From the NCBI GenBank assembly GCA_019454045.1, contig SKCR01051200.1:124001-188000 (forward strand): a DNA stretch of 64,000 nucleotides. The letters run 5' to 3'. Of this stretch, positions 1 to 64,000 are shown piece by piece; within the stretch, counting starts at the first letter, position 1; every line of letters begins with the position of its first letter. A program made the position numbers and the translations under genes. The DNA comes from Zanthoxylum bungeanum (Eukaryota > Streptophyta > Magnoliopsida > Sapindales > Rutaceae). Below the pieces are notes generated by a model, which saw only the letters and a list, made by a program, of their open reading frames with translations, was not told where the DNA came from and searched no databases.

Positions 1-527
1 AATCTATTTATTTTTTTTTTGAAATGTTTGAAACCTCGTCGTCAAACCACCCGATCTTGATTTAAGCGGAGCAGGTTAACCCCCGACTGCCCAAGGTTCT
101 TACAAGAAATGCACCCCCTGGACTCGAATTGAGGCAGAGAGTCTGAAGTCATTCGCGTCGCGACTCAGTCCATTGAGCGTCGCGACGCGAAACCCTTATC
201 ACCCATATACTAATCTGGGCTCGAGTCTTCTTCAACTGTTGGAGCACTGCGTCATCTTCTCATTTTACTTCATCTTTCTCTTTCCCTCATTCTTTTATCT
301 CTTCATTTTGTTTAGCAGTGGCATTGTAAAATCTACCGCTTCTAGTCATTCCCTTAAATGTTTCCTCATCACTATTTGAAAACGTTTCCCAAAACTCATT
401 ACATTCTTCTGCTTCATTGTCGCTACTGCCTCATGCTCCCATAACACGGGTCTAATGGTGGAAGGTCTGTAAAACGTATTCTTCAGGTAGGCCATAGTTT
501 ATCATGTATGTTTGCGGTGTTGGGACG
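1..527 (-). pseudogene. Ty3/gypsy (Ogre/TAT-like) gag-pol fragment, distal part
   Basis: On the minus strand this stretch reads, through several stops and frame changes, like the region after gag in Ogre/TAT gypsy elements. A recognisable block is LQQLKKTRAQISIW at about 205-250, close to the LKQLKKTQANISIW-type motif of that lineage. It is continuous with the gag remnant at 15382-17113: the copia element at 528-15376 inserted between them and duplicated GGACG (523-527 and 15377-15381). No open frame survives. A GCGTCGCGACGC palindrome lies at about 177-190. The family call rests on remembered motif patterns and is moderate. Confidence 0.5.
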
Positions 528-1084
528 TGTTGGACAATTATGACCCATAGCATCACTATTTATAAAGAACATTGTGTTTTTGTACAAATTATCTATGTGA
601 CAAAAGGAAATTGTGATTTTCTCATTATTGTAATTAGACTACTTGGATATATATTAATGATAAAAGTCCATATGGTTAAATCGGATTAATAAGATATGAT
701 ACAGTATTAATTCACGAACGATTTAATCATTAAATATCACTAGTCGAAGTATTATCGAGACTGGACATTAATAATGCGGAATAGACTAGCATTACACTTG
801 TGCGCTTTATGGAAGCTTAACGGCATAGTTCTCCTATATTTAGGTATTGGATACTGATGAATGGTAAATCTATCACTATTTCTCACTCATTTAACTTAAT
901 ATTTTGTATAGTTTCTTGAGTTTTGTGAATATTTTGATGTGTTTTGTGTTATTTTGTAGATAAATAAAGTTTCAGGACATTCTGGAGGTGATTTGGAGCA
1001 AAAAAGTGAAAATTGACAAAAAGGGCAAAATGGTAATTTGTCCGCGCCGCGACACTCAAGACCTTCAGCGTCGCGACGCCTAAC

Positions 1085-1440
1085 GTGCGCCGAGTGCTGC
1101 TAACGTGCGCCGGGTCCACAAGTCAGAATCTGAAAAATTGACTTTGCTAACGTGCGCCGTAACACGTGTCACCATCACAGCCGATCAGCTAAAATACGTC
1201 TGCCACGTGTCATCATCCTAAGATACCGACAATCATCATCTACGCTAACGTGCGCCGTGCCACGTGTTATCATATCAGAAGATCAGCTAAAATGCTCCGC
1301 GTGCCACGTGTCAAAAACATATGGTGCCGACACTCCGCGTGACACGTGTCACCTTCTCATTGGACCGAATTATTGGCAAATCACATTCTGCCACGTGTCA
1401 AGCTCTCATTGGACCACTCTCACCGCGTGCCATGTGTCAT
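1085..1440 (+). promoter_or_regulatory. Tandem array of G-box/ABRE-like CACGTGTC motifs in a solo LTR
   Basis: CACGTGTC or a one-base variant occurs at about 1163, 1204, 1261, 1305, 1343, 1392 and 1431, usually following a CTAACGTGCGCCGT or CCGCGTG block and followed by A/C-rich DNA. Spacing is about 40-55 bases. CACGTG is the plant G-box bound by bZIP and bHLH factors, and ACGTGTC is an ABRE core. The array lies 120-400 bases upstream of the LTR TATA box at 1553. Regulation by ABA, light or stress is inferred only. Confidence 0.6.
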
Positions 1441-1552
1441 CATTTGATTGTGTCGACAGAATCCGCGTGGTCAAACCGTGTTGACCGAAAACGCGTGCCA
1501 GCGTCGCGACGCTGGAAGCTTTGGCGTCGCGACGTCGGTTGCCGAGTTTGCC

Positions 1553-1559
1553 TATAAAT
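1553..1559 (+). promoter_or_regulatory. TATA box of the solo LTR
   Basis: TATAAAT in the context GCCTATAAATTGAG. The same GCCTATAAAT box occurs on the minus strand in both LTRs of the Athila-type element, so it is a conserved family promoter. Confidence 0.55.
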
Positions 1560-4500
1560 TGAGCTCTTCTTCACTTCATTTGGTGTGCTTTCCTTGGGAG
1601 TTTTTCCCTGTTTTTAGAGGATTGCATCTAGTTTTTGTAAATATAAATAATATTTAATTTATGTATTTTAATTTTCAGTAATAATTATAGTTCTTCTTCT
1701 TTTTCTCTTTTCTTTTATGTTTTGTAGTTAAATTTCTGCTGAGGTAAAGGTGAAGCTTTTTACTTTTATAATTTAGATTAATCTCCCTTAATTATAATAT
1801 ATAAATTATTTAAAACCTGACTTAATAAGGATACCGCCATATTGGTCGGTTGGTAATTATTTTTAAACTGGTTTTAACCTGACTTAATGAGGATACCGTC
1901 TGGTTGGTCGGTTGGTAATTAATTATTAATTTGACTTAATCAGGATACCGTCTATATGGCTGGTTGGTAAATATCACACAGATTTATATATTATAATAAG
2001 GGAGATTTCTAAATTATAAATAGTAAAGGTAGATTAATCTCACTTTAATCATAATATGAAAATTGTGATATGAATTAAAAGTTGATTCTGCCTTAATGGC
2101 TGGTTTTAATTATGTAACATAATGTGACACCGCCTATATGGCTGGTCTTTAGGTGACAGATAATTACCGCCTATATGGCTGGTTTATGGATAAATAATAA
2201 CACCACCTTCATGGCTGGTTCAACTTAATTGGATAATACTGGCAATTTCCATATTATAATAATTTGAGATTTCTAAATGTGGATCCTCTAACCCCAGCAT
2301 TTTATTTTTATTTTAGGGAAGTGATGAAACACAATATTCACACTTAATAATTGATTTTCTTTTTATGGGTAATTCTTTAGTTTGTTTATTGAGTCTTAAG
2401 TTTAATGCTTCTTGTTATCTGATCACCAATAAAATTGATATTGTAAACTTAAAATGAACTAGACATAGAGATTTTAGGTTTCAGCATTAGATTCAATAGT
2501 CCACGATCTTCCTTGAGGATAGATAACCCTTTTATAGATTTCCTTACAGGATAGACATATACCTGTCGGGCGGGGGTAGCCATAATTGGAACTTGATCTT
2601 AATGAATCCAGGTAATTTGGTTGACATAGACATATGGTTCAATTAGATTATACTGGGTATTTGCGTCTGACTATCGACAGAGGCTTTTGCATATTTTCGT
2701 GTTCCAGGTTAGCAAACTGATTTATTACACATAGATAAGAGAATCAATTCATCTTTATAATAATATTGTGTGGAGTCACGACCCTAGATCATTGAGTCTT
2801 TTCTTTTATTTTCCTTAGTATTTTCTTTTGAGTCTGTTTTTATTTTATTTTGCAAAACCACATTCAACCAACCAAAAACAATCAATTCACTTCTCCCTAT
2901 AATTAGACACTTGTAAATAAATAGTATCAATAATTAATAACAACAGTAGAAATTAAGTCCTCGTGGGATCGATATTTTTATACTACTTGAATGATAAGTA
3001 CGCTTGCGTTATACGTGTGTGTTTACGCCGGTCAGATACTTATGCAAGTGTAATAAGATGCTATGTTAGCCGTTGGATCGGGAACAGTTCGCTCTGGATA
3101 GACCCACTCGGAATCTCATTGGTAGTATGATTATGTGTCTATGGGAATCTGAATCAGGGTAGGTGTATGTGATCTTTAACCTGAGACTTACGTCGCTATT
3201 ACTTGCGACAATCAGTTTACTTTAGTATTGGTCGTCTGGAGCTTTAACAGGTTTTGTGTATGGCTGTATTGGGTTTAGTGTATTGGATGTGATGTCAAGA
3301 TGAGAGTATCACTTCAGTCATATGGAGATGATGGTCACACAGGATACAAAATTAGTACTCTTAAAGCTGCAGCTATCGGGATAGTATGACTAGGTCATGA
3401 CTTCCCGATTACAGAGATTAGTTACTCGAGATCCAATATATGCTTCGTACGGGGCATACATAGAGCCAGTCCTAGGCCTAGCATGTGACATCCGATACTG
3501 GATCGTATTACGTATTACATAATATTAATATTACTACGCCTGATACAAATGATATTCCTTGGCGAATATTTTTGGAGAATTGGGTAGACAGTGTGTTTTA
3601 CTTGAAGCCAATCATGTCTTATAAATCTGTGAGAACATGCACGTGTTCGGATAGTCCGATAATCGTAGTTACTGCCAACATATCCAGGAATCTCTTGGGT
3701 CGCTTCCCAAAGATTCACCAATGACATTTGACTCAGATACAATTAATCTGAGATTAATTATGAGAGAGAAAATTAATCTTGGATTAATTGCGGCAAGAAT
3801 TAATCTGGGATTAACTTCGTATAGAAGAGAGAACGCGATTAATTTAGAATTAATCGATAAAATAAATTTAATAGTTAAATTAGATTTTTCTATTTAATTT
3901 ATTTATTTGTGGCTAAAATAATATATCGAATATATTAATTGAAATCGGATTTCAATACGAAATTAAAATTGAATTTTAATTTGTGCGAACGAATTAATTT
4001 AGAATTAATTCGAAAGCGACTATCGTAATAATTTTACGAGGCATAATTATTTAATTAAATTGGATTTAATTATGGTGCGACGGCAAATTCGTTTAATCGG
4101 AATTAAACGAACCCGATAAAATTACCCGTGACTTTGCGTGTGTCTTTTTGTGTTTTGGGAACACAAAATATCTTTGACTTTGGTGGGACCAAGTCAAGTT
4201 GTGTGTTGAAGAAACCAACTCAAATTTTGAATTTAAAATGTGGTGGGACCACATGACTTACATCAAATGTCAAAACTTGATGGAAGTAGTTGGCTTAATT
4301 TATTAAATGCATTTTTAACACAACAACCACCAAGTCTTGAATTTTAACACACATTCTCTCTTTCTCTCTTTGCTTGGCCGAATACTTCTCTCTTTGGGAA
4401 TGAAATTTTGCTTCAAAAATTTCAACATAGCTAGCACTTGGAGGAGTCAAATTAGGTGATAGAGAAACTCACACAATAAATAAATAACAAACAACTAGCT

Positions 4501-4628
4501 TGGAGCTTCATCCAAGAGGAAATTTTGAAATCCCTCCCTTTAACAATGTAAGTGATTCCGCCACTTTTCTTGTTATTTCACACATAAAATCATGTTTAGG
4601 ATCTTGTGACATGTCTTAGAGACTAACA

Positions 4629-6676
4629 ATGTTATCATGAGTCTTGCTAAATATGATTTTGAAAACTAGGATTCATAAACTTTAATTAGAAATTTTTACT
4701 TGGAGCATGAAAATTCAAAATTGAGTTGTTGGTTGATGTTAGATGATGATAACTTGGAGTTGTGCATTGTTGGATTGTTGAAAAATTGATTGGATCAAAT
4801 TTCCCTAATTTCCCTAAGTTGGCCGAAAATTACCCTAGTGTAACTCATGGTGATTTTTAAATTTTGACACTTGGATGTGTTAATGGCATGATATATATGT
4901 TAAATATTGATTTAATTGGATTGTAATCAAATTGGATATTAATTTCTTGTCATTGCCGTGAGTTAGCATACTTGTTGGAGACTTGATTTTGCTTCAATTT
5001 GTGTTGGACATGAATTGGAATGATAAGCATGATTAATTAGATTAATTAATATTTTGGAAATGTTAGATTAATTAATTTGTTATGTTAATTACACTTAAAA
5101 TGGATTAATGTAATATTTGGAATATTGTATTAATGTAAATTAGTCCCTAAAATACTAAATGGGCTAATTTGGTTATATTTGGATTAATGGACTTAGTTGG
5201 GCCAAGTTTGGTTGTGGACAATTGGGCCTAAACTATTTCCATAAAAAGTCCAAAATATGACTTTTGGGCATTTAATAATCTAATTGGGCCTAATGGGCCA
5301 AAATTAATTTATGGCATATGATGATTCCTAAATGGGCCAAGGCATTATGGACTTGATCCATAATGGCCAAACGTTCATGCCTAAAGAATTAATTAAAGCT
5401 CATTGGACCTAATAGAATTGACATTAGATGTTAAATGGGCATTTGAGACCATTTGGATTGGATTTGGAATTCAAGTCTAAAAATACATTATTATAATAGA
5501 ATAAGTGTAATTGTTTAATTTGGAATTAAACTTGAATTAGTATTGAATACAATTGAAATTTGATTTAATATTGTAGTTCGATATAATTCAAGAATATTTA
5601 CTTTGAGTATTTATCCTTAAACGAGTTGGACTCGCGCAAATCAAATCGTTGTATGAACATTGGATGGTCATTAATTGAAGAATTAATTAATTGGATTACA
5701 TTGATTGATAACATGCTATGTGTGAATGCTTGGATGTATTTGTTTGAATAATGTATATCGGATGGATATTAGATGGGTGAGGGCAATTTTGAAAATTATT
5801 GTAAATATTGTATTTATTTGAAATTGGACTTGCGAGTCCAGCCTATCACCTCTTATTCTCATTGTATTTCTCTTCTCACCAATTCCCCTCAATGTAAATA
5901 AGGTTTCTTATAGTGTTATGTAATTGGGTAAATAGAAAAATGTAAAGTCCTAGCAGGAGAGAGGAAAAGAAAAGAGAGAGATTTGTTCTAGGAATAAAAT
6001 GTATATGAATATCCATCCGCATATCATTATTATTTTTATCGCGCCTTATTGTGCTTTTAGAATACATGTTTAAGGGTGTATGATGAGACCTAATCAAAGA
6101 TAATAAGTTGGTTGCCAATTTACGAAAACGCCCTCGTATTTAATATTAAGTGTTTCCTTCCATTGAGTGGTTCTCTCTCAAGATCCAATATTGGCTTTGA
6201 TTTGTTGGCCAAAGTCAAGATCATTGTCTATCGCGGATGTGTTTGAACCATGAAAGCTTTGTTAATATCACATGTCTTAGGCAGTTGTGACTTGTTGGCC
6301 AAAGTCAAGGTCACTCTTGTTTATCGACGTGGATTACGAAGCTTTCCCACTGTCAATTGGTCGCGCTTAACTGGAATCATTAAGCTTGTTGAGCCAAAGC
6401 CAAAGCTTAGTTGATTCAGAGGAATTAGTGGGAGGCTAATATTAAATTTGCAATTTCGTTTAATACTCGCTAATATGCTCACTCTATTATTATTATTTCT
6501 CGCTATTATATATATTGGTTGGACTAATATTATTCATTTATTGTTTTCCTTTGAACAGTTAGACTGTACTCAACACTACTCCATTTGTAGTTGGTTATAT
6601 AGTTGAACTATAGTAACCATTGCATTTGAGTGTACCCAAAACATTTGATTGAGTAGTTGGACTATAGCAATCAAAA
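4629..6676 (+). other. Untranslated leader of the copia element
   Basis: About 2 kb between the 5' LTR and the gag start. It is AT-rich with no open frame that I can relate to a protein. Repeated AATTAATT and TTGGCCAAAGTCAAG motifs are present (the latter near 6204 and 6296). The long leader is normal for this copia type. Confidence 0.6.
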
Positions 6677-9406
6677 ATGGCTGGAAAGATAAGCGTTATG
6701 GACATAATCATGGGTGAGAATGTCTTTAACGACGTAAATTTTCCAGACTGGGAAATGAACCTCAGGATAGTCATGGGAGCTGAGAAGTTGATCTATGTAA
6801 TAGAGAGACCTCTCGGGCCTGAGCCCGGACTTGAGCGGCCAGTAGAGAATGAACTTTGGAAGACTCACCATAATGATAACTTTACTGCTCAATCTATTAT
6901 GCTTGCTGCAATGACTCATCAGTTTCGTCAGAATAAAGGATTGGATCCTTATGCGATGATGTTGAAGTTGAAGGATCTTCATAGATCTAATCTTAGATCT
7001 CAGAAGCATGAGTTGCAGAAGAAGCTATTTCGCTCTCGTATGTCAGATGGTACATCTGTCAAACACTACGTGTCACAGATGATTGCTGACATCGAACAGC
7101 TGGGTTAGCTGGGCATTACCTTCAAGGCCGAGACTTCCATAGATTTGATCTTACAGTCTCTGCCCGATTATTGGGGCGGGTTCATCATGAACTATAATAT
7201 GATGAACCAAGAGAAAACTCTTGGAGAGTTAATGACTATCCTGAAAGAGGCAGGGCCAGAGCTTCTGAAAGGCAAGAAGCGCGAGACACATCTTACTTCG
7301 ACATCCAAGAAGGCCAAGGCTTAGCCGAAGACTTATGGGGGTGTGAAGAAGAAGAAGAAGAAGAAGGGCAAGGCTCAATCATCACAGTCTTCTGGGAAGA
7401 CAAAGGACAAATCTCAAGACGTCTGCCTACACTGTGGCAAACGGGGTCACTGGAAGCGTGACTGCCGTAAGTTCAAGGCGGACTTGAAGGAAGCGAAGGC
7501 AGGCAAGGCTCCGACTTCAGGTATGTTTGTTATTGAAATAAGCATGTCTACTACTAGTTTTAAAAATTGGAATTTTGATACTGGATGTGGTACTCACATA
7601 TGTATTAATGTGCAGGATCTGCAGATTAGCATGAGACTGGCTTCAGGGGAGATCGACCTGCGAGTCGGAAATGGGACGAGAGTCGCTGTTTTGGCCATTG
7701 GCACCTATGTTTTGAATCTGCCATCAAAGCATGTACTTACATTAGACGACTGTTATTTTGTACCTAGTTTGACTAAGAATATTATCTCTGTATTGAGTAA
7801 AACGGATGAGACTTATTTGTGGCATTGTCGTCTGGGACACATTAACAAAACTCATATATCCACACTTTCGAAGAATGGATACTTGGACAGATTTGATCTT
7901 AATTCATATGATGTCTGTGAATTTTATTTGTTAGGCAAAATACCTAAAACACCTTTTAGTGGTAAAAGTGTACGTGCCACCGAGCTGTTAGCCCTCGTTT
8001 ATAGTGACGTATGCGGGCCCATGTCTAGCCAGGCTAGAGGTGGATATGAATACTTCGTAACCTTTACGGATGATGCATCGCGTTATGGTTATGTGTATCT
8101 TATGAAACACAAGTCGGAAACTTTTGAGAAATTCAAAGAGTTTCGACACGAAGTAGAAAAACAGACTGGCAAAAGTATTAAAACATTGCAGTCGGATCGT
8201 GGTGGAGAATACTTAAGCAATGAGTTTCAAGATTACTTGAAAGAATATGGTATTCTTTCACAGTGGACTCCTCCCGGTACACCTCAATCGAACGGTGTGT
8301 CCGAACGGAGAAACCGAACTTTGTTGGACATGGTAAGGTCAATGATGAGTCGCACAGAGCTACCGATTTCCTTATGGGGATACACATTAAACAGTGAAAT
8401 ACTTATTTTGAATAAGATTCAGTCAAAATCTGTTGAACAGACTCCATATGAGATATGGACAGGAAAGAAATCGAGTTTCTTATTCCTGAAGATTTGGGGA
8501 TGCTGGGCATATGTTAAACATTTGGATAGTACCAAACTAGAACCCAAATCAGATAAGTGCCTATTTGTAGGTTATCCTAAGGAAACGAAAGGATATTATT
8601 TCTACAACCCACAAGAGAACAAAATATTTGTTGTTCTTCATGCGGTTTTCCTAGAAAAGGAATTCATGAATGCATTGGTAAGTGGGAGGAAAGTAGAACT
8701 CGATGAAAATTGGAGTGATATTGTTCCTGGCACTGACCCCCTCACGGAACACGAACAGTCCATCAGAGATGAGACTGTTCCACAATCTTCTGATACACAA
8801 GAACCGCGTAAGTCGGAGAGACTCAGAAAACAACCTGAGAGGTATGAGTTTCTGATCTCACCTCATGTAGAAATTAATCTTATTGAGGAAGATGAACCGG
8901 CTACGTATGAGGAAGCGATACAAGGTATCGACTCCGCTTTATGGCAAGAAGCCATAAAGTCCGAAATGGATTCCATGTATACCAACCAAGTTTGGACACT
9001 GGTTGATGTACCAGAAGGCATTAAGCCTATTGGTTGTAAATGGATCTTCAAAAAGAAGAAAGGCATGGTATGCAACATACAAATGTATAAAGCTAGGCTT
9101 GTAGCTAAAGGATATCGTCAACGACATGGTGTCGATTACGATGAGACCTTTTCATTTATTGCCATGATTAAATCCATTCGGATAATGCTTGTTATTGCTG
9201 CATATTTCGATTATGAAATATGGCAGTTGGATGTCAAAACTGTTTTCCTTAACGGAAATCTTTTGAAGGATGTTTATATGCAACAACCTGATGGTTTTGT
9301 CATACCAAGACATGCAAACAAGGTTTGTAAGTTAAACCGATCCATTTATGGATTAAAGCAAGCATCGCGTTCTTGGAACCATCGTTTTGATGAGATCATA
9401 ACATAA
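6677..9406 (+). pseudogene. Copia gag-protease-integrase-RT reading frame with stops
   Basis: One reading frame runs from ATG 6677 to TAA 9404, broken by TAG at 7106 and TAG at 7322. The order is a gag domain, zinc knuckle CLHCGKRGHWKRDC (about 7427-7468), protease FDTGCG (about 7576), GAG-pre-integrase HCRLGH (about 7833), integrase core, then the first part of RT (SIYGLKQASRSW). Integrase keeps its catalytic acidic residues in TFTDDASRYGY, QSDRGGEY and NGVSERRN. Its zinc finger is damaged: the usual second Cys of the CxxC pair is Tyr (VCEFYLLGK). About 60 residues between protease and GAG-pre-integrase seem to be missing, since IISVLSKTDETYLW joins two normally distant blocks. Both TAG stops could be C-to-T changes of CAG. 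Confidence 0.88.
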
Positions 9407-10255
9407 TATGGTTTCATTCAAACGAAGATGATTCTTGTGTATATAAGAAGGTTAGTAGGAGCGCACTGACATTCATTGTCCTAAATGTTGATGATGTATT
9501 GCTTCTTGGAAATGACATTCTCATGCTACAATCGGTGAAAGCTTGGCTTTCATTAAAATTCTCCATGAAAGACCTGGGAGAGGCAACCTTTATTATATGA
9601 ATAAGGATCTACCAGGATAGATCTAGAAAGTTGCTGGCACTCTCCCAGAGCTCGTACATTGACAAAGTGTTGAAGAGATTCAACATGGATCAGTCCAAGA
9701 GGGGGCTGTTTCCGGTGTCACATGGCGTCTCTCTATCGAAGGATATGTGTCCTAAAACTTAAAATGAGAGAGATGCAATGATTCAGATCTCGTATGCTTC
9801 AGCAGTCGGATCGATCATGTACGCCATGATATGTACGCGACCTGATGTCTCATATGCTTTGAGCATGTGCAGTCGCTATCAGGCCGATCCAGGTGATGGT
9901 CACTGGACTGCTGTAAAGAACATCCTTAAGTATCTTAGACGAACTAAAGATGCTTTCTTAGTCTATGGGGAATAAGAACTTGAGGTGACTGGGTTCGCCG
10001 ATACAAGTTTCCAAATCGAAAAAGACGACAGTAAGTCACAATCATGGTACATATTTTGTTTAAACAATTGAGCAGTGAGCTGGAAATCTTCCAAGCAATA
10101 GACTGTTGCCGATTCAACAACAGAAGCGGAATATATTGCTGCAGCTGAGGCAGTAAAAGAAGCAGTTTGGATCCGTAAATTCCTATTGGATTAGGAGTAG
10201 TTTTGTTAGCAGCTGAGCCCGTACCTTTGTATTGTGACAATAATGGGGCTATCGC
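9407..10255 (+). pseudogene. Copia reverse transcriptase end and RNase H, frameshifted
   Basis: This continues the polyprotein after the TAA at 9404. A one-base loss near 9425 changes frame. The RT catalytic box reads LNVDDVLLLGND (about 9482), so the usual Tyr of YVDD is Asn. Further blocks are KFSMKDLGEA, the RTRPDVSYALS-type block (read as CTRPDVSYALSMCSRYQA, 9835-9885), KNILKYLRRTKD, and the RNase H signature ADSTTEAEYIAA (about 10107). Several in-frame stops occur (for example after VYGE at 9973). The frame stops at NNGAIAL where the 10261 insertion begins. Confidence 0.85.
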
Positions 10256-10884
10256 ACTGGTGTGTGGCATTGCATTTTTGCATGTGAAACCCGATGATGA
10301 GTCTCAGTTGGAGGCACTACCTTTTTAGCTAAGGATATTGTGGGAAACGGAGGTCGGAAGGGGAAATTCAGAATAAGTACGTCATCAAGTTCACAAGTTC
10401 ACTGTCTTCGTTAGTGCTGCGTTCGTTACTTCGTTCAAACGTCAGGCAGATTGCGGACGTTCGTGTAGCGTTCGAATTGGCGTTCGAACGGCGTCGGTGT
10501 TTCTGGTTTTGCTGCTAGCCTCGCACCCCAGCCCAATTAGCCCCCCAAAGCCCATAAAACACATCCCAATTTAATTAAATTAAACATTGAATTAAATAAA
10601 ATAATTAAACAATTTACCAATTAAATAAAACATAAAATATAATCATACATAATTAAGATAAATCAAATATATTAACTTCCTAACCAAACAAATCACATAC
10701 TAAATTAAAAAGATGTCATGCCTAATTAAAATCAATCATAACAAACTAAATATTTTGTATTCCTAATCTAGCCAAGATTTGTCCCCCCTCAATTTTGACT
10801 TCCCTTGCTCAACACCAAATCAAATCCTCATTTTAATGCCAAAATCCATTCCTTGTGAGACAAGGTGAAGCCCTAGCCCTTCTC

Positions 10885-10893
10885 TATATAAAG
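10885..10893 (+). promoter_or_regulatory. TATA box of the gypsy-type LTR
   Basis: TATATAAAG in the context TTCTCTATATAAAGAACC, followed by C-rich, A-rich transcribed-leader-like sequence. It is well placed for an LTR U3/R boundary. Confidence 0.55.
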
Positions 10894-11797
10894 AACCATT
10901 TCGCCAACCTTCTCAACCCTAGCTGGCTCATACAGATAACTCACACGAAAATCACAACACAAAGGGCCTTAGCCACTCACGGCAATAGCAATAAAAAGAA
11001 CATAAACAATTCCCTTCATCTCCTCTACTCCATAACCGAAAACAGCACCCTCCTAAACCTCTACCCATCACCCCGAAAATCCCCCATACAGCAGCCCTCC
11101 ATCACCGAAAATATACCTCCAAACAGCAGCCCAAACACACCGAAAATACACCCCCAAAACAGTCCCTAAGACCCTCAAAACAGTAACATAAAAACTGCAT
11201 TCATAATCCTTAAAATAATCACACAAGACTACACTAAAAACCCACAAAAAACACTCGGAGCAGTCCGTTGAAACGTCAAAACAAGTGACCTGAACAGTGA
11301 GCAGCAAAACAGAGGCCGAACAGCAGCAGAACGGAGGCCGAACAGCAAGCAAAACAGCAAGACAGTGAGCTAGGACGCTGAACCAGTGAACCGGAGAAGT
11401 TGAGGAGTTTTACCCTTCCGATCTCCGCGAAACGTGAGTCCAAAAGTCGGCAAAAAGGTTAGACCTGAGGGTACTTTTCACACTCATCTTTATTTAATTT
11501 TTGTTATTTATTTTGATTGTATTTTACTTATTTGTTAAATCTTGTTTGTGTATGATGTGTGTTGTGGGTATTGGATGAATGGAAGAGTGTCGTCTCTTGT
11601 GGTATATAGGATGGAAACCCAGACGTAAATTCCGTAGCCGAATCCGAATGGACGGTAGTGCGGTCTGTACTTGGGATACAACTCCACGTACCGCTTGAGT
11701 AAACGGCACCCTCTTTTGTTTTTGTTTGTTTTGCTTTGGTTTATATTTTTCGTCACTTGAATTCTGCATGTTGCTTATTTATGCATGGTTCAATCAA

Positions 11798-12235
11798 GCG
11801 CATGGGCTTAGTAAGTGGAATGAAAGATCCCCTATGGGGAGGGGTTAAAGCCCTTTACCACGATGTTTTGCCGCGCCGGTTGATGTGTGTTCGGTTGGAT
11901 GTAAGATGTGTTCAATCAGGCATACTTAGTTTGATATGATTGTCTTGATGTTTGTATGCATGATGCGATCGAGCGCATGTGCTTAGTAAGTGGAATGAAA
12001 GATCCCCTATGGGGAGGGGTTAAAGCCCTTTACCACGATGCTTTGCCGCGCCGGTTGATGTGTGTTCGGTTGGATGTAAGATATGCCCAATCGGGCATAC
12101 TTAGTTCGATATGATTGTCTTTATGTTTGTATGCATGATGCGATCGAGCGCATGGGCTTAGTAAGTGCGATGAGAGGTCCTCTAATTGAAGAGGTTAAAA
12201 TCCTTTACCACGATGCTTCGCCGCGCCTCGCATTG
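11798..12235 (+). repeat. 175-bp tandem repeat, three copies, in the LTR
   Basis: Copies start at about 11798, 11973 and 12148 with GCGCATGGGCTTAGTAAGTG. Each contains a GGAGGGGTTAAAGCCCTTTACCACGATG-type block (third copy diverged) and GCCGCGCC. The first two copies are nearly identical and the third is truncated. Confidence 0.85.
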
Positions 12236-12284
12236 TACTATTTGCCATTTATGTATTGCGTCCCATTTCATGCATCAGGTCTGT

Positions 12285-12605
12285 TCCCGTTCGAACGCGT
12301 TTACGAACGCAACTCGAACGCGCATGTATTTTGCCTTATCATGCATCGGGTCTCATTTTTGTTCGAACGCGTTCATGAACGACATACGAACGTGAGCATT
12401 TTGTTTCATTTCTGTTCGAACGCGTTCACAAACGCCACACGAACGTGAGTATTCTGTTTCATTTCCGTTCGAACGCGTTCACAAACGCCATACGAACGTG
12501 AGCATTCTGTTTCATTTCCGTTCGTACGCGTTTACGAACGCTACTCGAACGAGAACCTTCTGTTTACCGTTCGAACGCGTCTACGAACGCTGCACGAACG
12601 CCCAC
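12285..12605 (+). repeat. Minisatellite with GTTCGAACGCG cores
   Basis: Units of roughly 60 bp contain CGTTCGAACGCGTTTACGAACGC, then ACGAACGTGAG and TTTCATT. About six units run to 12605. Each unit is strongly self-complementary (TTCGAA, ACGCGT). Confidence 0.8.
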
Positions 12606-13216
12606 GGTAAACAGATCCTCTTGCATCACATTACGACATGTCCATCTTAGCACATATTTACCCTTTTTTATGTTATGCATTTGTATTACCTCTTTAGTTG
12701 TCTATTTCTGTTATGCGCTTAAATATCTTTTCTTAATATGCATGCTAGTAAGAATGCTATTTGTTTGCGCTTCTGTGTCCACCAATGCGTTCATTAACTT
12801 GTATGCTTGCCGTATGATAATCCTTATGTATGCAAATTGAGACATAGATTACATGCAAATAGGCTGTATGCAAATTCGAATATGTGTTACATATAAATTT
12901 AGATGAACTTGTTGATGTATGTATGTGAATTTAGAAGCATGATATTCTTAGAAATAAGTGTTACTTAAGCCTGATTAAATTATTATATAAATCCTTTCAT
13001 TACAAGTGGCATAAGTAAGGGACCATTCTGAACCCAACGGTTTAAGGTCTTCCTTTGCGAGGGGTGAGTGCGGCCTTAAATCTCATTTTCCCGGTTCACA
13101 CCGGGTGGCGACTCCATTATTCTCCGGTTTAGTCCCCCACGGGCTACTCCGTACTCCCAACCGGGCCGCGAGCCCGGGACAGCATGCGTCGTCCAGTTCC
13201 TGTGTCCCACAACAGG

Positions 13217-13425
13217 CTAAGGAACCACGGTCTCATCAAGGATCCAAGCATGTACTTCGACGATTTCATCTGATTCGTGAGATCATACATCGTGGCGATG
13301 TGAAGATCGAGAAGATCGCATTAGATGATAACATTACAGATCCGCTGACGAAGGCTATTTCTCAGCAAAAGTTTGAGCGACATGTACATAATGCAGGTGT
13401 TAGATACTTGAGTGATTGGCTATAG
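13217..13425 (+). pseudogene. C-terminal RNase H segment of the copia pol
   Basis: This is the end of the polyprotein, detached by the 10261-13211 insertion. It reads AKEPRSHQGSKHVLRRFHLI, then DNITDPLTKAIS and ends RYLSDWL with a TAG stop at 13423. These are standard terminal copia RNase H blocks. The 3' polypurine tract and LTR follow within 15 bases. Confidence 0.88.
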
Positions 13426-13439
13426 GCCAAATGGGAGAT

Positions 13440-15376
13440 TGTTGGACAATTATGACCCATAGCATACTATTTGTAAAGAACATTGTGTTTTTGTACAAAT
13501 TATCTATGTGACAAAAGGAAATTGATATTTTATCATTATTGTAATTAGATTACTTGGATATATATTAATGATAAAAGTCCACATGGTTAAATCGGATTAA
13601 TAAGATATGAGACAATATTAATCCACGAACGGTTTAATCATTAAATATCCCTAGTCGAAGTATTATCGAGACTGGACATTAATAATGCGTAATAGACTAG
13701 TATTACACTTGTGCGCGTTATGGAGGCTTAACAGCATAGTTCTCATATATTTAGGTATTGGATACTTATGCAAGTGTAATAAGAGGTTCTGTTAGCCGTT
13801 GGACCGGGTACAGTTCGCTCTGGATAGACCCACTCGGAATCTCATTGGTAGTATGACTATGTGTCTATGGGAATCCGAATCAGGGTAGGTGTATGTGATC
13901 TTTAACCTGAGACTTACGTCGTTATTACTTGCGACAATCAGTTTACTTTAGTATTGGTCGTCTGGAGCTTTAACATGTTTTGTGTACGCCTGTATTGAGT
14001 TTACTGAGAATTGTAGTGTATTGGATGTGATGTCAAGATGAGAGTATCACTTCAGTCATATGGAGATGATGGTCACACATGATACATAACTAGTACTCTT
14101 AAAGCTGCAGCTATCGGGATAGTATGACTAGGTCATGACTAGGTCATGACTTCCCGATTACATAGATTAGTTACTTGGGATCCGATATATGCTTCGTACG
14201 GGCAAACACAGAGCCAGCTCTAAGCCTAGCATGTGACATTCGATACTAGATCGTATTACATATTACATAATATTAGTATTACTACGCCTGATATATATGA
14301 TATTCCTCGGCGAATATTTCTGAAACATTGGGTAGACACGGTGCTTTGCTTGAAGCCAACCATGTCTTGTAAATCGGTGAGAACATGCACGTGTTCGGAT
14401 ACTCCGATAACCGTATTTACTGCCAACATATCCAGGAATCTCTTGGGTTGCTTCCCAAAGATTCACCAATGACATTTGACTCAGATAGAATTAATCTGAG
14501 ATTAATTATGAGAGAGAAAATTAATCTGGGATTAATTGCGGCAAGAATTAATTTGGGATTAACTTCGTATAGAAGAGAGAACGCGATTAATTTAGAATTA
14601 ATCGATAAAATAAATTTAATAGTTAAATTGGATTTTTCTATTTAATTTATTTATTTGTGGCTAAAATAATATATCGGATATATTAATTGAAATCAGATTT
14701 TAATACGAAATTAAAATTGGATTTTAATTCGGGCGAATGAATTAATTTAGAATTAATTCGAAAGCGACTATCGTAATAATTTTGCGAGGCATAATTATTT
14801 AATTAAATTGGATTTAATTATGGCGCGACAACAAATTCGTTTAATCAGAATTAAACGAACCCGATAAAATTGCACGTGACTTTGCGTGTGTCTTTTTGTG
14901 TTTTGGGAACACAAAATATCTTTGACTTTGGTAGGACCAAGTCAAGTTGTGTGTTGAAGAAGCCAACTCAAATTTTGAATTTAAAATATGGTGGGACCAC
15001 ATGACTTACATCAAAGGTCAAAACTTGATGGAAATAGTTGGCTTAATTTATTAAATGTATTTTTAACACAACAACCACCAAGTCTTGATTTTTAACACAC
15101 ACGCTATCTTTCTCTCTTTGCTTGGCCGAATACTTCTCTCTTTGGGAATGAAATTTTGCTTCAAAAATTTCAACATAGCTAGCACTTGGAGGAGTCAAAT
15201 TAGGTGATAGGGAAACTCACCCAATGAATAAACAACAAACAACTAGCTTGGAGCTTCATCCAAGAGGAAATTTCGAAATTCCTCCCTTTAACAATGTAAG
15301 TGATTCCGCCAATTTTCTTGTTATTTCACACATAGAATCATGTTTAGGATCTTGTGGCATGTCTTAGAGACTAACA
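13440..15376 (+). repeat. 3' LTR of the copia element
   Basis: 1937 bp, TGTTGG...CTAACA, uninterrupted, followed by TSD GGACG. It shows what the split 5' LTR looked like before the solo LTR at 855 arrived. Confidence 0.93.
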
Positions 15377-15381
15377 GGACG

Positions 15382-17113
15382 ACATTATGGTTAGGTAGTG
15401 GTTTTATGTTGGGTTGTCACTTTTCGGGGTCAGGTATTTTATGACTCGATGAGGTCTTGGATCTCGTGTTTGAGGTGATTGCAATTGTTGGTATCATGTC
15501 ATTTTCTTGGTGGAAATGGTAGTATTGGTCTAGATTGAGGTGGCGAGGTACGAGGTTTGGTAATAGTTTGAGGTCTATTGGTTTCAACATATCTTATATC
15601 TTCAACTTTTCGAATACTCTTAACAGAGGCCTACCGAGGTTGGAGAATCGACGGTTGCGGATAGCAACGACTTCAACGAGAGTGGGCTTGGCTCCTGAAG
15701 GCCAACTTGGAGCTCTTTTGTTCTGGCTGTATAACTTCCTATTTTCAGTTTTTTCCTCCTCTATATCCATGATTGTCTCCTTCAACTATTTGAAATCTGC
15801 GATCATAGAAGTCGTTCTTCTCAACTTATTAGAGACTGAGGATTTAATCCCTTTGATTATCATCTTAATCTGATCATTCTCGGAGGGTCGTGCCTGTATC
15901 TTTAGAAGCTTGATTCTCTAGCGGTCCATATACTCCTTGAAATTATCGTCTGGCTTTTGTTTGGTGTTCTCCAAGTCACAAAGTGACACATCTATCTCCA
16001 TTAGGGATGGCAAATTCCGGATCCGGGTCCGGATCCGCAAGTCGCTTCATGGACCCGGGTCCGGATATGGACCCGGTTAAATGTTTCCGGGTCCGGACCC
16101 GGGTAGACCTGGAATGGACCCGGGTATACCCGGATCCGGACCCGGGATCCGCACTGGCAGTTTTTTTTTTTTACCCTAAATGACTAAAACACAAACGCAA
16201 GAGACGATAAAGCCACGCACATAAAACACTCACACAGCGTTCACAACTCACAGCCTCTTCTCACGAACACATAACAAATAAAGCCACCAATAACCCTATC
16301 ACGTTGCTGCCTCCCTAAAAGCCACACAGCACACACTCAAAAGCCACACAGCTTTTATGAGTAAATCCAGTTTTTTTTTTTTTTTCCGGGTCCCGGGTAA
16401 CCGGGTCCGGATTCATCCGGACCCGCATCCGGACCCGGAAAGATGCTGGTCCATGCGAATAGACCCGGATCCGCAATTTTTTTAAGCGGATCTGGGTCTA
16501 ACCGGACCCGGATCTTCCGGGTCTAACCGGACCCGGATCTTCCGGGTCCATGCGGACCCGGGCCAGGTCCGGGTCTGCCTGCCATCCCTAATCTCCATGT
16601 CTCTGGCGTATTGGTTTAGGAAAGCTTACGCGAAGGCTCTCCAATAATCTTTTATCTTCTAATCAAGTTATGGTACCATACCACCGGTACTCCTTCTGAT
16701 GACATCACAAACATTTTCTGTAATTGACACTGAGATAGTCTAGTCAAACTCATCAGAGAAACATACCGCCTTAAGTGAACTTTCAAGTCTCTGTTCCCGT
16801 TAAACTTCGTCATTTTGGGCATTCTGAACTGGGTGGGTAACTGCTATTTGAAATCCATAGTGTTGTAGTCTAGTAAGTCCTCATGTTTACCATTCATTTT
16901 ATGGGTCACCGCTTCCATTTGCTCATTTAACCTTTGCAATTCAGCCTCGGCTTGGGACTTGGCCAATTTTCCCGCAGCATATTTTGTCATGCATTCTTCA
17001 TCATCGGGGATAGGGCCTCCATCAATCCTACTCTCGGGCTCTTCACGCCTCTTCTCGCTAGTTTCAGCGCCCGTTGTCTGGATCGCGTTTTGATTGGCCA
17101 TGGCATTGATCAA
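15382..17113 (-). pseudogene. Ty3/gypsy (Ogre/TAT-like) gag, decayed
   Basis: Read on the minus strand from about 17113 downward, the frame starts MINAMANQNAIQ and has a coiled-coil-like charged region (AELQRLNEQMEAV). Typical gypsy gag blocks follow: RMPKMTKFNGNRDLKVHLRR (about 16790-16830), VVWYHNL, then, after the MITE at 16002-16590, KPDDNFKEYMDR, IKGIKSSVSNKL and VPRHLNLDQYYHFHQE (about 15500). Stops and small indels break it in at least four places. It continues at 527-1 beyond the copia insertion. Family placement rests on these blocks. Confidence 0.7.
16002..16590. mobile_element. hAT-type MITE, TAGGGATGGCA family
   Basis: The termini are TAGGGATGGCA at the left and TGCCATCCCTA at the right, flanked by a perfect 8-bp TSD ATCTCCAT (15994-16001 and 16591-16598). 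The 8-bp TSD and TAGGG ends indicate the hAT superfamily. Both subterminal parts are packed with CCGGACCCGGGTCCGG-like palindromic motifs; the middle (about 16160-16375) is AC-rich with a T run. It has no transposase. It sits inside the decayed gypsy gag. Confidence 0.92.
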
Positions 17114-18123
17114 TGTCTACAGTTTTTTTGCCATCTTGTTCACAGTGGCTTCCAGTTGGTCTACTCAAGAACTGTCACTACTGGCCATTTCTGTGCTTGT
17201 TAGCTGTTTCTTGACTAGTCTTATTTTCTCCCTAACCCAAAGCTCCACTATGATGGTTGTAATCACAAAGGGTTAGCATGATGCATGAGATGCATGTAAC
17301 ATGTATGCATGAGATAAATGTGATCCAGAGTTTGTTCACGCATCATACATCATTCCAACCTTATCTCTCTCGCACACGCAGTAAGTCGACATCTCTCCTA
17401 GGTTTGGCTTTGCTTGTGCACCAAAGGGGGTACGCGAGCTCGTTCTCTCCTATGCTAGAAAGGTAAACCTTAACTACTTTGACTTATCTCCATCGTTAAG
17501 AGACAAAGGCCGTCCATTTATAAAGTGACTAAGCCTAATATGAGGATCAAACCATTGTCTAAAAAATGACGTATCAGAACTTCAATAATCATGGTTATTT
17601 GGGGATGTGCCATGAAATATTTAGGAAAGTTCACGTGGGCCAAAGCGAGGCGTACCTTTCGCTTTAGCGCATTTGAACCTTAACTAAATACTCTAGGTCC
17701 AAAAAGGTTATCACACAAGTTGGCCCATAGACATTTCGAAGTAATTGGCCAAATTATCTCGGGATGCAAATTTGTCTCAATTGAAAAGACCCAATAAGTT
17801 TATGTCCCATGGTAACAGGGTCAATCCACTTCAAACGATTAGGGCCTAAACACATGCAATATGGAGGTTTATTCTTACGGGAGAATAACTATTGGCTCAC
17901 ATGTGGGCTCATTAGGGTTAGACACACAAAATGAGATACGAGGTATCGTCCTTGCCTTTTTCTCTTTCAGAACACCGTCACCACCACTAACTTGAGCGTC
18001 GAAGTGTCTACGGCAACCACCACACCAGTGGTCAGTCACTCTACGCTCCCTCTATGTCTTTGTTTCGCAGGAATGTTGGTGTCCCATTTCGAACAACGAT
18101 CGATTGTGGACTAAACGCAAGTA
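17114..18123. other. No gene seen; probably leader of the gypsy remnant
   Basis: This lies upstream of the minus-strand gypsy gag. It contains no open frame I can relate to a family. ATGCATGAGATG-type short repeats occur near 17278-17320. It may be the 5' leader or LTR of the gypsy element, but I found no clear LTR end. Confidence 0.35.
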
Positions 18124-18978
18124 GACTAATGATTACCCCTAATGAAATTTATTTCTTTTAAAAAATCTACTTTTATACAACCAAAATACAATACTAACAT
18201 TATAGCAACAGTGGTAGACAAAGAATTAGAAATAAAATATTTTCATTCAATCTTAGAAGAAGAAACTGTAGAAAGAAAAGATTTGGATTTATTAGAAGAA
18301 TTAACAAACATAGATTTGGAAAATATAGTAAAATTAGAAACATATAATATGAATTGTAACGAATGTGAAAAATAGCGACTAGAGATTACAAAACAAGATT
18401 GAAGAATAGGAAAAATTAGATATAATAGGTAATAATCCAATAAGACCTAATAATAAAGACCTTTATAAAATAGAAATAATTAATTCAGATATAACTATAA
18501 AAACACAAGACCTAATTTATAGTTTAGAAGATAAAAAAGAATTTCAAATACATATACAAGAATTATTAAAATTAAAAGTCATTAAAAAGAGAACCAGTAG
18601 ATATAGAAGTCCAGCATTCATAGTAAATAATCATAGTGAATAAAAGAGAGGTAAAAGTAGAATGATTATTGATTATAAAACATTAAATGATAATACTATA
18701 GATAATGGTTATAAAATTTCAAATAAAGATAAGTTAATAATTGTATATAGAATTCCAATTATTTTTCCAAATTTGATTGTAAAAGTGGATTTTGACCAAT
18801 TAAATTGCACGGAGTCAATTTTTTGGACATCTTTCAGTTATTCATAATGGTATTTTAAATGGCTAGTCATGTCTTTTGGTTTGAAAAATGTCCTACAAAA
18901 TTTTCTAGCTGGATAAAATATTAAAATCATTTTCAAAATTTTGTATAATGTACATAGATGATATCTTAGTTTATAGTT
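18124..18978 (+). pseudogene. Endogenous pararetrovirus (Caulimoviridae) polymerase fragment
   Basis: This very AT-rich plus-strand segment shows, in shifting frames, the pattern of a caulimovirid reverse transcriptase. An N-terminal piece is open from 18142 to 18372, an RT-start block (for example RSPAFIVNNH near 18610, SRMIIDYKTLND near 18658) follows, then MSFGLKN near 18870, and the catalytic motif YIDDILVYS near 18952-18978 ends the homology abruptly. Several stops and frameshifts interrupt it. Protease upstream and RNase H downstream are not recognisable. Gypsy RT is the alternative; the KRGKSRMIIDY-type spacing favours a caulimovirid. It is a decayed genomic copy and cannot encode a product. 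Confidence 0.65.
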
Positions 18979-19540
18979 GACTCTCAACTGTCCCAATTAG
19001 CTTATGAGGATGACCAGGTGCTCAGAATTTGTTCAAAATCCAACCACACCTAGGTTCTAATAAGCCACATAACATGTTAATAACCAGGAAAGTTTTTAGC
19101 AAATTGCTGAATAGTTTCCAGCGAGGATTCTCACAAAAAGGATAGCAGTTGGAGAAACCAAGAAAGACAGACGGCAATTATATCAATAATTTTAAAATTT
19201 ATACACACTTACTGACGACACAAGCTTGAATTTCTAGACTAAAAACACAAATTGTCATATTTCTAATTTCCATCTTCTTCTGTTCGTTGATTTTTTGATC
19301 TTACAGCAAAATTGTATGCCGTCAGACACAAATTGCACCATCAAGCGCTAATCTATGCTATTTAGACCATATCAAAATTATAAAAACAAAAGTTTTTAGG
19401 CTGAACATTAAACATCATTTCAAGGGTTTGATACCCATCTTCAAATTAACACAATTTTAAACAGCACAGAAAAAAATATGACATTCAAAGTCCACCTCCT
19501 CCATAAAGACGAATAAGATCGGTCAAGCTTACATTACCTT
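18979..19540. other. 3' flank and likely 3' UTR of the 14-3-3 gene
   Basis: There is no coding signal. The minus-strand 14-3-3 stop codon is at 19541-19543, so the adjoining few hundred bases should hold the 3' UTR. No poly(A) signal is clear enough to place the end. Confidence 0.45.
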
Positions 19541-30291
<10,751 letters not shown>

Positions 30292-30836
30292 TTTTTTTTC
30301 CTGTGGGAAGACTGAGAGTGAGAGACGGCTTGTGTTTTGATTTGAGAAATTCAGTTATCGGTTTTTTTTTTTTGGCCTTGTAGAGGGGCTTTTAAATGGT
30401 ATTGTAGGGTAATTCTGTAATTTAAATAACGGAGTCCGGTGCAAATGTGCAAATTGTTTTCAGTATAACTGGATTTTTTTTTATACTATTTTTTGTGTTA
30501 TTTTATTTAATTTTATGTTAATGATAGAATCTTAAAATAATCTTTGTTATTATTTTAAGAAGTTAGAACAATGATGCATGGTCAACTCAAACACCCTTTT
30601 AACCCACAAATTCATGGAATTTAATGACATCTAAAAGTTTCTAAGATATTTTAGAACAATCATGTCAAAATAATTTTATTGGCACCAATTCAAAATATTT
30701 CAATTTAAATTCTTTCATTTAAAATTTTAATATAAATTTTAAACCATGATAAATATTCAAAAGCGAAAATAATATTTAATGATTGAATTTTCACCGTTAG
30801 CTATACTACCTAATTTATTGCTTTTGTAGTGTCCAG
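30292..30836 (-). promoter_or_regulatory. 14-3-3 5' UTR and promoter region
   Basis: The transcript start should lie within about 100 bp upstream of the ATG. A TTTAAAAG TATA-like box is at 30391-30398 on the minus strand, and a CT/GA-rich leader (GAGAGTGAGAGACGG complement, 30311-30330) precedes the ATG. Only about 545 bp separate the start codon from the nested MITEs at 30837. No TF site is assigned with confidence. Confidence 0.45.
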
Positions 30837-31255
30837 TAGGGATGGCAACAAGATCCGGACCCGGACGATCAGGGTTCGGGAAGACCCGGGTGATTCCGGG
30901 TCCGGACCCGGGATCACTCGGTCCGGACCCGGGTCCGGAAAAATTAAAAAAATAAATAAATAAATAAATTAGATTTTAATAAAAAAATATAAAATATTAT
31001 GCATATATATATATATAATAGAATTTAATAATAAAAAATTAAAAGAATTGAAATAAAACTAATAAAATTGACAAAATACAAATATAAATATATATATATA
31101 TATAAATACAATTAAAATTTAAAAAAAAATCCGAGTAATCGAGTCCGGACTGGGTCTACCCGGGTCCAGACCAGGTAGACCCGGGTCCGGACCCGAGAAT
31201 ATTTACTCGGGTCTGGAACCGGACCCGGGTCCGGATCCGGATTTTGCCATCCCTA
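30837..31255. mobile_element. hAT-type MITE, TAGGGATGGCA family (second copy)
   Basis: Ends TAGGGATGGCAAC and TTTTGCCATCCCTA, with CCGGACCCGGGTCCGG subterminal arrays and an AT-rich centre containing two TATATA runs. Its TSD is GTGTCCAG (30829-30836) and GTGTCGAG (31812-31819); the right copy is displaced by the MITE at 31257, which landed in this element's right terminus. It lies upstream of the 14-3-3 gene. Confidence 0.88.
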
Positions 31256-31256
31256 G

Positions 31257-31804
31257 TAGGGGTGTTCGCGGTGCGGTTCGGGGCGGTTTTTTCGTTTTTA
31301 CTTCAAACCGCACGGGTTGGCGGTTTGGGAAATTAGAAAATGAAACCGCAAATTTGATAAGGAAAACCGCGGCGGTTCGGGTTGGCGGTTTAGCGGTTTG
31401 GGCGGTTCGGGTCAGCGGTTTGGATTATAAATTTTTTAAGAAAATTTTGTGTGTTTTCACATTATAATTGAAGAAAAAATTACATAATTTTCATTTATTC
31501 ATTACATATTGTTATATGATCATTAAATATCTTAATTTTCATAGTTAAAGAAGAAGAAAAATATAAAATAGTATTTAATTGTACGCGGGTCGGCGGTTTA
31601 GGCGGTTCGGATCGCGGTTCGAGTCATAATATACGGTTTGGGCAGTTCGCGGTTTGACATGGGTCAAAACCGCACACCGACCCGAAATTTGCAGTTCGAT
31701 TCGGTGCGGTTCAAAATCATTTTTAATATTTTTTCAAACCGCGCGGTTCGGGTTCGGTGCGGTACGGTTCGATGCGGTTTGATCCGAAATTGTGTTCACC
31801 CCTA
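31257..31804. mobile_element. hAT-type MITE, TAGGGGTGTTC family, nested in another MITE's end
   Basis: Ends TAGGGGTGTTCGCGG and TGTGTTCACCCCTA with a perfect TSD ATCCCTAG (31249-31256, 31805-31812). That TSD is itself the terminal sequence of the MITE at 30837-31255. Subterminal arrays are GCGGTTCGGGTTGGCGGTTT-like, a motif set different from the host MITE. The centre is AT-rich. Confidence 0.92.
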
Positions 31805-31818
31805 ATCCCTAGTGTCGA

Positions 31819-31965
31819 GAGAGTTGATGAAGCTTTGGAGTGTTACTTACGGAGATAAAAGAGAGTGCAAAGTTGATATTGCAACTTTTAACGTTATACT
31901 CAGGAGGATTATGCAAAGAAGGTAGGATTGATGAGGCTCTTGTTATAGCGGAAATGGCCCTAAGG
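31819..31965 (+). pseudogene. PPR protein gene fragment
   Basis: Translated in shifting frames it reads RVDEALECY, ECKVDIATFNVIL and LCKEGRIDEALVIAEM, which are consecutive pieces of pentatricopeptide repeats (about 35-residue helical repeats of organellar RNA-binding proteins). It contains at least one stop (TAA at about 31847) and two frame changes. Only about 1.5 repeats survive. It is the host sequence into which the MITE pair inserted. Confidence 0.6.
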
Positions 31966-32379
31966 GTTAATAAATGGATCGGATTTGGAAAAATCTATAT
32001 TGAAATTTAAATATTATTTATTAATATTTTCAAGATATTAAAATATTTAATTTTTTAAATTTTGAATTAATATTTTTATTATATTTTTTCATATCCAAAC
32101 ATAAATAAAAAAAAAAAAACTTAAAATGTTGTGGGGATATCGAGAAAAAGATATCATGCACGATAACGTATACATTATCATGATAACCCCTTTTTATTTT
32201 TGGTTGTCTTTGTGTGGAGGAGCTGAAAGAGATTTTTGATGGAATATTTCGAGATTCTGTGAGTAATCAGTTGGGATGACAAAATGTTCAATTTCCATGG
32301 AAATAAGAACATCAAAAACTTCAACAACACAACGACGCAGATAGACTGATTCACCTAGAAATTGTGAGAAAATCGAAAT
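31966..32379. other. No gene seen
   Basis: AT-rich DNA with A runs, no recognisable coding or repeat boundary. The left end of the SIRE-like LTR should lie here but homology to the 3' LTR is not visible before about 32380. Confidence 0.4.
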
Positions 32380-32788
32380 TTTCAGAGTTCTGATGTTGCG
32401 AGTTCTCAGGGTTGATAAACTCGGAGACTTAAGAGGTTATGAAGAAGACTGCATGGTGCGGGCTTATGGAGTTCTTCTAGTTATTACAGTCTAGAGGTAT
32501 TCGAGTTGGTGAAGTTGTCACCATAGGTCTTATATCATCGCTGTAAGTTTTCTCTATTATAGTGGATTGTCGCGATAACCTATACTCAGAGTGATTTTTT
32601 ACTCGCACGAGTTTTTCACTCTATTAACAAAATTCTTGTGTGATTCTCTTTATTACCTTAATATTTGCTTTATTTTATATCTGATTAGAATTAAGGGTGT
32701 TTGTTGATTCAAACCATAATTGTTCTACCTTTGACTTATCTTGGATAGAGTAGTTTTCCGCATAGGGTCAGACAAAATCAAATTTTCA
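32380..32788 (+). repeat. Truncated 5' LTR of the SIRE-like element
   Basis: Corresponds to the last ~410 bp of the 3' LTR at 59302-60398 and ends AATTTTCA, two bases before the primer site. The first two thirds of the LTR are missing. Confidence 0.75.
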
Positions 32789-32790
32789 AT

Positions 32791-32802
32791 TGGTATCACA
32801 GC
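32791..32802 (+). other. Primer-binding site of the SIRE-like element
   Basis: TGGTATCACAGC, one mismatch from TGGTATCAGAGC, two bases after the 5' LTR end. Confidence 0.75.
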
Positions 32803-33220
32803 GTGAACTCGATCCTTGACCCTTAACTCTAATTTTCCAAGTCACTCAAAGGTGATCAAGTGATTCTAGAATAGTAGTCATAGCTTCAAGCTTTCATCTA
32901 GGGTTTCAAACTGTAATTTTATGTTTCATGTCCAACATGAACATATTTGACCCAATATGAAGCATATTGTGTTTATGCTTCCAAACCATCCATGCACAAA
33001 TTTATTACCCTCATTTCAACTTCAAGTTATATTGTTATGTATCAAATATAAAAACATAACATATTAGAGAATATCAAACTTACCTAGTAAGCTTGAACCA
33101 AAGATCTAATTTTCTTCTTTTTTTGAAAAAATGTAGAGAAGTTCCAAAGCTTCTCAAAACATTGTCTTAGGTTAATTTTTCTTATGTTTTGCCTTAATGA
33201 TTGTTTGCTTAAAAGCTTCC

Positions 33221-35030
33221 TGACCGGCACGTAATCACAAGCGTATAACGCAAGCGCACGTATCGTTCAAGTAATATAAAAAGTATCGATCCCACGAAGA
33301 CTTAAAACTTTTTGTTATCAATCTATGAAGTTAAATGTTTACAAGTATCTAATGGATTGATTGTTTGATTAGGTGGTGACTTTAAAATTAAAACAAGTAA
33401 ATAAATTGCTTGAAAGTATATTGAAGAAAATTCAAATTTATAAAACTATCCAGGGTTGTGAATCCTTCCAATATCTTTTTTAAAAGATGAAGTGGTTATT
33501 TTACATTTGTGTGATATATTGGTTTATTAACCTGGAACACGAAATTATGTAAAAGCCTCTTCCGATGGTCAAATACAAATACTCAGTATAACCCAATTAA
33601 TCATATTCTTATGTTAATCAAGTTATCTGAATTCATTAAGATTAGTTCCAATTATGGTTACCAGTTCAATTTTATTAATGGCCAGTTAATAAAAAGCATT
33701 AAGACTAAGGCTCAATAAATAAACCTTTATATTACCCAAACCGTAATTTAACCCCTTATAAACCGGTGATATTGGACTCCATCACAACCCCGGATAACTG
33801 GCTTAGTTACGACACATATTTACAGGTAGTAAAAACTTAAATAAAAGAAAAGACATAAAGTAAATGCTGGAAATTAAATTACTGGAAAGTAAATTGCTGA
33901 AAAGTAAATTGCTGAAAAGTAAATTGCTGAAAAGTAAATAAAGTAAAAGTACAATAAAAGAAAATATTGAGGTAAAATGATCCACTTTTATTACTACTAT
34001 TTTAGATATCTCCCTTAATATAATATATTAACTTTACGTGATAATTACCAACCGGCCATATAGGCGGTATCCTGATTAAGTCAAATTAATAATTAATTAC
34101 CAACCGACCAATATGGCGGTATCCTCGTTAAGTCAGATTTTAAATAGTTATTATATTATAATTAGGGGAGATTAATCTAAATAGCAATAATAAAAGCTTT
34201 ATCTTTTACCCCAGCAAATGGGAGTTACCTCCTCATTGCTTGAAAAGTAAAAACTGAAAAAGTAAATAAAGGAAAGTACTGTGCGTAAAAGTAAATTGCG
34301 GAAAGTAAAAACCGAAAAGTAAAGAAAAGAAAATGCGAAAGTGGTAATTAATTACTAAAAGCTGTAAATAAACAAACAAGATACAATCTTCTTAGTTATT
34401 CTTAAGGAATTTCAAAAAAGAAAGTATGAATTTACAAATGAAATGGCATGGTATTTATAGGCAAAATTTTACCTCCATCAAATCATCCACCAAATCCATT
34501 ATTAATTGCTCCACCAAATTCATTATTAATTTCTATCATGTTTGGTGGGAGCTTGACTATTTTTATTTTTTTTTTATTTTCTTGCTTTGAAAATGACTTT
34601 AATAATTAAACATAACACACTTCCGGATGTTTTATCAATTTCGGTCATGAAATCTTCAGAATTTGAAATTATTTTGTTCTTCAAAGTTATATATCTTTGA
34701 GTCTTCTTTAATCTGGAACTTGAATCAGCTCAATTCGATATCGGAATAAAAAGTTATGCCCAAACTACGACAGTTGCGTAAAATTAGAATTTCCGAAGCT
34801 GCATTTCGTTAGAACGCCCTTTCAAGTTTCCAATCTCTAAAATTAATATGTCAAGTCCAATTTTTACCCTTATTTGACCCATATTTCATCCTAAATGATT
34901 TCATTGAGTCCCAATATTATTTTATCTGCAAAATAAACTAAAACAAATCAAAATGTTCATCAAACCCGAGAAACTAAACAAAATATTAAGTAAAAGGGGC
35001 GGTAAATATTGATATATTTTCCGCTCATCA
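33221..35030 (-). repeat. 3' LTR of the Athila-type element
   Basis: 1810 bp. Relative to the 5' LTR it lacks about 135 bp (site near 33661), one copy of the ACCAACCGACC...GGTATCC repeat (near 34090), and some AAAAGTAAATTGCTG units (33885-33950). A CTATAAATA box is at 34452-34460 on the minus strand. Confidence 0.93.
34452..34460 (-). promoter_or_regulatory. TATA box in the 3' LTR
   Basis: CTATAAATA on the minus strand, in the shared GCCTATAAAT context of this LTR family. Confidence 0.5.
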
Positions 35031-35710
35031 CACCCCCAAACCTAACATTTTGCTAGTCCTCGAGCAAAACAACAAAATAAAATGTAAGAAACAATTAAAA
35101 TTAAACTAAGCCACTTTCGTAGGGATCACGGTTGCATTTAGCGTATGCAACAAGCATTTAAACCCCTAGGTGTCCCTAGTGGACGAGTTGTAGTCTCGTG
35201 AGGGCTTACAACAACGATACCTACAAACGTTTGATAAAAGTAAAAAGATAGTAAAACTAATGCACACAAAAACAAACAAAAAAAAAAACAAGAGAAAAGA
35301 GAATAAAGAAGTTATTGACTAAACAAGTGAAACTTCTTATCCAAGTTAATAGTTGTTTTATTTCTTTCTAAATTACCGAATAAGTGAATTCTCCAATTAT
35401 TTTTTTACCATTCTTCATATACACAGCCAACAAAATATTAATTAACTCATTTTTTTCCACATAGTCACAAGTGCAGTAGAGAAGAAAGTAATATTTTTGT
35501 CCTAAAGTTTTATCAGAATTCACACCTTTTTAGCAATGAAAAATTTTTTTCTTCTGATTTTCTGATTTTTTTTTCCTTTTTTTGATTTTTGATTTTTTTT
35601 TATTTATATACAATATCTTTCATCTATATAATGAGCTTTAGGCCGTTGCTCCCAAACCAGTTGGCTTTAGCACACCAAGTGTTAAGACACCCCTACAGAC
35701 TTAATTACTC

Positions 35711-35769
<59 letters not shown>

Positions 35770-36301
35770 GCAACATCTTCGATCCATGTAATGAGCTTTG
35801 GGTCAGTGACTCCCAACCAGTTGGTTTTAGACACTAGGTGTTAAAACACCCTTACAGACTTAATAACTCTCGATCTAGGACGTTTTTTTTCTTTTTTTTT
35901 TTATATCCCATCGTTTTTTTAGGTGCTTCCTCCAATTAAACTAGAGCACTGAATATTACAACTTTTTAATTACATCTCATGTCCGTATGTTACCATGCAT
36001 ATGATAATATCTGTCAACTGAGCATATGAAGATCCATTTTAGTTAGTTTTATGGAGAATTCACAAATTAAATAATTTAAAAGGAAATAAACAAAATTAAC
36101 TTGTTCCGAAATAGGTTGAGATACGTCTCAGGAATTGAAATTCCTTACAGATATCTCACACAATTTTCACCTGATTAATCAAATAAAAACACAAAAATAC
36201 AAAATATTTTTTGGTTTTTGTAAAAATTTCAATTTTTTTGGCTTTTTCGAAAAAAAATTGACTAAAAATAAAACAATAAAAACAAGATACAATTTAACTA
36301 T
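35031..36301 (-). other. Non-coding 3' region of the Athila-type element
   Basis: No coding frame. The polypurine tract next to the 3' LTR is TTTGGGGGTG on the minus strand (35031-35040). An (AT)n run (about 35717-35765) lies between two imperfect direct repeats of about 85 bp (35630-35715 and 35789-35870, sharing ATGAGCTTtrGG, CCAGTTGG and ACAGACTTAAT). Long T runs near 35555-35600 and 35884-35902. Confidence 0.7.
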
Positions 36302-36410
36302 TCTCCTCCCCCAAACCTAAATGAGACATTGTCCTCAATGTCTTAAACAGTAGAAGAAGAGTTTAGAAAACCGTACCTGGTTCACTGAAATTCTACATCT
36401 AAATGAAAAG

Positions 36411-37065
36411 TTAAAGGTTAAGATCCAGATTTATCTGACGCCTCTTACCACGATCATTATCGGACCAGTTTATCTTGGAAAGAATGGGGTCAATTTGAGG
36501 TTCAAAGGCTAAGATTTGGTCAATTAAATATGGGGCAGTTCTGGCAGTAAATATGAGTTCTTTTACAGGCTTTGACACGAACCTATTTCTCCTCGGGCAT
36601 CATCAAGAAACACACAAAGAAAATCATAAAATCCTCAACATTGTACAGTCCAAGCAGTTTCCGGTGTATGTTCAAGTTTGCCCAAGATAGTACTGTAAAA
36701 ATTTCCTCCATCGTGCCCAAGCCTCCTGGCAAAGCAATAAAAGCATCAGCACGGTTAATAATCTCTACCAGTCGTTCAGACATACCTGGCACGATTAGTT
36801 CCTCGCCATTTGATGATCCAATAAGATTCGCCTCCGCCAAGGGTTTTGGGATGATTCCCAAGACTTGACTGCCTTCATCATGTACCGCCTTTGAAACAAT
36901 CCTCATTAGTCCAAGATTGCCACCGCCATATACTAAGTGCATATTCTTTGCAGCAATGACTCGACCCAATTCCTGTGACGTTGTTACGTATTCTAGTTTA
37001 ACACCAACACTGGTATCGCAAAACACATAGATGTTTTCAACTCGTCTTCTTGAAGTAGCTTCCAT
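36411..37065 (-). pseudogene. LOG: LOG-family cytokinin riboside phosphoribohydrolase copy, captured
   Basis: LOG enzymes release active cytokinin bases from their riboside 5'-monophosphates in the cytosol. The minus-strand frame from ATG 37065 reads ENIYVFCDTSVGVKLEY, LVYGGGNLGLMRIVSKAVH, VLGIIPKPL, MSERLVEI, DAFIALPGGLGTMEEIF and LNIHRKLLGLYNVEDF. The PGGxGTxxE signature is intact and the Arg of the MxxRK motif is present, but the following Lys is Leu. The first frame stops at 36583; two small frame changes near 36575-36610 reach the rest of the family's C terminus (FVSKPVKELIF, LSKINWSDND, stop at 36411), so nearly the full length was captured. No intron interrupts it, suggesting a spliced mRNA source. 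It resembles the LOG subgroup often annotated as lysine decarboxylase-like. Same strand as the retroelement, where an env-like frame would lie. Confidence 0.87.
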
Positions 37066-37299
37066 TTTTATCTGGATGCCTTCAAAGGTGCAATGATGAG
37101 TTGAATTTATAGAACCTGAAAAGGGTGAGTAATAATAGCACAAGTATCTTCCAAATGATGATTAGTAGCAAAATAGTAAATCGTGAAAGGTTAAAAATTA
37201 GCATGGATCCTGTAGGAGAAAATAACAAAACAAATCACAATTATTAGGAAAAGACAAAGAGATATAATATTTACAATAATGTAACGGCTTGAATGACGT

Positions 37300-37788
37300 C
37301 TATGCGTCAGGGACAAGCTTCCCATCCAATTTTCTTATAAATTGGCAAACAATGTCTTTTTGAGTCAGATTCCCAAGACTTAAATGTTGTCTTTCTTTTC
37401 GGAATTGTGCATATAACATGCGAATTTCATGATACACATATCCACTAGGATGTGTCTCAAGAGTCTTAGATATGTCATCCAAAGACTCCTTACTCAAGTC
37501 ATCCCTAATGAAATTAATCTTATCTTCGCAGTTATCAGACATTATTCCTAAAGAACGACAACGAGTATTACATGTCATGCGAGCACATTTATAGCAAACA
37601 CCCATTTTTTTAGCTCTTCTCTTTTTAGCATAGGTGCTTCTGCCTAAACCAGGCAGATGTGAAATAAAAGAGTCTGAGGACTCACCTGCCAATCGGACCT
37701 GTGCTTCAATAATCCAACGAATGTCAGCAGAAATACCTTTGATCATCAGTAGCCTCATTCGTTCCAAGCGAGCTTTGTAAACTTTCAT
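37300..37788 (-). CDS. Unrecognised 162-residue frame between pol and LOG copy
   Basis: I do not recognise the family. The frame opens MKVYKARLERMRLLMIKG and has a helical basic start, then SFISHLPGLGRSTYAKKRRA, a Cys-rich core VCYKCARMTCNTRC (C-x2-C-x4-C-x3-C, possible metal site near residues 71-83), and a charged helical end with HPSGYVYHEIRMLYAQFRKE. Composition is that of a real soluble protein, not of random translation. A second frame (37918-37724) overlaps its start and reads SSRKSSQAISFSPSKLSDES, so a frameshift may have cut an originally longer product beginning at the acceptor-like site at 37864. Captured host sequence or an element-encoded third protein are both possible. Confidence 0.5.
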   Translation of the reverse strand: MKVYKARLERMRLLMIKGISADIRWIIEAQVRLAGESSDSFISHLPGLGRSTYAKKRRAKKMGVCYKCARMTCNTRCRSLGIMSDNCEDKINFIRDDLSKESLDDISKTLETHPSGYVYHEIRMLYAQFRKERQHLSLGNLTQKDIVCQFIRKLDGKLVPDA

Positions 37789-37863
37789 CAGAGAGTTTTG
37801 AGGGAGAGAAGGAAATTGCTTGTGAAGATTTACGAGAACTTATTCCATCTTGAAATGACTTAA

Positions 37864-37895
37864 CCTGCAAAATTAAATACACAAAAATAAAACAC
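37864..37895 (-). promoter_or_regulatory. Splice acceptor-like site upstream of the captured frames
   Basis: On the minus strand a T-rich tract (TGTGTTTTATTTTTGTGTAT) runs into TTTAATTTTGCAG/GTTAAG, the cut falling before 37864. It resembles a plant 3' splice site. Athila elements are thought to express their env-like frame from a spliced RNA, and this site has the right position for that. Confidence 0.45.
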
Positions 37896-37987
37896 ACCAA
37901 ATCTGAATATATATACACAAATTGCTTGGGTTGCCTCCCAGCTAGCGCTAAGTTTAATGTCGTTAGCTAGACATGATTTCCCGAATG

Positions 37988-38566
37988 TTAGGCTGGATCT
38001 GAAAGCGTGACACTTTCTTTTTGTCGCTTAAATGATTCTCCCCAGTAGTGCTTGACACGCTTGTTTTTAACCTTGAATGTTTTATTGGAGTCGGGATCAT
38101 GTAACTCAACGGATCTATCTGGTAAAACCTTGGTGATTAAGAATGGTCCTGACCACCGAGATTTTGGCTTCCATGGGGAGAGTTTCAACCTTGATTTGTT
38201 TAAAAGTACCCTCTGCCCTGGTTCCAGCTGTATGCGCACTAACTTCTCATCATGTTTCTTCCTGGCCTTTTCTTTGTACAATTTGGCATTCTCAAAAGGC
38301 TGAATGTGAAATTCATCCAATTCGTTGAGCTGATGGAACTGTTTCTCTTTTGTTGCTTGTAGTGCAATAATAGGATTCTTCAGTACGCAGTACGTTTTAT
38401 CTTCGGGCTTCACAGACAGTTTGTCAATAGAACTTTGCATTGCATTGGAGTTCTGGATGGTACTATGTATCACATCAAGTCTGAAACATTCCTCATTCTT
38501 GTCGTCATCCGGGAAATTCATGCCTTTGAAAACATTGAATGTTACTTCTTGGTCATGTAACCTCAT
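37988..38566 (-). pseudogene. Pol remnant: RT entrance fused to integrase C terminus
   Basis: One open frame of 192 codons. Residues 1-35 (MRLHDQEVTFNVFKGMNFP, then DKNEECFRLDVI) belong to the stretch between protease and RT of Athila elements. The later part (QLNELDEFHIQPFENAKLYK, then RVLLNKSRLKLSPWKPKSRW, SGPFLITKVLPDRSVELHD, VKHYWG) is the integrase C-terminal domain. RT, RNase H and the integrase zinc finger and catalytic core are deleted, yet the join keeps one frame. The frame then stops at 37988 beside the GGGAGGCAAC motif. A functional fusion is unlikely to catalyse anything. Confidence 0.85.
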
Positions 38567-38581
38567 GGTTAGTTCTCTTTT

Positions 38582-40690
38582 TTATACATCAATAATGGTT
38601 CGACCTGTAGCCAAAAATGGTCTCTCGATGATGATCGACACGTCTTCATCTTCCTCCATATCAAGGATAATAAAATCTACTGGGAAAATGAATTTGTCAA
38701 CCTTGACCATCACATCTTCAACTACACCTCTCGGAAATACGAGCGTTCTATCAGCAAGTTGTAGAGAGACTGAGGTAGGCATTGTTTCTCCAATCTGTAG
38801 TTTCCTGTAAATAGAAAAAGGCATTAAGTTAACATTTGCACCTAAATCACACAAAGCCTTACCGAAGTCATGTTCTCATATGGTGCAAGGAACAGTGAAA
38901 CTGCCAGGATCTTTCAACTTTGGGGGAAGCTTCCTCTAAATGATGGCGATGCATTCTTCTGATAATGCTACTGTCTCGTAATCTCCCAATCTCCGTTTTT
39001 CGTGAAAGAATGTCTTTTATGAATTTGACATAGCTGGACATTTGTTTCAACGTTTCCGCAAATGGAATGTTGATATGCAGCTGTTTGAAGATCTCCAGGA
39101 ATCGAGAAAATTGATTGTCTAGTTTATTCTTCTGGAGACGTTGTGGAAAAGGTGGAGGTAGTATGATCATTTCTTGATCTTTTTCCTTTGCTTCTTTTTT
39201 CTCCATCTGTGGAACTGCTTCACTGCTTTCTTTTGGAACTTCCTCAATAGTTGCCTTGATTCTAACATCTTTATTAATTTCAGTACCGCTTTTTAAAATA
39301 ATGGCATGACATTGCTCCTTCCCCATGTTCCTTGGATTTGGTTCTGTGTTGCTAGAAAGATTTCCTGGCGGTCTGTAACTCTAAGCATTGGCCAGTTGTC
39401 CAATTTGATTCTCCAGTGCTTTAATAGAAGCAGATTGACTTTGAATTAATGCTGTTTGGGATTGAAACAAAGCATCATACCTAGCTGCTTGAGAGTCGTG
39501 TTTTGCTTTTATATTTTTCAAGTGGGTCAGCACTTCTGTTATTCCTGTTTCTTTGTCATACTCTTGGCCTTTGTTCTGCTGTTGGAATCCTGGTGGTGGG
39601 TTATTCATTTGCCCTGAATTATTGCTCCATGCGAAATTGGGATGATTCCTCCACTCTGGGTTGTAGGTGTTGGAATATGGATTGTTCCCCTGTCTGTTGA
39701 TATTGTTGACATAATTCATCGTCTCCTTATGTTGGTTTGGCTCTGGTGCTCCTCCATATGGTGAACTTGTGGATCCAATATTAACTTGCATGCTGAGAGT
39801 TTCCATGAATTTACATATCTGATCCAGCTTGGCATTCACTGCTGTGTTGGCTCCAACTTCATAAATTCCAGCAATTCGTTGGATCAAGCTCCTTTCTGTT
39901 GGCCACAATGAATTATTGTTAGCCATTTTTTCAATTAGGTCACAGGCTTGATCTTCTCATTTTGCCATCAAAGCTCCTCGAGCAGCAGCATCAATTGTGG
40001 TTCTCATTATTCCAGAAAGTTCATTGTAGAAGGTTTGGACTTGTAGCCATTTTGCAATCTCATGGTGATGACATTTTCGGAGTAAATCCTTGAGCCTTTC
40101 CCAAGCTTCGCAAAGGGATTCTGAATCTTGTTGCACAAAGGATGTGATGTCATTCCTCAACTTTGCAGTTCTGGCTGGTGGAAAGTACTTTGCAATGAAT
40201 TTGGTGGCTAGAGTGTTCCAAGTTGTGATGGAACCTGCTGATAGTGAATGTAGCCAAGCTTTGGCTCTGTCTTTTAAGGAATATGGAAAAACTCGCAGTC
40301 TCATGGCTTCTTCAGCTGCTCGGTTGTAGTTGAAAGTGCCGCAAACTTCCAGGAAATTGCTGATATGGGCATTAGGATCTTCAGTTGCATTCCCCTCAAA
40401 CTGAACTGACTGTTGTATCATCTGAATGCATATTTTGATGTAACATGCATTTGCTGGTTAGGGAGGAAGTACAATACAGGAAATGAAGCCGTCAACCACC
40501 GGAATGGTTCTGTCTCGAAAGGGAATTGGTTGTGCAACCTTCAAAGGTTCAGGTTCCATGTTGATGATTGCTTCTTAGCCTTCTCGTTTTTCCCTTCTCA
40601 ACTGTCTGATGGTTCTTTCAATTTCTGGGTCAAGCGGTCGGACTTCAAAGCTTCTGGTTCGTCTCATGTAGTGTTTGAGAACCTGAAACA
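38582..40690 (-). pseudogene. Athila-type gag and protease
   Basis: Minus-strand polyprotein in several pieces. It starts near 40690 (RRTRSFEVRPLDPEIERTIR), meets a TAG near 40590 and a stop near 40462, then runs open through the gag core TEDPNAHISNFLEVCGTFNY, LKDRAKAWLHSL, ITTWNTLATKFIAKYFPPAR and ESLCEAWERLKDLLRK (40421-39957), stops at 39957, resumes (39926-39381), stops, continues with LPPPFPQRLQKNKLDNQFSR and the KDILSRK region (39326-38990), shifts frame, and ends with the aspartic protease [18 protein letters not shown] and [20 protein letters not shown] (38854-38582). The protease has CDLGA, the family's normal variant. Missing zinc knuckle is typical of Athila. Confidence 0.87.
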
Positions 40691-40776
40691 CAAGAAAACA
40701 AAATTAATAAGTAAAAAGAAAATTAGATACAAGTAAAGGTATCTAACCCCAAAACTAATAGTGAAAGATAAATAAG

Positions 40777-40794
40777 TCCCCGGCAACGGCGCCA
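40777..40794 (-). other. Athila-type primer-binding site
   Basis: TGGCGCCGTTGCCGGGGA on the minus strand, six bases from the 5' LTR end. It matches the primer site pattern known for Athila/TAT elements. Confidence 0.88.
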
Positions 40795-40800
40795 AAAACT

Positions 40801-42875
40801 TGACCGGCGCGTAATCACACGCGTATAACGCAAGCGCACATATCGTTCAAGTAATATAAAAAGTATCGATCCCACGAAGACTTAAAACCTTTTGTTATAA
40901 ATTTATGAAGTTAAATGTTTAAAAGTATCTAATGGATTGATTGTTTGATTGGGTGATGACTTTAAAATTAAAACAAGTAAATAAATTGCTTGAAAGTAGA
41001 TTGAAGAAAATTCAAATTTATAAAACTATCCAGGGTTGTGAATCCTTCCAATATATTTTTTAAAAGATGAAGTGGTTATTTTACGTTTGTGTAATATATT
41101 GGTTTATTAACCTGGAACACGAAATTATGTAAAAGCCTATTCCGATGGTCAAATACAAATACCCAGTATAACCCAATTAATCATATTCTTATGTTAATCA
41201 AGTTATCTGAATTCATTAAGATTAAGTTCCAATTATGGTTACCCCGCCCGACAGGTATATTCATATCCTGTAAGGAAATCTATTAAAGGGTTATCTATCC
41301 TCAATGAAGATCGTGGGCTATTGAGTCTAAGGTCTTTAACCTAAAATCTCTTTTCCAAGTTCATTTTAAGTTTACCAGTTCAATTTTATTAATGGCCAGT
41401 TAATAAAAAACATTAAGACTAAGGCCCAATAAATAAACCTTTATATTACTCAAACTGTAATTTAACCCCTTATAAACCGGTGATATTGGACTTCATCACA
41501 ACCCCAGATAACTGGCTTAGTTACGACACATATTTACGGGTAGTAGAAACTTAAATAAAAGAAAAGACATAAAGTAAATGTTGGAAAGTAAATTGCTAAA
41601 AAGTAAATTGCTGAAAAGTAAATTTCTGAAAAGTAAATTGCTGAAAAGTAAATTGCTGAAAAGTAAATTGCTGAAAAGTAAATAAAGTAAAAGTACAATA
41701 AAAGAAAATGTTGAGGTAAAATGATCCACTTTTATTACTACTATTTTAGATATCTCCCTTAATATAATATATTAACTTTGCGTGATAATTACCAACCAAT
41801 CATATAGGCGGTATCCTGATTAAGTCAAATTAATAATTAATTACCAACCGACCAATATAGCGGTATCCATGCTTAGTCAGGTTAAAACCAATTTATAATT
41901 AATTACCAACCGACCAATATGGCGGTATCCTCGTTAAGTCAGATTTTAAATAGTTATTATATTATAATTATGGGAGATTAATCTAAATAGAAATAATAAA
42001 AGCTTTACCTTTTACCCCAGCAAGTGGGAGTTACCTCCTCATTGCTTGAAAAGTAAAAACTGAAAAAGTAAATAAAGGAAAGTATTGTGCGTAAAAGTAA
42101 ATTGCGGAAAGTAAAAACTGAAAAGTAAAGAAAAGAAAGTGCGAAAGTGGAAATTAATTACTAAAAGCTGTAAATAAACAAACAAGATACAATCTTCTTA
42201 GTTATTCTTAAGGAATTTCAAAGAAGAAAATATGAATTTACAAATGAAATGGCTTGGTATTTATAGGCAAAATTTTGCCTCCATCAAATCATCCACCAAA
42301 TCCATTATTAATTGCTTCACTAATTGCTATACTAATTGCTCCACCAAATCCATTATTAATTTTTATCATGTTTGGTGGGAGCTTGACTATTTTTATTATT
42401 TATTTATTTATTTATTTATTTTTTTGTTTCGAAAATGACTTTAATAATTAAACATAACACACTTTCGGATGTTTCATCAATTTCGGTCATAAAATCTTCA
42501 GAATTTAAAATTATTTTGTTCTTAAAAGATATATATATATTTGAGTCTTCTTTAATATGGAACTTGAATTAGCTCAATCCGATATCGGAATAAAAAGTTA
42601 TTCCCAAAATACGACAGTTGCGTCAAAACTAGAATTTCCGAAACTGCACTTCGTTAGAACGCCCTTTCAAGTTTCCAATCTCCAAAATTAATATGTTAAG
42701 TCCAATTTTTACCCTTATTTGACCCACATTTCGTCCTAAATGATTTCATTGAGTCCCAATATTATTTTATCTGCAAAATAAACTAAAACACATCAAAATG
42801 TTTATCAAACCCGAGAAACTAAACAAAATATTAAGTAAAATGGGCTGTAAATATTGATATATTTTCCGCTCATCA
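40801..42875 (-). repeat. 5' LTR of the Athila-type element
   Basis: 2075 bp, TGATGAGCGG at 42875 to GCCGGTCA at 40801. It has about six AAAAGTAAATTGCTG units (41580-41690), three ACCAACCGACC/GGTATCC units (41790-41945), and the 135-bp stretch absent from the 3' LTR (41246-41380). TATA box CTATAAATA at 42258-42266. Confidence 0.94.
42258..42266 (-). promoter_or_regulatory. TATA box of the Athila-type 5' LTR
   Basis: CTATAAATA on the minus strand, about 620 bp from the LTR start. It is the promoter expected to drive the captured LOG copy and the unknown frame. Confidence 0.55.
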
Positions 42876-44349
42876 CTTCCTCAAGCTTGCCTTTTATAGT
42901 GAAGCTTATACAAGTTTTAATTAATAAAAGTTATAATCAACTTTTATGTGGGCTTAATCCATTTTGTGCAAATATGTATAATTATATGTGACTAATCATT
43001 TTTATCTACCACTTTGATTTAATTAAATCAAAATAAATAAACATATTATTACATATTTGTAATTACCAAAATATCCTTCAAATGTAGAAATATTTATGAA
43101 ATTATAATAAAGCTCTTCCGTGATTTTGGATTAATCCAATTAATCCAATTGGATCAAAGTAAATAATTAATATTATCCAATAAAACTTAATTATTTTAAT
43201 TGATAATTATATTGTCAATATTAATTATTATCAAACATTATCGGCTATCCAAGTGCTTAACGAGTACATTTCATATTGTGAGACTCTCTAAGTTCAGACA
43301 CGTTCGTTATATAAGTCTAGCTTATATGTACGCAATTCGGCCTCCTCTGAATTCGAGAAGACAGACGACCTTTCTGAACTATATAAGTCGAGGTCATCAC
43401 ATATGTTTAACAATCCCTCCGTCGTAGGCTATCCGAATTGTTCTTAGAAACATAAATTACATCGTCAAGTTTCCGAGACGCACATCTCATATTGTCGACA
43501 TATCAATGATTCCTTATAACTAATCATAATACTATTTTTGATACATACGATCCACCATATGTGATCGATTTTTGCCAAAATCTTAAGAATCGTGACTTAC
43601 TCACATGGATACTTAAACTCCTTATGGTACACATACGAGCCGAAAGATCATATCTTGATACGCAATTGATTAACAAGTGCATCGGTGCACACCCAACGAA
43701 CATTTAGCAATCAAACCATGAAATGTATCTGTCATATATGGCATCAAAGTATAGATGATCACACTCAAAATCATTGTTATCATACCATAAAATGATCACA
43801 TATACTACTCGATTCGAGGAGATTCATATTGACGGTGGTGTGTACTTTTAAGTATCTGGAATCATTTGTGGGTAATTCAGTATTCGCTCCAACGAATACC
43901 CACATGTCTATACGAGCTTCATTTGCTCATGGTACATCGGGTTAAACCATTGGAACTCTAATTCCAATATATGACATGTGCTAGTCTTCTAAGTTATAGG
44001 AATTCGACCGTATTCCAAAAACCGACGACTAGAAATATTTACTTTAAGAATAATTTTATAATAGTAATATTATCCCAATATGGACCAGCCAATGTCCATT
44101 ATTACTACATGACTATTCTAAGGTCGATGTCATTATCAACATATTTATATATCAATCTAATATGCATAATGACATTACCATTAACAAAGTTGAAATGAAA
44201 ATATAGTTATTTTATTATCAAATAATAAAATATAATGTACAATACATTATTCCGATTGGCGCTCCAAGCACCAACTCCAACATTTACGGCACTGATAGGA
44301 GTAAGGATAATAAACCTAGAGAGAGTAACCGTCATAAGAGATAGTCTAG

Positions 44350-44944
44350 AGTGAAGATGGATAACAAACCTCGAGCTATTCAATGCCATGAGTGTGAAAG
44401 TTTTGGGCATATTAGGTCTGAGTGTCCCATATACCTAAAGTCTAAAGGCAAAACGGTTAAAGCATTTTCCCATAACGATTAAGAAGTTGGCTATACTTCT
44501 GATGAGACTCATAAGGATAAGAACAATTTTATGGCTTTTACTGATAGTGTGATCGATGTGAGAGATGATAACATTAGTGATATAGATGCTGGTTCAGAAT
44601 TCTCTCATGATGATTCTATAGATGAAGATGATTTTCAGGTAGCATATACTGAATTGTTTAATGAGAGCTTAACTATCAAGAAGACAAATGTTGAGGTCAA
44701 TAAGAGGCTGAGAGAAATGAAACTAGAAAATGATAAAGTTCAAGCCAAGCTTGACATGAGTTTTACTATTATTGATGACCTCGATGAGAGAAATATAGAG
44801 TTAGTAAATAAAGTTATGTGTTTAGGAAAGGAAATTGAAGATGCTATGACTCAAATATCTGTATTTTTGAGTGGGACTAAGAAGCTAGACCACATGTTAG
44901 GAATTGGTATGCCTCCCAGTGAGAAGAAATGTTTACTTAGTTGA
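44350..44944 (+). pseudogene. SIRE-type copia gag C-terminal fragment
   Basis: A plus-strand frame with zinc knuckle CHECESFGHIRSEC (44384-44425; C-x2-C-x4-H-x4-C) followed by KSKGKTVKAFSHND, one stop (TAA 44480), then acidic sequence and a coiled-coil-like helix (NEVNKRLREMKLENDKVQAK-type, near residues 50-95 of the 44531 frame). This order is the SIRE/Maximus gag C terminus. It belongs to the 32380-60398 element, cut on the left by the LTR ending at 44282 and on the right by the solo LTR at 45075. The N-terminal gag is missing. Confidence 0.7.
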
Positions 44945-45419
44945 GTCAAGTTGTAATGTAGCGTATTCATCTAAAACTATTTTTATCCCAACTCAACTAA
45001 CTCATAAATGTGACTAAGGTAAGAAACATGTTGACTGTAGTCATTTGATTCCCTATGTTGTTCCCCATCCTATGTGTTAGGGTTGGTGCTCGGAATGCCA
45101 ATTTGGATCGTATTTATGTCCGATTCATGAATACGAACAATTCTTTTTTCAATAATATTACTTACTTAATGGTAGTACCTCTTGTTTTTTATATACGTAT
45201 TCGATCTAATTACGATTAGATTGAAACTAAATATGATCAACATTTTTTATATATGTATATATTAGACAAAGACCCTAGAATTTACAACGTAGTGCGCAGT
45301 TACAACGTAGTTTGTAATTGACATTAGGAAGCGTCACTATAAGTTGTATATTCTCAAATAAAATTCCTGGTCAAGATTTACTGACACGGGTCGGTTAGTA
45401 AAATCTGTTGAGACCAGTA

Positions 45420-47972
45420 TATAAGGGTTCTTAGTCCATTCGGGTCGGTCGCAGCGGAAATGCGGGTCGGGGCAGAAATCGTATTTCAAAACTTTTTCAA
45501 AATACCGAGTAAATTATTCAATATCTAATATGAATAAACTATTCGGATTTCTCCTAAACCCAAAAACATTACTCACATACATGATCAGATCAGATGAAGT
45601 AATGATCGGACCACAAAAGGCCTTGGTCCGACCATATGAAGTCATGGTCCGACCACATGAGGTCACGATCCGACCACATGAGGTCATGCCGACCACATGG
45701 GGTCATGATCCGACCACACTAGGTCCGACCAGACCAGAGACGACCTTATGAGATCCGACCAGACCAGGTCTGACCAGACTAGGGCCGACCAGACGAGGTC
45801 CGACCAGACGAGGTCTGACTAGACGAGGTCCGACCAGATGAGGTCCGACCAGACCATGGCCAACCAGACGAGGGCCGACCAGACGAGGTCCGACCAGATG
45901 AGGTCCGACCAGATGAGGTCCGACCAGATGAGTATTTTACATGCATCTTATACACATCCAAATACACAATATATATGAAAAGCCCCAAATTTGGAGTGGG
46001 TTATGAACCCTAATTTTTCAATTTCATCAAATTATCCAATTTCACCAAATTTACAAAATCCAACACTTAAATCCATTCAATACTTCACCAATCAAGCCTC
46101 ACCACTTTGAAACAACTCTAAAACAATTCTAGGTTACCAAGGAGTGGCTTACTAACTCTAGAATATCAACTTTGATCTTCAAAGAATCAAAAGTAAGCTT
46201 TGAAACCATTTCAAGCTTACTTACATGCACAAATATTTCATTCAAGTTCACAACAATTAAAACACAAACTATAAGTAAAGAGACAACATCAAAGCAACGC
46301 AAGATGAAGCTAAACATGTTAGAAACATTTTTCATGTTGGAAGATTTGAAAGAAAACTTACAAAACCTTAAGATTTCCAAGCTTTTCCTTCTTTTCTTCA
46401 AACTTTTCTCTCAACCACTTTTGTGTTTCTTTTGTATCTAATGAACTTGTTAAACCCTAAAATTGAAACAAAATAATTTACATCTCCACCAAATAAGCCT
46501 TGGCCGAATATAGTGAGAAGAAATAAATAAATATCTAGATATTTTTCTTTTGTTTCAATTAAAGCTTTAACAACTTGTATAACTTTATCATTAAACCATT
46601 TAATGAATTTCTTAAAATCAACAAAGGCAACCAAAAGCATTTCCATAATTATCACAACTTTAAGATATTTATATTTCAATTAATTTAATCATTTAACAAT
46701 TAATTAATTATTTAAATACAAATAAATTAAATATATGTATTATATTTACATTAAGTATCAAATACATATATATTTATGATATTAGTCAAATATCTCAATT
46801 TGACAATTAATTAATCTGTATTTCATAAAATCTAACATTAAATACAAATACACAAAAATTAGGAAATGACTATTAGGTTCCTACACATGTATTTTTCTTT
46901 TAACCTTTAAACGAATTACAAATAATCAGTATTATTTATAAATGTTGCCCTAGTGCTCTACAAGTATATTTCATTAGTGAGACTCTCTAGATTTAGGCAT
47001 ATCCGTCATAAAATATAATTTCATGTCCATAATTTACCCACCCGTAAATTATGACGACCACAGATAAACTAGTTGAATCATACAGGTCGAGATCATTGCA
47101 TACGTATAATCCCTCCGTCACAAGTATTCGGATAATCCCAGAGATATAGATGTAAACGTCAAATCTCTATAGGTATTATCTCGTCGACGTTTCTATTAGC
47201 AATCTCTGAATAACATTCGGAACTTACTTCCGAAGTTTACTGTGGCCACATATTTAACAGACTGCTAATCACATATGGACTACCTATGCTCTGTACACAG
47301 AACTGACGGATCCTATCTCGATACACACAGGATATCCTGAGGATCGGTCCACACCCAACGAACATTAGGAGGTCTGATCTAAATAGATCGGTGACGTGAC
47401 TGCCATCTAAGTGTGGAGGTATGTCGCATACATCCACAGTGGTATCTCAAGTCGAAGGACCATTATGCTACTCAACCCGAGAAGATTCTTATTGACCTTG
47501 GTGTACCATCCATTAAGAATCTTCGGTGAGTCGTTCAGTGTTTATCCACTATAAACACCTACACATCTATACGAGTCTCCATAGACTCATGGTTCATTGG
47601 GATAAACCATCGGACCAAGTCTCGATATACGACATGTATTGGTCTAAAAAGATTTGACTAACCGACCCGTGTTAGTAAATCTTGACCAGGAACTATATTT
47701 GATAATATAAATTTAGCAGTGACATTTCCAATGTCAATTACAAACTACCTTTGTAACTGTGTACTGCAATATATATTATCGAGCCTTTGTCTAATATATA
47801 CATATCACTAAACCACATTTAGTTTCAATCTAATCGTAATCAGATCGAATACGTATATAAAAACAAGAGGTGCAACCATAAATAAGTAATATTATGGAAA
47901 AATGAATTGATCGTATTCATGAATTAGACATAAACACGGTCTGGATTGGCACTCTGAGCACCAACCCCAACA
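45420..47972 (-). repeat. 3' LTR of the LARD-like element
   Basis: 2553 bp, containing a GACCAGACGAGGTCC minisatellite (45660-45932). A 93-codon frame at 46398-46679 is repeated with one visible residue change in the other LTR (53077-53358), a measure of low LTR divergence, not a gene. Confidence 0.92.
45660..45932. repeat. 15-bp minisatellite GACCAGACGAGGTCC in the 3' LTR
   Basis: About 15-18 imperfect units of (c)cgaccaga(c/t)gaggt. The left part has a related CCGACCACATGAGGTCA unit. The homologous array in the other LTR (52375-52612) has fewer units. Confidence 0.85.
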
Positions 47973-50900
47973 ATTTCTCCCACTTGCTCTTGTGCCAATC
48001 CATGGTATCATATACACATCTCAATGTGCATCTTATACACATAGCCCTCAAAAGCTCACCTAACACTTAAGAGGTAGGCAACAAGAAGTAAGTCCGCTAT
48101 AACATAATGAGTTTGTCAAACAAACTCAATCGTTTCCCATAGCCAGCATCTTTCATATTTTGTAGTATCTAAATTATACATTAATATGAATCAGACGCTA
48201 CATCACTATTGTGCTACAGCTACTGAGTTGTCCAAGTATTTAGGGATCAAATCTAAAATACTATGTAGACAACCGCAGGTACAACACCAATCCAAAACTT
48301 CTAATTTATAAGGTCACTATGCAACTTCATAAGTCGCATCTAATTCCACTATATAGTAGAATCCTTCGTGACACTCCCACTGCATCTTTTGTGACTCTTT
48401 ATGACGTAGACTGTCTAACGTCATAATTAGTCTCAAAACTAATATGACCCTAATGGTTGCAGACTGTATTCTCCATGAATTAGAAACTCGTTCTTAATAT
48501 CTCAAAGATCACAAAGAACATGTTTCAAGATCCATCCTATGGTCTATAGGATATCAAAATAACTCGTAACAATTACGATTAAATCGATATCTACAATCGC
48601 ACATTATAAAGTATTTATTATGTCATCATTAAATGATACATAAGATTGATTAGACATTCTAATCAATATCTCTTTTGAAAAAGGAATCATCATTTACGAA
48701 AGATGAATACTTTATCTAAGACACACAATAACTGTCCAACAGTTATACTAACTGTCATACAGATAGCCTAGTTATGTCCTTTATTAGATCATATCTAATG
48801 TACGAATAATAGGAGTATCTCACAAGTCTCTTAGTTGTATATCTTATATAAAACTTTATATCAAATATAACAGAGACTACTCCCACTGCTTTCACGGAGT
48901 AAAGAAGACTTAGGTAAATCTTTTACCTTACAAACATCTCATTATTACCATAATAATGATAATGTCGTTAGGATATATAACACTAGAAAATAATTTGTAC
49001 GCTCCCACAAACCCTTCAATCACATATGTATTCTCTATAATTTGACAAGATCAGACAATCTGACGATATCAAAAATAGAGAACACAGATTTCCAGAAGAC
49101 TTATCCGAGTCTACAATAGGCTCTATAAGTTAGCACACTAAATTACGATTTCAGCAGAACACAAACTCTAGGGCCATTCCAAAATGAACTCTTCAAACAA
49201 AGAAATCACAAATGATCTCTTATCTGAATAATTCATTCAAAAATGTCACTTTGTATTCTTTAGCTAAAATGTACAATTTAATATCAACATTAACCAATAT
49301 ATCTTTAATTGTTCAATTAGTGTGTCTATAGACAAGTTTCCTCAGAATCTACAATAGATTGCTGAGTATAACTTTTCTCACTGTCATACTATAAAGGTCA
49401 ACCCTTTAATAAGCTCACACTGCTTTCGCTGCGCAAACAATTAGCACATATCATGAACTAATTCATAATGAAAGCTTAATCAAGTTCAAAACTTGATCGT
49501 AGTAAGCTATGAACAATCTTAGATCTATGGTTCAATGATGAACTTCCAGAATCGATATCAAATATTGCTTCAATTATAAGTTATAGGATAATTTTCTTCG
49601 GTAAGAAAACAACAGAACCATTAAGTATCAAATACTCGTAAATGATTCTTATATCCTATTAGACTTATATAGAAGATGTATAAGGGCTGTTTCATCTATT
49701 AATTACGTAGTTTCATTTATAATTTATCATTCTTACATTTGACTTCAATAAGTCAAGTCTTTTCTACAATAGTTAACATTTGATGTTACACACCAAGTAA
49801 TAAAACGATTTTATTACTTAGGATCGTAGGAAAGATATTCTATCAAATAGAATACAATATTCTATTAAACTAAATAAACGATAAACTTTTACTTATACCT
49901 CCGAGGTGTAAGTAATTTCCATTATATAACTATTATATAAAAGAAAGATTCAAATCTCAAACTTTTCAAGATTCAGATTTTTTTTTACCTATACATATCA
50001 TATATGTAACTGTAGAAATTAATGGAACCTAAATTAAAAGGATGAATTGGTGTTACTGGAGCATATCCCCAAGAGTATTGAAACTAATTCGATAACATTC
50101 AATATCAAACGAATCAAATCATATAAGATTCGACTGCTCCCACTACTCAATTCCATCAAGATGGAATCATGGAAGAATAATATTGAATAAGAATCATATT
50201 CACTGAATAAACTTAGAACTAATTGCTTTAAATTCATATGTTTGATCGTATCAAATATCTTTGAACAGTTCAAAGACTTGTAATGAATTTTAAGGATAGA
50301 GTTCTCAAAAAACTTTAGATTGAATATATTTGAACAAGTCAAAAATGTTCAACCTATGTTTCATCATAACAGATTGAAAGTACTTGATCATTTCAAGACG
50401 TTCAATATGTATTCTTTCAGAAACACGTAACTAAGTTATGATAATCCATAAACTAAGTTACGAAGTAAAGAAAACTACCTTAAGCAATTACAATTCATTA
50501 AACTACATACATCTAATGTATCAGTTTAATAAACTGGTGGTCCAATGACAATAATTGGTTAAATGAGATCTTAATCACCTTTCTGAATACAATATTCATT
50601 AAATGGATAAGGATATGTGGTGTGATCTCGTATCAAACCATCATTTACCATACGGAATAAGTATACAATGCTTAAGTGATAAAATCTCATAAAGCACCGT
50701 TCTAAATTATTTACTTTACCGAATAGTTTTTCCTAATGTTTATCTCTACGTCAATGACACTACTAGTTATATTTAAAATATATAATAATTGTTTATAAAA
50801 AACAAGTAACTATCCAATAGTCGCAAGTTCCGATATCAAATATCAAAACAATCATTAACTAATATTTTAAATAACTAGACGAGAGATCTGGTATCCAATA

Positions 50901-52156
50901 CCTATAGTTGTAGTATTGTGAAAATCGATATTTTCTATACACAACTATACGCATCTCCTTTCTTTAGCTTTACTATTTGCATTCAACTATTCACAATAAT
51001 TGCAAATAACTGATTAGCAAATTGTGTCAGACACATTGCCTCTAAAGGTCATTAAAGTTAAGAAACGTCATTACTAGATAAACAAATACCTAATGGGGCT
51101 TTCTTAATGCCAGTCAAGAATCTCGAGACATGAACTAATTTAAGTCAATTCTTACTGCATAAGAAACTATTCTCTCAAAAGTATTATATCCTAAAAGGGA
51201 TAGTTATCTAGATTATCTGTCGTGACTTAGAAACTAAGTCACTAACCATCTCGATTTTTCAAGAAAATCGGAACAACAGTTCCCGATGGTTTAGACCAAT
51301 CTAATAATATCCTAGTCTAATAGTATCTAGAACCTATTCTAGAATAACTGCAACCAAAAGTCAAGTCAGATAACAAATCAAAATATGTGTGCAGTAAATA
51401 AATGTTCAATTCTATATAAATAATAGAATAAGGAAACAAACAAGCGGAAATTTCCATAATAATACACACTGCCAAAGTTATGGAATATTTTAAACTTAGC
51501 AGTACCTCCCACTATTTTACGTAATACCGTAATCCCCAACGGAAAAATGATAATTCAATAATTAAATCGAATTCCATAATGGTAAGTGGACCCCATGAAT
51601 ATATTTCGACTCACAGCAGAGGCACTGTCTCACCTACGTATATTCACAGGTAGATAACTCATTTGTCAATCACTCAATTTGTGACTCCTAGGTTTCGGTC
51701 CTGGTCGTTTCTCGTTGTCGCTGCTAAGGCAGGCCCACAAGGAGACGTACCAAGGTTAAACTCATCAATGATAAACTCAAGTTACTTGCATAACCCTGAC
51801 AGCTAGGGCACGTTCAGGATTTCATTTTCGCTTGAATTTATCTAGTATCTAATATACATCCGACATAAATAAATCTATATCGGCTACACCCTCACAGCAG
51901 AGGCACGGTCTCAGATGTAGTCACGGAAAAATATTTATAAACTGTATTGACAAGACGGACCAAGAAACAAGTATTCCAAATACCAGTTACTTTAAAACCT
52001 TATTAAGCGGGGATATTCCATAAAGTGTCATACACTTTAAATTTAATCAAATTAAATGAAAGCATGCATGTATCAAGTTAAGAAAAGAATAAACATTAGA
52101 TTTTAAAGGGCTAATCATATCAGAGGCCTAGGATCAGACTCGCTCTGATACCATTT
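47973..52156 (-). other. Internal non-coding region of the LARD-like element
   Basis: 4.2 kb without recognisable protein frames on either strand; the longest open frame (50034-50342, minus) has no family features. CTCCCACT-type motifs (AGTGGGAG on the transcribed strand) recur at about 47978, 48374, 48892, 50131 and 51507. A relatively GC-rich island lies at 51690-51900. Confidence 0.7.
52142..52153 (-). other. Primer-binding site of the LARD-like element
   Basis: TGGTATCAGAGC on the minus strand, three bases from the 5' LTR end at 52157. Confidence 0.9.
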
Positions 52157-54658
52157 TGTAAGGGTTCTTAGTTCATTCGGGTCGGTCGCAGCGAAAATGC
52201 GGGTCGGGGCAGAAATCGTATTTCAAAACTTTTTCAAAATACCGAGTAAATTATTCAATATCTAATATGAATAAATAATTCGGATTTCTCCTAAACCCAA
52301 AAACATTACTCACATACATGATCAGATCAGATGAAGTAATGATCCGACCACAAAAGGCCCTTGGTCTGACCACATGAAGTCATGGTCCGACCACATGAGG
52401 TCACGATCCGACCACATGAGGTCATGTCGACCATATGGGGTCATGATCCGACCACACTAGGTCCGATCAGACCAGAGATGAACTTATGAGATTCGACCAG
52501 ACCAGGTCCGACCAGACGAGGTCCGACCAGACTAGGGCCGACCAGACCAGGTCCGACCAGATGAGGTCCGACCAGACGAGGTCCGACCAGACGAGGTCCG
52601 ACCAGACGAGTATTTTACATGCATCATATACACATTCAAATACACAACATATATGAAAAGCCTCAAATTTGGAGTGGGTTATGAACCCTAATTTTTCAAT
52701 TTCATCAAATTGTCCAATTTCACCAAATTTACAAAATCCAACACTTTAATCAATTCAATACTTCACCAATCAAGCCTCACCTCTTTGAAACAACTCTAGA
52801 ACAATTCTAGGTTACCAAGGAGTGGCTTACTAACTCTAGAATATCAACTTTGATCTTCAAAGAATCAAAAGTAAAGCTTTGAAACCATTTCAAGCTTACT
52901 TACATGCACACATATTTCATTCAAGTTCACAACAATTAAAACACAAACTATAAGTAAAGAGACAACATCAAAGCAACGCAAGATGAAGCTAAGCATGTTA
53001 GAAACATTTTTCATGTTGGAAGATTTGAAAGAAAACTTTCAAAACCTTAAGATTTCCAAGCTTTTCCTTCTTTTCTTCAAACTTTTCTCTCAACCACTTT
53101 TGTGTTTCTTTTGTATCTAATGAACTTGTTAAACCCTAAAATTGAAACAAAATAATTTACATCTCCTCCAAATAAGCCTTGGCCGAATATGGTGAGAAGA
53201 AATAAATAAATATCTAGATATTTTTCTTTTGTTTCAATTAAAGCTTTAACAACTTGTATAACTTTATCATTAAACCATTTAATGAATTTCTTAAAGTCAA
53301 CAAAGGCAACCAAAATCATTTCCATAATTATCACAACTTTAAGATATTTATATTTCAATTAATTTAATCATTTAACAATTAAATAATTAATTAATTGTTT
53401 AAATACAAATATATTAAATATATGTATTATATTTACATTAAATATCAAATACATATATATTTATGATATTAGTCAAATATCTCAATTTGACAATTAATTA
53501 TATAGATTTCATAAAATCTAACATTAAATGCAAATATACAAAAATTAGGAAATGACTATTAGGTCCCTACACATGTATTTTTCGTTTAACCTTTAAACGA
53601 ATTACAAATAATCAGTATTATTTATAAATGTTGCCCTAGTGCTCTACGAGTATATTTCATTAGTGAGACTCTCTAGATTTAGGCATATCCATCACAAAAT
53701 CTAATTTCGTGTCCATAATTTACCCACCCGTAAATTATGACGACCACAGATAAACTAGTTGAATCATACAGGTCGAGATCATTGCATACGTATAATCTCT
53801 CCGTCACAGGTATCTGGATAATCCCAGAGATATAGATGTAAACGTCAAATCTCTATAGGTATTATCTCGTCGACGTTTCTATTAGCAATCTCTAAATAAC
53901 ATTCGGAACTTACTTCCGAAGTTTACTGTGGCCACATATTTAACAGACTGCTAATCACATATGGACTACCTATGCTCTGTACACAGAACTGACGGATCCT
54001 ATCTTGATACACACAGGATATCCTGAGGATCGGTCCACACGCAACGAACAGGCAGAGGTCTGATCTAAATAGATCGGTGACGTGACTGCCATCTAAGTGT
54101 GGAGGATGTCTCATACATCCACAGTGGTATCTCAAATGGAATGACCACTATGCTACTCAACCCGAGAAGATTCTTATTGACGTTGGTGTATCATCCATTA
54201 AGAATCTTCGGTGAGTCGTTCAATGTTTATCCACTATAAACACATACATGTCTATACGAGTCTCCCTAGACTCATGGTTCATTGGGATAAACCATCGGAC
54301 CAAGTCTCGATATACGACATGTACTGGTCTCAACAGATTTGACTAACCGACCCGTGTTAGTAAATCTTGACCAGGAACTATATTTGATAATATACATTTA
54401 GCAGTGACACTTCCCAATGTCAATTACAAACTAACTTTGTAACTGTGTACTGTAATATATATTATCGGGCCTTTGTCTAATACATACATATCACTAAACC
54501 ACATTTAGTTTCAATCTAATTGTAATTAGATCGAATACGTATATAAAAACAAGATGTGCAACCATAAATAAGTAATATTATGGAAAAAGAAATTGATCGT
54601 ATTCATGAATCAGACATAAATACGGTCGGGATTGGTACTATGAGCACCAACCCCAACA
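52157..54658 (-). repeat. 5' LTR of the LARD-like element
   Basis: 2502 bp, TGTTGGGGTTGG at 54658 to CCTTACA at 52157 on the minus strand; the near-identical partner of 45420-47972. Confidence 0.92.
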
Positions 54659-56852
54659 CAGTACATGTCGTATATTATGACTTGGTCTGATGGTTTATCC
54701 CAATAAACCATGAGTCTTAGGAGACTCGTATAGATATGTAGGTGTTTATTTGATAAACACTGAACGACTCACCGAAGATTTTCCTAATATATGGTATACC
54801 AACGTCAATAGGAATCTTCTCGAGTCGAGTAGCATAGTGGTCCTTCGACTTGAGATACAACTGTGGATATATGAGATATCTTCCACACTTTGATGGCAGT
54901 CACGTCACCGATCTATTTAGATCAGACCTTCACATGTTCGTTGGGTGTGGACTGATGCTCATGATATCCTGTGAGTATCAGATAGAATCTGTCAGTCTTG
55001 TGTACAGGGCATATGTATCATATACGTATTTATGATCTAGTAAATCCATGGCCGTGAAATACTTCGGAAGCGAGTTCCGAGTGTTATTTAGAGATCGTAA
55101 ATTTAAAAGCTGACTATATTATACCTTATGGATTTGACGTTCTTATCTATATCCCCGGTGTAATATTGATAGCCTGTGACGAAGGGATTATAAGTATGCA
55201 ATGACCTCTACTTGCATAGTTTAGCGAGATTATCCGTGGTCGTCATAATTCATGAGTGGGTGAATTATAGACACGAAATTAGATTCTGTGACTGATAAAC
55301 CTAAACTTAGAGAGTCCCACAATATGAAGTGTACTCGTTGAGCACTTGGGGAACACGTTATGAATAATATAGATTATTCCTAATACTTCACGGAATTAAA
55401 ATGAGTTAATTCGAATCGTTTAATAGGTTAAACATAAATACATGCATTAAGGGCATTTCGGTAAATTAATAATTAATGTGTATTTGTATTTGATACAAAA
55501 TTTAATTTGATACATATTAATTAATTGTCAAATGAGACTTTGACACATGCCATTAATATATGTATTTGTTATTTAATGTAAATAAAAATACATATATAAT
55601 AATAATCTCATTAATTAATTATTTAGGTGTTTAAATGTTAAATATCTAGATAATTAAATTATTTCAATATTACATAAATGTTATGCAATATGTTTGATTA
55701 TTATTGGTTACATGTGGCATGATTTTATTAAGCTTAAAGTTTACAAATTGGATTTGTCAACTTAAAAGCTTATTATTATTTAATTAGATTAAAAATGACC
55801 AAATGACCAAAATACCCTTATATCCCCCCAAGTCGGTTTACCCTTGTATTTAAAGTTGAAAAATTTGTTTTATTCATTTTACGACCTCCATGGCCGAAAC
55901 CTCTCCCAAATGAAAAGCACCCAAATTTTCTTGAAGAGTCAATGAAGAAAGTGAAGAAATTCAAGAAAAAAGTTTAAGAAAATTACAAGATTTAGAGGTA
56001 ATCTTCAATAATCTTAAACTTAGAAATCTTGTTTCTTGTTCTTAAATATCTAGAATAGTTCTAGGGTTTCTTCATTTCTTATATTTTGGGCCTTTTTGAT
56101 TTGGAGGATGGATTTGGAGGCTAGATATATGTGTGAAGTTTGATTGAATAATATTACTGTAATATTAGTTCAATTTTGTCATTTGATGACTTGTTGCCAT
56201 TCTAGAGTGTTATGACCACTCTTGTAACTCATAAAATTTTTCTTGAGTTCTTCATAGGTGGTGGCTTTGGTTGGTGTAAGTGTTAATATGATTAATGTTG
56301 AGAAAATTGGATTTAAAGCATGAAAAATGATATTTTTAGTTACCAAATCAGATCTAGAAATTCTGTGTTTTGGTGATGAAAAATATGTTATATAAATATA
56401 TTGGATGTGTTTTGGGCATTGGAACAATTGCCAGAAATTATTTCGGAGTTGAAATATGCGAAAACGGTGAAAAACGGCGTTACTGTGTGAGTTTCGGGCT
56501 TACCGGGTGTCTGCTGTCCAAACAGTGAATTGGTCACTATTCAGGCAGCCCAAGAACTTCCCAAGTACTATTGGAGCTGACCTGGATAGCCCCAATGTGT
56601 ATTGGTTGGTCGGTTCGGACAAAAACGCGTTTTATACTATTTTGCGGAAAAATATTTTCGTAAAAGTTTCGCGATGTTTCTAACCTATTTATGTCGTTAT
56701 TTGATATCAAATAAATATGTTTAGGTGAAATATGAATGAATTATTCATATTGGATGTTGAATAATTTATTTGGTAATTTTAAAAGTTTTTAAAGTTACTA
56801 TTCCGTCCGAACCGCTCTTCCGCTGCGCCCGCGCTAAAACCCCAACATTATG

Positions 56853-59301
56853 ATCTAACCTTAATCTAGAGGTTGTAGTGGGTAAATCTCGCTCCCGTCT
56901 GTGGTTTTTGTCTATTTTCCATCACCGAGGTAAGACATGACAAATTAGGCCTAAATGTTTCATGTTGCACAAACAAAATAAAATGTCTAAACGTTTTTCA
57001 CCTAGATTTGATTCGTCATAGCTAGTCCGTCAAGTTTATGCGCTAGCTAAATAGACGCAATTCATTAGTGAGAAATTCGCTTTGTTGACTTGCAGTTCTC
57101 AAGTTAACGAGACTCGTAAGAAAGTTTGGGTGAGAAAGGAAAATTCTTTCCTAATAACTTCTGAATGTCTTGATCGTAAAAGGTATGATGGGATTGCACT
57201 CTAGTGTGTCTCACCGAAGATTTTGCATTCATATTTCCCCATTGCATGTGTGTGTGCGTGTGTTTTATGTGTTTGGAAGACTGTATTTTTTTTATTTTCA
57301 CTACATATGGATGTGTGTATTTTATTTTTATTATATATCCTTTTGTATAAATGATGGAAATCCGGACATAAATTTCATAACTGATTCTGATTAGATGGTA
57401 GTATGTAGACCGGGCGGCGGTTCGGTTCGGTTCCGAACTGGAACCGAACCGTCCGGTTCCGGTTCCACTTTGTGTGGAACGGGAACCGAACCGGTAAATT
57501 CCGGTTCGGTTCCGATTCCACACTAAAATGGAACCGGAACCGGAACCGGAACCAGAACCGGAACTGGAACCGAACGTTCGGTTCCGGTTCATGTTCCTTT
57601 CGGTTTTTTTTTTTTTTTTGAAAATAAAACTCAAATTACAAATAATACATTAAATTATTATTTTTGAAAATAATTACAAATAAAATTACATAATTACAAA
57701 TAAAATTATGTAAATTACAAATTACGTTAATTACATTACATAATTACACTAAATTACAAATAAAAATCTTATCTAAAAAATTAAAAAAATATATTATTAT
57801 ATATATGCAAACCGGACCGGAAACCGGTTCGATTCCGGTTCTGAACCGGAACCTTGGCCGGGTCTAGTAGCATGATCTGCATTCGGGAATACAACTCCAC
57901 ATACCATTGGATAATGACAAGTCATGTTGTGTATTTTCTTATTTTTATGTTAAAAGAAAAATACAAAAAATAAAATAAAATAAAAAAGACCAAAAATAAT
58001 TTATAACTTGAAAGAGCATGTAAAAGCATGTGCATGTGGTACTGGTATGTAGGATATATGGTTATACCTGTGTAATATACTTTTATTTTTCTTGATGCTC
58101 TATGTGCATGACTGTGTGTGATGGAAACCATTATTATATCTTTTACTTGTATTTCACATACACGTTTTTATGTCTTGAGGCTTGATCGCATGTATGAGTT
58201 TTTGGATTGGCAGCCTAATCTATGTCATACTTAGATCACTAAATAGTGTGACCTTTGACTAGATGACCTTATGATATCCCCTTGTAAAAGAAAAAAAATT
58301 AAATAAGTTTTAAGTGTAAAAGAGCCAATGGGCCAAATACAAAAGATAAAGGCAAAAACCCTTCACTCGAGAGAGTTTATTTAAGAGCTTATATTTATAA
58401 GGAGAATATTATAGCATGCAACAAATGTTGCTTATTTTCAGGTCCTATTGGTGCTAAGTTTGAACATTTACTGTCATGAGATGAGTTTTCTTTGGCCGTG
58501 TCCTGCTAATAAAATAAGGTCTTAAGCATTGACTCGTTGCACACTTATTTTTTCACGCAAAGGCTTGTTATGCTTTGGTGTTTATGTCATATGCATATGT
58601 ATGTTTTTAAGAATAATAAAAATTATTTCATATTATCTCCTGTTATAAATAGCTGAGTACTGACTGAGTATAATTGTACTTACTTGAAGTGTTGTTTTCA
58701 GTCGTTTTTTTACTTATTTTTCTAAAAACTCATTGTGTATGCTTATGTGTGCTTTTGGTCATTGCATATTGTAATTTAATTTACATACTGTATTTTTATT
58801 AGTTTTTCCTTTTACTTTCTGTGTGTTATTTTACTAACTATGTTGTCTTGTTAGTGAGGGGAGTAAGTTAGATTTATAATAGGTTTATAAGTAGCGCGTG
58901 TGTCTACTTTTTGTTCTCTTGCATAATGTTTGATTATCTATTGTCATTTCGTGGCAAAAAGATGAAGTGTAATAGAATATCCATTTTGACCATTTTGGTG
59001 AAGTATGATTAAGGGGGAGTATAATATTTATTTTTAAATGCATAAGACTATTCTTTCGTCGTTTTGTCTGCTCTTTATATTCTTTATGCTTTTCATTATA
59101 TATTGTTATTTGTGGATGTTTCAGGTGAGCAAATTAGTGGCTGTGATGACATCGACTTCAAGACTACTAAGTTAGGTATTAGATCGAGTCATATTATAAT
59201 TAGTCACTATCTTAATGGTTGGCAGTTGGCTACGTTATTTTTATATCTTTTATCATAGTCTTTGTATTAGGTGTTTTGTCACGGAATGTCAAGGGAGAGA
59301 T
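56853..59301 (+). other. 3' internal part of the SIRE-like element with gypsy-LTR-like sequence
   Basis: No gene. From about 57290 to 57930 (MITE removed) it resembles 11535-11700 of the gypsy-type LTR: GATGGAAAtCCrGACrTAAATT, then GATGGTAGTATG/GACGGTAGTGCG and ATACAACTCCACrTACC. So a diverged gypsy LTR piece lies here, with unclear ends. At 59010 an AAGGGGGAG tract and at 59288-59301 TGTCAAGGGAGAGAT precede the 3' LTR, the second being its polypurine tract. Confidence 0.5.
57406..57866. mobile_element. hAT-type MITE, TAGACCSGGC family
   Basis: Ends TAGACCGGGCGGCGG and TTGGCCGGGTCTA with TSD GTAGTATG (57398-57405) and GTAGCATG (57867-57874), 7 of 8 matching. Subterminal arrays are GGTTCCGGTTCGGTTCC-like; the centre is ATTACAAATAA-rich. 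Confidence 0.87.
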
Positions 59302-60398
59302 TGTTAGTTCCATGTGCGTTGGAAACTTTCGTAACAAAACAAGTTCAATTGAGTTGTAATGAGTCTTGAAGATCTCGGAGCAATTGGTCAAGTATTTGGA
59401 CAACATCAAATGGAGATATCAGAATGGCGTTCACTCTTTTGAACATTCCGGAAGATTTAGAGTTTCAATTGACATGAGGTCAGTGTCATTGGAAATTAGA
59501 TTTGAAGATGATCGTGTACATATAAAGAACGCAAAATTTGACTGAGAGACGAGAAAGTTACAAGCGTTTTAAGTTACATCTCAAACCTAGTCCTAGACAT
59601 GTGTTCGCGTTGCGTTCGTCTGAGCGTTCTAATGCTCGGAGGCAGAAACTTTGCGTTTGAGGCGCGTTTGAGGGGTGTTCAAACTCTCATGTGTAAGTGG
59701 TTTATTTTGGACGCGTTTTGAGTCAGTTTTGTACAAGGAAAGACCTATAATTTGCCTACCTATTTAAACAAACACTTAGTCACTTTACCCAAGTGAATAA
59801 ATACTATTTTGAGAGCCACCATATACTTTGTTTATTCCTTATTGACAATCAACCTAGAAGACTTCATTGATTCCATTATCTTTTTTGCTTTGGTAATATT
59901 GTTCTTTGGTAACCATCAACACAAAAACACAACCTTAACCTAATTTCCTAAGCTTTCAGAGTTCTAAATGAGGAAGATTGGTAGTGAGAGTTCTGACGTT
60001 GCGAGTTTGCAAGGTTGATCCACTCAGAGACTATAGAGGTTATGAAGAAAGCTGCTTGGTGCGGGCTCGGGGGATTCTTTGAGTTATTACAATATAGAGG
60101 TATTCGTCGGTGAAGTTGTCACCATAGGTCCTATACCATCGCTGTAAGTTTTCTCTATTATAATGGATTGAGATGGTAACCTATACCCGTAGTGATTTTT
60201 TACTTGCACGAGTTTTCCACTCCGTCATCAAAATTTCTTGTGTGATTCTCTTTATTGCCTTGATATTTGCTTTATTTTACATATGCTTAAAATTAAGGAC
60301 ACTTGTTGATTCAAACTAAGTTGCTCTACATTTAACTTGTCTTAAATAGAGTAATATTCTGCATATTGTCAGAAACTTAGGACAAAATCGAATTTTCA
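59302..60398 (+). repeat. 3' LTR of the SIRE-like element
   Basis: It begins TGTTAGTTCCATGTGCG directly after the purine tract and ends GAATTTTCA. The last 410 bp match 32380-32788. Confidence 0.8.
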
Positions 60399-60768
60399 CC
60401 AACCAAGCTAACTGCGTGAAAGATAATATATTGGAGCCCTCAAAAGAGATAAATAGGTAAGCATTAGATGTTAGATAACAATTTTGTAGCATTTTTTTTC
60501 TATTTTACAATGAGGTTCAAGTTATGATGCAATACATACAACAAATTGCTGCTCTCCATGCCCTCTCAATGTTACTTGCAGCCTCGATAAAAAAAAATGC
60601 GCTCTCCCCATATCCATATGCACTACTCAAATATACTGACAACGTATTACACAATTGAATGCTTCATCCCAAGGCCATTGCGTGTTAATATTAGGCCCTT
60701 GTAACGATTTAGATATTCAACAATAGAAAAATAATTTGCAGAAAACTTTAGCCTAAACTATATGGAAG
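60399..60768. other. No gene seen; possible 3' UTR
   Basis: This lies downstream (minus strand) of the putative terminal exon at 60769-60872 and could hold its 3' UTR. No repeat boundary seen. Confidence 0.35.
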
Positions 60769-60872
60769 CTACCCAGATGAACGAGGAGAAATTCTTACAA
60801 TTATATTGCAACCATATGCTTGCAACATCCTCTGCTGCCATATTCTCTCCCTTTTGACAGGGTCGCTCAAAA
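60769..60872 (-). CDS. Possible terminal exon of a J-domain-like host gene
   Basis: On the minus strand TTTTTTTTTAATCTTCTTTAGCAG is a strong plant acceptor ending at 60873. The following 104 bases read, with a split first codon, LSDPVKRERIWQQRMLQAYG and a stop TAG at 60769-60771. VLSDPVKR is the pattern at the end of many J domains (DnaJ family), where it is usually followed by YD; here it is ERIW, so the match is weak. Any upstream exons would lie beyond the copia LTR at 61250, outside the window. It may be a chance open stretch. Confidence 0.3.
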
Positions 60873-61249
60873 CTGCTAAAGAAGATTAAAAAAAAATATC
60901 AAACAGTCAGGTTCCAAAACATTTGCCAGACATTTTCATAGACCTAAAGATCCTATTCAATTGGATTGAATACCCCTTGTCGTGGCACAGTCAATTAATG
61001 AGACCCAACACGATAGACTCGAATTAAATAAAGACCTCAACTGTTTTCCTTTTTTTTTTGAAATCTTATTAACAAAGGGAACAAATATTATCTCAGACAT
61101 TTTTCTACCTAAATAAACTGAGTTTAACCGTCTGGATCAGATAAATTTATTTTTTGCTGTCATTTAGTAAAGGCTACCATTCAGATCCAATGTAATATGA
61201 TTAATATATCTCACAGAAAGAGGAGGTTTGCACATAATCTACTAGTTAT
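60873..61249. other. No gene seen; possible host intron
   Basis: AT-rich DNA with T runs between the putative exon and the copia LTR. The presumed TSD of the copia element would be GTTAT (61245-61249). Confidence 0.35.
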
Positions 61250-63268
61250 TGTTGGACAGGTATGACTCATAGCGTCACTATTTGTACAGATCATGGTGTT
61301 GTTGTACAAATTAACTATGTGACAAAAGAAATTGCTCTCTTATCATTTGTAATTAGATTACCAAGATGTATAAATGATAGGAGGTCCTTATGATTAGTTC
61401 TTGGATTAAGATGATATGAGACAGTATCAATTCATAAAGGTTTAATCATTAAATATCTCTAGTCAGAGTATTATCGAGATTGGACATCGATAATACGAAA
61501 AAGACTAGTATTACACTTGTGCGCGTTATGAGGGCATAACATCATAGTTCTCATATATTTGGGTATAGGATACTCATGCAAGTGTAGTAGGAGGTTGTGT
61601 TTTACCGATGGTACGAAAAACAGCTTCGCTCTGGATAGACCCCTCGGAATTCCATTGGTAGTATGACTATGTGTCTATGGAAGTCCGAATCAGGGTAGGT
61701 GTATTGGTCTTAACCTGAGACTTGCACCGCTAATACTTGCGACAATCAATATACTTTGGTTTTGGTCGTCCAGGGCTTTAACAGGTTCTGTGGACGCCTC
61801 TTCTGGGTATATTGAGAATCGTAGTGTATTGGGTGTGATGTCGAGACAGAAGTATCACTCCAGTTATAGTGGAGATGATGATCACGTAGGATACAGAACT
61901 CGTTCTCTTATATGCTGCAGCTATCGGGATATTATGACTAGGTCATGTTTATCCGATTATAGAGACTAGTTACCAGAGATCCGATATGTGCTTCGTACGG
62001 GGCAGACACATTTCCAGCCCCAGGCCTTGCACGTGACATTCGATACTGTATCGAAAAACGCAATACTACGTATACTACGCCTGATATAGATCGTATATTC
62101 ATGTAAGGATATTTCTGGAGAATTGGGTAGGCATGACGCTTTGCTAGAAGCCAACCTTGTCTTGTAAATCGGTAAAAATGTAGTACTTGGTACATACGTG
62201 TTTGGATAGTCCAACAACCGGATTTACTGCCAACATATCCGGGGATCTCATGGGTCGCTTCCCGAAGATTCACCGATGACGTATGACTCGCACTTTATTA
62301 ATCTGGGATTAATTATATGAGAGAGAAAATTAATCTGGGATTAATTGCGGAGATATTTTATCTGGGATAAAATATCATTTAAAAGAGAGAGAACGATTAA
62401 TTTGGAATTAATCGATAAATTAATATATTCAATATATTAAATGAAATTGGATTTCAACGCGGAATTAAAATTAGATTTTAATTCGGGCAAACGAGTTAAT
62501 TTAGAATTAATTCGTTAGCGACGTGAATAGTGATTTTGCTAGGCATAATTATTTAATTACGTCGCAACGGAAAATTTGTTAATTTGGAATTAGCGAACCC
62601 GAGCCCGGGAGTGTTTGCGGGCGCACTCGCATTGCGAATTTAAGTGCGGCCCACAAGTCACATCAAGCGTCAAATCACTAGTCACATCAAGCGTCAATTC
62701 ACTTGTCACTTTGAGTGATGTGATGTCTAGTCACTTTTGATGTGAATAGTTGATGGAAGTGGTTGTGACTTTAAATGGTTTGACTTTTGGAAAGCAAAAT
62801 TTGTAAATGGATTTTTGAAATTCCTTTTAGTGTATTAGATACACAAATCCACACTAACCTAACTTACTTCTTCTCTCATTCTCTTCTCTCCTCACTCGGC
62901 CAAGGGCCATTTTTTCTTCCTCAAATTCTGGTTTTACCGTGAAAATGAAGGAGTAGCTAAGGAATTTTTGTGGCAAAAAAAATTCCTAAGTGCTAGCACA
63001 CTTCCGGAGTCTTGCGAAGGTGATAGGGAACCGCATCCGTGAGCATGGAATCACATCACAAAGCTTGGAGCTTGAGATCATCCATGGCCGAAATTTGGAG
63101 GACACAAATAATGCCCACTGCCGAGAGCCTTGGAGGAGAAAAGCTTGGATTTTTGTGTTCAACGCATCGCTCAACCGCTCAATGTAAGTATTTTGCAACT
63201 TCCTTGTTGTATTCACATGTATGTTTCTTGCTTAAATCGATCCCGGTTAGACCGTAGAAACCCAACAA

Positions 63269-63280
63269 TGGTATCAGAGC
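63269..63280 (+). other. Copia primer-binding site
   Basis: TGGTATCAGAGC, one base after the LTR end at 63267. It shows what the degraded site at 4630 once looked like. Confidence 0.9.
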
Positions 63281-63721
63281 GAGATTGAGCATGGAACTTG
63301 AACTTAGGGTTAAAATTGGGTAAATTGTATTTGAGCATGATTTGATAAAATTACTTGATTGAGTATGCTTAAATGATGTTTAATTGAAGTTGTATTGGAT
63401 CAATTTCATGAAAAATTGATTGGATCATTTTTCCCCAATTTGATTGGCTTGGCAGAATCTATAGTGCCCTAAATGTCTTGGTATTTTTGTGTTTTTTGAT
63501 CATTGGATGAGTTGGAAAACATTGGGTAATATTGATTTTGGATTTAATTTGATTGAAACCAAATCGGACAATAAAAACCCCAAAATGTCGTAAGTATAGA
63601 AGCATGAAATGGGTTTGATTTTTGATTAAAATGTGTTGGACATGTTTTGATGTTAATGAGCATAATTAATTGTACAAATTTTTGTTTTGGAAATGTTAAT
63701 TTGGGTAATTAATTATGGCAT

Positions 63722-64000
63722 TGATGAGCGGAAAATATATCAATATTTACCGTCCCTTTTACTTAATTTTTATTTAGTTTCTCGGGTTTGATGAACGTTT
63801 TGATGTGTTTTAGTTTATTGTACAGATAAAATAATATTGGGACACAATGAAATCATTTAGGACGAAATGTGGGTCAAATAGGGCAAAAATTGGACTTGAC
63901 ATATTAATTTTAGAGATTGGAAACTTGATAGGGCGTTTTAACGAAGTACAGTTTTGGAAATTCCAGTTTTGCGCATCTGTCTTATTTGGGGCATAACTTT
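63722..64000 (+). mobile_element. LTR of the Athila-type family, cut by the window end
   Basis: It begins TGATGAGCGGAAAATATATC and follows the reverse complement of the LTRs ending at 35030 and 42875. The base before is consistent with insertion into the copia leader; the presumed TSD is GGCAT (63717-63721). Confidence 0.9.

Follow-up and report, generated by a model that had tools for sequence, protein, structure and literature searches.

The element and its genes

The window analyzed here, a stretch of 64,000 nucleotides of the Zanthoxylum bungeanum genome, contains an LTR element on its minus strand (33221–42875), delimited by a pair of LTRs and a TSD. The 3' LTR (1810 bp, 33221–35030) and the 5' LTR (2075 bp, 40801–42875), both on the minus strand, have TG..CA ends and are bordered by the 5-bp TSD CTTCC (33216–33220 and 42876–42880), so that these two features of Athila elements are both present. 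A putative PBS of the tRNA-Asp type, presumably the complement of tRNA-Asp, lies 6 bp inside the 5' LTR (40777–40794, minus strand), and a minus-strand polypurine tract, GGTTTGGGGGTG, adjoins the 3' LTR (35031–35042). It is this sequence, and not the purine-rich block at 36302–36316 mentioned in the earlier note, that represents the tract next to the LTR. The K2P divergence of the LTR pair is 0.042 over 1810 aligned sites, which corresponds to an insertion age of about 5 million years at 3.92e-9 per site per year, a rate used for Z. bungeanum (PMC8417289), and to a smaller one with other plant rates.

The gag region comprises three consecutive stop-bounded frames (38868–40457, minus strand), with a match to the Pfam domain Retrotrans_gag at 39957–40457 (E 9.6e-22). 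Most of pol is gone from the window copy, which is without RT, RNase H and integrase core; what is left is a 197-aa frame on the minus strand (37988–38581) without a Pfam match, which, judged against a relative that retains pol (L064, continued in L025), joins the terminal part of the protease region to the C-terminus of integrase. Two cargo genes lie further downstream, also on the minus strand. The first is an ORF of 182 codons (37300–37848) with matches to the Pfam models Carla_C4 and Viral_NABP, referred to here as CRP-like or NABP, which has a stop near its start in the window copy. The second is an intronless LOG-family gene (36411–37065), recognized by Lysine_decarbox, whose product ends in the tail INLDLNL.

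The earlier note had described an intron-free, same-strand LOG frame inside a TSD-bounded Athila-type LTR element, with the motifs YGGGNLGLM and PGGLGTMEE intact, and had reported small frame changes near 36590. Both observations hold: the LOG frame is broken between about 36.59 and 36.64 kb, and its open part matches Lysine_decarbox with an E value of 8.2e-25. LOG is indeed a cargo of the whole family, but one of two, and the second cargo ORF at 37300–37848 had been missed in the note.

Elsewhere in the window, direct repeats at 45409–47972 and 52146–54658, about 6.7 kb apart and approximately 89–99% identical in the listed blocks, are probably the LTRs of another element. Segments at 2380–3034 and 63722–64000 resemble the LTRs of the LOG-bearing family (with values of 79% and 91%, respectively, to L060, a related copy described below), so the window holds further copies or remnants. 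Inspected by eye, a minus-strand frame at 29770–30354 resembles exon 1 of a 14-3-3 protein.

Lineage, forms and abundance of the family

The earlier note would have been refuted by junctions found in no other element, but comparison with two others shows that the junctions are shared. Positions 33857–40917 of the window align with L060 as a single 7.2-kb block (86%), and the aligned block with L063 is 4.5 kb long (85%). Because the junctions of the whole element recur in other copies, an independent processed pseudogene within the element can be ruled out. No TSD or TIR belonging to LOG itself was apparent on inspection of its surroundings. Both L060 and L063 have the same arrangement as the pol-deleted window copy, which therefore looks like a replicating non-autonomous form. 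L060 and a neighboring element on the same contig (L061, contig C40497) both carry NABP and LOG and apparently have one LTR in common, as expected of recombination between copies.

The pol-bearing relative L064/L025 encodes gag, RNase H and integrase core domains, all identified by Pfam, as well as RT motifs identified by eye. The scanned pieces of L064, which cover part of pol, contain one RNase H region; an additional RNase H domain is described as the mark of the Tat elements (PMC6317226). The PBS and the location of the extra ORFs on the 3' side point to an Athila-type Ty3/gypsy element, with which the one RNase H region in the scanned pieces would agree; the label is drawn from these three features.

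The family is very abundant, and the places in the 3.96-Gb genome that match it number in the tens of thousands, far more than chance would give. With no more than two mismatches allowed, a first LOG 30-mer matched 9,456 places and a second, more sensitive one 25,922; a NABP 30-mer matched 19,615 places, and none of the reversed patterns matched anywhere. A matching place does not prove a full copy. All 40 scored matches to the LOG DNA query (of 9,060 candidates) span positions 1–655 at no less than 95% identity, and the Lysine_decarbox profile met a stop in only three of 150 scored rows (47,331 candidates), a list that is selected by score. An intact LOG ORF was found in two of the 35 measurable copies and a broken one in the other 33; these belong to 40 copies picked from 100 listed exact 30-mer matches, which are on low-numbered contigs and are not a random draw.

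NABP is present over at least 85% of its length in 25 of 38 loci (the window being one of them), partial in seven and absent in six, and the 13 loci in which it is absent or partial were counted against a role for the module. For 20 further loci with an upstream flank, the corresponding numbers are 10, seven and three, with contig ends cutting three of the loci. LOG is kept, with no NABP detected, in L010, L011, L015, L029, L031 and L036. Four of these (L011, L015, L029 and L036) have upstream, instead, a related frame that ends near KSNAHGI(V/F).. and possibly represent a second deletion form.

A CRP-like gene upstream of LOG

The ORF located directly upstream of LOG on the same strand encodes a basic, cysteine-rich protein of 182 aa, in which a basic stretch is followed by the motif C-X2-C-X4-C-X3-C. 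Its open part in the window (37300–37839) scores above the cut-offs of both Carla_C4 (E 1.5e-6, 28.5 bits against 20.9) and Viral_NABP (E 4.3e-5, 24 bits against 23), with the match limited to a short central region, residues 59–94 of the window frame. In an alignment of 39 family members, Carla_C4 was matched by 36 and Viral_NABP by 33 at E<=0.01, and the L063 member is above the Viral_NABP cut-off only, being below that of Carla_C4. A protein search returned 383 proteins at E <= 1e-3, the best 120 of which include proteins from Xanthoceras, Populus, Acer, Rhamnella and Orobanche. The predicted fold is weak (mean pLDDT 66.5, pTM 0.31) and gave no match at E<=0.001 in a search of viral folds; a PDB search gave no match at E<=1. 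Scans of viral contigs with NABP (as a single sequence and as an alignment), with integrase and with a Populus LOG found no relatives.

Both Pfam models describe nucleic-acid-binding proteins of carlaviruses and allexiviruses, and the CRPs of carlaviruses match them too. The CRP of potato virus H is described as having a basic stretch beside a central cysteine motif (PMC3689765), an arrangement also seen in NABP. However, its finger is C-X2-C-X9-C-X4-C, its mass is 10.9 kDa as compared with the 182 aa of NABP (PMC3689765), and carlavirus CRPs are encoded in a viral genome rather than in a retrotransposon. Because of the different finger spacing, we refer to the NABP product as CRP-like and not as a member of the CRPs. 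Suppression of silencing is reported for the CRPs of potato viruses H and M, and the p12 protein of chrysanthemum virus B is described as a transcription factor that causes hyperplasia (PMC3689765); mandariviruses are also said to have CRPs (PMC12172455).

The differences in finger spacing and in size, the short and central Pfam match, the L063 member that is under the Carla_C4 cut-off and the viral-contig scans that gave no relative would all suit a likeness without kinship, with the ORF encoding a basic zinc-finger protein from outside the viral CRP family. This is a serious alternative, though we would not give it even odds: the curated cut-offs of two virus-specific Pfam models are exceeded in the window frame, and most family members match both models at E<=0.01.

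Sequence features of the retro-LOG protein

The LOG protein of the family (retro-LOG) is 217 aa long, and in the L063 copy Lysine_decarbox is covered over its full profile (1–131 of 131, 127.4 bits). From a protein search that gave 7,590 matches at E <= 1e-3 we considered the best 120, 100 of which are 205–260 aa in length. Among the 100 listed retro-type matches, which are not independent of each other, 83 carry LxLxL among their ten C-terminal residues, mostly preceded by a basic patch, as opposed to none of 119 plant LOG matches. LxLxL is also kept in 53 of 72 copies from the same genome, while shuffled tails reach 1.7%. LxLxL tails are known as EAR motifs, which recruit TOPLESS co-repressors. 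These counts would suit a protein whose LOG fold serves largely as a scaffold, with a basic, LxLxL-containing tail that recruits TOPLESS-type co-repressors and so shifts transcription of the host or of the element. Yet binding of TOPLESS by this tail is putative, the listed matches are not independent, and the active-site block, which a scaffold would not need, is conserved; as the main function of the protein, such tethering appears improbable.

The HxRK motif is found in five of the 100 listed retro-type matches and in 118 of the 119 plant LOG matches. In contrast, PGGxGTxEE is retained in retro-LOGs, with E120 and E121 invariant and R98 present in at least 90% of 33 aligned rows; the conserved R98 and E121 of the LOG family have a role in catalysis. 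In four retro-type LOGs (P0008, P0009, P0013 and P0014) the R that is conserved in the MxER block is replaced by Q, perhaps a natural loss of catalysis. LOG enzymes release active cytokinin, but the absence of the plant HxRK makes cytokinin activity of retro-LOG doubtful, so we class it as a LOG-family homologue and not as a proven LOG enzyme. The combination of a retained fold and PGGxGTxEE block with a replaced plant HERK motif could also indicate a phosphoribohydrolase that acts on AMP/GMP-like nucleotides and no longer prefers cytokinin nucleotides. Such an activity would favor reverse transcription or blunt nucleotide-based defense; we consider it unlikely, as the EAR-like tail would be left unexplained. 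Judging by its sequence, retro-LOG may work as an enzyme, may act as a tether in the nucleus, or may combine the two.

Origin of the retro-LOG

The codons for the plant motif MHERKAEM have exactly one exact match in the genome, the host LOG gene L059, whose protein is 88% identical to LOG8 of Citrus sinensis, which points to a host in the Sapindales. This gene has seven exons and GT..AG introns, in agreement with the earlier expectation of a host LOG gene with introns. Over the full-length domain, retro-LOG is 51% identical to Arabidopsis LOG3 (2a33), 43% to LOG8 (1ydh) and 42% to L059, and it differs from plant LOGs in having no introns, falling into a separate clade, having lost HxRK and gained the LxLxL tail, and being borne by an element. 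Full-length relatives of retro-LOG in other plants are 50–65% identical to it. Many of the retro-type relatives are single frames of about 217 codons on short contigs, known from the frames alone, and such frames imply the lack of introns.

In a tree of 75 rows, 34 retro-type rows and three Xanthoceras proteins are on one side of a branch with support of 100/99, a 100/97 branch sets off 21 plant LOGs, mostly sampled from the LOG8 type, and 17 bacterial LOGs are set apart from the retro-type and plant LOGs (99/99). A bacterial origin, which could have been indicated by PGGLGT, a motif that bacterial LOGs have as well, and by bacterial matches of up to 49% identity, is rejected because the tree groups retro-LOG with the plant LOGs (99/99). 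Capture from L059 is ruled out by the 42% protein identity and the separate clades, both of which make the capture look old. The earlier note had proposed capture from spliced RNA of a host LOG gene. Passage through spliced RNA is plausible, given a host LOG gene with seven exons, but L059 is not the source, and the sequence comparisons agree best with a single ancient capture of a plant LOG by way of processed RNA.

Selection on the two cargo genes

At variable sites, the nearest natural copies with and without each variant were compared, and synonymous and nonsynonymous changes were scored by frequency class. For LOG (71 of 78 copies, five short and two identical ones having been dropped), variants found in at least five copies comprise 112 synonymous and 89 nonsynonymous changes (three unclassified), as against 75 and 254 for singletons (21 unclassified; p 3e-14). 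For NABP (33 of 78 copies; the other 45 were left out because they were short, lacked the gene or the flank, or were identical to another copy), the ratios are 41:40 (16 unclassified) and 39:149 (32 unclassified), with p 2e-6. The C-terminus of integrase, used as the positive control in 24 of 38 loci, gave 33:32 (seven unclassified) against 21:60 in singletons (19 unclassified; p 0.003). When LOG was read in the wrong frames in 55 copies, the common and singleton ratios were 38:127 and 60:215 in one frame (p 0.81) and 26:136 and 64:202 in the other, where the shift is in the opposite direction (p 0.05).

Singletons fit the expectation of uniform mutation, with 22.8% synonymous changes in LOG (23.5% expected) and 20.7% in NABP (21.1% expected), and the variants found in 2–4 copies look neutral in both genes. 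Over the whole set, pairwise dN/dS is 0.29 for LOG (0.72 and 1.00 in the shifted frames) and 0.39 for NABP. Among L001–L008, the nearest kin of the window copy, it is 0.77 for LOG, so constraint may be relaxed there. The excess of synonymous changes in common variants, combined with neutral-looking singletons, indicates that the propagating lineage was constrained whereas individual insertions decay freely. During replication of the family, both LOG and NABP were subject to purifying selection.

These data also bear on whether the two genes are passengers, spread only by the spread of the element and with no function for it. The broken LOG in 33 of 35 measurable copies from the 30-mer list, the dN/dS of 0.77 in the nearest kin of the window copy and the neutral-looking variants in 2–4 copies could be taken that way. 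Nevertheless, the synonymous excess in common variants is confined to the true frame and equals that of integrase in strength, and full-length relatives exist in other plants at 50–65% identity; we see little room for mere passengers.

Possible roles of the two proteins

The reading we favor, to which we assign a probability of roughly 0.4, is that the two accessory proteins serve the element, LOG through cytokinin or its nuclear tail and the CRP-like protein through silencing or transcription. LOG would stem from an ancient capture of the processed mRNA of a plant LOG, and its product would either raise active cytokinin locally or, by means of its basic, EAR-like tail, have a nuclear action; LOG activity would favor a dividing, meristem-like cell state. 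By analogy with carlavirus CRPs, the CRP-like protein would counter silencing or reprogram transcription. Together, the two could make host cells permissive for the element, which would be carried into germ-line lineages. Expression would start from the 5' LTR, possibly with splicing to acceptor-like sites before each ORF. Pyrimidine-CAG stretches that precede both ORFs are candidate splice acceptors; conservation of these sites ahead of NABP and LOG is no higher than that of their surroundings.

The suggestion of the earlier note that the LOG copies are a decoy or a source of small RNA against host LOG genes would suit the very high copy number, but it is very improbable, since base-pairing would be poor at 42% protein identity between retro-LOG and L059 and selection acted on the LOG protein.

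A broader form of the favored reading, that the two proteins serve the element, is more doubtful, and we put it forward tentatively. It is that a lineage of angiosperm Athila-type elements has an old host-manipulation module, made up of a viral-type silencing suppressor or transcription factor and a retro-evolved LOG with an EAR-like tail, which drives host cells into an unsilenced, dividing, cytokinin-high state. If true, the transposable element would be equipped to act on both hormone and silencing. Whether the extra ORFs of plant retrotransposons benefit the element is an open question, and here two of them show a signature of purifying selection similar to that seen in integrase. Both cargo genes resemble proteins with known action on plant cells, which makes the question testable by ordinary assays.

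Comparison with known elements

Athila-like elements with LOGL4-like extra ORFs were reportedly described by Steinbauerova et al. in 2011. Our literature search, which covered few subscription papers, found no title or opening of an abstract on a CRP-like ORF in a plant retrotransposon or on an EAR-tailed LOG. The function of extra ORFs in plant retrotransposons has been called rather speculative in a survey (PMC6317226) that counted extra ORFs only from a length of 250 codons upward and whose main text mentions neither LOG nor cytokinin. Since this cut-off exceeds the 182 and 217 codons of the genes described here, such modules could have been missed.

In the Athila and Calypso elements, as in the family described here, a coding region is found downstream of pol; these downstream genes of Athila and Calypso are termed envelope-like, and Diaspora is described as having none (PMC1142308). 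The tRNA-Asp PBS of Calypso and Diaspora is located 5 bp inside the LTR (PMC1142308), as compared to 6 bp in the window copy.

Gypsy consensus sequences with a YgdH/LOG domain are reported from Citrus sinensis, C. clementina and Populus trichocarpa (PMC9289625), and they share with the family described here a LOG-family extra domain in a Ty3/gypsy element. The passages on these elements make no mention of a second, viral-type ORF, a selection test, the tail or a comparable copy number (PMC9289625). LOG-like domains in Gypsy elements are thus already in print; the two-gene module, its selection and the EAR-like tail did not turn up in the literature search. Another likeness is provided by the Gypsy elements of Phalaenopsis that carry an AlkB-type m6A demethylase (PMC9289625), which also represents an added enzyme gene, possibly directed against host control. 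The enzyme is a different one, and its demethylase activity is reported as shown in vitro (PMC9289625), whereas retro-LOG is known from sequence alone.
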